Origin: Cantharellus purpuraceus
Lineage: Eukaryota > Basidiomycota > Agaricomycetes > Cantharellales > Hydnaceae
Direction: 5' to 3'
Assembly (NCBI GenBank): GCA_025174535.1
Contig: JALBUN010000011.1
Location: 682,001-746,000 of the forward strand
DNA: 64,000 bases
Shown: one piece after another, positions 1 through 64,000 of the stretch
Position numbering within the stretch: position 1 is the stretch's first letter
How the letters are laid out: every line of letters starts with the position of its first letter
Translations under genes and position numbers: made by a program
The notes under the pieces: model-generated
Told to the model about the DNA's origin: nothing
Databases searched by the model: none
Seen by the model: the letters and a program-made list of their open reading frames with translations, nothing else

Positions 1-616
1 TGGCTGTCCAAACCAGTGCAGAAAACAGGGTGGACACCTTTCTTTTTGCCTGATCAGTGTCTAGTTCAGGGATCAGATCAGGTTTTCCATCTATTAATAG
101 GTAGAATATTCCAGAACCATTAGTCAGTTCCTATAAATACAATATATAAGGAGGTCATTCTGCCTCTGAAATAGTAACATATTCAACCTATTCTACCCAT
201 CTTCTGCACACCAGTGTGACTAGAGTGACATACAGTGTCATCCTCTATCTCAGTGACTGTTGATTACCAGTTCAAGGATCTTTTACAGTTGTGTAACTGT
301 ACTTGATTGCACTCAAAGTAGTGATATTCCTGCTTTGGGCATGAGTGTAGTATCTACCTCGCGTGACTACAAATCTACAGGGTGAGATTGTCTGTCAATA
401 GTCCTGCCATTAGTGCTCTTGTTTAAGTTACTAGTGTGTACTGCCTTTGCAGAGCATTAGAATCTTGAACTCATGTGAAGCAGTTGCTAGACTACTTCAC
501 ACATCGCTGTTACCCGCTTCAGAGTGCCCCTGGTTGGATGGTTGGATTCATCCACCTACTTCCTTTAGGCTCTAAGTGCATCCCCCTCTTTTTGGAATAT
601 CTGGACCCCTAAGCAT

Positions 617-1884
617 TGTCAGTTCGCTTATGGAATAGATCCTATAAGCCTGCATGGAATGGTCCTAGCAAACAGACAGTGTGTAACACAGTTGTTCAGC
701 ATGCCAGAGAACAATCAGGTCAAGGGGTAGGGGTAGCCCTGAGTAACAGGAAAGTGTAATAGTGCTCTGTGGTTGGAGGAGGATGGGGAGCGAAAAGGAC
801 GGTCCAGATGGTTGATCATGCTCTGTGACTGGATGACAATGGAGAGCCCGGTTGGGAGGTACACGAATGGTTTCAGGAGATGCAACCTCTTGGTGGTGGA
901 GGGAAATCTGATCATTGAACCAAGGTGCTTTGCCTCAGTGTAGAGATGATGGATTGTGATATAGAGCGTAGAGTGTAGATTTAGAGCATGGACTTTGACT
1001 TTAGAGCATTGGCTGAAAACTTGTTGATTGATTCCAAAGGTGAAAACTAGTGCCCTTTTATATACAAATCCCCAGGGCACAACAACACAATATGAGGAGC
1101 AAATGATGCGATATGATGCAAGAAATGCTGATCAAGCCAGCTGATGAAGCATGTGAAGTTGAACTACTAATGGGGAAATCATGGAGAAATGAAGCAACAG
1201 ATAGGGGTAATCTTTGTAAGAATAGGAGGTGATGAGTAATAAAAGAACCAAAAATAGAACAAGGATGAGTAAGTCGCATATGAATGAATTAAAAGTGGTA
1301 TCCCATTCCAAGGGTATTTGGTCCCTTTGCCTGACACGATGTAACCTGAGTCAGATTGAAGTGGGAGGATAGGTTGGCGATGGCAACTGAAACTCTACCT
1401 CACGTTCGACTCTTCTATCCATGTTACGATATAGAGGTGAAATGCTGAGGAATGTATATGGTTCAATGGAATTGTGAAAGAATATAGGATTGCCAATGGC
1501 ATAAGAGAGACATGGTGGGGATCTTGGACATTGAAAGAGTTTTGGAAGTATTTTGACATGTGGAGGTGGCTTAACATGCCCATGGAGCTTGGCATATTTT
1601 TGATAGTCCTCAGTGTCCAGAGACCAGTGTGATGTATTAGAAGAGATGTTGGAGAGGGGAATAGAATTGGAAGCCATGTGAATGATGATGAAAGGATTGG
1701 TGTGAATAGAAGGCTGATAATGATCGATGGCGATGAAACACGAGTGATGATTGATGGCTAGAATTAGAGACTGAGGTGGAGAGGGAGTTGCGGCGCTATT
1801 TAAAAGTTTGATATGAAAAGACACTGGCGGAGTTTGACTGTCAGAGTGGTTTGATATACATCCTCGATGCATCCTGGCTCATCA
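617..1884 (-). mobile_element. Solo LTR of family C, with a 4-bp target duplication GCAT
   Basis: The element begins TGTCAGTTCGC and ends CTGGCTCATCA and is flanked by GCAT at 613-616 and 1885-1888. The uninterrupted D LTR around 9670 gives the empty site, apart from one CpG-type change. It is the CpG-decayed, shorter (1268 bp) relative of the 1414-bp copies at 27115 and 31799; about 145 bp present in those copies is missing near 1279. TATA-box orientation in the copy at 31799 puts this copy on the minus strand. It carries the C LTR ORF (1351-1677). Confidence 0.88.
1351..1677 (-). CDS. ORF inside C LTR, copy 1 (unknown protein)
   Basis: Starting at the methionine at 1677 the frame encodes about 108 residues beginning MASNSIPLSNISSNTSHWSL. 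It corresponds to the ORF in the two other C LTR copies (27888-28322 and 32005-32439). It lies upstream of the LTR TATA box, that is, inside the U3 part. I recognise no domain. The frame is still open although this copy has lost most CpGs; the C-terminus differs because of the 145-bp deletion. Whether it is ever translated is unknown. Confidence 0.4.
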   Translation of the reverse strand: MASNSIPLSNISSNTSHWSLDTEDYQKYAKLHGHVKPPPHVKILPKLFQCPRSPPCLSYAIGNPIFFHNSIEPYTFLSISPLYRNMDRRVEREVEFQLPSPTYPPTSI

Positions 1885-2201
1885 GCATCCGTGAACTCTA
1901 GACTCTGGAAGTCTTATTCATTTCTTGCTGCTAAGAAACATATTACTTTTCTGCGTATAGTCTGCATTGACCAATACAAGGGATTGTAACCAAAGTACAA
2001 ATGTTAAATTGTTTCTGGAGTTGTGCTGCAGCAGGGTTTGATATTCTTCTCAGCTGTTTATTCATGGAATTGTGGTGATTTAGAGTTTGCCCTAACACCA
2101 TAATTTTGTGGGTTTCAAAACACTCCCTGCTCTGCTCTATCAGCTCTGCCAGACCTATCTATGGTTCCTAAGGAGTGTCACAAGTTTGCTGATGTGTTCA
2201 G

Positions 2202-2946
2202 TGTTGGGTAATTAATTGCCTTGCTGGGGGGAACCTGTGGTGAGTAGAATTTGAATAGTGAGTGGGGAAGGGATGTGGACTGGGTGTATGCACAGTCAAT
2301 GAAAGATATACTTGAGTAGTATCTTCCTACAACTATGACAAGATTTGGTGGATCCTTCGTCTAGATATGAGCAATTTAAGTATGCAGCAAGGACTGGTGG
2401 TTTGAAATCAAGTAAATGCTTAGTAGTGAGTGACCCAATGAAGTTCTGGCTTCATAATTTGGGATTAGAGTAGATGTTGCAATATCCTAATAGAATATGC
2501 AAAAGATTGTAGAAAGACATGATTGTTCTGGAGTTATTCCAGATACACATAGTTCAGATACAGGACACACACAAACAGTGAGAGTTAATTCTCTAGTCCA
2601 TTTCATATCTAGCTAGGCATGTTTTATACAAGATATGCATGCTAATGACTCATGATAAAATTCTGTGTCATGGGGATAAAGGGAAAGTGATTTATGATAA
2701 AAAAAGAAATGAGGGTGATGTCAAATAGGGAAAAATGACGAAATAAATCAAAAGAAAAATTTGGGTGAATGTCCAGATGATTGTGGAGCTTACAGGGGCT
2801 CCTCCTTTCCCCTCTCAGTCGTTTCCCCTCATCTCCTTATCTCCTCCTGACCTCCTGAGCCTCCTATGTGCTCCTATCCCTCCTATCCCCTTTGTTCCCC
2901 CCTCTTCTCCTCCTTTCTCCCCAGAAGTCCAGCTCTCCAAATAACA
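2202..2946 (+). mobile_element. Solo LTR of family B, target duplication TTCAG
   Basis: The 745-bp element starts TGTTGGGTAA and ends CCAAATAACA and is flanked by TTCAG at 2197-2201 and 2947-2951. Removing it with one duplicate restores the reading frame of the RT (V-F-S-K-S-K). It matches the 710-bp copy at 35094-35803. No B internal sequence is seen anywhere in the window, so both are solo LTRs left by recombination. Confidence 0.93.
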
Positions 2947-3460
2947 TTCAGCAAGTCCAAAGCTGACTCTCTAGTGGAACACCAACCATATGATCTCAAG
3001 ATTGAGTTGGATGACAACTCCACCCCTCTGCTCAGCTCTATCTACTTGCTATCCCAAAAAGAGCTATTGGCTCTCCGAACATTCACCACAGGCTTCATCT
3101 GCCCATCTCTATCTCCCCATGGGGCTCCAGTCCTATTTGTCTACAAAAAAGACAGATCACTCTGTTTATGTGTCAATTTCCATGGACTCACCAAGATCAC
3201 CAAGAAAGACCAGTACCCAATACCCCACATTGTGGACCTGCTTGAGAGCCCATGAAAAGCTAAGATCTATTCCAAAATAGATCTCTGACATGCCTATCAT
3301 CTAATCCATATCTGAGAAGGCAATGAGTGGAAAACAACTTTCCGCACTCAATATGGATCTTTCAAATGGTGTGTCATGCCCTTTGGACTAACCAATGCTC
3401 TGGCTGCCTTCCAGTGGTTCATGAATGATACCTTCACCAATCTCCTCAATGTTACCATTC

Positions 3461-3716
3461 TGTTTTGGAACCCACAAAATTATGGTTTTAGGGCAAACTC
3501 TAAATCACCACAATTCCATGAATGAACAGCTGAGAAGAATATCAAACCCTGCTGCAGCACAACTCCTGACCAGGCTTTCTGCAGAACAGACAGAGGTTGA
3601 TGTCCATGTGTGTTTTGGAACCCACAAAATTATGGTGTTAGGGCAAACTCTAAATCACCACAATTCCATGAATGAACAGCTGAGAAGAATATCAAACCCT
3701 GCTGCAGCACAACTCC
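3461..3716 (+). repeat. Tandem duplication, period 150 bp, at the end of the D LTR
   Basis: About 106 bp from 3461 (starting TGTTTTGGAACCCACAAAAT) recurs at 3611, nearly identical. Between the copies is a 44-bp stretch, about 3567-3610, that I do not find in other D LTR copies. It may be a remnant of D internal sequence from an LTR-internal-LTR collapse, or filler DNA. Confidence 0.85.
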
Positions 3717-4871
3717 AGAAATGATTTAACGTTTGTACTTTGGTTACAATCCGTTGTAATGGTCAATGCAGATGATATGCAGGAAGGTAACATGTTTCTT
3801 AGCAGTAAAGAATGAATAAGACTTCCAGAGTCTAGAGTTCACGGACGCTTAGGGGTCCAGATATTCCAAAAAGAGGGGAATGCACTTAGAGGCTAAAGGA
3901 AGTAGGTGGATGAATCCAACTGTCCAACCAGTGACACTCTGAAGCGGGTAACAGCGATGTGTGAAGTAGTCTAGCTACTGCTTCACACAAGTTCAAGATT
4001 CTAATGCTCTGCAAAGGCAGTACACACTAGTAACTTAAACAAAGAGCACTAATGGCAGGACTATTGACAGACAATCTCACCCTGTAGATTTGTAGTCATG
4101 CGAGGTAGATACTACACTCACACCCAAAGCAGGACAATCACTACTTTGAGTGCAATCGAATACAGTTACACAACTGTAAGCGACCCTTGAACTGGACAAT
4201 CAACAGTTACTGAGATATAGAGGATGACACTGTATGTCACTCTAGTCACACTGATGTGCAAATGATGGGGTAGAAATGGTTATTTATTCAGAGGCAAAAT
4301 GGCCTCCTTATATACTATCTACAGGAGCCGACTAATCCTTCTACCTATTAATAGTTATGAGTCATGGCAGGAGTCATAGCCTGAGTCATGGTAAGAGTCA
4401 TAGCATGAGTCACTATTACTCAAATCACTTGGGCAATACCCCATTTCCCAGGTTGATAAGCACAGCTATGGGTAGGCACAGCTTCAATTGAAAGCTCCAC
4501 CAAAAATGGAGTCAGGAGGAGCTGTGGTTGCCAAGATATTGAGGATTTACTGGCAGTGGTGATCAGATTGGGTTGGAGATTGAAATGAGTCATGTGATTG
4601 AAAATGAGTTGGTAGATCAGGTGACTCTGCTGACATCTGCAAAGTTTTGTGGGTCCATGTGGGTCCAAAACTTTGCCCAGCAGGACAATAAATTTGTGAA
4701 CCCATTTCTGCATGGAAAATTCCTGAAAAATATGAAGAAATAGAGAATATTTGAATGACCCTAAATCAAGAAAGCAGCATATCTATGCTGATATTTTAAG
4801 GCCGTAAATCAAAAATATACAATTTTGGGACCATAAACTAGATCTTTTCAGGGTTAACCAGTTCCTATACA
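3461..4871 (-). mobile_element. Solo LTR of family D in reverse, diverged target duplication CATTC/TGTTC
   Basis: It begins TGTTTTGGAACC and ends TTCCTATACA, the reverse complement of the D LTR ends. It sits in the RT just before the YLDD box. The flanks 3456-3460 (CATTC) and 4872-4876 (TGTTC) are not identical, but both derive from CGTTC by one deamination at the same CpG on opposite strands. The U3 half matches the truncated D LTR at 25184-25989 better than the one at 8480, so there are at least two D subtypes. Confidence 0.88.
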
Positions 4872-5366
4872 TGTTCTCATTTACTTAGATGACATTTTGG
4901 TATATTCAGACAATGAAGACAAACATCAGACACATGTCTGAGAGGTACTCTGACATCTCCACCAACATGGCCTCTTCGCCTGCACAGACAAGTGCAAATT
5001 CCACTCCAACTCTGTCGAGTATCTAGGCTATATCCTCTCCCCTGCAGGACTAACAATGTCCAATGACAAAATCAAAACCATACAGGAATGGCCAGGACTG
5101 TGGAAGGTCAAAGACATACAGTCCTTCCTTGGGTTTGCCAACTTCTACTGATGCTTCATCCACAACTACTCTGATATTACTGTTCTGCTCACCTGGCTTA
5201 CTAGGAAGGGTATCCAATGGAATTTCACTGATGAATGTAGACAGAGCTTTGAGACTTTGAAAAAGGCCTCTATCTCCACTCCGATACTGACTCATTGGGT
5301 TCCAGATGTCCCTATCCTATTAGAGACCGATGCCTCCAACTCTGCACTTGCCGCAATCCTGTCCAT

Positions 5367-5988
5367 TGTTAAAGACTGTGATGCTAGAGGTTCAATGGAG
5401 TAACCAGAGTTCGGATGCTAGTGATGAAGGGGAGGGGACTTTACTGTTTCAGTTCAACCAGAGACAGAGTGGGGACAATAACTATTGAGTCAGATTGAGT
5501 GGACTTGGCCTCAACTTGTGTGTTGTGCCCTCTTGGATTGTCAGTCCAATATTTCAGAGTTTGGAGTATGGAGTTGAATCAAGGATCCAGAGTTCAACTT
5601 GTCAAGAAAGTACTTGTCAAGAAGCTAGCAACCAAGAATTTGATGGGGCAAATCTTAGTTGATATACAAACTACTGTAACAGACAGAGAGTAGCCTGTAT
5701 AAGTATGTGGAGAATTGAATGATGAAACTAAAAGCAATAAGACAATAAGATGGATATGGAGTACAACATGGAAAGGAGTTTGGAGTTTGGACCCAAGTCT
5801 GAACTAATACTAAGCAATATAAAAGAAGAAGGTTTGTAACCTATAAGAAGAAACTACTTATAAGGAGAACAATAATGGAGTTTGGGGTTGATGGAGGTGG
5901 AGTTGATGGAGATGGAGTAGAGAGAATGGAGATGAAGGAGATGGAGATGGAAATCCAGAGATTGGACTTGGTGTTACATGATGTAACA
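5367..5988 (-). mobile_element. 3' LTR of the family F Ty3 element
   Basis: On the minus strand the unit runs from TGTTACATCATG (5988) to CTTTAACA (5367), 622 bp, with TG...CA ends. Just upstream, in element orientation, is a purine-rich tract ending GAAGGGAGATAC (about 5989-6000), a polypurine tract like the one before the A LTR. It is inserted in the RNase H part of the A fragment; the flanking 5-mer is TCCAT at 5362-5366. Its 5' partner is not in the window, because the element has been rearranged. Confidence 0.75.
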
Positions 5989-6134
5989 GTATCTCCCTTC
6001 TAGATTGAGCCCACAAGATCTTAGTCAGCATCATGGGAAAAATGTCAGTATATGCATTTTGAATTGGTGCATGAGGCTGGGCCAATTTATTAAACACATG
6101 TTGCCTCTCTCCTTATCTCTTACCAGCATCTGTT

Positions 6135-6616
6135 ATGCCCTCTGCTGAAGAACTTCGCCAGCAATGTGCTGAGTTGGATAAGTCAATTGTGGAGGCAGAT
6201 GCTGCAGAGAAAAAGAAGGTGGAAGAGGAGAAGAGGATCGTGAGGGAGGAAGCGGCTCATGAGAGGGCCACTGAGATGGCTCAAGTCAGGGTGGAGGCTG
6301 CAAAGAAAAGGGCATTGAGGAAGGTAGTCATGAAAGGCAAGGAAGTGGTCAGGGATCTGGATGAGGAGTCTGAAATCTCATATGTGATACATGCATCAAG
6401 CATGACAACGTGTGTGAGTGGGCAATGGTGAGTGAAACAGTAACTGGATTTCGGATTTCATACTGATTACTGCTCCTTGCTTCCTAGAGTGGAAAATCTC
6501 GCTCATGCCTCATGTGCCAGTCAAACTGGCTGAAATGTGAGGTAAAAGATAGTGCTCCTCCTAGACAGAAATGTGATCGCAAGGAGGGCAGCAGCATGGT
6601 GGAGAATCAGAGATAG
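6135..6616 (+). CDS. Antisense ORF of family F: charged coiled coil plus cysteine cluster (unknown)
   Basis: This ORF runs opposite to the pol of its host element and lies between the chromodomain end (6689) and the 3' LTR. It starts MPSAEELRQQCAELDKSI, followed by a Lys/Glu/Ala-rich probable coiled coil. An apparent intron at 6414-6487 (GTGAGT...CTAG) joins phase 0 to a cysteine-rich end: C-x2-C-x6-C (CLMCQSNWLKC), 11 residues, then C. That resembles half of a fungal Zn2Cys6 cluster, but the second C-x2-C is lost. Spliced length is about 135 residues. A TATA-like ATTTATTAAA lies about 50 bp upstream. I do not recognise the family. The start motif resembles that of the antisense ORF of family A. 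This copy is probably decayed. Confidence 0.5.
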
Positions 6617-6688
6617 AGGAGAAGTGATGTATCTAGAGAATGTGATGACTAGTGAATGACTGATTTCTTGGAGAAAAACTGGAGTGAA

Positions 6689-8417
6689 TCAAAGCAATAT
6701 GGGGCTGGGTTTATGAGGATAGGCCTGGTGGAAATCGGAGATAATCTCCATCACATGTCCTAGTTCCAAAGCTGGTAGCCAGGAGGTTTCTTTGTCTGTT
6801 CCTTCATATCCTGCCCACTTGACAAGGTATTGCAATTTACATTTTTGTCTCTTGTCAATCTTGGAGTCCAGGATCTCTGATATCTTGTACTCCAGTTCTC
6901 CATCTATGATGACAAGAGGAACTGGAGTTGGTTCTCAACCAGAGAATGGATCTGGAGTTGAGGGTTCGAGCATGGAAACATGGAAGATGGGCTGAATGGA
7001 GCACATGCTTTCTTGTAGATGGAGGGTAAAGGAGTTAGAGCCTGCTTGAGCAATGATTTTGCAACGACCAAGGTATTTTTCTGATAGTTTCTTGGAAGGT
7101 CTCATGGTATGGAGATTGTCAAATTTGATGAAAGCCTTGTCTCCAACCTTGAAGTCTGGGGCCGGGGATCGGCGATGGTCAGCAGAGGTGGAGTATCAGC
7201 ATTGGGCATTAAAGATGGTCTTTTGGAGATGCTGATGGAGTTCATGGAGATCCACACCAAAGTCTAGAGCTCTTGAGGAAGCAAGGTCTCATTCAGGATG
7301 TATGGAGATGTTTGGGTGGCAACCCTTGTTGGCAAAGAATGGCATTCAGAGCATTATTATATGCGAATTCTGTGAGTGGAAGTAAGTTGGACCAATTGTT
7401 TTGTTGGTAGTTGCAATAGACTCAGAGGTACTGTGCCAGAGTCTGGTTCATTCATTTGGTTTGTCCATCGGCTTCTGGATGGTATCCAGAGGTGAAATGG
7501 AGTTTGATGTCCAAAGCCTTTCTGAGGGTTCAGAAAAAGGAGGACATGAACTCCATACCACGGTTGGAGGTAATGTGTGATGGAACTCCATGCTTGGAGA
7601 AGACATGGAGCATGAATAGTTTTGCAAGCATGGGAGCTGTGATGGTATTGACTGTAGGAATAAAAACAGACTGCTTTGTGAGGTAATCCACAATAAATAG
7701 GATGGTGTTGTAACCAGAGGATGCTGGGAGCTTCTCAATGAAGCATGGATATGGAGTTCCACAGACTCTCTGGAACAGGGAGTTGCTTGAGTAGTCCATA
7801 AGGATGATGTCTCTGTGACTTTGAGCACATACAAGTGGTACAAGACTTGATGTAGGACTTAATGGAACCATGGAGTTCAGGCCAGACATAGTCCCACCTG
7901 ACTAGATCTATAGTTTGGTTCTGTCCAAAATGACCAGAAATTGGATGGTCATGTTTGTTCTGGAGTACACAGAGTCAGAGGTGGGAATGTAGATGCAGTT
8001 GTCAAGATGGAGTAAGCCTTCGAGGTCAATGGACCAGCGATTGGTCAGTTTAATGAGATGTCTGGAGATGGCTGGATCTGATTGGAGTGTGGATCAGATA
8101 TCAGAGTGGAGTGTATCAATGTCCATAGTGATGGCTGCTCAGAGGACTGGAGAGTAGAACATTGTTGCTTGAAGAGAAGCAGTTAACTGTTTGTTAGTGA
8201 ACACAGGCCTAAGATTATGCGGATTTACTGCATAATCATTTCCTCCCTCTTTAGGATAGATGTCCCATTGTCTAGTTAATGAGTCCGGTTTTGTACCAAG
8301 TTTGCCAGGATGGAAACAGATTACCAGATTAAACTGGGACAGGAATTCAGACCAGCAGGCTTGCCACCAAGTAAGGAGTTTGGTAGTTGAAAAGTATTTG
8401 AGGTTCTTGTGGTCTGT
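6689..8417 (-). pseudogene. Family F pol, 3' half: RNase H end, integrase, chromodomain (decayed)
   Basis: Read on the minus strand from 8417: the RNase H end (T-D-H-K-N-L-K-Y-F), a linker ([14 protein letters not shown]), integrase (GYNTILFIVDYLTKQS, HVFSKHGVPSHITSNRG), and a clear chromodomain (YKISEILDSKID, then LQYLVKWAGYEGTDKETSWL) ending at a stop at 6689. Numerous stops and frameshifts break it. The chromodomain is the integrase-tail type that targets chromoviruses to heterochromatin. At 8413-8417 the sequence TCTGT is the complement of ACAGA at 12452-12456, where the other half of the same pol ends. Confidence 0.85.
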
Positions 8418-10123
8418 TGTAAGTACCCAAGTACTTACTTACTATAGTATATAATTATAATTAATGTATGCAGCATTCCTGTATGGGAACCACCTTTTCC
8501 CTATCAAATTCCATTTATGCAGCACCAATGTGCTATTCTTTGCTTTTCCATTCCTAAATATCAGCATATATTTGGTGCTTGTACCTGGAATGGACTTATT
8601 CAAATATTCTCTATTTTCCCATGTTTTTTTGGGAATATTCCATGCAGAACTCAGCCCAGAATCATTTATTTCTGCTGTGCTACAGTTGTGGACCCATAGG
8701 CACCCACAAACCTTCGCACAGCTGGCTATCCACCTTTGGACCAGGCATTCAGCCTGAATTCAAGCTCAGATGTCTCTGATCAATAAATATTCTCTAACTT
8801 GACAACCACAGCCTCTCAGGGCACTATTTTCCATGGAGATCATCACATGAGATGTGGCTATCCATGGCTGTCCAAACCAGTGCAGAAAACAGGGTGGACA
8901 CCTTTCTTTTTGCCTGATCAGTGCCTAGTTCAGGGATCAAATCAGCTGATGGGTGATCAAATCAGGTGATTGCCTTGGAATATTCTACCCCTTCCCATAA
9001 CATTCTAGCTGTTTCCTTCTATTATTAGATAGAACTTTCCAGAACCATTATTCAGCTCCTGATCCGTGTTAGTCCAGTGATCAGAACCTGTGATTGGCTT
9101 GGAATATTCTACCCCTTTCTTCCACCTTCCACAACCTTCCAGTAGCTTCCATCTATTAATAGTAGAATATTCCAGAAGCATTAGTCAGCCCCTGTAAATA
9201 CAATATATAAGGAGGCCATTCTGCCTCTGAAATAGAAACATATCCATCATATTCTACCCACCTTCTGCACACCAGTGTGACTAGAGTGACATACAGTGTC
9301 ATCCTCTATCTCAGTAACTGTTGGTTACCAGTTCAAGGATCTTTTACAGTTGTGTAACTGTACTTGATTGCACTCAAAGTAGTGATATTCCTGCTTTGGG
9401 CATGAGTGTAGTATCTACCTCACGTGACTACAAATCTACAGGGTGAGATTGTCTGTCAATAGTCCTGCCATTAGTGCTCTTGTTTAAGTTACTAGTGTGT
9501 ACTGCCTTTGCAGAGCATTAGAATCTTGAACTCGTGTGAAGCAGTTGCTAGACTACTTCACACATCGCTGTTACCCGCTTCTGAGTGCCACTGGTTGGAC
9601 GGTTGGATTCATCCACCTACTTCCTTTAGCCTCTAAGTGCATTCCCATCTTTTTGGAATATCTGGACCCCTAAGCGTCCGTGAACTCTAGACTCTGGAAG
9701 TCTTATTCATTTCTTGCTGCTAAGAAACGTATTACCTTTCTGCATATAGTCTGCATTGACCAATACAAAGGATTGTAACCAAAGTACAAACGTTAAATCG
9801 TTTCTGGAGTTGTGCTGCAGCAGGGTTTGATATTCTTCTCAGCTGTTCATTCACGGAATTGTGGTGATTTAGAGTTTGCCCTAACACCATAATTTTGCAG
9901 GTTCCAAAACAATTCCATTAAGGAATGCCATCTTCTTGGTAGATATATGCACCCATAGGGTGCATATGTATAGTGATTATGTAAGCCAGTGGACCCAAGT
10001 ACACATGTGTGTCCACATATAGTAGACAGACCTTAGTAAACAACCACACTGTACAGCACATTACACAACCAATATACTTGGTTGAGTTCTGTGTAACAGT
10101 GTGAACTAAGACACCAATTTACA
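8418..10123 (+). mobile_element. Family E LTR, interrupted by a D LTR
   Basis: The E LTR starts TGTAAGTACCC at 8418 and ends CACCAATTTACA at 10123; without the D insertion it is about 270 bp. Its hairpins are visible: GTAAGTAC/GTACTTAC at the start, the stem cut by the D insertion at 8475, and ATATGCACCC/GGGTGCATAT near 9945. Its left flank is the reverse F pol and its right flank the forward F protease. The flanking 5-mers TCTGT and CGGAC do not match, consistent with rearrangement across this LTR. Confidence 0.85.
8480..9911 (+). mobile_element. Solo LTR of family D, complete, target duplication ATTCC
   Basis: This 1432-bp unit runs TGTATGGGAACC...GGTTCCAAAACA and is flanked by ATTCC at 8475-8479 and 9912-9916; removing it restores the E LTR. 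A TATA box (TATATAA, about 9204-9210) in forward orientation sets the strand. It is the best copy in the window for defining the D LTR. No internal region is attached. Confidence 0.93.
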
Positions 10124-12456
10124 CGGACAAGGGTTGCATTGCCTTCGTGGAGCTACATCTCAATGCATCCACTCTTTCAGACCCTAACTCCTTGACACTC
10201 CAACTCACCTCTGATCTCATCCCCTTAACTCCAATCCCAACCCTAGTGGACTCCAGTTCCACTCATTGTTTCCTTGATTCTTTGTTTGTCTCCAGACATC
10301 ATCTCCAGACTGATGACATCACTCCAATTCCATTACAGCTCTTCTATGGATGTTCTAACTCCATTATTCAATTCACAATCAACTTGCCACTCCATTTTCC
10401 TATGGGAGAAACCCACTCTGTTACTTTTCATGTAACTCCATTGGATGTTAGTTGCTTGGCAGTTCTGGGACACAACTGGCTCACCCGCTACAATCTGTTG
10501 ATTGACTGGGTATTGGGCAGTATCTTGTTCTGAACTCCAATAGAGACTAAATCCTTGGTGCCATCCAAGTTGGTAGCATCAGCTCCACTCAACTCTGTAA
10601 CTCTGTCTCCGCTTGTTGCTCCAAAAATTGCTTTTGTCAATGTGGCAACCTTCACCCATGACTCTTTCCAAGCTGACATGCAAACATTCAAGTTGTTCAT
10701 CTCCTCAACAGTTCCAAAGAACTCCAAGGACCCTGTCTGACCAAACATCACAAATTCACAGACATCTTTAGCAAAACCTGTGCCGACACTCGATCTGCTC
10801 ACAAGCTGTACAATTTGAGGATCAAAATAGAAGATGGAACATCTCCTCCTTTTGGTCCAATCTACTCCTTGTCTCAGAGCAAACTCCAGGCTCATCAAGA
10901 ATTCATCAATGAGCATCTATCTTATGATTTCATCTGGCCAACCTTATCTCCAGATGGTGCTCCAGTCCTTTTCATTCAGAAAAAAAAAAGCTCCCTCTGA
11001 CTCTGCATTGATTTCAGGAGCCTCAATAAAATCACCAAAAAAGACCACTTCCTTGCATCTCTGATCTTCTTGACAGTCCTAGAAAGGCTCAATTCTTCAC
11101 CAAAATTGATCTCTGGCATGCTTATCATCTTGTCCGGATTCATGAAGGTGACAAATGGAAGACTGCATTTTGCACTCACTACGGCTCATTTGAGTGGTGC
11201 ATTATGCCCTTCAGACTTACCAATGCTCCAGCAGCATTCCAGTGTCTTATGAATGACATCTTCTCCAACCTCCTGGATATATGTGTCCTTGTGTACTTGG
11301 ACAATATCCTGATATACTCCAACAACTCTGAAGAACACAGCAACCATGTCCATGAAGTCCTTCTCTGACTCTGGGAGCACAAGCTGTATGCTCAAGCCAA
11401 TGAGTGTTCTTTCCCCAAGAGCACAGTCAAGTACCTCGGATGTATATTATCTCCAAATGGACTTACTATGGACTCCAGCAAAGTCCAGGTAATACAAGAT
11501 TGGCCAGAACCCCACAAAGTCAAAGATGTTCAATCCTTCTTAGGATTTGCCAATTTCTATAGGTGTTTTATATTCAACTACTCCAATCTCACAATTCCAC
11601 TGACTCACTTAAGATGCTTGTTCAAATTTTACACAACACACTTAGATTAAAACTTATTTTCATATTTCAACATGATTCTCAAATTTTACACAATATACTA
11701 GATTAAAACATATTTTGATATTTTGGCATAATTCTCGAAAATAATTCTTTTTTTCCCCATTTAGTGGTGGCAACTCTCTTGAGGGAACATCCAAATATCA
11801 TTGATTCTTTCTTATACAATACTTGTAACATAATTTGAACTATCTTTAATCCCCACCTGGTATTTATATATCTAAATACCTTATATAATACCAATTATAT
11901 TAATATAGACATTCCTATTATATCCATGTAAATAATTATGTTCATCTTGACCAAATATCTTATCTTTTAAAGTTTATTAAAATATATGTTTATATTTATG
12001 AAAATTTCACACAAATCTTTTAAGATATCCAAATTGTAACTCCCTGGCTTTATGTATCATTGAAATTCGATGTATATCTCATATACATCAGAATATTGTA
12101 TAATGACATGATTCCAAACAAGCATCTAACTTGTAAAGGAACTCCATGGGAGTTCTCAGACTCCTGTTGGACATCCTTCAAAATGTTAAAGAGAGCTTTC
12201 ACTACAGCTCCAGTCTTATCACAATGGAACCCTGGATCCCTGTAGAAACTGACACCTCCAACTATGCACTTGTGGCCATTTTATCAACTGTCTCTCCAAC
12301 AGAGGTCCATCCAATAGCTTTCCACTCCTGGACATTCACTCCAGCAGAGCTAAACTATGATGTCCATGATAAAGAACTACTTGCAATCTTTGAAGCTTTC
12401 AAGTCCTGGCAACATTAACTCGAAGGATCTCCAACTCCAGTTGATGTCATCACAGA
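10124..12456 (+). pseudogene. Family F pol, 5' half: protease, RT, start of RNase H (decayed)
   Basis: At about 10147-10533 is a retropepsin-like region: LVDSSSTHCFLD, where the usual D-S/T-G has lost its glycine, then AVLGHNWLTRYNLLIDW. RT follows in several frames: PPFGPIYSLSQSKL, PDGAPVLFIQKK, then a YLDN box in place of YLDD ([13 protein letters not shown], about 11290). Then come LGFANFYRCF and RNase H (VETDTSNYALVAIL) up to VDVITD, where an E LTR begins. The MITE at 11613 splits the stretch. The two halves of F pol abut the same ACAGA target, so they were once one element. Confidence 0.85.
11613..12126 (-). mobile_element. MITE copy 1, TSD TAA
   Basis: This AT-rich 514-bp unit starts GATGCTTGTTC and ends its inverted complement AAACAAGCATC; it is flanked by TAA at 11610-11612 and 12127-12129. 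Removing it with one TAA joins the F pol frame (T-H-L-T-C-K-G), which gives the exact empty site. It is related, in reverse, to the units at 19558 and 40477. It has no coding capacity. TIRs of about 11-16 bp plus a 3-bp duplication suggest a PIF/Harbinger-like MITE; that assignment is inference. Confidence 0.85.
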
Positions 12457-12628
12457 TGTAAATTGGTGTCTTAGTTCATACTGTTACACAGAACTCAACC
12501 AAGTATATTGGTTGTGCAATGTGCTGTACAGTGTGGTTGTTTACTAAGGTCTGTCTACTATATGTGGACACACATGTGTACTTGGGTCCACTGGCTTACA
12601 TAATCACTATACATATGCACCCTATGGG

Positions 12629-12782
12629 TGTTGGAATGCACTGAAGGTCCCTACAAAGTTTGGTATGGATTGGGTTATTGTGTGAGGAGATATGAGTGTT
12701 TTATGTGCTATAATTTCACTTTTTTGCTGAGTTTGTAGTTTAGCCTATCTAATAACATCCAACTTCGCTTTTGAGCTCTACA
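12629..12782 (+). repeat. copia 5' LTR
   Basis: This 154-bp unit runs TGTTGGAATGCAC...GAGCTCTACA and pairs with 17715-17868. Confidence 0.95.
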
Positions 12783-12795
12783 GGTTATGGGCCCT
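12783..12795 (+). promoter_or_regulatory. copia primer-binding site, initiator tRNA-Met anticodon stem-loop type
   Basis: Directly after the 5' LTR is GGTTATGGGCCC. From general knowledge this complements the GGGCCCATAACC anticodon arm of eukaryotic initiator tRNA-Met, not its 3' end. This is the half-tRNA priming mode known from Drosophila copia and yeast Ty5. Confidence 0.75.
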
Positions 12796-13550
12796 GGCCT
12801 CCAGGCCTAAACAGTTGCTCTAACACTCCTATATCATCAAAATCCTCTCAGTTCCATCCACCTTTTCCAACCCTATCATTTCCCATTAAACAACAACTTC
12901 AACCACAACTACACTTCGTTTTTTTTACCACACTACATCCTCCCCTTCCCTCTCAGCTTCTCCCAGCAGTCATCTCTTCAGCTTCCAAAGGGTTTCAGGT
13001 TCCAGTGGTGAGAAAGGATCCCTCCTCATTGCCTAGTGTTACAAAGCCACACCCCTGGCCTTAGTTTGCTGGTTGACTGAGGCCTCTTGTTAACCTTGGG
13101 TGCTGGAGTCTGTGGTCTGCAGACTCATAACAGTTCACCTGATTTGCGGCAAGGTTGTGCCATCTCATTCTGAGTCCTGTTGTCCCTGAAGTTGCTGGAA
13201 GGTGGTGCCATTTGGACCATTTTTCCCATTCCTAGGATGACTCAGGACCCCCCTGGATGACTCAGGATCCCTCTGGACTCCCTAGGACTTTTACCCCACT
13301 TGGATTTAGTGCTCTGCACTCATTTTTACTCTCCTGCGCTCCCTGTGCGCATACCACCTCCCACACTTTGTGTCCGCAGTCTTTCCAGTGTCTATCACCA
13401 TCCCACAACTCTGAAAACCTCTCCTATCATCCGTTCACTTGCAATTATCAATATCTGCATCTGGACTCTTATACACTCAACCAAACTTCATTCATATCTC
13501 ATCCAAATTGTCTAGTCATACCTATCCCTTGCTGCACACACCTCTAGACC

Positions 13551-16500
13551 ATGTCTACAACCACCTCCAACGATCACACTCCCTCTCCTAAGCTCTCAGA
13601 CTCAAATTATCATGACTGGGCATTCAACATGACTGCTAGGTTATGTTCAAAGGGCTTATGGATGCTTGTCAATGGCAGAAAAAAGCGCCCCACTGAACCT
13701 GCAGACATGGAGAAATGGGGATTGGATCAGGAGGTAGCAGCTGGACTCATTGCATCAACCTTGGAACAAGGGCAGCGAGTTCATGTTCAGGGATTAGAGG
13801 ACAATCCGGTGAAAATGTGGGAAGCTCTGCACAGGGTACATGTCCAGAAGCAGGCAGGCACTCGTTTCAATGCCTATGATGCACTCTTCAATATACAGAA
13901 GGCTTCAGATGAGACACTCCAGTCTCTGGTTGGTCGTGTCAGCTCTGCCATGCAACTCTGCCAGAACCTTCATCCATCTGATGGCTCCTATACACTAGCC
14001 AGACAGGATGAGGAACTGGTGATCATGACACTGATTAGAGCCCTTCCTGAGGAGTTTGACAGCTTCACGTCTGCATTACTGCTTCAAAAGGACATTGACA
14101 AGGCCAAAGTTATTGAAGCCTTTATCACAGAGGAGAACAACCGTCTGCACCGTTCTGTTCAATCAGCCATGCTATCCAAACCACCTGCTTCAACACCCTC
14201 TTCTAAATGGTGTAACTTCTGTGAATTATCTACTCATAACACCAATGTTTGCTTTTCTCTAGCCAATGCCAAGAAGGCTAATCTGGAGCGCAGACAGACG
14301 GCTAAGCAGGAGAAGAAGCAGAGGCACAAGGCTAAACAGGCAGATGAATCTATCTCCTCTGTTGTTGAAGTTGCAGGATCGGCATTTACCACTGCAAGCA
14401 TTCCCTCTCTTCCTCATGCACACCTTGTCTCTGATACCAGTTCCCTTTGGTGCACTGATTCAGGAGCCTCATTACATATGACTCCACATTGCCATTGGTT
14501 TAAGGAGCTCAAACCTCATAGAGCTCCCATTGAATTGGCAGACAGTAGTGTTGTGTACTCTGAAGGGATTGGCATGGTGATGTTTTGCCCAAATGACCCA
14601 AACTTGAAACCCATACTGTTCAGCAATGTACTATACATTCCCAAACTTGCAAACAACCTCCTCTCACTCCTCTTCTTGACCATGCACCGTCAGATTCATG
14701 TGGAAATCATAGGAGCGGTTGTCAAATTCTATAAGTTGGGCAAACTGTTATGTACTGCAACAGTCAAGGGGAGACTGGCATACCTAGATGGCAACACACT
14801 TTCTCACACTGCACACATTGCTGCATCCAAGTCACTGGATCTCCAACTCTGGCACTGTCGCTTTGGGCACCTTGGGATTGATGCTGTCAAACAGCTGATC
14901 ATGCAGAATATGGTGGAGGGGATGGACATCACATCAGACAATCCATTCCCCAAAATCTGTGAAGCATGCATTCATGGTAAACAACACCATGATTCATTCC
15001 CCAAGAAAGCCTCCTTCAGGGCCACTGACATCCTGGAACTCATTCATTCTGATGTTCATGGCCCATTGAAGGTGCCCACTGGACAAGGGTTTAGGTACTG
15101 GATCACATTCATTGACAACAAATCTTGTTTTGTGAGCCTGTACTTGATCAAAACCAAGGACCAGGCATTGGATGCATTCAAGCAGTTCAAAGCACTGTGG
15201 AGAACCAGACTGGCAAATGGATCAAGACCCTGAGGGATGATAAAGGAGGAGAGTACTCATCGCACCAGTTCTCCTTCCTGACCATGTCCTCTGGGATCTT
15301 CAGGCAAAAGACCGCACCGGGCACACCACAGCAGAATGGAGTTGCAGAGTGCTACAACAGGACACTGGAAGAAGGCATTATCTCCATGTTACATGATGCT
15401 CAACTAGGTCCTTCTCTCTGGGGAGAAGCAGCAATGGCATTCACTCTTCTCCACAACTGCTCTCCCACCTCTGCGCTATCCCAAGGGACTCCATATGAAG
15501 CCTGGCATGGCCACAAGCCGTCTGTTGCGCATTTCAGGGTATTTGGTTCCACTGCATTTGTCCATGTCCCCAAATCTAAAAGGTGTCACCTTGAGTCACA
15601 CTCCACCAAGTGCATCATGATTGGATATGAGAATGGGACTAAGGCATGGCGACTATGGGATCCAGCTAGAAGGAGGGTATTGATCAGCAGGGATGTCATT
15701 TTTGATGAATCTGGCCACTCACACACATCCATCACACACAATCCACCACCGCAACTTGTGCAACTTCCTGATGATGTGCCCATTCGCCAGACATCTACTT
15801 TCCCTCCAGTTATCCCTCCAGCTACTCCCACCTCACCACCTTTGCCAGACGCTGCAACACCATCCCCTCTACCATCCCCATCTCCACCTCTACCATCTGA
15901 CCCTCCTCCAAGGCGTTCAGCACGCACACGCATGCCTCCCCAACCATGGTGGCTTATCCCAAATGCTGCCCAGTACAGGAATCCTCCACCTGAGTCACAG
16001 GGGAGAGATGATCTAACTGAGGGGGTGGATGATGTCCAGAATGAGGGGGTGGAACAGGCAGAATCCACCATACCATCTGTCCGACATCCACTTGAGGAAC
16101 TCGTCAAGCTCAGCAATGCTCCTGACCTCCCTGAACCATCCAGTTATCAGGAAGCCATGTCTAGAGTTGATCGACCATGGTGGAGAGAGTCCTGTGATGA
16201 AGAATATCAGTCCCTTATGGACAACAATGTTTGGACGGTGGTGGATCTCCCTCCCGGCAAGAAGGCTGTGGGCTCCAAATGGGTATTCAAAATCAAGAAG
16301 CACCCTGATGGATCCATTGAGCACTTCAAATCTAGAGTGGTTGCAAAAGGATACACACAGAAGGCAGGGATTGACTTCACGGAAACATTTGCCCCTGTTG
16401 TGAGATTCAACACACTCAGAGTGCTCCTTGCCATCACCGCCATTGAGGATCTGGAATTGGACCAAGTCGACTTCAAATCTGCCTATTTGAACGGTGAGAT

Positions 16501-17707
16501 TGAAGAAGAGGTCTACATGGAGCTTCCAGATGGCTACAAGCAGGGAGAGAAAGTTGGGAGACTGAACAAGGCGATCTATAGAACCAGACAAGGAGGAAAC
16601 AGGTGGCACGCTAAACTGGACCAAGCTTTCCTTCAGATGGGATTCACCAGGTCCAAAGTGGACAGCTGCCTTTACCTGTACATCCAAGGATCCATCAAAG
16701 TCTACATCCCTGTCTATGTTGATAATCAGCTTATGGCATGCAACAGTCGGAGTCATCTTGACAAAGTTAAGCTTGAGCTGTTGCAACATTTCAAAATGAA
16801 GGACTTGGGACCTGTCAGATACATTGTTGGTCTGGAAATCCACAGAGACAGGAGAAAGAGGACGCTGCACATTAACCAGCACAAGTATGCATTGGATGTT
16901 TTGAAGCAGTTCAACATGGAGAACTGCAAGCCAGTGTCTACCCCTCTTGATCCAGGATGCCATCTGTCCAAGAAACTTAGTCCAGAGTCAAAGGAGGACA
17001 TTGAGGCCATGAGAAGCGTTCCCTATCTTGCTGCTGTTGGAAGCCTGAACTATCTTGCGATTGGAACCAGACCAGACATTGCACATGCAGTTGGTGAACT
17101 TGGCCAATTCAACTCAAATCCTGGTTTGGGCCATTGGAAGGCGGTACAGCACATGCTCAAATACATCAAGGGCACTGCTGAACTGGGATTGACATATGGA
17201 CCTGCAGACTCTGGTTCCCAAGTGATGCTCCAGGCCTACTGTGATGCCAACTATGCAGGAGATGAGGATAGGAGATGGTCAACGACTGGATATGCATTCT
17301 TCATTGGTGGAGTAGCAGTGAGCTGGAGCAGCAAATGACAACCTACAGTGGCAACATCCTCATCTGATGCTGAATACATGTCAGCCAACTTTGGAGGACG
17401 TGAAGCAATGTGGTTGAAACAGCTGCTGAATGAACTTGGTTACCATCTTCCTCCAATCACACTTTTCTGTGACAGTCAACCTGCCATTGCGGTATCCAAG
17501 AACCCTGAACACCATACAAGGATGAAGCACATTGATGTGATGTATCACTGGTTAAGGGAAAAGGTAGAAAGGAGATCATTAAAACTTCAGTTTGTGCCCA
17601 CAGATGAGATGGTAGCCGATGTGCTAACCAAGGCTCTGGTGCATGCCAAACATGAGAAATTCAGAGATGGATTGGGTATTTGCAGGATTGAAGGGACGCT
17701 TCATTGA
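13551..17707 (+). pseudogene. copia Gag-Pol polyprotein (one frameshift, one stop)
   Basis: A single gag-pol frame starts at ATG 13551. Order: UBN2-type gag (about residues 1-200), CCHC knuckle (CNFCELSTHNTNVC), protease (LWCTDSGASLHMT), pre-integrase (LWHCRFGHLG) with the HHCC finger (CEACIHGKQHH), and integrase core from ILELIHSDVHG. Near 15198 the frame shifts by one base (FKQFKA to VENQTGKW), most simply a single-base loss. Pol continues with PGTPQQNGVAE, RT (KWVFKIKKHPDG, then YVDN where YVDD is expected, about 16720) and RNase H. A TGA at 17336 replaces an expected Arg codon (CGA); the RNase H end follows to 17707 (SSDAEYMSANFGG, TKALVHAKHEKF). The damage is light and partly of CpG-deamination type. 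Confidence 0.93.
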
Positions 17708-17714
17708 GGGAGTG

Positions 17715-17868
17715 TGTTGGAATGCACTGAAGGTCCCTACAAAGTTTGGTATGGATTGGGTTATTGTGTGAGGAGATATGAGTGTTTTATGTGCTACAAT
17801 TTCGCTTTTTTGCTGAGTTTGTAGTTTAGCTTATCTAATAACATCCAACTTCACTTTTGAGCTTTACA
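17715..17868 (+). repeat. copia 3' LTR
   Basis: This 154-bp copy of the LTR at 12629 differs from it by five transitions and is followed by the duplication ATGGG. Confidence 0.95.
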
Positions 17869-18666
17869 ATGGGTGCATATATCTACCAAGAAGATGGCAT
17901 TACTTAATGGAATGCTGCATACATTAATTATAATCATATACTATAGTAAGTAAGTACCTTGGGTACTTACACTCTCCCCTTTTTGAGCGAGGCATGATCT
18001 CATTCAGTAAATCATACAGCTCCTTATGAAGCTGCTCTGACAAGTCAGTGTCCATATGATTGTCTTGATCATATGGCTCTGGAGGGGGATGGCTCTCAAT
18101 TGTCCCCAACATCATTGCAGTATCCTCATCCACTTGAATGGATGAGGAGGATGCAATTGCTATTGCAGCATCCTGATCAAGCTCATGATTAAGTTGGTTG
18201 TGACCTAAACACTCAGCAAGAGAGCATTTAGCAGCTTTATGAGCTGCTTGGCATGAAACGTCTGAACGACATGACTTTCTATAATCACATTGTGCACCAC
18301 TAGCAGGTTCATTTGAGCCTGCTGTGTGAATTGTTTGACACCCTTGAACTTGGTGTCATTGTCAATGGGCATGCCTATCCTAGGCATATACCCATAGTTA
18401 AGCTCAAATGGAGTAAACCCTGTTGTTGAGGTTATGTTGGAGTTTAGCATGAACTCCACCATTGGACTTATGTGCCCAATCTTTCTGATCACTTCATACA
18501 ACTTTATGAAGTATTTGGCCAATGGAATGACACTTGTTCCATCACTCCATCCATTTGTGGATGAAACACTGTGGACATGAGGAGTTTCACTCCTATTATC
18601 CACTGTAGTTCATGCCAAAAGATAGATGTGAATTTTGAATCTTGATCAGACACAATCAAGTCTGGT

Positions 18667-19190
18667 TGTTATGACTATATTCATTAATGCCCAGATCCCC
18701 ATCTGATCCACTCAGATCCCCATGCGTATGAAATCTATACTCCATTTGGAAACCATCAGGTCTCCATTTACCTGTCTGATTGTAACTGCCGATTCCACCC
18801 ATCCGTCTCCGGTTCCGATTGATGCATCAGCATCACCATAGGAACCTGGACATCCATCCCCATCAGACTCAGACATACTCGTGTAAGGCTGTCGGCCTCA
18901 GAGACCCATCCCCGGAGTAATTATTAGATTTCAAATATGTATTTAAGTTGCCCAACTGGGGACTTCATTCCCCAGTTTGAATATTGAATCACGCCTAGTT
19001 CCTAAGTCCGATCCTAACTCTCTAAGTTGTACTCCATCTCCAAAATCTTGGACACTGGTATTAGTGAGGGTGCAGCACATAAGCTGAAGCCAAGTCCGTT
19101 CTGACCCCCATGACGTACCTGACTCCTTCTCCAACTCCAACCAAACCTCCAACCCAATCTCTGACCACCAATCGGACCTAGTGCATAACA
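18667..19190 (+). mobile_element. Solo LTR of family A, target duplication CTGGT
   Basis: This complete 524-bp unit runs TGTTATGACTATATTC...CTAGTGCATAACA and is flanked by CTGGT at 18662-18666 and 19191-19195. A TATA-like TATTTAAG lies near 18940. It is inserted in the integrase of the reverse E element and defines the A LTR ends. Confidence 0.95.
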
Positions 19191-19557
19191 CTGGTACACC
19201 ATGAAGGCATACAACTTCTCTAAGGAATAGCCATGCTACTCCTTTTGCTGTTACACGCATATCTGTAAGTAGTATATGTACCTGCGACGTGAAGTGATCT
19301 ATGACTACCAGTATAGTCATTCAATTTTGGTAATGGACCCATAAAGTCCATACCTATCGATTGCCAGGGCTGTTCCAGTACTGGCAAGCTATGAAGAAGC
19401 CCTATGGGTTTCTTCATACTGTCTTTATTCATTGGCACTTCATGCATGAAGTGCAGAATGATTCAACATTGGTGGCCATGCCTGGCCACCAGTACAACCA
19501 TTGGATGTAATTTGTGGTCTTTAGTTGACCAAAATGGCCAACTACTTGGTGCACATG

Positions 19558-20162
19558 GACGCTTGTTCGGAAGGATGCTGTTATACAATATTCTGATGTA
19601 TACAAGATGTACATCAGAATTTTAATAATGATCATAAAAATAGGGAGTTACAATCTGGATATCTTTAAAGATTTCGGATATCTGAGTTTTTTTGGATATC
19701 TTAAATTTTTATAAATATAAATATATATTTCATATTTTAATAAACTTTAAAAGATAAGATGTTTGTTATGGATGAACATAATTGTTTATATGAATATAAC
19801 AGTAATGTATATATTAATATTATTGGTATAATAGAGAATATTTAGATATACAAATACCAGGTGAGGATTCAAGGTACATTAGATTATTTGACCAGTATAG
19901 TACAAGAAAGAATGAGTGAAAGAAATTCAGTGTAGCAGGAGTAGAATATTCCCTTGAAGCAGTTGCCACCAGTAAATGAAAAAAAAAGAATTATTTTTGA
20001 GAATCATGTCAAAATATCAAAATATGTTTTAAATCTAAGTAAATTATATAAATTTGAGAATCATGTATGAAATATCAAAATATGTTTTAATAGAAGTATA
20101 TTATATAAAATTTGAGGAAATGGGTTGTATATACATATTTGATGTATTTCTGAACAAGCGTC
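19558..20162 (+). mobile_element. MITE copy 2, TSD ATG
   Basis: This 605-bp AT-rich unit starts GACGCTTGTTCGG and ends CTGAACAAGCGTC, flanked by ATG at 19555-19557 and 20163-20165. Its interior is homologous to the copy at 40477-41041. No ORF is supported. The target differs from the TAA of the other two copies. Confidence 0.82.
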
Positions 20163-22392
20163 ATGGTTGATTATTATCTCAACCAGCCTCCTCCCCTTCA
20201 GAAACACTGAGTGGGGTATACAGATGACATTGCATCTGTATATATTTTTGGTCCATATTAGACCCTCATGCACGCTGAATTGTGCATGCTGTCAGGGTTC
20301 ATGTTGGAATTGGCCCTGGAGCTTTCATTACGGGTTTCCAACCTTGACACACTCACTTGTTGTGAGTGTTTGTTGGGGGCTGTATACACATGTCCTTGGG
20401 GTATAGGTTGACTCCCTGTATTCATCATACCAGAAGTTCTATTGACTACTGGTCTATAGGTTGAGGAGGATGTGTTAGTTGCATTCTCCATGCATCACAT
20501 ACCATGGTGGTATTGCATTGCTTCCTCTATCATTCAAGCAGTTTTGTACAACTGCTCAATACTGCTAAACTTGGCATTGAAGCCCTTCTTGAGGACTTCT
20601 TGTCTCAGAGGTTCATGCATTGCAGTTACAAACCTCTTCCTGTACGTGTATGCATCCAGCAGCATTATCATGCGACCCATATACTTATCTAGATCATTCA
20701 TTAATTTGTGAATGGTCCTTTGACCCTGTGTTACAGAGTCAAATTTATTTGACACATGATGATGCATCAGGGTGTGTAGGAATCTATGCTGCAATCCTTG
20801 GATTGCAGTTTCCAGGGTCCAGTCTTGGACTGCCCTGTCATAGTGTTCTACATTTCTGTAGAACCATTCCTGGGCCTCGCCTTAAGGCAAGTGCCTAAGT
20901 ACAATAGTTGAAACTTTGTACTTGATGGCCCTAGGAGATTATTCATCTTCAGCCATTGTAGCATACCTGCTACAAAGATCTCAAACTCTTCAAGATCTGC
21001 ACCTCCTGCGTATTGCTCAGGGTGCAATACTTTGATGCCCACCTTGGCAAGTACAGACTTCTCTGGGTCTGTATCTCTATTATTGACTATGGCTACTTGC
21101 ACCATGCAAGTAATGCTATTGATAGAATCAATTGTATCCAATTGATCTGAAATGCCTTGACCTTCTAGGGTCAGTGGTGCTGATTGTTCCCTGTTATGGG
21201 GAACATCTTCTTGAGGTACCCATTGGGTATTTCATTGCTCATGGTGGGTGTCTCCTGAAAGGCCTGCTGCTCATACACACTGATAACTGTTCAGTGCATG
21301 TTGCAACTGTCAATTTAAATCAACAGCCACATTGAGCTCTTGCTGGGGCCACTGCTCTCTAAACAGCTGGCCGAGTTCCTGCTCTGCATGTTTAGCCTTC
21401 CATTTGAGAGCTAATCTATGTTTATGAGAAGCCTCAACTTCCCATTGTTTCCATAGCTTGATCAAGAGATTGAGGTCCTTTGCCATAGATTGAGGAGTTT
21501 CCCCCTCAATCTGGATCATTAATCCTTGCCTTACAGAGATTACTGGGTCTCTAATTCCCTCCATTGGGGGAATTTCATTTCCTCTGTCCAACTGATCATT
21601 TGGTTGGACCCTCTCACCCTGGGGAGGTCCAGACTCTCCAGATTCAGATTCTTGTTGAGAATCTGATCTTCAGTGATGTGACTTGCATCACTCAGAGTTC
21701 TCTTGGAGTGATTTTAACATTGTTCCTAGCTCTGCAATTTCCTGCCTCATAGTAGTGGCAGCATGTCCTGCTTCAGCAGCCATCTTGGCTGCCTGAGCAC
21801 TAGCTTCGCTAATGCTCATGTTGATTACACATGAGTTGTTTGGTCAATCTCACGATTGACCTGTGGGTTTCACACCACTCCGTGCTGCATGATTCCTAGT
21901 AGAAGTATTGCTACTTCTACTTGTGCTCGTATATTGAGCACATTCCTTTCCTTTAGGAGCATTGGAGACAGTGGATGACTGTCTCTTCCTTTCTTCTCTA
22001 ATCAGAGAACCACTCAATGAGGGGTTCCTGTTTGACAGACGATCTATTGTGTAATTGTCTGTGTGGTCTCATGACTGCAATGACTCTCTCCTAGAGTCCA
22101 GCTCCCCTTCATGGGAGTTTCTGCTGCTGGCTACATGCTGCCATTCATCATTTATGATGTCCTAGGCACTGCCAGAACAACTCACTCAACTGCGAGTCAT
22201 CATTATGATGACTCCTTTCTTTCTTCTATCTTTGTAGACTAACTAAGTTAGTCTACTAGTTGCTCACTTATATGAGTGACTGGGGGTTGGTATATATCTG
22301 TACACCAGCAACAGCCAGTTTTCTAGTATTGACTAGAAAACTTCAATAATGAGGAAGAACCAATTGATTCTTCCTTTGGAAGTTCAAAAAAG

Positions 22393-22745
22393 TGTAAATT
22401 GGTGTCTTAGTTCACACTGTTACACAGAACTCAACCAAGTATATTGGTTGTGCAATGTGCTGTACTGTAAGTACCCAAGGTACTTACTTACTATAGTATG
22501 TAGCTAGATAGTTATAATTAGTGTATGCAGCATTCCATTAAGGAATGCTGTCTTCTTGATAGATATATGCACCCATAGGGTGCATATGTATAGTTATTAT
22601 GTAAGCCAGTGGACCCAAGTACACGTGTGGGTCCACATATAGTAGACAGAAAACTTAGTAACTACCACACTGTACAGCACATCACCCAACCAGTACACTT
22701 GATTGAGTTCTGTGCAATGGTGTGAACTAAGACACCCAATTAACA
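22393..22745. repeat. Head-to-head family E LTRs (reverse fragment 22393-22465, complete forward 22466-22745)
   Basis: A reverse E LTR starts TGTAAATTGGTG at 22393 and is cut after 73 bp, where a complete forward E LTR (280 bp, TGTAAGTACCC...CCAATTAACA) begins at 22466. The reverse piece is the 5' LTR remnant of the left E element; the forward one is the 5' LTR of the right E element. No target duplication is visible at the junction, so recombination is more likely than simple insertion. Confidence 0.82.
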
Positions 22746-25700
22746 CTTTTTTGAACTTCCAAAGGAAGAATCAATTGATTCTTCCTCATTATTGAAGTTT
22801 TCTAGTCAATACTAGAAAACTGGCTGTTGCTGGTGTACAGATATATACCAACCCCCCCAGTCACTCATATAAGTGAGCAACTAGTAGACTAACTTAATTA
22901 GCCTACAAAGATAAAAGAAAGAAAGGAGTCATCATAATGATGACTTGCAGTAGAGTGAGTCATGCTGGCAGCGCACAGGACATTATAAATGATGGATGGC
23001 AGCACATAGCCAGCAGCAGAAGCTCCCAGGAAGAGGAACTAGACCCTAGAGAAGTCGCAGGGACTTCCCATAAGGAAGACTCTAGAAGAGAGTCACCATG
23101 ATTGTGAGACCACACAGATGATTGTACAATAGATTGTCTGTCAAACAAGAACCCTTCATTGAGTGGTGATTAGAGAAGAAAGGAGGAGACAGTCATCCAC
23201 TGTCTCCAACACTCCTAAAGGAAAGGAATGTGCTCAATATACGAGCACAAGTAGAAGTAGCAATACTTCTACTAGGGAATCGCACAGCACAGAGTGGCAT
23301 GAAACCCACAGGTCAATCACAAGATTGACTGAACAACTCATGCATAATCAACATGAGATGAAGAGCATTAGCGAAGCTAGTGCTCAGGCAGCTAAGATGG
23401 CTGCTGAAGCAGGGCATGCTGCCACTACTATGGGGCAGGAAATTGCAGAGCTAGGAACAATGTTAAAATAGCTCCAAGAGAACTCTGAGCAATGCAAGTC
23501 ACATTGCCAAAGATCAGATTCTTGAGAGGAATCTGAATCTGGAGAGTCTGGACCTCCCCAGGGTGAGAGGGTCCAACCAAATGATCAGTTGGACAGAGGA
23601 AATGAAATTCCCCCAATGGAGGGAATTAGAGACCCAGTAATCTCTGTAAGGCAAGGATTAATGATCCAGATTGAGGGGGAAACTCCTCAATCTATGGCAA
23701 AGGACCTCAATCTCTTGATCAAGCTATGGAAACAATGGGAAGTTGAGGCTTCTCATAAACATAGATTAGCTCTCAAATGGAAGGCTAAACATGCAGAGCA
23801 GGAACTCGGCCAGCTGTTTAGAGAGCAGTGGCCCCAGCAAGAGCTCAATGTGGCTGTTGATTTAAATTGACAGTTGTAACATGCACTGAACAGTTATCAG
23901 TGTGTATGAGCAGCAGGCCTTTCAGGAGACACCCACCATGAGCAATGAAATACCCAATGGGTACCTCAAGAAGATGTTCCCCATAACAGGGAACAATCAG
24001 CACCACTGACCCTAGAAGGTCAAGGCATTTCAGATCAATTGGATACAATTGATTCTATCAATAGCATTACTTGCATGGTGCAAGTAGCCATAGTCAATAA
24101 TAGAGATACAGACCCAGAGAAGTCTGTACTTGCCAAGGTGGGCATCAAAGTATTGCACCCTGAGCAATACGCAGGAGGTGCAGATCTTGAAGAGTTTGAG
24201 ATCTTTGTAGCAGGTATGCTACAATGGCTGAAGATGAATAATCTCCTAGGGCCATCAAGTACAAAGTTTCAACTATTGTACTTAGGCACTTGCCTTAAGG
24301 CGAGGCCCAGGAATGGTTCTACAGAAATGTAGAACACTATGACAGGGCAGTCCAAGACTGGACCCTGGAAACTGCAATCCAAGGATTGCAGCATAGATTC
24401 CTACACACCCTGATGCATCATCATGTGTCAAATAAATTTGACTCTGTAACACAGGGTCAAAGGACCATTCACAAATTAATGAATGATCTAGATAAGTATA
24501 TGGGTCGCATGATAATGCTGCTGGATGCATACACGTACAGGAAGAGGTTTGTAACTGCAATGCATGAACCTCTGAGACAAGAAGTCCTCAAGAAGGGCTT
24601 CAATGCCAAGTTTAGCAGTATTGAGCAGTTGTACAAAACTGCTTGAATGATAGAGGAAGCAATGGAGAATGTGACTAACACATCCTCCTCAACCCATAGA
24701 CCAGTAGTCAATAGAACTACTGGTATGATGAATACAGGGAGTCAACCCATGTATATGGCTCCCAACACACACTTACAACAAGTGAGTGCACCAAGGCCAG
24801 AACCCCATAGTGGAGGCTCCAGGTTCAATTCCAACAATTACTCCTTTAAGGGTAATTATCAATCGAAGCCACCAGCACATGTGAGTGGTGATTGATTGAA
24901 CAACATTACTAGTAATATTGTGTGCTACAAATGTGGCCAAACAGGTCACATGTGACCCAGCTACCCCAAACTAAAGGGAAATGTAAGGTTGGCTGCAGTC
25001 CAAAAGGATGTGTCCTCACACATAGTGGAGGACAATGTAGATGGGTTCTCCCTGATAGAGGGAGAACATGAAGAAGTGATGGATGATCCAAGGACCATCT
25101 AGAGGAAAAAATGCCAGCTATAGAAGTGGCTGATGAATGGGATGAGATCACCCTATATGAATGGGACAACCAAGATGACACCCCTATTGACAGACAATCT
25201 CACCCTGTAGATTCATAGTCATGCAAGGTAGATACTACACTCATGCCCAAAGCAGGACAATCACTACTTTGAGTGCAATCAAATACAGTTATACAACTGT
25301 AAGTGACCCTTGAACTGGACAATCAACAGTTACTGAGATATAGAGGATGACACTGTATGTCACTCTAGTCACACTGATGTGCAAATTATGGGGTAGAAAT
25401 GGTTATTTATTCAGAGGCAAAATGGCCTCCTTATATACTGTATCTACAGGAGCTGACTAATCCTTCTACCTATTAATAGTTATGAGTCATGGCAGGAGTC
25501 ATAGCCTGAGTCACTATTACTCAAATCACTCAGGAAATACCCTGTTTCCCAGGCTGATAAGCACAGCTATGCATAGGCACAGCTTCAATTGAAAGCTCCA
25601 CCAAAAATGGAGTCAGGAGGAGCTGTGGTTGCCAAGATATTGAGGATTTACTGGCAGTGGTGATCAGATTGGGTTGGAGATTGAAATGAGTCATGTGATT

Positions 25701-26142
25701 GAAAATGAGTTGGTAGATCAGGTGACTCTGCTGACTTTGAAGCTGCTGACATCTGCAAAGTTTTGTGGGTCCATGTGTGTCCAAAACTTTGCCCAGCAGG
25801 ACAATAAATTTGTGAACCCATTTCTGCATGGAAAATTCCTGAAAAATATGAAGAAATAGAGAATATTTGAATGACTCTAAATCAAGAGAAAGCAGCATGT
25901 CTATGCTGATATTTTAAGGCCATAAAGTGAAAATATACAATTTTGGGACTATAAACAAGATTTTTACAGGGAAAACCAGTTCCCATACAGAGGGGATAAT
26001 GATATCCCCTGAATTCACACATGCAACAGGTATGAAAACCTTCATGCTAGAGCAACCCATCACACTGAAATTAGTGTGCATTGGGAGCAGGAGTACCATA
26101 AATTATGGTACTCACACTACCATAAAGTTTGGTAGTTGAGAC
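22746..26142 (+). pseudogene. Family E internal region, forward copy: gag, zinc knuckle, protease start
   Basis: Read forward: a leader with palindromes (22764-22820); a gag N-terminal region (23163-23471); a charged stretch (23589-23870); retrotrans_gag (24039-24332, continuing after a frameshift at 24386-24646); a Ser/Asn-rich stretch; and a CCHC-like knuckle (CYKCGQTGHM, then a stop in place of a sense codon, and Tyr where the last Cys is expected) near 24930. After the truncated D LTR, the protease region resumes at 25990-26140 (MKTFMLEQPITLKL, then CIGSRSTINYGT). It ends at the junction with A pol near 26140. Its gag part is nearly identical to the reverse copy at 20258-21591, making a large inverted repeat. 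Confidence 0.85.
25184..25989 (-). mobile_element. Truncated family D LTR in reverse
   Basis: Homology to the reverse D LTR at 3461-4871 begins near 25184 (CTATTGACAGACAATC) and runs to the terminal TTCCCATACA at 25989; about 600 bp of the LTR is missing on the left. It is inserted in family E between gag and protease. It contains a 122-codon open frame on the minus strand (25530-25898) shared in part with the D LTR at 3461, of unknown meaning. Confidence 0.85.
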
Positions 26143-27114
26143 ATTGAAGAATATTTGGATGTCAATCACTGACAAGTGTAGACAGAGTTTTGAGACCTTG
26201 AAAAAGGCCTTTACTTCTGCTCCAATACTGACTCATTGGATTCCAGACGTTCCCATCCTATTAGAGACCGACGCCTCCAACTATGCACTTGCCACGATCC
26301 TGTCCATCATCTCCCTGGACAACAGACAAGTCCACCCGATCGCTTTTCACTTGCGTACATTCACGCCCCCCAAACTGAACTATGATGTCCATGACAAAGA
26401 GCTCCTTGCCATATATGAAGCCTTCCGGATATGGAGACACTACCTTGAGGGTCCCTCCGATCCGGTAGATGTCATAACGGACCACAAGAACTTGGAATAC
26501 TTCTCCACAACGAAACTGCTCACCCAGAGACAGGTCCGATGGTCCGAGTACCTATCTCAGTTCAACCTCATTATCCGTTTCCGTCCTAGTCGACTCAGAG
26601 CAAAGCCCGATGCGTTAACTAGACGATGGGACGTCTACCCTAAAGAGGGAAATAGCGACTATGCCACTGTAAACCCCCACAACTTTTGTCCTGTGTTTAC
26701 TAACAAGCAGCTGGCATTGTCCCTACGAGCATCCACCCTCATGACTCCCACCCTCCGAGCTGTCACCATTATGGACATCGACCAACTCCGCTCTGACATC
26801 CGCTCATCACTCCGATCTGATCCTGTTGTGGTTAAACACTTGGACAACCCTTCCGATCCGAAATGGTCACTTGACCCCGAAGGACACCTCTGACACAACG
26901 ACTGGATATACGTCCCTGATGCCAACAGTCTCCGACTCTGAGTTTTGCAGTATTACCATGATCACCTGATCTCTGGCCATTTTGGGCAAAATCGCACACA
27001 AGGATTAATCCGACAAGACTACGTATGGCCAAAAATGCGGGAATACATTCAACACTACTGTAACTCCTGCACCACGTGTATGCGCTCAAAATCGCAAAGG
27101 CACAAACCCTACGG

Positions 27115-28528
27115 TGTCGGTTCGCTTAAGGAATAGATCCTATAAGCCTGCGCGCAACGGTCCTAGCAAGCAGACGGTGTGTAACGCAGTTGTTCAGCAC
27201 TCCAAAGATCAATCAGGGCGAGGAGTACGTAACAGGGAAGTGGGATAGTGCTCTGTGGTTGGATGAGGATGGGAGCAAAAGGTCGGTCCCGATGGCTGAT
27301 CGTGCTCTGTGACTGGATGACAATGCGGAGCCCGGTTGGGAGGTATGCGAAAGCTGGTTTCAGGAGAATCAACCTCTCGGTGGCGGAGGGAAATCTGATC
27401 GTTGAACCAAGGTGTTTACCTCAGTGTAGAGATGATGGATTGTGATGTAGAGCGTAGAGCGTAGACTTAGAGCGTGGACTTTGACTTTAGAGCGTTGGCT
27501 GAAAACTTGTTAATTGATTCCAAAGGCGAAGACTAGCGCCCTTTTATATACAAATCCCCGGGGGACAACGACACAATATGAGGAGCAAATGATGCGATAT
27601 GATGCAAGAAATGCTGATCAAGCCAGCTGACGAAGCGTGTGAAGTTGAACTACTAAAGGGGAAATCATGGAGAAATGAAACGACAGATAGGGGTAATCTT
27701 TGTAAGAATAGGGGGCGATGAGTAATAAAAGAACCAAAAATAGAACAAGGATGAGTAAGTCGTGTATGAATGAATTAAAAGATGAAACAGGGGTGAGTCA
27801 TATAAAAGAACAATAGAAACGTCCACCAATACCATCTTCCCTACGGCTCCGAAGGTTAATTGACCCTGAGTCACATGAGGACTTCCGTCAGCTTCCACAA
27901 CAAATACTCCTTATTGTCTTAGTGATCCGTCTCCATATGGTATCCCGCTCCAAGAGTATTTGGTCCCTTTGCCTGACACGATGTAACCTGAGTCGGATTG
28001 AAGTGGGAGGATAGGTCGGCAATGGCGACTGAAATTCTACCTCACGTTTGACTCTTCTATCCGTGTTACGATATAGAGGTGAAATGTCGAGGAATGTATA
28101 TGGTTCAACGGAATTGTGAAAGAATATGGGATCGCCAATGGCATAAGAGAGACATGGTGGGGATCTTGGACGTTGAAAGAGTTTTGGAAGTATTTTGACA
28201 CGTGGAGGTGGCTTAACATGCCCATGGAGCTCGGCGTATTTTTGATAGTCCTCTGTGTCCAGAGACCAGTGTGACGTATTATTAGAAGTGATGTTGGAGA
28301 GGGGAATAGAATGGGAAGCCATGTGAATGATGATGAAAGGATCGGTGTGAATAGAAAGCTGATAATGATCGATGGCGATGAAACACGAGTGACAATCGAT
28401 GGCTCGAATTAGAGACTGAGGTGGATAGGGAGTTGCGGCGCTATTTAAAAGTTGATACGAAAAGACGCTGGCGGAGTTGAACTGTCAGAGTGGTTCGATA
28501 TGCGTCCTCGATGCGTCCTGGCTCGTCA
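27115..28528 (-). mobile_element. Solo LTR of family C, 1414 bp, target duplication ACGG/ACAG
   Basis: It runs TGTCGGTTCGC...CTGGCTCGTCA and sits in the integrase of A copy 1. The flanks are ACGG (27111-27114) and ACAG (28529-28532), one CpG-type change apart. Removing it joins K-P-Y-G to T-L-K-Q-L-P in frame. It carries the C ORF at 27888-28322 on the minus strand. Confidence 0.93.
27888..28322 (-). CDS. ORF inside C LTR, copy 2 (unknown, 144 residues)
   Basis: It starts MASHSIPLSNITSNNTSHWS and continues with YAELHGHVKPPPRVKILPKL. It matches 32005-32439 almost residue for residue and 1351-1677 in part. It has no signal peptide and no domain I recognise; it is basic toward the C-terminus (LRLHRVRQRDQILLE). 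It lies in the U3 part of the LTR, upstream of the LTR TATA box, in the same sense as the LTR. Confidence 0.45.
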   Translation of the reverse strand: MASHSIPLSNITSNNTSHWSLDTEDYQKYAELHGHVKPPPRVKILPKLFQRPRSPPCLSYAIGDPIFFHNSVEPYTFLDISPLYRNTDRRVKREVEFQSPLPTYPPTSIRLRLHRVRQRDQILLERDTIWRRITKTIRSICCGS

Positions 28529-29815
28529 ACAGAACGCTCAAACAACTTCCAATCCTGGAGCAACCATGGAACTCTATCTCCATGGATTTCATAGAGAAGC
28601 TCCCCCCATCGCTCGGATATAACACCATACTCGTGATTGTCGACAGGTTCACCAAACAGTCCCTATTCATTCTGACGCATGACACCATCACCTCCGCCTC
28701 ACTAGCTAAATTGTTCGTTCTCCACGTATTCTCTAAACACGGAGTCCCGTCGCATGTCACGTCCGATCGGGGTTCGGAGTTCGTGTCCTCCTTCTTCCAC
28801 ACATTAGGAAAGGCTCTCGACATGAAGCTCCATTTTACCTCCGGATACCACCCTGAAGGAGACGGACAAATGGAACGAATGAATCAGTCCCTGGAACAAT
28901 ATCTCCGAATCTATTGTAACTATCAACAAGACAACTGGGCTGATCTACTTCTGATCGCAGAGTTTGCCTACAACAACGCTCCAAATGCGACTACCGGCAT
29001 CTCTCTGTTCTTTGCTAATAAAGGCTACCATCCGAACATCTCCGTCCACCCCGAGAAGGAACTTGCCTCCACCAAAGCCCGCCAATTCATAACTGACCTT
29101 GATCAACTACACCAACATCTCCGAGAGACCATCTCCGATGCTCAGAAACAATATCAAGTCTCCGCAGACCGACGCCGCATTCCGGCTCTGGACCTGCAAA
29201 TTGGAGACAAAGTATTTGTTAAGGCCAAACACTTCCGGACCACCCGTCCATCAAAGAAACTCTCCGAGAAATACTTAGGTCCTTATGAGGTCATTGCTCG
29301 CATGGGCAGCAGGTCTTTCACCCTCCACTTCCCAGACCACTTCCAAGCAGTTCATCCGGTCTCCCATATATCAATGCTCGAACCCGCTACTATGAACGAG
29401 ATCTCCGGTCACACGCAACCCCCACCTCCCCCAATCATCATCAAAGGAGACAATGAATATGAGATCTCGGAGATCCTGGACTCGAAGATCGATACAAGTG
29501 CAAGCTCCAGTACTTAGTCAAATGGACTGGATATGAAGGCACTGATGAAGAGTCTTCATGGATCTCCACATCCGAACTCGATCACACATCCGAATCTGTC
29601 TCCGATTTTCACTCCGCTTATCCAGACAAACCTGGCCCTCTTATGAATCTTTAAGTTCAATTACTAATGCTAATTCTATTATTTTGCATCACCACTTTAT
29701 TACAAGTCAAGGGAAATTACCAGCCTGCTCAAAAAAAAAAAAAAAACTCTGAAGGAATATCACTCCGCCTCATTCTTTCTCCGTTCTGAAATTTATAATC
29801 ATTTTCATCCTTATC

Positions 29816-31162
29816 TTATACATCGCGTTTCCTTTTCCCCTTTTCCTTATCTACCTCAGGCTCCGTCTCCGACTCCTCATCACTCTCTACATCCGACACC
29901 CAATCCTTCTCATCTCCCATGTCCGAATCCTCATCCAATGGGGCCATGAACTTCCGCAACTGACGTAACTCGGCTGTCCGATGACCCTCCAGAACCTCCT
30001 TCCATTTCATCGTCCTCACCAAGTCTACTAACAACCCCTCCGTCCGCCGAAGGTGCTCCGACTGCAGGTTAACCAGCCTGATAAGCTGGCCCATGGTGCT
30101 ATTGGGTGCAGAGACGCGCCCTGTACCTGCACCGGTCATTGCCCCTTCCAACCTGACGCCGCTACCCCCGGCTGCTACAGCACCTGTCTCAGTCCGCCTC
30201 TTTTTGGTCGGACGACCCTCCGATTCCTTCTCTGCCCCTCCTTGTACCACTAGTCGGGGCTTGACGCTCTGACTCCAGGGATCGAACTTTCCATCGACCC
30301 TACACCCTCCTTTCCGACCCCGACAACGATCGCAGGACCGAAGGCGGCGAGTTGGGCCGGTAGGCCACACACTCCATGCCCGCATCACGACATAAGTCGC
30401 AAGTTACGCCAGGTCCACCAAATGGCTCCGTTGCAGCCAGAGCCTTGGGTGGTCCCTCCGCATTTGCATCGAGCTCCATATTGGCATCGGGATCCGCTTC
30501 CACCTCCGCCCTCTCTGCCTCCACCGCATCGTCTTCCTCAGCTGCCCCCAACTCAAATAAGGGCCGTGCCTGCAGACGTAATGGCGAGTCCTCCACAGTG
30601 ACCGTCCTTGAACGAGTCGCCTCCGTCCATGTAACAGAGATGATGGCGACTTCTGGGGTCCCTGGCCGTATGGGCACGCTCGGACTTCCTGGGTGGCTGG
30701 TCTTCCCTGCCCCGGTCACCTCCTCCTCTACCTCCATGGCCACCTCTAACTTGTGCGCCTGCTCCTCCACTTCCTTCAGTCTCGCGGCCTCCATCGCTGC
30801 CGCAAGTTCCTTCACCTTGCGGGCCCTCTCTGCCTTCGCTTCCTCCTCTTTCCTTCTCCGTTCCGTTTTTGCCGCTTCTTTCCGTCGTTCCTCCTCCTCC
30901 TCCTTCTGCCTCCGTTCTGCCTCCTCCTCCTTCCGTCTCCGTTCTGCCTCCTCCTCCTCCTTCCACCTCCGTTCCATCTCCGTTCTGCCTCCTCCTCCTC
31001 CTTCCATCTCCGTTCTGCCTCCTCCTCCTCCTTCCGTCTCCATTCTGCCTCCTCCTCCTCCTTCCGTCTCTGTTCTGCTTCCTCCTCCTCTTTCCATTTC
31101 CGCTCCTCTTCCTCTTCCTTCTGTCGGGCCAAGAGCAACTGCTCCAGCTCGGCCACGCTCAT
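29816..31162 (-). CDS. Antisense ORF of family A, copy 1: coiled coil, Zn2Cys6-like motif, acidic tail
   Basis: It lies between the chromodomain of A pol and the 3' LTR, on the opposite strand. Start chosen at 31162 (MSVAELEQLLLARQKEEEEE), about 55 bp after a TATA box; a longer frame opens at 31207. Order: Lys/Glu/Arg repeats from a 30-bp minisatellite (about 31120-30900), a helical stretch (AARLKEVEEQAHKLEVAMEV), an acidic linker, C-x2-C-x6-C (CDLCRDAGMEC), then C-x2-C-x6-C (CDRCRGRKGGC), a basic stretch (PTKKRRTE), a leucine-rich helix (MGQLIRLVNLQSEHLRR) and an acidic end. Frame changes occur near 30960 and between the two cysteine sets, so this copy is broken. About 130 residues found in copies 2 and 3 before the cysteines are missing. 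The function is unknown; a DNA-binding protein is a guess from the cysteine pattern. Confidence 0.6.
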
Positions 31163-31214
31163 GCTTGCCAAAGGGTTTGACATCATTGAGGATAAGACCT
31201 CAATCATGCCCCTC

Positions 31215-31225
31215 CTTTTATATGT
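31215..31225 (-). promoter_or_regulatory. TATA box of the antisense ORF, copy 1
   Basis: On the minus strand the sequence reads CATATAAAAGG, about 55 bp before the chosen ATG at 31162. The same box is kept at 34535-34545 and, with one change, at 39415-39425 in front of the other two copies. Confidence 0.6.
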
Positions 31226-31318
31226 CTCCAGACCCCCAGTATAACTCTGACCGCACCCAATCGTCTCACCTATTCAATCCACGGACATGAGGCCTCAGGG
31301 GCTCGGCCTTAAATGGAG

Positions 31319-31798
31319 AGATTATTCATTAACGCCCAGATCCCTGTCCGATCCCCTCAGATCCCCGCGCATATGAAATCTATACTCCATTTGGAAACTG
31401 CTACGTCTCCATTTTCCTGTCCGATTGTCACCGCCGATTCCACCCATCCATCTCTGGTTCTGATTGATGCATCAACATCACCATAGGAACCCAGACATCC
31501 GTCCCCATCGGACTCGGACATACTCATGTAAGGCTGTCGGCCTCAGAGACCCATCCCCAGAGTAATTATTATTAGATTTCAAATATGTATTTAAGTTGCC
31601 GACTGGGGACTCCATTCCCCAGTTCGAATATCGAATCATGCCTAGCTCCTAAGTCCGATCCTAACTCTGTAAGTTGTACTCCATCTCCGAAATCTCGGAC
31701 ACCGGTATTAGTGAGGGCGCAGCACATAAGCTGAAGCCAAGTCTGTTCTGACCCCCACGACGTGCTCCGACTCCGACCCAACCTCCGACCCCAATCGG
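31319..31798 (+). mobile_element. Family A 3' LTR, copy 1, cut by a C LTR
   Basis: It follows the purine tract AAATGGAGAG. About 13 bp at the very start of the LTR (ACTGTTATGACTA) are deleted. It continues with the A LTR to CCCAATCGG at 31798, where the C LTR begins, so the last LTR bases are absent. The TATA-like TATTTAAG (about 31590) is in forward orientation, the same as A pol. Confidence 0.88.
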
Positions 31799-32004
31799 TG
31801 ACGAGCCAGGACGCATCGAGAACACATATCGAACCACTCTGACAGTCCAACTCCGCCAGCGTCTTTTCGTATCAACTTTTAAATAGCGCCGCAACTCCCT
31901 ATCCACCTCAGTCTCTAATTTGAGCCATCGATCATCACTCGTGTTTCATCGCCATCGATCATTATCAGCCTTCTATTCACACCAATCCTTTCATCATCAT
32001 TCAC

Positions 32005-32439
32005 ATGGCTTCCCATTCTATTCCCCTCTCCAACATCACTTCTAATAATACGTCACACTGGTCTCTGGACACAGAGGACTATCAAAAATACGCCGAGCTC
32101 CACAGGCATGTTAAGCCACCTCCACATGTCAAAATACTTCCAAAACTCTTTCAACGTCCAAGATCCCCACCATGTCTCTCTTATGCCATTGGCGATCCCA
32201 TATTCTTTCACAATTCCATTGAACCATATACATTCCTCGACATTTCACCTCTATATCGTAACACGGATAGAAGAGTCAAACGTGAGGTAGAATTTCAGTC
32301 ACCATCGCTGACCTATCCTCCCACTTCAATCCGACTCAGGTTACATCGTGTCAGGCAAAGGGACCAAATACTCTTGGAATGGGATACCATATGGAGACGG
32401 ATCACTAAGACAATAAGGAGTATTTGTTGTGGATGCTGA
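32005..32439 (+). CDS. ORF inside C LTR, copy 3 (unknown, 144 residues)
   Basis: It starts MASHSIPLSNITSNNTSHWS and ends ITKTIRSICCGC. Only scattered residues differ from the copy at 27888. It is contained in U3, about 340 bp upstream of the LTR TATA box. No known domain. Because all three LTR copies keep the frame, constraint on an LTR-encoded protein is possible, but three copies are too few to prove it. Confidence 0.45.
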   Translation: MASHSIPLSNITSNNTSHWSLDTEDYQKYAELHRHVKPPPHVKILPKLFQRPRSPPCLSYAIGDPIFFHNSIEPYTFLDISPLYRNTDRRVKREVEFQSPSLTYPPTSIRLRLHRVRQRDQILLEWDTIWRRITKTIRSICCGC

Positions 32440-32777
32440 CTGAAGTCCTCATGTGAATCAGGGTCAATTAACCTTCGGAGCCGTAGGGAAGATGGTATTG
32501 GTGGACGTTTCTATTGTTCTTTTATATGACTCACCCCTGTTTCATCTTTTAATTCATTCATACACGACTTACTCATCCTTGTTCTATTTTTGGTTCTTTT
32601 ATTACTCATCACCCCCTATTCTTACAAAGATTACCCCTATCTGTCGTTTCATTTCTCCATGATTTCCCCCTTTAGTAGTTCAACTTCACACACTTCGTCA
32701 GCTGGCTTGATCAGCATTTCTTGCATCATATCGCATCATTTGCTCCTCATATTGTGTTGTTGTGCCCTGGGGATTTG

Positions 32778-32787
32778 TATATAAAAG
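32778..32787 (+). promoter_or_regulatory. TATA box of the C LTR
   Basis: TATATAAAAG is followed about 20-30 bp on by a likely start region. It is conserved in the reverse copies (around 1060 and 27545) and fixes the orientation of the C LTR. Confidence 0.6.
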
Positions 32788-33212
32788 GGCACTAGTTTTT
32801 GCCTTTGGAATCAATCAACAAGTTTTCAGCCAACGCTCTAAAGTCAAAGTCCACGCTCTAAGTCTACACTCTACGCTCTACATCACAATCCATCATCTCT
32901 ACACTGAGGTAAAACACCTTGGTTCAATGATCAGATTTCCCTCTGCCACTGAGAGGTTGCTTCTCCTGAAACCAGCTTTCGCGTACCTCCCAACCGGGCT
33001 CCACATTGTCATCCAGTCACAGCACGATCAGCCATCGGGACCAACCTTTAGCTCCCATCCCCATCCAACCACAGAGCACTATCCCACTTCCCTGTTACTT
33101 ACCCCTCGCCCTGATTGATCTTTGGAGTGCTGAACAACTGCATTACACACCGTCTGTTTGCTAGGACCGTTGCGCACAGGCTTATAGGATCTATTCCTTA
33201 AGCGAACCGACA

Positions 33213-34493
33213 CCGTCTCCATCCGCCACTTTTTGGTTGGACAACCTTCCTTTCTCCGCCCCTCCTTGTACCACTAGTTGGGGCTTGATGCTCCAACTCT
33301 GGGGATCAAACCTCCCATTGATCCTACACCCTCCTTTCCAACCCTGACAACGATCGCAGGACCAAAGGCAGCGAGTTGGGCCGGTAGGCCACACACTCCA
33401 TGCCCACATCACAACACAAGTCGCAAATTATGCCAGGCCTGCCGAATGGTTCCATTGGAGCCAGAGCCTTGGGTGGTCCACTCCTTCTCGATGTGGCCTC
33501 CAAGTGTTCCCTCTCCTCCTCCTTATCCTGCTGTTTTGCCGCCACCTTCTCCATCTCGTGCTTTGAAGCTGGATCACCGACCTAGCAACATGCAGCTCCT
33601 TCTTACGGGTCGCCAACATGCAACTCTCCACCTTGCACCATATGACCCTCCAATCCGCCTCCTGCTTCTCTGTATCGGCACTCAGGTGCGCCTTCAATGA
33701 AAAGACCACAACATTGAGATTCTTCTTGGTGGTAGCAGCATAAAGCTCTGCTCTTTTGCGAGCCTCAACCACAGCTACCCAAGCCATCTCCTTGTAGCAA
33801 TTCGAGGTTGGATCTGGCTCTGCATCCGTCCCAACATCCACACCCACCTCGGGCTCCACATTTGTGTCGAGCCCCATATTGGCATTGGGATCCACTTCCA
33901 CCTCCACCCTCTCCGCCTCTGCTGCTTCATCTTCCTCAGCCACACCCACCACAAATAATGGCTGTGACCATGGACATAACGGCGAGTCCGCTGTAAGGAC
34001 AGTTGTCAGATGGGTTGACTCCATCCACGTAATGGAGATGATGGCGACTTCTGGGGTCCCTGGCCGTATGGGCACGCTCGGACTTCCTGGGTGGCTGGTC
34101 TTCCCTGCCCCGGTCACCTCCTCCTCTACCTCCATGGCAGCTTCTAGCTCATGTGCCTGCTCCTCCACTTCCTTCAGTCTTGTGGCCTCCATCGCGGCCG
34201 CAAGTTCCTTGACCCTGTGGGCCCTCTCAGCTTTTGCTTCCTCCTCCTTCCTTCTCCATTCTGTCTCTGCCGCCTCCTTCCATCTCTGCTCCTGCTCCTC
34301 CTCCTTCCATCTCCACTCCTCCTCCTCCTCCTTCCGTCTCCGCTCCTCCTCCTCCTTCTGTCTCCATTCTGCCTCCTCCTCCTTCTGTCTCTGTTCTGCC
34401 TCCTCCTCCTCTTTCTGTCTCCACTCCTCTTCCTCTTCCTTCCATCAGGCCAAGAGCAACTGCTCAAGCTCAGCCACACTCATGCTTGCCAAA
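33213..34493 (-). pseudogene. Antisense ORF of family A, copy 2 (C-terminus lost, frames broken)
   Basis: It starts at 34493 (MSVAELEQLLLA) and is stopped at once by TGA where copy 1 has CGA (Arg). It then follows the same order: Lys/Glu-rich repeat (about 34440-34230), helix (ATRLKEVEEQAHELEAAMEV), acidic part, a helical block (AWVAVVEARKRAELYAATTK) missing from copy 1, and the cysteine motif CDLCCDVGMEC. It ends at the C LTR at 33213, before the basic and acidic tail. It shares with copy 1 the one-base change that shifts the frame after the first cysteine set. TATA at 34535-34545. Confidence 0.65.
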
Positions 34494-34648
34494 GGGTTTG
34501 ACATCATTGGGGATAAGACCTCAATCATGCCCCTCCTTTTATATGTCTCCAGACCCCCAGTATAACTCCAACTGCACCCAACCGTCTCACCTATTCAATC
34601 CACAGACATGAGGCCTCAGAGGCTCAGCCTTAAATGGAGAGATACTGT

Positions 34649-35887
34649 TATGACTATATTCATTAACGCCCAGATCCCTGTCCAATCCACTCAGATCCCC
34701 ATGCATATGAAATCTATACTCCATTTGGAAACTGTCACATCTCCATTTACCTGTCCAATTGTCACTGCTGATTCCACCCATCCGTCTCTGGTTCTGATTG
34801 ATGCATCAACATCACCATAGGAACCTGGACATCCGTCCCTGTCGGACTCAGACATACTCATGTAAGGCCGTTGGCCTCAGAGACCCATCCCCAGAGTAAT
34901 TATTATTAGATTTCAAATATGTATTTAAGTTGCCCAACTGGGGACTTCATTCCCCAGTTCAAATATCGAATCACACCTAGTTCCTAAGTCCAATCCTAAC
35001 TCTCTAAGTTGTACTCCGTCTCCAAAACCTCGGACACCGGTATTAGTGAGGGTGCAGCACATAAGCTGAAGCCAAGTCCGTTTGGACCCCCACTGTTGAA
35101 AATTTCACCTTGCTGGGGAGGTGTAGAGAGTAGATTTCGAATAATGACAGAGGGAGTGATGGGAACTGGGTGTATGCATAGTTGAATTGAAGATATATCT
35201 TGGGAATATCCTCGTACGAAATTTGATGAGATTTGGTGTAGTCCTCGTCTAGATATTGACAATTTGAGCAGGGATCAGGAGCAGATGACTCGAACGAGAG
35301 TAAATGCTTAATAGAAAATCAACCAGTGGAACTTAGGCTTCGCAAACTGAGATTCAAATAGATGTTGCAATACTTTAGAAGAGTATGCAAAGGCTTGAAG
35401 AAATTCGAGTTTGTTCTGGAGTTATTCCAGAAACGGGTAGTTCAGACACAGTCAACAAAAACAAGTGAGAGTAAATTCTCTGGTCTGTTTCATATCTAGC
35501 TAAGCGTGTTTTATACAAGATATGTGTCTTTAGAACATGTGATAAAAGTCCTGAATCATTTGAAACATGGGAAAGAAACTTGTGATAAAAACGAAATGGG
35601 GGTGGAGCCAATAGGGGAAAAATGATGAAATAAAATATAAAAGCAATATAGGAGAATGATCTGATGGGTGTGGAGCTTACAGGGGCTTCTCCTCTTCCCT
35701 CCTAACCATTTCCCTTCGCTTTCCTACCTCCCCCTCAACCTCCTGAGCCTCCTATGTGCTCCTGTTCCCCCTCTCTCCTAACCCCTTTCTCCCATAATCA
35801 ACACCCACGACATACCCCGACTCCTTCTCCAACTCCGACCAAACCTCTGACCCAATCTCCGACCCCAATCGGACCTAGTGCATAACA
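34649..35887 (+). mobile_element. Family A 3' LTR, copy 2, interrupted by a B LTR
   Basis: It begins TGTTATGACTATATTC after the purine tract AAATGGAGAGATAC and ends CTAGTGCATAACA at 35887. The B LTR at 35094-35803 is inside. The right flank is reverse family E leader sequence, so the whole A element had inserted in an E element. Confidence 0.9.
35094..35803 (+). mobile_element. Solo LTR of family B, target duplication CCCAC
   Basis: This 710-bp unit runs TGTTGAAAATTTC...CATAATCAACA and is flanked by CCCAC at 35089-35093 and 35804-35808. Excision restores the A LTR. It matches the copy at 2202-2946. Confidence 0.95.
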
Positions 35888-36447
35888 GTTTCACGCTGCT
35901 CTGTGCTGCACAATTCCCTAGTAGAAGTATTGCAGTATTGCTACTTCTACTTGTGCTCATATATTGAGCATGTTCCTGTCCTTTAGGAATGTTGGAGACA
36001 GTGGATGACTGTCTCCTCCTTTCTTCTCTAATCAAAGAACCACTCAATGAAGGGTTCTTGTTTGACAGGTGATCTATTGTGCAATCATCTGTGTGGTCTC
36101 GTGATCATGGCGACTCTCTTCTAGAGTCTTCCTTACAAGAAGTCCCTGCAACTTCTCTAGGGTCTAGCTCCCCTTCCTGAGAGCTTCTGCTGCTGGCTAC
36201 ATGCCACCATTTATCATTTATGATGTCCTGTGTGCTGCCAGCATGACTCACTCTACTGTGAGTCATCATTATGATGACTCCTTTCTTTCTTCTATCTTTG
36301 TAGGCGAACTAAGTTAGTCAACTAGTTGCTCACTTATATAAGCGACTGGGGGGGTCTGTACACCAGCAACAGCTGGTTTTCTAGTATTGACTAGAAAACT
36401 TCAATAATGAGGAAGAATCAATTGATTCTTCCTTAAGTTCAAAAAAG
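35888..36447 (-). repeat. Family E leader/gag start, third fragment
   Basis: It matches the beginning of the E internal region (22746-23300 and, in the same orientation, 21860-22392), including the paired repeats around ATGATGACTC and CTAGTATTGACTAGAAAAC. The LTR at 36448 is its 5' LTR; the rest of the element is lost beyond the A LTR. Confidence 0.85.
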
Positions 36448-36715
36448 TGTTAATGGGTGTCTTAGTTCAAACCATTGCACAGAACTCAACCTAGTGTATT
36501 GGTTGGGCGATGTGTTGTACAGTCTGGTAGTTACTAAGTTCTATCTACTATATGTGGACCCACATGTGTACTGGGTCCACTGGCTTACATAATAACTATA
36601 CATATGCACCCTATGGGTGCATATATCTACCAAGAGGACAGCATTCCTTAATGGAATGCTGCATATATTAATTATACTTATATGTTATAGTAAGTAAGTA
36701 CCCTGGGTACTTACA
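36448..36715 (-). mobile_element. Family E LTR in reverse (5' LTR of the fragment at 35888)
   Basis: It begins TGTTAATGGGTG and ends GGTACTTACA. Its initial hairpin has extended to a 10-bp stem (GTAAGTACCC/GGGTACTTAC). Its right flank, CATCT, is inside the integrase C-terminal region of A copy 3. Confidence 0.88.
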
Positions 36716-37360
36716 CATCTGAACATCTCCATCCACCCTGAGAAGGAACTTGCCTCAACCAAAGCCCACCAATTTGTAACTGACCTTGACCAACTACACC
36801 AACATCTCTGAGAAGCCATCTCCAATGCCTAGAAACAATACCAAGTCTCTGCAGACCGATGCTGTACCCCGGCTCTGGACCTACAGATCAGAGACAAAGT
36901 ATTCATCAAGGCCAAACACTTCCAGACCACCCATCCATCAAAGAAACTCTCTGAGAAATACTTAGGTCCTTATGAGGTCATTGCTCAAGGTCCTTCACCA
37001 TCCAACTCCCTGACCACTTCCAAGCAGTTCACCCGGTCTTCCATATATCAATGCTTGAACCTGCTACTACAAACAAGATCCCCAGCTGCACCCATCTCCA
37101 CCCCCTCTGATCATCATTGAGGGAGATAAGAATATGAGATATCCAAGATCCTGGATTTGAAGATTGATTGTCAGTACAAGTACAAGCTCCAGTACCTAGT
37201 CAAATGGACTGGATATGAAAGCATGGATGAAGAGTCCTCATGGATCTCCATGTCCAAACTCAATCACACATCCAAATCCATCTCCAATTTCACTCTGCTT
37301 ATCCAGACAAACCTGGTCCTCTTACAAATCTTTAAGTTCTATCACTGACTCTGATCCTAT
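36716..37360 (+). pseudogene. Family A pol, copy 3: integrase C-terminus and chromodomain
   Basis: It reads NISIHPEKELAST, then stops at former Arg/Gln codons, then SEKYLGPYEVIA, and an intact chromodomain core (YEISKILDLKIDCQYKYKLQ, then YLVKWTGYESMDEESSW) to about 37345. Compared with copy 1 the same stretch shows CpG-to-TpG/CpA changes (CCGAACATCTCCGTCCACC against CTGAACATCTCCATCCACC). It preserves the bases deleted in the chromodomain of copy 1. Confidence 0.88.
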
Positions 37361-37526
37361 TGTTCCACATTTTATTACATTTCACAGAGAAGAACTACAA
37401 GTCTACCTGACCTCCAAAAACCTCACTCCAACCTGTTTTTCCTCCTTCAAATTTACAAGTCAAACTTCCACTATTCTTAAGTCCATTCCAAAACATTACA
37501 ATCATTTTCATTTTCGTTTTTATGAA

Positions 37527-39364
37527 TTATACATCACACTTCCTTTTTCTCTTCCCCTTTTCTACTTCAGCCTCTGCCTCCAACTCATTGTCACTCTCCA
37601 CATCCAACACCCAATCCTTTTCATCCCCCATGTCCGAATCCTCATCCAGGGGGGCCATGAATTTCTGCAGTTGACACAACTCAGTAGTCCATCGCCCCTC
37701 CAGAACCTCCTTCTGTTTCATCGTCTTCACCAAGTCCACTAATAAACCTTCCATCTGCTGGAGATGCTCTGACTGCATGTTGACCAGCCTGATAAGCTGG
37801 CCCACAGTACTGCTGGGTGCAGAGACACACCCCGTACCTGCACCGGTCATCGCTCCCTCCAATCTGACATCACTACCTCCAGCTGCCACAGCACCCGCCT
37901 CCATCTGCCGCCTTTTGGTCAGAAGACCCTCCAATTCCTTCTCTGCCCCTCCTTGTATCACTGGTTAGGGCTTGATGCTCCAACTTCAAGGATTGAACTT
38001 GCCATCAATCCTACACCTTCCTTTCCAACCCTGACAACAATCACAGGACCAAAGTCAGCAGGTTGGACCAGTGGGCCATACACACTCCATGCCCACATCA
38101 CAACACAAGTCACATATCATGTTGGGTCTGCCAAATGGCTCTGCCGGAGCCAGAACCTTGGGTGGTCCGCTCCTTTTTGATGTGGCCTCCAAGTTTTCCC
38201 TCCCCTCCTCCTTCTCCTGCTGCTCTGCTGCAGCCTTCTCCATCTCATACTTATGGAGCTTGATTGCTGACCTGGCAACATGCAACTCCTTTTTACAAGT
38301 CACTAGTAGGTGATCCTCTGCCTTATGCCATATGACCCTCCATTCCACCTCCCACTTCTCCGTATCAGCGCTCAGGTACACCTTCAACAAGAAGACTGTG
38401 ACCTCAAGGTTTTTCTCAGTAGTAGCAGCATATAGCTCCACCCATCTGCGAGCTTCAACCACGTCTACCCAGGCCATCTCCTCATAACGATTCAAGGTCA
38501 GGTCAGGCCCCATGTCCCAACATCCACACCCACCTTGGGCTCTGCATTTGTGTTGAGCTCCATGTCCACATCAGGGTCCACCTCCGCTTCCACCTTCTCC
38601 ACCTCTGCCATGTCATCTTCTTCAGCCACACCCACCGCAAACAACGGCTGTGGTTGCCAACACACTGGTGAGTCTGCCAGTGGAGCAGGTGTCAGACAGG
38701 TTGACTCCATCCATGTGACCAAGATAATGGTGACCTTGGGGGTCTGCACCCATATTGGCATGCTTGGACTCCCTGGTTGACTAGTTGCTTCCACCCCGGT
38801 CACCTCCTCCTCTACCTCCATGGCAGCCTCTAGCTCGTGCGCCTGTTCCTCCACTTCCTTCAGCCTCGTGGCCTCCATCACAGCCACAAGTTCCTTGACC
38901 TTGCATGCTCACTCTGCCTTTGCCTCTTCCTCCCTCTCCCTCTGCTCTGCTTCCTTCTCCTCCTTCTATCTCCATTCTGCCTCCTCCTCCTCCTTCCATC
39001 TCCATTCCACCACCACCTCCTCCTTCCATCTCCATTCTGTCTCTTCCTCCTCCTTCTATCTCTATTCTGTCTCCTCCTCCTCCTTCTGTCTCTGTTCCAC
39101 CGCCTCCTCCTCCTTCTGTCTCTATTCTGTCTCCTCCTCCTCCTTCCATCTCCATTCTGTCTCCTCCTCCTCCTTCTGTCTCTGTTCCACCGCCTCCTCC
39201 TCCTTCTGTCTCTATTCTGTCTCCTCCTCCTCCTTCCATCTCCATTCTGTCTCCTCCTCCTCTTTCCATCTTTGCTCCTCTGCCTCCTCCTCCTTCCACT
39301 TCCATTCCTCTTCCTCTTCTTTCTGTCAGGCCAGGAGCAACTGCTCAAGCTCAGCCACACTCAT
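37527..39364 (-). pseudogene. Antisense ORF of family A, copy 3 (longest copy, with stops)
   Basis: It starts MSVAELEQLLLA at 39364 and is stopped by TGA at the same former CGA codon as copy 2. It keeps the full order: repeat region (39310-38930), helix with KEVEEQAHELEAAMEV, acidic part, a block with DVVEARRWVELYAATTEKNL, and CDLCCDVGMECVWPTGPT. Here the frame continues from the first cysteine set to the second (CDCCQGWKGRC), interrupted only by a TGA. That shows the original spacing: two C-x2-C-x6-C sets about 12 residues apart, which fits a Zn2Cys6 cluster. It ends with a leucine-rich helix and acidic tail at 37527. TATA at 39415-39425. Confidence 0.65.
38930..39310. repeat. Polypurine/polypyrimidine minisatellite, 30-bp unit with 90-bp higher-order repeat
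   Basis: The plus strand is a run of CCTCCTCCTCCTTC-type pyrimidine units about 30 bp long; a three-unit block is repeated almost exactly at about 39060-39150 and 39150-39240. Each unit encodes about ten residues (Lys/Glu/Arg-rich) of the antisense ORF. Equivalent shorter arrays lie at 30890-31110 and 34240-34440. Confidence 0.85.
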
Positions 39365-39525
39365 ATTTGCAAAAGGATTCAACATCATTGAGGATAAGAC
39401 CTCAACATGCCCCTCCTTTTATATGACTCCAGACTCCCCAGTATTACTCCAACTATGCCCAACTGTCTCACCTATACAATCCACAGACCTGAGGCCTCAA
39501 GGGCTTGGCCTTAATGGAGAGATAC

Positions 39526-40053
39526 TGTTATGACTATATTCATTAATGCCCAGATCCCCATCCCATCCACTCAGATCCCCATGCACATGAAATCTATACT
39601 CCATTAGGAAACCATCACATCTCCATCAGTCCATCTGATCGTAACCATCAATCTCACTCATCTGCCTCTAGTTCTGATTGATGCATCAGCATCACCATAG
39701 GAACCTGGACACCCATCCCCATTGGACTCAGACATATTCATGTAAGGCCACCAGCCTTGGAGATCCATCACCAGAGTAATTATTATTAGATTTCAAATAT
39801 GTATTTAAGTCATGTTACTGGGGACTTCATTCCCCAGTTCAAATATCAAATCATGCCTAGCTCCTAAGTCTGATCTGAACTATCTAAGTCGTACTCCATC
39901 TCTGAAATCTCAGACACAGGTATCAGTGAGAGTGCAGCACATAAGCTGAAGCCAAGTCTGTTCTGACCCCCACAACACACCCTGACCCCTACTCCAACTC
40001 TGACCCAAACTCCAATCCAGGTTCCAACCCCCCATTGGACCTAGTGCATAACA
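39526..40053 (+). mobile_element. Family A 3' LTR, copy 3
   Basis: It runs TGTTATGACTATATTC...CTAGTGCATAACA and follows the tract TTAATGGAGAGATAC. The right flank ACCAC at 40054 cannot be matched to a left partner, because the 5' part of the element is missing. Confidence 0.92.
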
Positions 40054-40473
40054 ACCACACCCCATGTCCTGGCTACCCAAACCTGGCTGGCACTAGGGTC
40101 CACAAGAAGAACTGAGGAGACTGGTTGAGTCAACTTCAAGGGGCAGGAGTGCTGAGATGCACCCAGCAAGGCTCTGTGGCCCATAATGGTGGACTGGATG
40201 TCAAGGGCATGCTCTGTGGGCTCTACCTGCAGGGGACAAGGGTGAGCAGTGAGTATATACTATATATATCACCATGATTCATCTGTATCATCCCTCAGTA
40301 TCATCCCTCAGTAGAGCCTGCATTCAAAAAGGACTCAGGATGAGTGATCAATGTATTTTGGAAGGGAGTCTTCCTGAAGCCAATAATAGAGATGATGAAG
40401 AGCAGGATGAAGGCATTGATGGTGTGAGGTGGGGAAAGGATGAGGTGCTTGTGATAGCATTCACACTTTTACT
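40054..40473. other. Unrecognised CpG-poor sequence
   Basis: There is no CpG-rich gene-like stretch and no motif I can name. An open frame from 40274 runs into the MITE at 40477 and is not supported as a gene. It may be part of the same old element as 41045-41470, since the MITE separates them. Confidence 0.3.
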
Positions 40474-40476
40474 TAA

Positions 40477-41041
40477 GACGCTTGTTCGGAATCATGTCAG
40501 TATACAATATTCTGATGTATATGAGATATACATCAGAATTTCAATGATACATAAAGCCAGGGAGTTACAATTTGGATATCTTAAAAGATTTCAGATGTGT
40601 GAAATTTTCATAAATATAAACATATATTCTATATTTTAATAAACTTTAAAAGATAAGACATTTGGTTGAGATGAACATAACTGTTTACATGGATATAATA
40701 GGAATGTATGTATTAATATAACTGGTATTATATAGGGTATTTAGATATACAAATACCAGGTGGGGATTAAAGATGGTTCAAATTATGTTACAAGTATTGT
40801 ATAAGAAAGAATCAATGATATTTGGATGTTCCCTCAAGAGAGTTACCACCACTAAATGGGGAAAAAACAGTTATTTTTGAGAATTATGCCAAAATATCAA
40901 AATATGTTTTAATCTAGTATATTGTGTAAAATTTGAGAATCATGTTGAAATATGAAAATAAGTTTTAATCTAAGTGTGTTGTGTAAAATTTGAGGAAAAT
41001 AGGTTGTATATACATATTTGTTGTATTTCTGAACAAGCGTC
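40477..41041 (+). mobile_element. MITE copy 3, TSD TAA
   Basis: This 565-bp AT-rich unit runs GACGCTTGTTCGG...CTGAACAAGCGTC and is flanked by TAA at 40474-40476 and 41042-41044. It is the cleanest copy for the terminal inverted repeats. It is non-coding. Confidence 0.88.
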
Positions 41042-41044
41042 TAA

Positions 41045-41470
41045 GGTAATATGTGGTTGTCAACAAGGGACATGATTTCTGACTCTCAATCAATAACCAA
41101 TACCAAACCCTCACTTCAAAATGACTGGGATTTAGGTGACATCATCACAACTCTCAAGCAGCACCTCACATACATCTCTGACCCATGCAGGAAGCACATC
41201 TCATGTTGATGGGTTGGATGGCATCAAGGTCTGCCACTGGCTCTGTATCTGCATTCACATCATGGCATATGACACTGACAGAGATGGAGTTGCCACACAT
41301 AACATATCACAATACCTCCTACACCCCATCATCCACATCCACATGCAGGGCCTACAGTTGTGGCAGGGGCTTGTCACTTCATCTTGGTCTCTCACTCTGC
41401 AACCTGGGGATGCCCCTTCACCAGGCAGGATACAATGTTCAGTGGGTACACATGACTCAATGTGGCACTC
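41045..41470. other. Unrecognised CpG-poor sequence between MITE and solo A LTR
   Basis: Short frames only (for example 41185-41478); none resembles a known protein to me. It is continuous with 41993 after removal of the solo LTR. Confidence 0.3.
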
Positions 41471-41987
41471 TGTTATGACTATATTCATTAACATCCAGAT
41501 CCCTATCCGATCCACTCAGATCCCTGTGCATATGAAATCTATACTCCATTTGGAAACCGCCACATCTCCATCTACCTGTCCAATTGTCACCGCCGATTCC
41601 ACCCATCTGTCTCCAGTTCCAATTGATGCATCACCATCACCATAGGAACCCAGACATCCATCCCCATCAGACTCAGACATACTCATGTAAGGCCGTTGGC
41701 CTTGGAGACCCATCCCCAGAGTAATTATTATTAGATTTCAAAATATGTATTTAAGTTGCCTGACTGGGGACTTCATTCCCCAGTTTGAATATTGAATCAC
41801 GCCTAGTTCCTAAGTCCGATCCTAACTCTCTAAGTCATACTCCATCTCCGAAATCTCGGACACCGGTATTAGTGAGGGCGCAGCACATAAGCTGAAGCCA
41901 AGTCTGTTCCGACCCCCACGACGTACTCTGACTCTGACCCAACCTCCAACCCAATCTCCAACCCCCAATCGGACCTAGTGTGTAACA
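41471..41987 (+). mobile_element. Solo LTR of family A, target duplication CACTC
   Basis: This 517-bp unit runs TGTTATGACTATATTC...TAGTGTGTAACA and is flanked by CACTC at 41466-41470 and 41988-41992. Confidence 0.95.
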
Positions 41988-41992
41988 CACTC

Positions 41993-43440
41993 ACATGGGC
42001 GTTCTATTCATATTCCTGCAATCAATCTAAGACAATGGGTTTTATTTGTCTCAATGCACCACCAATGCAGTACATGGTCTGGCAGCTATGGTAGACATCT
42101 CAGATGGGGGTCAGAGGCTCCAGAGTGGCTGGCCTTGGTGGCAGCAGTGGGATGGCAACGACAAAACAGGAATCAGTTGCAAAGCAATGCAGAGGAGTAT
42201 TGGGGCTATATGGCATGTGTCCACTTGCATTGTTCTTGCTTTTGTCATGATGATGAGTATTTCCAGTAGACATGCAAGTCCCACCACTTCTAACCATCCT
42301 TAAGACCTTGCACTTGTCCTCAATGCTCAGGACATCAGTGCTTTTGACTCCTGCCCAATATCTAGCAACTAACACATGAACTCTAAATGCATACATATTG
42401 AGGTTGGCAGATTTCTACATTGAGCTGATTCAACCCAAAAGCATTGCCACTAAACATATGCTCCCCAAACCCAAAGCCAATAATGACAGGCCCTCTTCCT
42501 CAACACAACAAACTAGTCACCTTATGGTGGCAATACAGATGCAAACAACACAGACAGCCTAAACCAGGCTGCATGAGCTCCGGACATCATGGATTCAAAT
42601 CCCATGATGAAGAGCACAAAAGTGGCACCTCTGTGTTGGAGAACACTGCAATTTCTCGCAGCTTTTGCATGTGCATGTTGCAAGCCTGTATGATATGTGA
42701 GCAACACCTATGGCTGTTCTGAGCATCATGTTAAAGGTCAGAGAGTCTCAGATGACAGGTGCTGAAATGCACCAAGGCACAACTTCTGTGATGTGGCTCA
42801 GACAAGTGGGAGTTCTGTTGGTCTATGTGGCTACTATGGATGGGGACAGTGTGGTGAGGGAGGCATCTGAGTTGATGGAGCAGCACAAGGAAGCTTTTCT
42901 GGGATTTCACTGTATGTAATTTAACATTACATCTATGAAATAATGATCTAGGATGAATACATTGGTAATAATGCATATGTCAATGTCAACAATGTGCCAC
43001 CTTCAGATGAATTGGGAGATGCACATGATTCTGCAAGTCAATAGTGATCCAGTGACTCTCACCAGTGGCTGTTTGATAGGGGATCTCAGAGCAGTGGGAT
43101 GAAGCATGCCCTCTGTGCATGCAGCCATCCTTTGCACACTGCAAGGTATAGGAGGAATATGCCACACTGGGCCCACAAAGCTGGGTCTTGATATTGACAC
43201 ATGGCTGATGGAGGGGACAAGAATAAGCAATAGGGAGGTGGGGTCAGGTTGTCAGTGCATGGAGACAGGTGGAGGGTGGTGTGGCGGCTCTGGGTCATGA
43301 ATGCATAAATATGGTGTATCTATTGGAAGTAAGGCATTGAGTCTGGAGGAATGAAGCCATGGGTGGGAGAGGAGGGCACAAGAAGGGCAAGGGGGAGGAT
43401 GGGATCGGTTCAAACAGAAGATGCAATGCCCAACTCTTGT
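41993..43440. other. Unrecognised CpG-poor region, probably an old unclassified element
   Basis: About 1.4 kb with many TG/CA dinucleotides, few CpGs and only short overlapping frames. I cannot place it in any element class. From about 43440 the composition changes to that of the gene region. Confidence 0.35.
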
Positions 43441-44044
43441 GATGATGTTGAGCCTGAGGATGACATCCTAGCTCACGGACACTATCACACATCCATCCCA
43501 CTGCTAGTCTCAGTTCAACTCTTCGAGCCACCCAACTGGCTTACAGGCACTATTTGCAGGTGTATCCCCCAAGGACAGCCGGTCTCTCTTCGACAAGCTG
43601 AGCTCATCAGATATGTAACCAACTCAGACCTCGTCTGTCCACTGTTGAGAACGACAGATGACTCATAGCGAGCCCATCGCCTTGGTCATACATAATACCG
43701 GCTACCTTCTAGTGATAACCCTTCTTACCAAAGATTTAGCTTTCGTTTCGTATATGAGTGCACTTTTTCAGCATGCCAGTTTGCGAAAGGTACTTTGCGT
43801 GCCTCAAGGTGCATGAAGGTATATAAATATTCAAAGCTTTGGTAACCGCCGCGGGAGTCGGCCATCCCCCCTTCATTTAGGATATCGGTCTTACAGTTAG
43901 AGCCACGGTTCTAAATCTGACAGCTGAAACAGTTGCTATTTTTAGGACTCATTATTTAGGATTTTAGGACTACGGATAGTCATCCATTTTGATCAGGTGA
44001 TCGTGCGAATGCATTACGACTTGACGCATTGACTACCGCAGACA
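43441..44044. other. Boundary and upstream region of the F-box gene
   Basis: CpG content returns to normal here. An open frame (43351-43668) crosses the boundary and is not convincing. The stretch 43680-44044 is likely promoter and 5' UTR; a possible TATA element (TATATAAATA) lies near 43830, about 210 bp upstream of the start codon. Confidence 0.35.
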
Positions 44045-45631
44045 ATGTTACCACGAACTATCAGCACTCTCGACAGTGACATTCTTCAAATTATCCTTGA
44101 ATCCATCTGTAACATCCATGATGTCCCTGATTCATACGTGCCAGAGAAGCCTTGGACTAGGTTGATACCATTATCTCTGGTATCAAAGCGTCTTCGATCA
44201 GAGTGCCTCCCGCGTTTGTTTCGAGAATACCACCACACTATAACCAAGCCTGGAAGATTGATTCCTAAGAGATTGTGGTGTTTCATCAAGTATGTCATCT
44301 GCTAGAAGCCACACTAATCTCACTAAAGACAGAAGAGTGCTGCGAATCACAGATGAGAGTGCAGATATCGATGACATAGACGATCAAGTGTTAGCAGCCA
44401 AAGAGCTTTGGGAATCATTTCCTGATATGATCGCCGTCACAACATGTATCTATACCCGTGCATCAGGTCCAGACATAACTTTCGTGAAGGCTTTGGCTAC
44501 GCTTCCTTCTCTATCATCTTTTGAACTGGAGAACTCAATCTTTCAAACGACCATGGACCCAGGATTCAATCTCCTCTCCGGCCTCACTCGAGTGGCATTC
44601 CGTCTCACTGAGGGCTGGCGTATGAGCACGCTAACTGATCGCTGGAATGTCCTAGTGATAGAGCGAGAGGCATATTACCTCTTCGTCTTATTGTCTGCTT
44701 CATGTTCGACCTTGGAATATATAGAAATACCTGGAGAAACGGCTTATCCAGAAGAACTCTCAGAGTACCATTGGCCTTGTCTACGACACCTTATCATAGA
44801 AGGGGTGGTCCCAGATCGGCCATTAATCTCTTGGCTTCGACAAGCACCATTGTTGCACACATTGGATGTCCGATGTTTTCGCGCCACTAATTCACCCCAT
44901 TTCTTCATCTACCCTGATTCACAATGCGATGAAACTGCCAGGATTCCCCAGATTCGATCCTTGACCCTGGCCAACCCATCACCAAAAGATCGCATATTCG
45001 ACCACCTATCAGATATTCGTTATCTCTCGTTTCCGGCTCTTCCCAGAGCACAGTATTATATGCAAGGAGTCAGTGCCCTGTGCACCCCCATTTGGAACGC
45101 AATAGAGGCTAAGGAAGCCCTGCTCCGTTCCCAAATGCATAATCTGGTCGAGCTTCAAATATCCATAGAGGACCATACATATTGGGACTTGATCCACGCC
45201 ATATCACAAGTTTTTCCTTCTCTGAAGATTTTGGAGCTACATCGCTATCCGATAAGGATGCCGAGCTTTGCAGAACCATTTGCATGTCTCGTTTTGTCAT
45301 ACTTGACACCCACTTACTAATGATTGTTCAGGAAATCCCGTTTGCCCTGGCGGACCTTCCTCTATTGACCGATTTGAGACTTGATCTCAATCTCAGGAAT
45401 GAAGAGACAGGATATAACGCGGGATACGAGGCATCTCCGTCTCCAGCCTACTGCGATCTAGACGAAAAAACAGCACTACGTGTAGCGGAGAGCATACCTC
45501 AGTTGAAGTCAGTCAGTCTACTCTTTCGGGGACGGCATGAACGCCGAGCAGCGTTACTGCCTCCAATGTACTGGAGGACATTCAATGTGTCTCGCAATAT
45601 GCACGGAGTGCATGTAACGCTTGACCAGTGA
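44045..45631 (+). CDS. F-box-like protein, three exons, 500 residues
   Basis: Exons 44045-44289, 44333-45290 and 45332-45631 (introns 43 and 41 bp, both with CTAAT-type branch sites) give a continuous 501-codon frame. The N-terminus fits an F-box (LDSDILQIILESICN, then PLSLVSKRLRSECLPRLFR, residues about 8-60), which would recruit a target to an SCF ubiquitin ligase. The rest is the leucine-rich, irregular repeat type common in expanded basidiomycete F-box families (TFVKALATLPSLSSFELE, SWLRQAPLLHTLDVRCF, ELQISIEDHTYWDLIHAISQ). The substrate is unknown. The donor of intron 2 (GTTTTG) is weak. A decayed paralogue lies at 51535-53132. Confidence 0.72.
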
Positions 45632-46085
45632 GATTCCTAGATTATGCGTGAGATGTTCGCCTATCTCATCTACAGACGCTGTACTGATGAGTGGTCTACT
45701 TATAAACTAAAATGAATCCGACGTTTAGGTCATGTTCTCATACCCATCCACCTTACTTTGGCTGATCAAGCCTGGCCTCTTTTCACTCGTGTCATGGCGC
45801 TTGTAGAGGGGATATGCGGTGTTGCTAGGCTGACTGACCACCGCACAAATATGGTGAAAGGCGACAAAGTCTGGTCGTTGGTTTTGTATCCCATCTACTC
45901 TCAGTTCTATGTCGACCAATGGCTTAGGAATGAGCGACATGTCCTTCAATGTGTTCAAGACACTTGATGTTTCTGAGCAGAACAGAGCGACGCCACCAGA
46001 GACTCAGCAATACAGCAAGACAAATGATACGATTGCTGGTTAGGCTTTGTCGCGGCACCAGAATACTTACGAGTAAAAGGCTAAG
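45632..46085. other. Intergenic, 3' of the F-box gene
   Basis: The frames on both strands here (for example 45758-45967) match nothing I know. The stretch ends at the start of the truncated copia element. Confidence 0.3.
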
Positions 46086-47987
46086 TTAGCTTATCCTGGG
46101 ATTGAGGGGGAGAATCTTCCACCCCTAGTACAAGCGTCGACCCCAGCTCTGGCCCCGCTCCGACGCTCAAACCGAGAAAAACAGGTGTCGGCAGGCGCAG
46201 CTATGCGTGGTCTCACGTACACAAGTAGATTAGACCGGGCCAGAGAGGAAGTACGTGCTAGCGCCGGACGTACCAATACACACCAACTAGGTCCAACCTT
46301 GGAGCTGAATAATTTCCTAAATGGTGACATTGATAACATATTAGCAACATTAGTAGTCAATGACCTGCACGATCCAAAGACCTGGGCTGAAGCCATGCAG
46401 TCAAAAGACAAACCCAAATGGCAGAAAGGAATGGATAAAGAGATGGAGTCAATAAGAGCTTGGAAGGTGTGGAAATTGGTCTTACTGTCACTTGTGCCAA
46501 AAGGGAGAAAAATCATAGGATGCAGGCCAGTACGCCATGTCAAGCGAAACGCAGAAGGTTAGGAAGTCAAACACAAAGTTCATCTGGTGGCTCAAGGATT
46601 CACACAAGTAGCAGGAATGGACTACACCGACACATTCGCACCAGTAGCACAAATGGAAAGCATCCATGCAGTCCTGCACATTGGCGCACAGTGTGACTGG
46701 GAAATGCAACAGTTTGATGTTAAAATAGTATTCCTATATGGAGACCTAGAGGAAGAGGTATACATGCAACAGCCAAATGGATATGAAGAGCCAGGGAAAG
46801 AGGACCATGTGGCACTGCTAAAAAAGGGATTATATGGATTAAAGCAAGGAGGATGACAGTGGAACAAGAAGCTACATAGTTTTGGCTACAACCATATCTC
46901 TGTTGACCACTGTGTCTACACTCAGACCGCCCATGGAAATTCAAACATTGTTGCCATTCATGTTGATGACATGTTAGCCTGTGCAAGCTCAGATATCGAA
47001 ATGAAAAGGCTAAAAACCGACCTAGAAAGCCTATTTGAGATAAAAGACCTGGGAGAGGTCCACTGGCTCCTGGGAGTGGCAATTACACACGATCGCAAGG
47101 CCAGGACAGTGGCGCTGTCACAGCCGTCCTATGTGGACACGATTGTGGCACGTTTCAAAATGTAAGAAGCATACCCTGTTTCTGCACCACTCGATACCGG
47201 GACTTGTCTGTCAATGAAAATGTGTCCATCAAATGAGGAGGAGAAACAGAAAATGTCTAAGAAACCATACCAAACAGCTGTAGGGTCACTCATGTATGCA
47301 GCAATAACCACACATCCAGATATCAGCTTTGCTGTTCAGCAACTAAGCCAGTTCGCATCTAACCCAGGCCCTGAACATTGGGAGGCAGCAAAACGTGTAA
47401 TATGGTACCTAAAAGGCGCGTGGGATCACTGTCTAATACTTAGGGGAAAAGAAGACATAAAACTCACTGGGTAAATGGACTCTGATTGGGCGAATGACCC
47501 TGACAGACGGTGATCAATATCCGGTTACCTTTTCAGCCTAGGAGGAGGAGTGATTTCATGGAGCTCAAAGAAACAGCAGACAGTTGCTGCCTCATCCTGC
47601 AAAGCTGAATACATGGCTACAAATCATTGCGCGATGAAAGCTTTATGGCTGAGAAACTTACTCGGCTGTCTAGACCTACCTCACAAGGAGGCCACTACGC
47701 TTTTTTGTGACAACTTGGGCACCATCACACTGACGAAAGACGCGTCATTTCATGCACGATCAAAGCATATAGATGTAGCACACCATTTTGTTCAAGAGCG
47801 AGTGGAAATGAACCAAATCACCTTCAAACATTTACCTTCGGATCAAATGCCTGCAGATGCCCTCACAAAACCACTCACCGGTCAAAAACATGTGCAGTTT
47901 CATAATAAAATGGGTGTCTCTCAGAAGGGCTCAGGGACGAGACTCATTAGATCGAGGGGGAGTATTGGAATACGCTCTAATGAGTGA
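46086..47987 (+). pseudogene. 5'-truncated Ty1/copia pol: RT and RNase H
   Basis: It begins in the linker after integrase (PALAPLRRSNREKQ), then DPKTWAEAMQSKDKPKWQ, RT (VHLVAQGFTQVAGMDYTDTF, FDVKIVFLYGDLEEEVYM, and the catalytic HVDDMLAC near 46960), RNase H (ISWSSKKQQTVAASSCKAEY, KHIDVAHHFVQERV, ADALTKPLTG) and ends by 47987. There are at least four in-frame stops (46560, 46854, 47163, 47473), and another at about 47511. Gag, protease and integrase are absent. It is unrelated at close range to the copia at 12629. CpGs are common, so it escaped the decay seen to the left. Confidence 0.92.
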
Positions 47988-48200
47988 CACATACACCCAC
48001 AGCGGTGTTAGTACAGCTAGGCGCTTCTCAGCGCCTAGTATCCTTCCCTCAGTTGTTTATACCACGACTGAGGTAAGAATCATGTTCTACTGTCAGCATA
48101 CTGGCATATACTTACATTGTTATTTAGACTGATATCTAGTCAGATATCTATAAAGTAGTTGTTTATACCACGACTGAGACTGATATCTAGTCATATCTCA
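47955..48200 (+). repeat. Probable polypurine tract and 3' LTR of the truncated copia
   Basis: A purine tract (GATCGAGGGGGAG, 47953-47965) ends just before TATTGGAATACGC, a typical copia LTR start with the initial TG altered. The stretch holds a hairpin CTAGGCGC/GCGCCTAG (48018-48039) and two direct copies of GTTGTTTATACCACGACTGA (48052 and 48158) about 106 bp apart. The LTR end cannot be fixed without a second copy. Confidence 0.55.
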
Positions 48201-49031
48201 ATAAGAATGTCCAGTGAGGCTCTGGAATGAGTAGCAGTGTTCTTGAGCACATAAACATCTGCAAATGATTTGCTTTTTTGCCAGGGTTTAAATACTGCCG
48301 AGTTTAAGCACCACTAGACAAAACAGGCAGAATTCCAACGGGATCTTGTGGTCTCGTTACTGATTTGCTGTTTCATATATGTTTCCTCCTATGCCATAGA
48401 CCAACTGTGCTGTGTATATTTTCATGATTGTTGTCACATTGCAATTGAAATCGAGATTCAGTTCAGTGAGTTACTTCAACTCACGGGATACTACAATGAA
48501 TGTTCTATTCAAACGGTATCATTCGATGTCTAGACCCACGGAAGAAGTTCAGAAACTCTCTCCTCGAGGTATAAATATTATGACATAAGCGTATCCAGAG
48601 TTTATAAGCGCCACGTTGGCGTCAGATGGTGGTCATTGCAACATGGAATGGAGCAGTTTTTTCGTATGTCACTGACGAGACCTAACCTGCTGGCCATGGT
48701 ATCACTGTGTCTGTTATTGAACAGCTAACGTAGATTTACAAATTGCCATGCATACGCACCTAGCTCTATTGGTTAGTTCCTCCGTGGCTCTTCCCAGTGC
48801 GTCCAGCATTGCAACCGTTAAGAAAACGAGCGCTGCAAAAAGCGATGAAAATGTACAGAGAATAACAGTTTGGCATGATATCCCGGGGCCGCTAGAGCTC
48901 TTTTTGGAGACCGTCAACGTAAGACCTTCTGAGAGAGGGTGGCTTCTGACGACATGAATACATGAGATGCATAGTGTATGACATGGAGTAGAGAAAATGG
49001 ATACCGGCATACGCTTGGATAGATCATGACG
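48201..49031. other. Intergenic, nothing firm
   Basis: No gene is supported. A 69-codon frame at 48748-48957 has a hydrophobic start (MHTHLALLVSSSVALPSASS) but no further support. Confidence 0.3.
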
Positions 49032-51059
49032 TTACGGGCCTATCACTATATGCGGTTCTCTCTCCTGCTTCTCCTCAGGAGGCCGACTCTCGAAAGCCAC
49101 CTTCGGTGCACTGGGATCTGCATCAAAGTAAACATATTGTGTCTCAAAAAAGACCTGTTTCTACTTCGTCAAATGTGCATAGTATAAGCAAGAGTATCTG
49201 TACATACCGCTCCTAGAATAGAAAATGGGAAATCATTGCCTTGTGATTTTAGTAGACCGTCATGCCAGGGGTCATCGGACACCGTCAAATCCCCTCGGCC
49301 CCACCGTAAAGTGCACCCAAGGGCCAGAGACTCCACAGACCGCCCAAATTTATCCAGATACGTTTGACGTCAATACCATCTAGTCGCCGACTAGGTATCA
49401 TATACCCCTGACTACTGAATCGGCCTTCCAATTTTTGGTAAACGAAGGCCAAGACTTCATCCGAGAAGTGACAATAGGTAGTCCCTTAGAATAGCGATGA
49501 TATGAAGAGTTGGCTTTCGATATATCGTCATAGGGACATACCAGAATCTATGAGGATATCGATAGGAACCGCAAACGTCAGGTCTTCAAATTGGCTATGC
49601 GTAGGGGACACTCCCCAGCCAATCGCGTGACAAGAGATAAGCCATTTGCTCGTTCCTGGGATGACTGGGATCCAATGCTTTGGGATAGGTAGTATCTTGT
49701 CTGGGATGCAGCCCAGGGACAAGAAGCTTTGCCTACGGAGCCTATCAAATCCTGCCAAGTCGAGGGGCACCATCCTCACCCTTGTCTGTTGTAGGAGATA
49801 CAGAATATGAAATTCTGAGGGTTTATTCAGCGACAAGGCAGTGCTCTATCTAAAGCAGGACAAACCATTATCAGCCCCCGCGCATGTAGAGTAGTGAGGA
49901 TGTGCTAGAGAAAAGCATCCAGTCAGGTGAACATTGACAGGAGACGACGTACATCGGGCACTGTAGATGTCCCTTTATCTGTACTGGAAACTGGCGTCCA
50001 TGAATGACGAAACCCATGGCGTGAAATCTACATACGGAACAAAGCCTAGACCAAGAATGCCGTCGATACTGGTTCGAAAGAGATATACCTCGACTTCTTG
50101 GGCGACACCGAAAACCAGGCGTAGATCCACCTTAAGACCATTTCGAGTGATGAAATTCAAAGTGTCGTCGTAAACAGGACCCGCTTGAAGAGGGAGATTC
50201 GTGCAATTTCACTAAACTAACAAGATAATACGCACATACAACTCATTAATTATAATTTTCAATTCAAAAAATGTCCTCTCCATGGCTCCGGGCTGTGGGT
50301 CCAGGATGATAGTAAGTACGTAGAGGGGTATTGAAGTCCCTTTCGTGCTTTATGTTAAGTTATTCACCAAAAAGCCAGCTGAATGAACCACATCGTGTCA
50401 AATGGAGAGTCTGCAGAGTGTCGAAACGATACATACGATGATGATGATCCTGGGTAGTCATGCGGAGTCAACTTACAGACTAAACAACTAAAAGGTAGTA
50501 TTACCGGTGTCCGGCTAGATGCCGAAAAGTCGTTCATCCAGACCGTCAGGGATGCGCTACCTCACTATTAGGCCGTGAGAATTGGGTTGAAACAGTGGAA
50601 TGACTCACAACCGTGGCAGTGTATTGAAAAACTAGGTTTTTTATATCGAGAAGTACAAATGAGAATTACAAATAAGAATCACTTACCAGCAATGAGATCG
50701 TATGGCCCTAATTCGCGGTCTTCCCATAGAGGCGGCGGATTGCAACTTGGTGGTTTGCGGATAGGATGATCTATAAGGGGCACATTGCATATGGAGAGCC
50801 CGTATGAAATGCTCGTATCAGCGTTGTGCATCGCTGGAATTGGCACACCACGCTCAATGAGTTTCCCGTCCCGAAGGTGGATACCAAATCTTGTGCCGGA
50901 TCCAGAGAAAATCCCCCATTTGACAACATCCCGTTGGTACTGTCTCAACGGGATGGTTCTAATATTGATCCATCTAATTATGGTTCGACGTACCAGATGG
51001 TAAGTAAAGGAACGGTTAGGGGGGGACAACTCAAGGATGATTGCTTTAGTTGTGACCAT
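49032..51059 (-). pseudogene. A1 (pepsin-like) aspartic peptidase, multi-exon, apparently frameshifted
   Basis: Read on the minus strand toward 49032. A propeptide-like part is at 51059-50680 (GVPIPAMHNADTSISYG). The N-lobe is poorly resolved, with a possible first active site near 50520 (WMNDFSASSRT instead of D-T-G-S-S). N-lobe end: TSIDGILGLGFVPY (about 50070). C-lobe: PIPKHWIPVIPG. The second active site is made by splicing: FAVPIDILIDSG joins T-T-Y-C-H across an intron (about 49485-49542), giving canonical D-S-G-T-T. Then DEVLAFVYQKLEGRF, a one-base frame change near 49370, then RGDLTVSDDPWHDGLL, FPFSILGA, and a last exon (YVYFDADPSAPKVAFESR) ending at 49032. The family hydrolyses peptides at acid pH; fungal members are often secreted. 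The frame change suggests a pseudogene or a sequence error. The exon set is incomplete. Confidence 0.6.
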
Positions 51060-51100
51060 GATAATGATATGGAGCCGAGGGTCTCTGGGAAGCAGTGCTA

Positions 51101-51534
51101 GGGGTATCTGTGGCCGCTGCTCCCTATATAGATATGCAGATTAGCCGTTAGGTGGATATGTAGATACACATGTTATGTCGGTATGCGTGATTACTGTAAG
51201 GTGAATGAAATGATTCATTACCTCGAAAATCTATTACGGAGTACTAATGATGCACGGCGAGGTGCAGAGATACGGAATCTCTTTGTCCCTGAGTACCCTG
51301 CTGGAGCTGCCTCGCTCTAGCTAACGATTAGGCCACGTTTCCTAACCCTAACACCACGGAAAAGGCCAAAACTGCTCTTAAAACTTGCGGAGCTTGCTAC
51401 TGTCGCACAGCCATCAATCAAAACATCAAATGCGTGTTGATATTAGGTCATGTTTGGGTCAGGATGGCGCGACCCATTGGCGCCTAAGTATCGAAAATAG
51501 TCAATAAGCATTTCAATGTCACGCCAACAACCGA
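51101..51534. other. Intergenic between peptidase and F-box pseudogene
   Basis: No coding signal. It contains CCTAACCCTAAC (about 51340), two telomere-like units only, probably chance. Confidence 0.3.
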
Positions 51535-53132
51535 CCATTATTAGTATTTAATAGCGATGTTCTTCAAAGTATAGTCGAGGCCATCTGTGACAACCAAGAT
51601 ACCTATAAACCTTGGAATAGGTTACTTCCATTATCCCTGGTGTCGAAGCGTCTCCGATCCGAGTGCCTCCCGCATTTGTTTCGATAATACCGCCATACCA
51701 TATACAAGCCAGGCAAATTGATTCCTAAGAGACTGTGGTGTTTCATCAAGTATGTCATCTGTTAGTACTTGATTGAATTGGCTGAATTCAAGAAATCAGA
51801 GTACTGAGAATCAGGGATCCGACTGTGAGCTATTATGATATAGACACTCAAGTATTGGCAGCAAAGGAGCTTTGGGGGGCATTACCCGGGATGACCTCAG
51901 TTACAACATGTACAGACGCCCATCGGGTCCAGATCCAACTTGTGTCAAGGCTTTGGCTACTCTCCCCTCGCTTTCATCATTCGAATTAGAGGACACGAAT
52001 TTTCAAATAACCAAGGACCCAGATTTCAGTCTCATCTCTGGCCTCACTCAAGTGGCCTTCCGTTTGACCAAGAACTGGCGAACAAATGCTAACAGCCTCA
52101 GCCATCGTTGGAATTTCTCAGTAATGCAGCGCGAGGCGTATTACCTCTTCGTTCTCTTGACTGCATCAGCATCAACCTTGGCATATATCGAAATACCGGG
52201 AGAAACCGCCTGTCCTGAAGAACTGTCAGAATACCGTTGGCCCTGTCTGCGACAGCCTGTCTTGTATGGTGTGGTCCCGGATAGGCCATTAATCTCTTGG
52301 GTTCGGCAAGCGCCAATACTGCACAAATTGGATATTTATTGTCGTCATGCGACCAATTCTCCCCAATTCTTTGTTCATCCTGACACACCTTATGATGAGG
52401 TCGCCAGGATGCCACACATTCAATCTCTGATGCTCGCCGACTCATCTCCGAAAGATCGTATATTCGACTACTTATCAGATGTCCACTATCTCTCGTTTCC
52501 TGCTCTTCCCAAACCACATTATTATACGGACGGAATCAGCCTCTTGCACACTCCCATCTGGAATGCCACAGGCAATGGAAGCCATACTACGTTGCCCGAT
52601 GGCTGGTTTGGTCGAGCTTCGAATTTCCGTTCAGGATCGTAGATATACAGAATTGATCAACACTATTTCACAGTCGTTTCTTCTTCTGCAAGCTTTGGAG
52701 CTGCATCGTTATCCGATAGAAATGCCAAGATCTGCAGAACAATTTGCATGTCCTTTAATATGTCTTACTTAAAATCTACTCATGCGTGAATGTCCAGGAA
52801 GTCCCTCTTTCTCTAGCCAACCTTCCTCGTTTAAATGCCTTGAGACTTGACCCCAACCTGACCCCAACCTGATGCAGGAAGTGTCCAGCCTCCATGCGGT
52901 CACCCAAGGTCTAGAACTAGACACGGCACTACTCGTGGCAGAGAGCATCCCGCAGCTGGTTTCCGTCAGTCTACTCTGTCGAGTGCAAGAGCACCACAAC
53001 CGGTATCAATACTCGGTAGGCGACCCAGCTTTCTGGAGACACTATCATATCTCTCGTGATGAAGATGGAGTGAAACTGTTTGATGACTCGGATTACCGAT
53101 ACGATGTGGGCGAGCTCATCTTTAGGATATAG
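51535..53132 (+). pseudogene. Decayed paralogue of the F-box gene at 44045
   Basis: The three-exon layout of 44045-45631 is kept: F-box part (about 51550-51765, PLSLVSKRLRSECLPHLFR then a stop), middle exon (51872-52642, TCVKALATLPSLSSFELED, SWVRQAPILHKLDIYCRHA), and last part (about 52800-53132, LLVAESIPQLVSVSLLCR). A frame change near the start codon, a TAA after LFR, and a frameshift near 52565 break it. Identity to the intact gene is high over long stretches, so it is a local duplicate; the two lie about 6 kb apart on either side of the copia and peptidase remnants. Confidence 0.85.
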
Positions 53133-53637
53133 AAACGATTTGATGATGCTCTGCTCAGTCCACAATGAATTTAATGTAATCATTTTCTGCTCACTCTCTC
53201 AGTTGATACACTTCTCGCTGCTTAAGCAAAAGGTACTTCAATGTCTCTGGCGACCCTGCCTACTGCGGTCAAGTCGATCATTAGGATTTTTTACAATGAG
53301 ATGGCATCAAGATGAGTCGAGATTAGAAGGTTGCAATAAACTAATGATTACCAACGTTCCTATCCACCAGGCGCAAGTTGATAGACTGGAGTAGACTGAA
53401 AAGCTAACGAGCGTCGTAAGGTCGGGGCACCGGCACCGCACCTCGCAGCAAAGTATGCTACCTGTTGCAACCTAACGCTACACCGACATAAAAGTACCGC
53501 ATAACAGTGCTTCACCACAGGATCCATTATGCTCGGACAACCAGAAACTGCTCTGGGATCTCGGGATGCTCGTAGGGTGCGAGGATCAGGTCCATTGTGC
53601 TCTCGGTGCCTTCATTTGATCTCATGATCCGTTCCAC
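53133..53637. other. Intergenic, convergent gene ends
   Basis: It lies between the 3' end of the plus-strand F-box pseudogene and the 3' end of the minus-strand F-box/LRR gene. A frame at 53080-53394 is not supported by codon pattern or homology that I can see. Confidence 0.35.
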
Positions 53638-55272
53638 CTAGGCAAGCTTAGCGTTTGCTCCACGCAATCGAAGGGATTTACAAACCTGGTAAACACGATT
53701 CGCGAAGCCCAGTTGTCGAACTTGTGGTCCAAGCTGGGAGGCAATACGAAGAACGTCTTCAGGGGGAATGCGGCCACCATGCCCAACATGGGGAAAGTTG
53801 ACGTGAATATTGCGGACTGACTTTGACCGTGCGAGAGCAGGAATCAATCGATCCTACATAGGGCATACATGCCTGAGGAGGAAGTTGCATAATGCAAGGA
53901 TACGGCGTACGAATGATGAGTAGTCAACAACTACAAAGAGCAATTCAAGGTTAGGGCACGAAGTGCAGATCGCTTCAACTAGCTCGGGCTGGAGTATAAG
54001 CCTGTGAATGGAGAACTTGTGTATGGTAATGGCATGCAACTCAAGAATTGAGTCGACAAGGTCGATTAAAGAAAAGGATCCCGAAAGGATAAATCGCCCT
54101 GTAGGATAGAGATATATTTCTGCCAGTGGAGACTGTGCAGTCAATGATCGGAATGCTTTCGACCATGCCTCTGGTGAAACAGTGGGAGCTAATGCAAGTG
54201 TTACTGAGGTTAAGGATGTGAAAGGGCCTGCATTTTCTGTCAATACTGATAAATCCTAGATGCGTCGAGACGCCGAAAGACGCCAGGGGTATGAGTGATC
54301 GTAAAAAGGAGGGGAAGATGACACACAAATGCCGGTGAGAGGCCCTCAAGCCCCAGAGACTCGATCCTTTCATAATTATGACGAAGAGCTGAGAGTATTC
54401 CTTGATGGGTCACTTTTGGACATCCAGCGATGTGTAAGTGTTTCAGGTGAGTCATGTATTGACCAAGGGGTTTGAGTGTTGAATCTGTTATAAGTGGTGT
54501 AGCCTGAGAAATAAGTCGGACGCTAGAAGACGGTTCGAGGAACTGGCTAACTTTACACACTACGTGAAACGCAGTCAAAGTCTCACCAGTCTTTTGAAAC
54601 CACTCAGGAAGAGAATTGATCACATCAATGGAAGGCATTATAAGGGAGATCTTGGTGAGCGAAGTGAATTGCAATAAGATTTGGGGATTATAACTGCCAG
54701 TGGCATGTCCATTGATTTCGAGCTCCTTCAGAGAGGAACACCTGGAGCTGAGCACTTCAAGTATTTCAGTGCTTAATGTTTGGTCGCGTGTCCAAGTGCA
54801 AGAGTGGAGATTTGTGCAATTTGCGAGTCCCCTTATGCAGCTGCTGATTAATGATTCGTGAGATGCAGTCGAGTATATGGCCTTGGGAAAATCTCGGAGC
54901 TCTATGGAAAACATGTCATGGACTTGAACAATATCATCGGAGATCTTGTTGAGGTACCGAGTTTCTTCACCCATTTGGCCAAATCTGGACGTTCCGCAAG
55001 CGTTCTGAATAGGTTGATGACCTTGAGATGAGATCGTGAGCTGCATTCCAACGATGAAGTATATAGAATACACGTTTCTCATTAATTGTACCCACTTTTG
55101 TCTTCCTACGCTTATGCCACCCGTATATATAGATGCGTTCATAGAGTTGTGGGATTACAAATGAAGAGAAAGTGCTGTTCACCAGGCAGCACAGTGCCAA
55201 ATGACTGGGATTAACGATATGGCGAAGAATAAATGGAAGGAGGTCAATTGGCAGATCCAAGAAGCGAGGCAT
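53638..55272 (-). CDS. F-box / leucine-rich-repeat protein, five exons, 458 residues
   Basis: Exons (minus) 55272-55096, 55021-54958, 54901-54327, 54255-53911 and 53853-53638; introns 74, 56, 71 and 57 bp, all GT...AG and in phase, give a 459-codon frame. The start at 55272 is chosen because the F-box follows directly (MPRFLDLPIDLLPFILRHIV, then LALCCLVNSTFSSFVIPQLYE). Exon 2 supplies the common LFRTLAERPDLAKWVKKLE segment. The rest is LRR-like (LEVLSSRCSSLKELEI, LLQFTSLTKISLIMPS, HLKHLHIAGCPKVTHQGI, ELVEAICTSCPNLELLFVV). The expected role is substrate recognition in an SCF ubiquitin ligase; the target is unknown. It is not close to the F-box gene at 44045. It shares an approximately 0.6-kb divergent promoter region with SPT5. 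Confidence 0.82.
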
Positions 55273-55869
55273 GGCATATACCATCCGATGCTTAGAACGG
55301 GATGGATGTCGAACTCGGAGTTTCATTCGGCAAAGTCGGCTGACGTCCTCGCAGCGTTCAAGAACATTACTCACTCGTTGAGATTTTCGAAAGAGTTTCA
55401 AACGTGTACGTGTAAGAGTGAATGGTTCTGACGGAAACGGAAGGGGAAACGGAAACTTCTCGAGCAGATTGAACTAAATGAGTCAAGAATGCTATTCCTG
55501 GGAGTGTATCACAGTTTGGGGGAAAGGTTTTTCCACAGTGTGTGAAGGTTGTAAAACCATTGCTATAACCATTGCTTCCATACAATCTTGGGCTACGTAG
55601 GGTGCACTGGCTTGGTACTGGCAGCATCGGCATATCAGTGCTAGTCCACAAAGTAATCCAACTATGACAATGAATTGGACGACATATGTACCTGAAGTCT
55701 TCTTTTGATATGTATATGTATACGTCCCGTACGGCGACTGACAGCCAAAGGAAATTCTGTCGTGATTACATCAGTGTCTTACAAATCGCAAGGGCGCCTA
55801 CCCTTTCACTGTTACTCCAGTCTTGCTCCAATCTCATTTTCCTACCTACATCTAGCCATAATAACTTCC
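55273..55869. promoter_or_regulatory. Divergent intergenic region between the F-box/LRR gene and SPT5
   Basis: About 600 bp separate the two start codons. A pyrimidine-rich stretch (CCCTTTCACTGTTACTCC, about 55800-55820) lies 50-70 bp before the SPT5 ATG, as often seen at fungal start sites. No clear TATA box was identified for either gene. Confidence 0.4.
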
Positions 55870-58800
55870 ATGTCAGAAGATGTCGATGCTAATTGGCCCA
55901 TGAATCAAGATGGAGATCTTCCAGAGGATGAGGACGTAGAACAGCAAGAGGAGTCTCCGCGAAGAAAAGGCCGTCACAATGATGACGATGATGAGGGCGA
56001 TGAGGAGGAGGAGGAAGAAGAGGAGGAAGAGGAAGAGGAAGAGGAAGAGGGTCCCAGTCGGAAAAAGCGCAAAGTGACTGTATATCTATCTCACGCCGCC
56101 TCAATATTGCTGACGCCACATGATTCACAGCGTTCTCATAAAAAGCAGTCTCGTGTCAACCGCTTCCTCGATGTGGAAGCCGTTGTAGATAGTGATGATG
56201 AGCCAGAGTCATCGGGCGATGAAGGTGAAGGTGAATGGGTTTATTGCGGACTCAGCGACACATTAGAGCTAACATTTATTTCAGAGGGATTCCTTGCAGA
56301 ACCAGGTTTTGAGGGAGAAGGGGAAGACGATGACCTCCGACGACGCTCTTCCATTCATCAGCGGTTGGACAGAGAAGAACGCGAGTTGAACGACAAGGAT
56401 ATGATAAATATCGCCGAGCAGATTGAACATCGCTACCGAAGAACGGGGGCAACCCGCTATGCTGGGGACCCCGCCAATATCCCTCAGCGGCTGTTGATGC
56501 CCAGTGTCAATGATGCCAACTTATGGCAAGTCCGCGTCAAGGTGAGAGGCTCAGCATACTGTTTAGTCTTACTTCTGAACGTCAGTAGCCGGGAAAAGAA
56601 CGGGATATCTGCTTTAGTCTTATGCGCAAGGCCATTGACCTCGAATTCACTGCGCGTCCGCTCAAGATTCTGTCAGTATTTCAACGTGATAATTTACCTG
56701 GCATGATCTATGTGGAGGCTCGTAGTCAAGCTCAGGTCCAGCAAGCACTGAATGGCCTGGTAAATGTCTTTCCAGGACGCGGTATCATGTTGGTTCCTAT
56801 TGAGGAGATGGCCAGCCTTCTGCAATACAAGAAAAAGGTCAACCCAATAACCGAAGGTGCATGGGTCCGCATCAAGCGTGGCAAGTACCAAGGCGACCTT
56901 GCTCAAGTAGTCGACATGACCGAGAACGGAGAGGAGGTCGGGCTCAAGTTTATTCCTCGTATCGATCTCAATCCAAAGGACGACGTTGGCGGCTCAAATA
57001 TGGACGGTAAGAAGCGCAAGAAAATGGGTTCAGGCCTATCCATTAGCACTCGCCCACCACAAAAATTCTTCAATGTTGAAGAAGTAATCAAGGTATACGG
57101 TCGTAAATCAGTTGCTATGCGCGCCAAGGGCCATGTTTATGTTTTCCAGAACGATACATTCAAAGATGGGTATATCGAGAAAGATATACGGCTTTCGGGA
57201 ATCCAGACCGAGGAGGTGAATCCCACTTTGGATGAAATCACCAAATTCGTGAAGCAACAAGATGGTGAGGAAGGCGAGGGGGCTGTTGACCTGTCTATTA
57301 TCGCCGATGCATCCAAGAAGGCTGCCATCGTTGTGCTTCAGCCTGGAGACCACGTAGAAGTGTTTGAAGGAGAGCAGACAGGAGTCAATGGGACTGTACA
57401 ATCGATCACAGGGGAAATCGTGACACTTAGTGCAGAGGGACTCGATCTTGATGGGCAGGTTGTTGAGGTCGAGGTTCCAGCTCGGAGCGTGAGGAAGAAA
57501 TTCAAACCTGGCGATCATGTCAAGGTAATGGCAGGTCACAACGTCGACGAGACTGGGCTGGTAGTGTCTGTGGTTGACAGTGTGGTCACATTTCTGTCAG
57601 ATATGTCGTTAGAAGAAGTAAGTCCCCTTGTCGTTTTATCGTCCTGTGCTTTATTAAGAGATTTGTCGAGGTGTCTGTTTTCTCAAAGGATCTCCGTGAA
57701 GCCGCTGAAGTTGGTGCAAGCACGAACGTTGTTGGCAACTATGAGCTCCACGATCTGGTTCAGCTAGAGTACGTCTTGATGTTATCTTACTCCAAGCCGA
57801 ATGTGAAGTTCTTTATAGTCTTCAGACTGTCGGCGTCATCTTCAAAACAGAACGTGACTCATTCCGTGTTCTCGATCAGAATGGGCAAGTACGGGTTGTA
57901 CAGCCACATCAGATCACTATGGGCAGAGATTCTCGTCGGGCCATCGCAACGGATGCTGAGGGTCATGAATTGCGAGTAGAAGATAACGTCAAGGAAGTGG
58001 ATGGCGAAGTATAACATTTCATCTTTCGCCTCCCTCACATTGCTCACTTGCATGGTTCTCAGGGCCGGAAAGGACAAGTGTTACATATCCACCAGTCATT
58101 TTTTGCTTTCCTTTATAACCGGGAACTCAATGAAAACGGGGGTGTCTTTGTTACGCGCGCTCGTTCCCTGACATCCGTTGCACCCAAGAATATGTTAAAA
58201 CCTACTGGAGCACCAGATCTGTCGAAGATGAACCCTGCTATTGGTGGCGCCGTACCAGGGGGTGGTTTTGTTGGATCTGGAGCTATGGGCCGAGGTCCTC
58301 GCGACCGTCTCATCGGAGTTAATGTTCTAGTTATCAAGGGCACGTTCAAGGGCTACATTGGAATCATCAAGGACACGAACGGGCCACAAGCACGAGTAGA
58401 GCTGAACACGGGCAATAAGATCATTACTATTGAGAAAGAAAAACTCATGCGTCCTGGAAAACAACCCGGTGATCGGCCTTTGCCTCTAGAAACCTTTAAT
58501 CGGCACATGGGACCACCCAGCTCAAATTTCAACGGAGGCCGTACTCCCAACCCATACGCAGACTTCGGCTCGAAAACTCCAGCCTGGGGATCCTCGGGTC
58601 GGACGCCAAATCCATATGGTGGAGGGCGTACACCTGCTTGGAATGTCTCCGCACGTACGCCGAACCCGTATGACTCTGGAGGGAAGACTCCTGCATGGAA
58701 TGTATCTGCTCGTACTCCCAATCCTTTCGCGGACGGAAACAAGACACCCGCATGGAATGTCTCGTCCAGGACACCAAATCCTTACAGCAGCGGCGGATGG

Positions 58801-59760
58801 GCGACGCCAGGTCACAGTGGTGCTAGTGCTGGCGGTGGCGGTGGCGGTGGCGGCAGCGGATTGGGAGGAGCCACGCCTGCACGAGCGTGGGGTGGCACTA
58901 CTCCAGCAAGAGCTCCCAATGCCTGGGGGTCGAGTACAGATTCTACAGACGATCATTGGGTATGTCATGAATTCTTGATAGATCCACGGCTGATTTTCTG
59001 TTCATCCTTAGAACCAACCCCCCGATAATCACCCACCATACTCTGCACCAACCCCGGGGGCTAACCTTTATTCGGCTCCAACGCCCGGAGCAATGGGTGC
59101 TCCAACGCCTGGAGCTTCTGGAGCTGGTGCTCCCACCCCTGGTATGTACGGGGCGCCTACTCCTGGAAATTACAGTGCACCTACACCAAGCTTCGCACGT
59201 ACTCCTGGAGTGGCTGCAACTCCTTTCGTCCCGGGTGGGGCTGCCGATGCAGCCCCTCCTTCCGTTTTCAGTAAGCATTGTGTCTTTTGATTTTGACTTG
59301 CATAACTTGATTGCACGCAGAAGCGGACCAGGAAACATGGCTACTTGATGCCAGCGTCAAACGCCCTGGTTTGTGTGTCAAACTCCGGCCACAAATTGGT
59401 GGAGGCTTTGAATGGCACAATGGAGACTATGATGGCGCAGAAGGTGTGCTGATTGGAGTAATGCAAGTCGGTTCAGATTACACGTCCACTGCCCAAGTGT
59501 ATATCACAAATTCGCCAAGGCCTGATCTACCCTTGGAAATCTCTGCTGTGCCGGTATATCATTTGGCGCCTATTCCCCCAGGGTTGAAAGGTCAGCTTGC
59601 AATTGCTTTGGATGGAGAGCTCAAGGGCCAGAAGGTTGAAATCATGGATTCTGACGGCGACCAGCTGGTGATCACACCAGCGGACGAAGTGGGAGGGAAG
59701 ATTGCATCGGCCCGAAGCGGACAACTGTGCAAGTGGGTAGCAAGTTGGGATGGGCGTTGA
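55870..59760 (+). CDS. SPT5: Transcription elongation factor SPT5, nine exons, 1157 residues
   Basis: Exons 55870-56073, 56131-56230, 56285-56541, 56589-57617, 57671-57768, 57819-58008, 58063-58959, 59012-59270 and 59321-59760; all introns are 47-57 bp and the joined frame is continuous. SPT5 binds SPT4 and clamps RNA polymerase II (DSIF), supporting elongation and recruiting processing factors in the nucleus. Seen: an acidic N-terminus with a long Glu run (about residues 34-56) and a basic RKKRK; an NGN domain (LPGMIYVEARSQAQV, about 190-275); KOW repeats (EGAWVRIKRGKYQGDLAQVV; GDHVEVFEGEQTGVNGTV; GDHVKVMAGHNVDETGLV; LIGVNVLVIKGTFKGYIG); a C-terminal repeat region (about 783-995) of TPNPY and TPAW units, then APTPG units; and a final KOW-like domain. 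For intron 2 the donor at 56231 was preferred because it keeps phase with a TTTCAG acceptor; GTTTAT at 56239 is the alternative. Confidence 0.95.
58540..59250 (+). repeat. SPT5 C-terminal repeat (CTR) coding repeats
   Basis: The first half has an alternating pattern of about 18-19 residues, R-T-P-N-P-Y...G-G-K-T-P-A-W-N-V-S, repeated about five times (58540-58795). A Gly-rich linker with GGCGGTGGC repeats follows (58830-58860). After intron 7 there are short A-P-T-P-G units (59035-59200). In other eukaryotes this tail is a Thr-Pro/Ser-Pro phosphorylation platform for CDK9-type kinases. Confidence 0.85.
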
Positions 59761-60203
59761 TGTTCATGTATCAATATCATGTTTTGTTATGACTGTTGTT
59801 TAGAAGACTGTAATTTCTATATCGAGCTTGCGGGAGACCCATTAGAAGTTCTCAGTTTTGAGTTTGCTGGAAGATTGACAGGTTGTTGCATTTGCAGACA
59901 TGAGGAAATTGCGAGAAAACGACACCGCACAGAGGAGCATTAGAAGCAATATTGCTTGCAAGAATTTTAGTACATGATCGATCAAGCAGCCGGTGAGGCC
60001 AAGATCTAAAGTATCAGTATAGAAACAGACACACTGAAATTTCTAACAGACCGAAGCATCGTCTGTAGCTGGGGATATACTTCTTCTCAAGGCTCTTGCA
60101 AAGCTTCCGGGCCAATTGTCGGAGTTTTTAAGTCAGCTTAGCTAAACTGTTACAGTTGCCCCGAATTTCTACATCCGCCCCGCAGCTTGCAAGTTTCCTC
60201 AAG
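59761..60203. promoter_or_regulatory. SPT5 3' end and RPL27 promoter region
   Basis: About 440 bp between tandem genes. No TATA box is obvious near the RPL27 start. Pyrimidine-rich and C-rich stretches (CCCCGAATTTCTAC, CCGCCCCGC) just upstream of the ATG at 60204 suit a TATA-less ribosomal-protein promoter. Confidence 0.4.
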
Positions 60204-60862
60204 ATGGTCAAGGGTGAGCATGGTTATTCTTGTAGAACTGCTTCAAAATACTCATAAAATACAATTCTTCAGTCTACAAACCCGGCAAGGTACGTATGGA
60301 GGCATGGGGGTGTTTGGCTTTGGCCGCTCTGACCACAGCATTTACAGGTTGCCATTGTCCTTCAAGGACGTCAGGCAGGCAAGAAGGTGGTTGTCATTAA
60401 GCAATTAGATGAGGGTACCAAGGAGCGCCCCTACCCTCATGCCGTTGTCGCTGGTGTCGAGCGGTATCCACGGAAAGTTACCAAACGTATGGGGGCGAAA
60501 ACCCTTGCTAAAAGAAGCAAAGTGAAGCCGTTTATTAAGGTAAGCATAGCGGTCTCTCTAGGTCCTGCCAATAACGGGAGGTTCACCAAACATTTTCACT
60601 GTTTGATTAAAGGCGATCAACTATTCGCATCTGTTCCCGACTCGGTACCAACTTGAACTTGAAGGTCTTAAGGGAACAGTGTCTACAGACACCTTCAAGG
60701 AGGTGTCGCAACGTGAGGATGCCAAGAAAACTGTGAAAAAGTTGTTTGAGGATAGGTATACATCGGGAAAAAACCGTTGGTTCTTTACGCCACTGCGGGT
60801 ACGTTCTGGCGCTTCTCTTTGTGTTCTTGACTTGAACTCACGATGTGGGTTCATAGTTCTGA
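60204..60862 (+). CDS. RPL27: 60S ribosomal protein L27 (eL27), five exons, 136 residues
   Basis: Exons 60204-60213, 60273-60289, 60348-60539, 60613-60798 and 60857-60862 give exactly 137 codons, the usual length of eL27. The protein starts [20 protein letters not shown] (KOW-type fold), continues [20 protein letters not shown] and [15 protein letters not shown], and ends [11 protein letters not shown]. Two micro-exons at the start (10 and 17 bp) and a last exon holding only Phe and the stop are typical of basidiomycete ribosomal-protein genes. All donors and acceptors are canonical. It is a structural protein of the large cytosolic ribosomal subunit. Confidence 0.97.
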
Positions 60863-61448
60863 GTACGAGGTTTGCTGTCTATGCTATGGGTTTATGATGT
60901 ACCTAAGCTGCCATGTTGCTTCAAAATTACGCACTCGCCTGCTCTTCTCCACCAGAGTCAATTCATATCATTGCCATGCTCATTGAGTTTGATTGAGTAG
61001 GACTCATAGCAATGGTCTCGTACTCCCTTTCTTCTCTTTACCATCAGGAAGCATCTGAGCATGGAGGTATGTGCGTACACAGAGGTGTGTATAGGTGGCG
61101 AGATACAACGTAAACTTTCCATGTTCCGTAGCGTCGAATGAACAGTGTCGAAATATTCCATTCATGTCGCTCCACTTAGGGGTGAAACTCAGGCACAACC
61201 GTTCAATCACCAGGACATGTCGAACTCAATAATATATCCACCATCCATTTTTTATGCATGTCATACTTGTAGGAACATTGGTGCGCAACATGTATATCTC
61301 AATAAGATCTGCTCTAACAGGTTCTATCTAAATTACAAGAACGTATAGCATCAAATCACACGACTACATTGCATCTGGATCGTCTTTACATTTCCCCCTG
61401 TAATGTCCCCTGTATGTTGAATGTTGGTCAAAGGGTCCATTCCATTTT
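60863..61448. other. Intergenic after RPL27
   Basis: RPL27 3' UTR and unassigned sequence; frames on both strands here are short and unsupported. Confidence 0.35.
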
Positions 61449-61904
61449 ATGTCGGACCTTGACATAAGTACCATCAGCGAAGTCAAGGATGACACTGATG
61501 AATTCAGCATTTTCAATGAGGATCGTATCATTCTCCTACCTACTATGAGTTCACCCGAATTTTTAAATACATATTGCGCATTTCACAAGAGCGAGGAGCT
61601 CCTTACCATGGTCATATCTTACACTTCTAGGCGGTTTGACAATTTTAGAACAAGATTGAACTTTCCCAGGTTCCAACTGCGCAAAGCAACCTTGACATGG
61701 CCCTCCTTGTGTACTAGTTACTAATTAGGCCTAGGCTTCAAAGGGCACTCATTCTCTAACGGTGTAATGTGATGTCTCAATTACAGCCTCTTTCTGCTCA
61801 AGCAATCTGCAGAGCAGCTAGAAATTGATATCGACGCTTATACATTAGAAGACCGGAAGGTAATGGATATATTGCCGGCAAGGTCCATCGTTTGTTCGGA
61901 TATG
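61449..61904 (+). CDS. Unknown small gene, at least two exons
   Basis: Exon 61449-61708 (MSDLDISTISEVKDDTDEFS...) joins in phase, across a 78-bp intron (61709-61786), to 61787-61904 (FLFLLKQSAEQLEIDIDAYT, LEDRKVMDILPARSIV). A further downstream part around 61985-62090 (ESIRAHEKYDLVRLGEFEAL) reads like protein, but I could not join it in phase, so the gene may be longer or decayed. No domain recognised. It is acidic with no signal peptide or membrane span. Confidence 0.4.
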
Positions 61905-62090
61905 GTATATAGCTCTCTTACCTTCTTAACAGTTATTAAACTTTACAATTCAAAATGACCAGATAGCAGATTAGGTACGAAATATGGAGAGTCTATTCGT
62001 GCCCACGAGAAGTATGATCTTGTCCGACTCGGTGAATTTGAAGCTCTGGAAGGATTTCGTTAAAGGCATCCGGTGTTCTTCACGAGCCTT

Positions 62091-63444
62091 TCAAAGTTTA
62101 AAAATTTACCCGAGTACGATAATGGCAAACCGGTGTGATGTGCATGTTCATGCTTCCTCACAAAGTCCATGTCAGGGGATGGGATTCCATAGAAAATTTC
62201 ATCGACTACGAAAGGGAATGCAAGTTGAAGCACTCACTGCTCTCAAGGACATCATCGTCAATCGTGATGAATTTACTTGTGTAAAAAGAAGAAAAAAAAA
62301 CTTTGACTAAGCAGGGTATGTTCATGTCCATCAAGCCATTGATGATGTCCCGAGCGTCTTACGCTGGTTGAGATGTGAAAGGGCTCATTATTATTGTTAT
62401 ATAAGGTTTGGAAATAGTTGGGTACCGAGTGAATACCGACACCTCGTGTCTGAATTATACAACAGGGTCGTAGGACCATATAAACAGCAGAGTAACAGAG
62501 TGTGCCCGAAGCGGGGCCCGAAACAGAGTGTGCCTGAAGCAGAGGGTTTGTTTTATACGAGCGCTTATGGCTTAAATCCTTACGCCAAAGAAGCCAGAAT
62601 TACGAAAGAATATTAGAAACAACACACCAAAATGACTATGGTATAGATGGCATCTCAGGTCGTAAGTGCTTCCAAGTGTGAATTTCCAAACCTGCGTCAA
62701 GGTCAAGGGGTGCTGTCGTCATTTCTACTCCCAATTTGAAGCCCGCCTCGGCAAACTCCTAGAAGAAAACGAGTGCACCTCCCAAGGAAGGTTGGATATG
62801 AGCTTTTGTCCTGAGGATCAGTGCCACGTAGCGCAAACATCAGGTACGCTATCATATAGGTACGTCATCCATATAGGTAGATAAGATGGGAAAGTGGGCC
62901 CTAGATAAAAGTATCAAAAATTAGGCTGGGCAACCAAACTCTGTGCAGTGCCTGTGTATTGCATACCATCGCCCCACTGGGCGTAGCATTCGCACGTGGC
63001 ACTTCAGAAGCAACCAATAGGAAGATCGGACATAAGCCTGACCGGCTGTGGCAACGACAGTCTATGGTGGAGGGAGTTTATATCGCTTATGTGCACTGAA
63101 GGGACGATGGGTAGTCGAGGATGAGCCTACATGATTGTTGTGCCTGATGGAAAGTAAACATGGCGGTGCACGTGGCATTGGTCTTGCAATGTATCGGCGC
63201 TGGATTATATCAATCCCCGCATCCGACTGTCCGACTGAGTACGCAGGGCGTACCATCAGCTGCGGTTGATCCGGTCTTTGAGTGATCGTTAAGTTTATTA
63301 TATCTTGTTCACCTGAGGACGATTGAGTTGACGTTGAACCTGGTCTTTGAAAAAAGAAGCGTCCAATGGTAGAATATACCGGTAGTGTTCCGTCATCAAT
63401 CCACGAATCAACTCCATATGATCTCGCAAACCATACCCCCGAAT
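62091..63444. other. Region without a supported gene
   Basis: Short frames only (for example 61984-62310 in another frame, 62368-62616, 62666-62884). A near-duplicate GTGTGCCCGAAGC / GTGTGCCTGAAGC pair lies at about 62500-62540. Nothing recognised as a gene, tRNA or known repeat. Confidence 0.3.
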
Positions 63445-63981
63445 TTACGACACCGTTGTCGTGATGTGTATGTCCTTGACTGATCCGTCACCAACGCAAT
63501 AAAGCGGTAAAAATGAAATGCCGTCGTCATTGCCAGGTTTTATTTTATAAAGATAAACAGGAGTCCCATTAGCAATTGATATAGCCTCTTTTGTTTTATT
63601 ATTAAGAGGTTCAGGGAGTGTCAAATTTCCCCGAGTGATATTGAGCTCCTGGCGGACAGTCCGGTGATGGGTAGGCGAATGATGTGATTCATGAAATAAT
63701 AACTTGAATATTCTTGGCAGGGAATGCACGACTACAACACCAACTGCCACCAGGGCGTTAACCTGGAGTTTTACGAGACAGAGACAATCTAGATTATTAG
63801 GAAAAGGTATTACTTCGACTCGGAGTAGCAAACGCAGTGAATGCAAAGTTTCCTGTGCCTCGTAATCTGAATTGGCTGAAAATGAGCTCCGGATTGCACG
63901 CAAAAAGGGAAGGAAATGAATATGCAAAAATATTTTCAGAAATTTTCGCGGCGCAGCATCATTGAACGCATCGAAGGCTAC
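63445..63981 (-). CDS. Unknown gene, 3' part, running off the right edge
   Basis: Exon 63981-63814 (AFDAFNDAAPRKFLKI, then FLPFLRAIRSSFSANSDYEA) and last exon 63762-63445 are joined in phase by a 51-bp intron (63763-63813) with a CCTAAT branch site. An acceptor (CCATAG) at 63982 shows that at least one more exon lies beyond the window. The last exon has a hydrophobic stretch (VNALVAVGVVVVHSL) and a polar C-terminus (ELNITRGNLTLPEPL, PVYLYKIKPGNDDG) ending at 63445. No family recognised. Confidence 0.5.
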   Translation of the reverse strand, partial: VAFDAFNDAAPRKFLKIFLHIHFLPFLRAIRSSFSANSDYEAQETLHSLRLLLRVEVIPFPNNLDCLCLVKLQVNALVAVGVVVVHSLPRIFKLLFHESHHSPTHHRTVRQELNITRGNLTLPEPLNNKTKEAISIANGTPVYLYKIKPGNDDGISFLPLYCVGDGSVKDIHITTTVS

Positions 63982-64000
63982 CTATGGTGAGCTTGCGCGC

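What the first reader, a model, noticed from the sequence alone, without database searches (positions are those of the whole stretch)
17874..26142. Family E retroelement is packed with short hairpins along its whole length, LTR and coding DNA alike
Seen directly: perfect or near-perfect inverted repeats recur every few tens of bases in the E LTR, leader, gag, protease start and integrase. LTR at 22466-22745: stems at 22467-22487 (9 bp), 22528-22550 (9), 22565-22587 (10) and 22609-22636 (8). Internal: 22764-22785 (22-nt palindrome), 22797-22820 (9), 23250-23273 (10), 24316-24335 (7), 24372-24391 (9), 24701-24723 (8), 25045-25067 (8), 26091-26113 (23-nt palindrome); in integrase 18124-18147 (9) and 19435-19454 (20-nt palindrome). 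With equal base use, a given 6-bp stem with one of ten loop sizes is expected about once per 400 nt, and an 8-bp stem about once per 6500 nt, so this is far above chance. The A, B and C elements around it do not show it to my eye. Possible causes: selection on RNA or cDNA structure, or a mutational process such as template switching that keeps creating and correcting palindromes. I know of no described Ty3 family with this property.
Basis: partly seen in the sequence, partly recalled or inferred. Interest (0 to 1): 0.86.

Follow-up and report, generated by a model that had tools for sequence, protein, structure and literature searches.

The report
Retrotransposon packed with perfect short hairpins
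One family of probably fungal jumping genes carries a small, mostly perfectly matched DNA hairpin of about 22 letters every few dozen letters along most of its length, genes included, and some copies have the hairpin loop flipped round, which hints that the element's copying process itself may write and repair these hairpins.

Summary
All 14 listed hairpins are present. Family-E segments of the window hold 54 perfect hairpins (stem >=8, loop <=12) in 7,168 nt; 56,399 nt of other window sequence hold 20; shuffled E gives 1.7. E is a Ty3-like LTR retrotransposon of a 40-Mb, probably fungal genome, with hundreds of copies. Hairpins occur in LTR, leader, gag, protease/RT, integrase and a third ORF; in an open gag ORF they exceed synonymous shuffles (9 vs 0.6). 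They span about 22 nt, are mostly perfect, and show no excess beyond 12-nt loops. Folding excess over shuffles is 30-38%, comparable to or above five RNA phages (23-32%). Loops are reverse-complemented between copies in 5 of 66 hairpins; one LTR loop reads ATA in 64 and TAT in 23 of 87 exact-flank places. Compensatory changes do not exceed shuffles; slight sense-strand signals remain. Best explanation: arm-copying template switches during the element's own replication, filtered by protein constraint (0.42). Main rival: selection on folded RNA (0.36). No DNA from other species could be tested. New variant of a known kind.

The parts
22466..22745 (+). E LTR (280 bp, TGTAAG...TTAACA), four perfect hairpins of stem >=8
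22746..23305 (+). E leader after the LTR, five hairpins of stem >=8
23306..24700 (+). E gag region (weakly Ty3_capsid-like, frame broken in this copy), eight hairpins of stem >=8
24701..25183 (+). E region after gag, two hairpins of stem >=8
25991..26142 (+). E protease fragment after a nested insertion (25981-26163 matches the L034 protease at 80% over 61 aa), two hairpins
20163..22465 (-). second E copy (LTR fragment, leader, gag), inverted to the first, 17 hairpins of stem >=8
19191..19557 (-). E integrase zinc-finger region (PF17921 on 19432-19557), three hairpins
18252..18666 (-). E integrase downstream region (weak rve match E=0.099), one hairpin of stem >=8
17869..18251 (-). E 3' tail (end of the third ORF) and truncated 3' LTR, three hairpins
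35888..36715 (-). third E copy (LTR and leader, about 88% identical), nine hairpins
22467..22487 (.). LTR hairpin 9+3 nt; loop CAA occurs reverse-complemented (TTG) in 4 of 103 exact-flank places genome-wide
22528..22550 (.). LTR hairpin 9+5 nt
22565..22587 (.). LTR hairpin 10+3 nt; loop ATA (64) or reverse complement TAT (23) in 87 of 87 exact-flank places
22609..22636 (.). LTR hairpin 9+10 nt
22763..22786 (.). leader palindrome, stem 12 loop 0
22796..22821 (.). leader hairpin 11+4 nt
23250..23273 (.). leader hairpin 10+4 nt
23705..23724 (.). gag-region hairpin (arms imperfect in this copy) whose loop TCTT is the reverse complement of AAGA in other copies
24316..24335 (.). gag hairpin 8+4 nt
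24372..24391 (.). gag hairpin 9+2 nt; inverted loop TT in 5 of 53 exact-flank places
24700..24724 (.). hairpin 9+7 nt after gag
25045..25067 (.). hairpin 9+5 nt
26091..26113 (.). hairpin 11+1 nt in the protease region
19435..19454 (.). 20-nt perfect palindrome inside the integrase zinc-finger ORF (19432-19557)
18123..18148 (.). 3' tail hairpin 10+6 nt

Best explanation
Family E is a Ty3-like LTR retrotransposon whose replication cycle keeps copying one arm of a near-palindrome onto the other. A polymerase, most likely the element's reverse transcriptase, briefly switches template within about 22 nt and returns. This turns imperfect palindromes into perfect ones, repairs arms after mutation and now and then flips the loop. 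A perfect hairpin is then a near-absorbing state, so hairpins accumulate wherever coding allows: densest in LTR and leader, via synonymous positions in genes. Shown: hairpin density, predominance of perfect stems, size limit, absence in the other families tested, loop inversions between copies. Inferred: that arm copying made the hairpins, that it happens during reverse transcription, and that a perfect hairpin is protected by repair.
For: Stems >=7 bp: E has 93 perfect, 4 with a transversion mismatch, 18 with a bulge (shuffles 7, 5.5, 13.7); five RNA phages have 55, 26 and 45 (11, 11, 28); Fisher p=3e-9. At >=8 bp: E 55, 5, 15 (1.8, 1.9, 6.4), phages 24, 17, 33; p=7e-7. Exact loop inversions in 5 of 66 aligned hairpins; no match to the reversed or complemented control. 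Genome-wide, 87 of 87 LTR places with exact flanks carry loop ATA (64) or TAT (23); 5 of 53 gag places carry TT; 4 of 103 LTR places carry TTG at another hairpin, three of them with ATA and one with TAT at the first, so inversion recurred or recombined. Size ruler: spans 22.1 +/- 3.2 nt, 57% within 20-23 against 20% shuffled and 25% in phages; excess only for loops <=12. Rough strand symmetry: one-mismatch stems GU 14, AC 16; folding z -4.0 to -5.1 sense, -4.0 to -4.9 antisense. Other families tested lack it. Template switching that makes hairpins and inverts loops is described in PMC8794818 (passages).
Against: Compensatory pairs do not exceed shuffles: 25 vs 23.1 overall, 6 vs 3.8 with CpG sites masked. 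Sense-strand signals: folding excess is 2-6 points higher on the sense strand in 6 of 6 E sets, and in the LTR alone one-sided changes are GU 21, AC 6 (CpG-masked 16 and 4), though not elsewhere. Loops are A-rich on the sense strand (A 0.41, T 0.21; linkers 0.32, 0.24), so loop inversion cannot be fast enough to symmetrise them. Gag residues in stems are no more diverged from relatives than others (difference 0.007), which argues against wholesale arm replacement and needs small, mostly synonymous corrections. The symmetry test discriminates poorly, since RNA phages are also near-symmetric. Stems with one GU or AC mismatch are in excess (11 and 9; shuffles 1.2 and 1.5); I read them as decayed, which is inference. 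Loop inversion could follow from hairpins made for another reason. Singleton variants are as dense in stems as outside (86 at 719 sites, 226 at 1811, CpG-masked), so no correction is seen in dead chromosomal copies.
Confidence: 0.42

Rival explanations
1. Selection for a genome-scale folded RNA (or cDNA), as in RNA phages and persistent RNA viruses: the hairpins compact the RNA, guide packaging by Gag or shield it from RNA silencing, and were assembled by point mutations, mostly synonymous.
For: Folding excess 30-38% over shuffles per 250-nt window (sense), z -4 to -5, five controls -3.5 to 6.2%, and 2-6 points above antisense in 6 of 6 E sets; five RNA phages 23-32%; vertebrate RNA virus genomes up to 23.4% in PMC7642675, passages. 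Hairpins in gag use synonymous freedom without extra amino-acid divergence. Loops A-rich on the sense strand. LTR one-sided changes GU 21, AC 6. CpG-masked shared variants somewhat fewer in stems, 20 at 719 sites vs 88 at 1811, with ascertainment bias.
Against: No excess of GU over AC pairs over the whole element (CpG-masked shared 7:7:11; one-mismatch stems 14:16), although only the sense RNA is the genome of an LTR element; few transversion-mismatched or bulged stems, unlike phages; loops 6-8 nt more often than 3-5 (39:26 against 7:22 in phages, p=0.0017); no excess beyond loop 12; no compensatory excess.
Confidence: 0.36
2. DNA-level or unit-level function: each ~22-nt palindrome is a shape-specific site (hairpin or cruciform) for an element protein such as Gag or the third-ORF protein, many copies being needed per genome.
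For: Near-constant span of about 22 nt with stem and loop lengths anticorrelated (rho -0.29, p=0.004; phages -0.18, p=0.17); rough strand symmetry; a third ORF of unknown family probably belongs to the element.
Against: Arm sequences differ and no loop trinucleotide is in more than 19 of 93 loops; I know of nothing that binds arbitrary palindromes over a whole retroelement (recall).
Confidence: 0.15
3. Chance, composition or annotation artefact.
For: None found; non-E sequence is itself about twice its shuffles, far below E.
Against: Dinucleotide and synonymous shuffles, direct-repeat control, nested insertions and other families.
Confidence: 0.01

Closest known systems
Template-switch mutations creating and maintaining RNA hairpins (PMC8794818; passages read)
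   Same: Perfect inverted arms, loop inversion as footprint, short local scale
   Different: There described for rRNA and microRNA genes and attributed to DNA replication; here one retroelement family is covered end to end, and arm-compensating clusters were not demonstrated
Genome-scale ordered RNA structure of RNA viruses (PMC7642675; passages read)
   Same: Many consecutive stem-loops through coding sequence, folding far above shuffles
   Different: Reported genome means about 7-23%, with higher local peaks; E 30-38% (different window and shuffle); E hairpins are about 22 nt and mostly perfect
Single-stranded RNA phage genomes (MS2, Qbeta, PP7, GA, AP205; computed here)
   Same: Comparable folding excess, near-symmetric on both strands
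   Different: 1.27 perfect stems >=8 per kb versus 6.8 in E; phage helices contain many more mismatches and bulges
Loop inversions at small hairpins in chloroplast DNA (listing and recall)
   Same: Short inversions flanked by inverted repeats
   Different: Known there as scattered single loci (recall)
Yeast Ty3 and Ty1 genomic RNA (PMC11381356; passages read)
   Same: LTR retrotransposon RNA with dispersed structure
   Different: Stable regions up to 30% of those RNAs; no palindrome packing in the passages seen

Membership tests
Ty3-type LTR retrotransposon | LTRs with TG...CA ends and short target-site duplication | tested here: met
   28 LTRs printed, all TG...CA; 5-bp duplications at 4 of 28, two of which are one duplicated insertion; 22 of the other 24 have E internal sequence on one side, 2 do not
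Ty3-type LTR retrotransposon | Polypurine tract before the 3' LTR | tested here: met
   AAAAAGGGGAGGG-type run directly before the LTR in 13 of 28 LTRs, those with the 3' tail
Ty3-type LTR retrotransposon | tRNA primer-binding site after the 5' LTR | tested here: inconclusive
   Sequence CTTTTTTGAACTTCC..., no TGG start seen by eye; no tRNA comparison made
Ty3-type LTR retrotransposon | Ty3 capsid, aspartic protease, RT, H2C2 integrase | tested here: met
   Sub-threshold Pfam matches Ty3_capsid E=0.0029, Asp_protease_2 1e-4, RVT_1 3.3e-5; many gag relatives carry PF19259; Integrase_H2C2 6.9e-14, above cut-off
Ty3-type LTR retrotransposon | RT upstream of integrase | tested here: inconclusive
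   gag-PR-RT order in L034 and gag-integrase order in the window copy; no held copy was found with both RT and integrase
Genome-scale ordered RNA structure | Mean folding excess over shuffles well above unstructured RNA | tested here: met
   30-38% sense
Genome-scale ordered RNA structure | Structure acts in the sense RNA (wobble tolerance, sense bias) | tested here: inconclusive
   Sense folding surplus 2-6 points in 6 of 6 sets and GU 21 vs AC 6 in the LTR, but GU about equal to AC overall, as also in RNA phages
Template-switch hairpins | Loop inversion between related copies | tested here: met
   5 of 66 hairpins, controls 0
Template-switch hairpins | Multi-base compensatory changes templated by the other arm | tested here: not met
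   Compensatory pairs not above shuffles, 25 vs 23.1 and 6 vs 3.8

The most novel reading that the evidence does not exclude
A retrotransposon lineage whose own reverse transcription writes palindromes into its genome: a self-palindromising element, where a ~22-nt template-switch window of its polymerase drives every near-palindrome to perfection as a ratchet, so that genome structure evolves by a copying bias and not by selection on folding.
Probability: 0.38. Interest if true: 0.92.

Novelty: new variant of a known kind. Interest (0 to 1): 0.78.

Why it matters
If the hairpins are made by copying, this is a natural case where a mutational bias shapes a whole coding genome, and hundreds of copies make the question whether template switching or selection makes RNA hairpins directly countable. 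If they are selected, it would be, as far as my searches went, the first LTR retrotransposon with RNA-phage-like genome-wide structure, with implications for packaging and for escape from silencing.

Tried and rejected
Sense-RNA wobble test (GU vs AC): about equal in E as a whole, with the LTR as an exception (21:6) and the opposite lean at CpG-type shared sites (all shared changes 27:51). I first took equality as evidence for copying, then found RNA phages are also equal, so it is only weak evidence. Covariation: not above shuffles. Conservation of the same hairpins in metagenomic gag relatives (120 of 168 hits used): peptides of relatives could encode the full stems in 13.3% of cases against 12.6% with arms from different relatives, mean of 11 hairpins, so the positions are not kept at 48-70% identity; whether those relatives have other hairpins is unknown. 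Viral contigs with the gag query: 2 stretches matched a pattern, none a relative. Rfam and ARAGORN on the window: nothing. A third-ORF search found only three uncharacterised proteins. I considered that the third-ORF region was a separate non-autonomous element; of the 40 scored places 8 have gag 3-12 kb upstream on the same strand and 1 has gag close downstream (by-hand comparison; two of the 8, on C17 and C49, look like one duplicated copy), so part of the same element is likelier, not proven. The 30 RT control loci are mostly one family: 29 of 30 fall in one cluster linked at >=75% identity.


Full report
What is there. The window is C11:682001-746000 of a 40.15-Mb genome in 50 contigs. Family E occurs in the window as two inverted adjacent copies (17869-22465 minus; 22466-26142 plus), each broken by nested insertions, as a third fragment at 35888-36715, and as LTR fragments near 9912-10124 and 12457-12630. 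Genome-wide the LTR gave 438 first-look candidates and the gag region 232 (only 40 of each were scored); one LTR hairpin pattern alone has 220 places. LTRs are TG...CA, 5-bp duplications flank 4 of the 28 LTRs printed, and a polypurine run precedes the 3' LTR in 13. Coding matches are Ty3_capsid, aspartic protease, RT and integrase zinc finger; the first three are weak and below Pfam's cut-offs. A third ORF with no Pfam domain over its cut-off and no PDB match better than E=0.45 precedes the 3' tail; three uncharacterised metagenomic proteins match it at 43-48%. The RT fragment is 29-34% identical to the RTs of the 26 of 30 control loci that it matched, so E is a separate lineage.

Is the observation more than chance? 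Yes. 14 of 14 stated hairpins exist. Perfect stems >=8 with loop <=12: 54 in 7,168 nt of E segments versus 20 in 56,399 nt elsewhere in the window; dinucleotide shuffles give 1.7 and 10.6. Segment by segment E runs at 2.4-14.3/kb, while the nested insertions have 0-1 each; the AT-rich one has 9 stems >=6 against 3.4 shuffled. Thirty other RT loci have 31 in 104 kb, five shuffles 8-24, though 29 of these 30 are one family cluster. Direct repeats show no comparable excess. Protease/RT (6.8/kb), pre-ORF3 (7.8/kb) and ORF3-tail (6.1/kb) regions are packed too. In an open 303-aa gag ORF (L032) there are 9 stems >=8, against 0.18 in dinucleotide and 0.56 in synonymous-codon shuffles, maximum 4 of 200. 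Folding of 250-nt windows exceeds shuffles by 30-38% (sense) and 28-33% (antisense), z -4.0 to -5.1, against -3.5 to +6.2% in five controls; the sense surplus is 2-6 points in 6 of 6 E sets.

Shape. Loops show an excess only up to 12 nt, mode 6-8; stems reach at most 12 bp in the non-redundant set. Total span is 22.1 +/- 3.2 nt, 57% within 20-23 nt (shuffled 20%, phages 25%), and stem and loop length are anticorrelated, rho -0.29. Stems >=7 bp: 93 perfect, 11 with one GU and 9 with one AC mismatch (shuffled 1.2, 1.5), 4 with a transversion mismatch (5.5), 18 with a bulge (13.7). Five RNA phages, where folding is known to be selected (recalled), have 55 perfect, 11, 10, 26 and 45 (shuffled 11, 1.9, 2.3, 11, 28). 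Perfect against transversion-plus-bulge: Fisher p=3e-9, and 7e-7 at stems >=8, where E still has a small excess of imperfect stems. Of 162 one-sided changes between copies, 68 sit at CpG-type sites, and 46 of the 64 shared ones. CpG observed/expected is 0.12 in E, 0.51 in the other window segments and 0.79 at 44-64 kb, and stops inside gag copies are mostly TGA. So many broken stems look like decayed perfect ones (inference).

Between copies. Nine piecewise alignments (4-36 copies each) contain 66 hairpins; in 5 the loop of some copies is the exact reverse complement of the others (LTR ATA/TAT and CAA/TTG; gag AAGA/TCTT and AA/TT; ORF3 AAA/TTT), with 0 hits for the reversed or complemented control. 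Genome-wide, an LTR hairpin with exact flanks reads ATA in 64 and TAT in 23 of 87 places and nothing else; allowing two mismatches gives 177 and 43. The gag AA loop is TT in 5 of 53, the other LTR loop TTG in 4 of 103; what the remaining 48 and 99 read was not counted. Three of those four TTG copies carry ATA at the first hairpin and one TAT. Against a strong selection or correction signal: compensatory pairs do not exceed shuffles (25 vs 23.1; 6 vs 3.8 CpG-masked), and CpG-masked shared variants are only mildly rarer in stems (20 at 719 sites vs 88 at 1811, six alignments; ascertainment contributes to this). Singletons are about equal inside and outside stems (86 at 719 sites, 226 at 1811), as expected if dead copies mutate freely. 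One-sided changes: GU 21, AC 6 in the LTR, GU 8, AC 16 in the leader; over all nine alignments shared GU 27, AC 51, CpG-masked 7 and 11. Two copies (L019, L029) are one duplicated insertion and were both in the LTR alignments; L029 was dropped.

Protein side. E gag is 48-70% identical to the listed metagenomic relatives (168 hits, 120 listed and used). Their peptides are no more able to encode the same hairpins than arm-shuffled controls (13.3% vs 12.6%), so these hairpin positions are not shared at that distance. E residues in stems are not unusually diverged. Hairpins in gag therefore were assembled through small, largely synonymous changes, whether selected or copied (inference).

Mechanism. 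I judge arm-copying by short template switches during the element's own replication as the likeliest maker (0.42): it predicts Watson-Crick arms, strand symmetry, a short fixed span, loop inversions and restriction to one lineage. The mechanism class is described for rRNA and microRNA genes in PMC8794818 (passages). Selection on a folded RNA is the main rival (0.36): E's folding excess is comparable to or above RNA phages (23-32%) and the virus values in PMC7642675 (7-23.4%, passages; other window and shuffle), E loops are A-rich on the sense strand, and the sense strand folds slightly better. The wobble test cannot separate the two cleanly, because RNA phages are also symmetric. Both may act together.

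Literature. By title and abstract start, the listings held no LTR retrotransposon with hairpin packing; several were capped (12 of 277 papers, 12 of 72). The yeast Ty3 RNA paper PMC11381356 reports stable regions on up to 30% of Ty1/Ty3 RNA (passages). PMC13155455 (passages) names TIR transposons and MITEs as IR-rich and its main text does not contain the word retrotransposon. The library lacks most subscription journals, so absence there is weak evidence.

Noticed in passing
window 20516-21817 and 23363-24664: The two inverted E copies are 95-100% identical in gag but about 84% in the leader, as if a conversion tract joined them.
   Followed up: no
L037:7765-9401 minus, L040:6360-7995 minus: E probably carries a third ORF (no Pfam domain over its cut-off) upstream of the 3' tail; three metagenomic relatives at 43-48%.
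   Followed up: partly
window 17869-26142, E segments: CpG observed/expected is 0.12 and stops in gag copies are mostly TGA, a strong CpG-to-TpG decay of this family.
   Followed up: partly
window 22746-22765: The stretch after the 5' LTR (CTTTTTTGAACTTCC...) does not look like a usual tRNA primer-binding site; priming may be unusual.
   Followed up: no
window 19559-20161: AT-rich 603-bp insertion with ACGCTT/AAGCGT ends and 5-bp duplication CATGG, containing one hairpin that reaches 14 bp in other copies; looks like a small DNA transposon.
   Followed up: partly
window 18667-19190: 524-bp solo-LTR-like insertion (TGTTAT...ATAACA, duplication CTGGT) with five copies in the window.
   Followed up: partly
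L019 and L029: The same solo LTR with identical flanks on two contigs (C50 and C29): a segmental or assembly duplication.
   Followed up: no
window 13551-17338: A copia element with two long overlapping ORFs (560 and 737 aa), with longer open frames than the E copies here.
   Followed up: no
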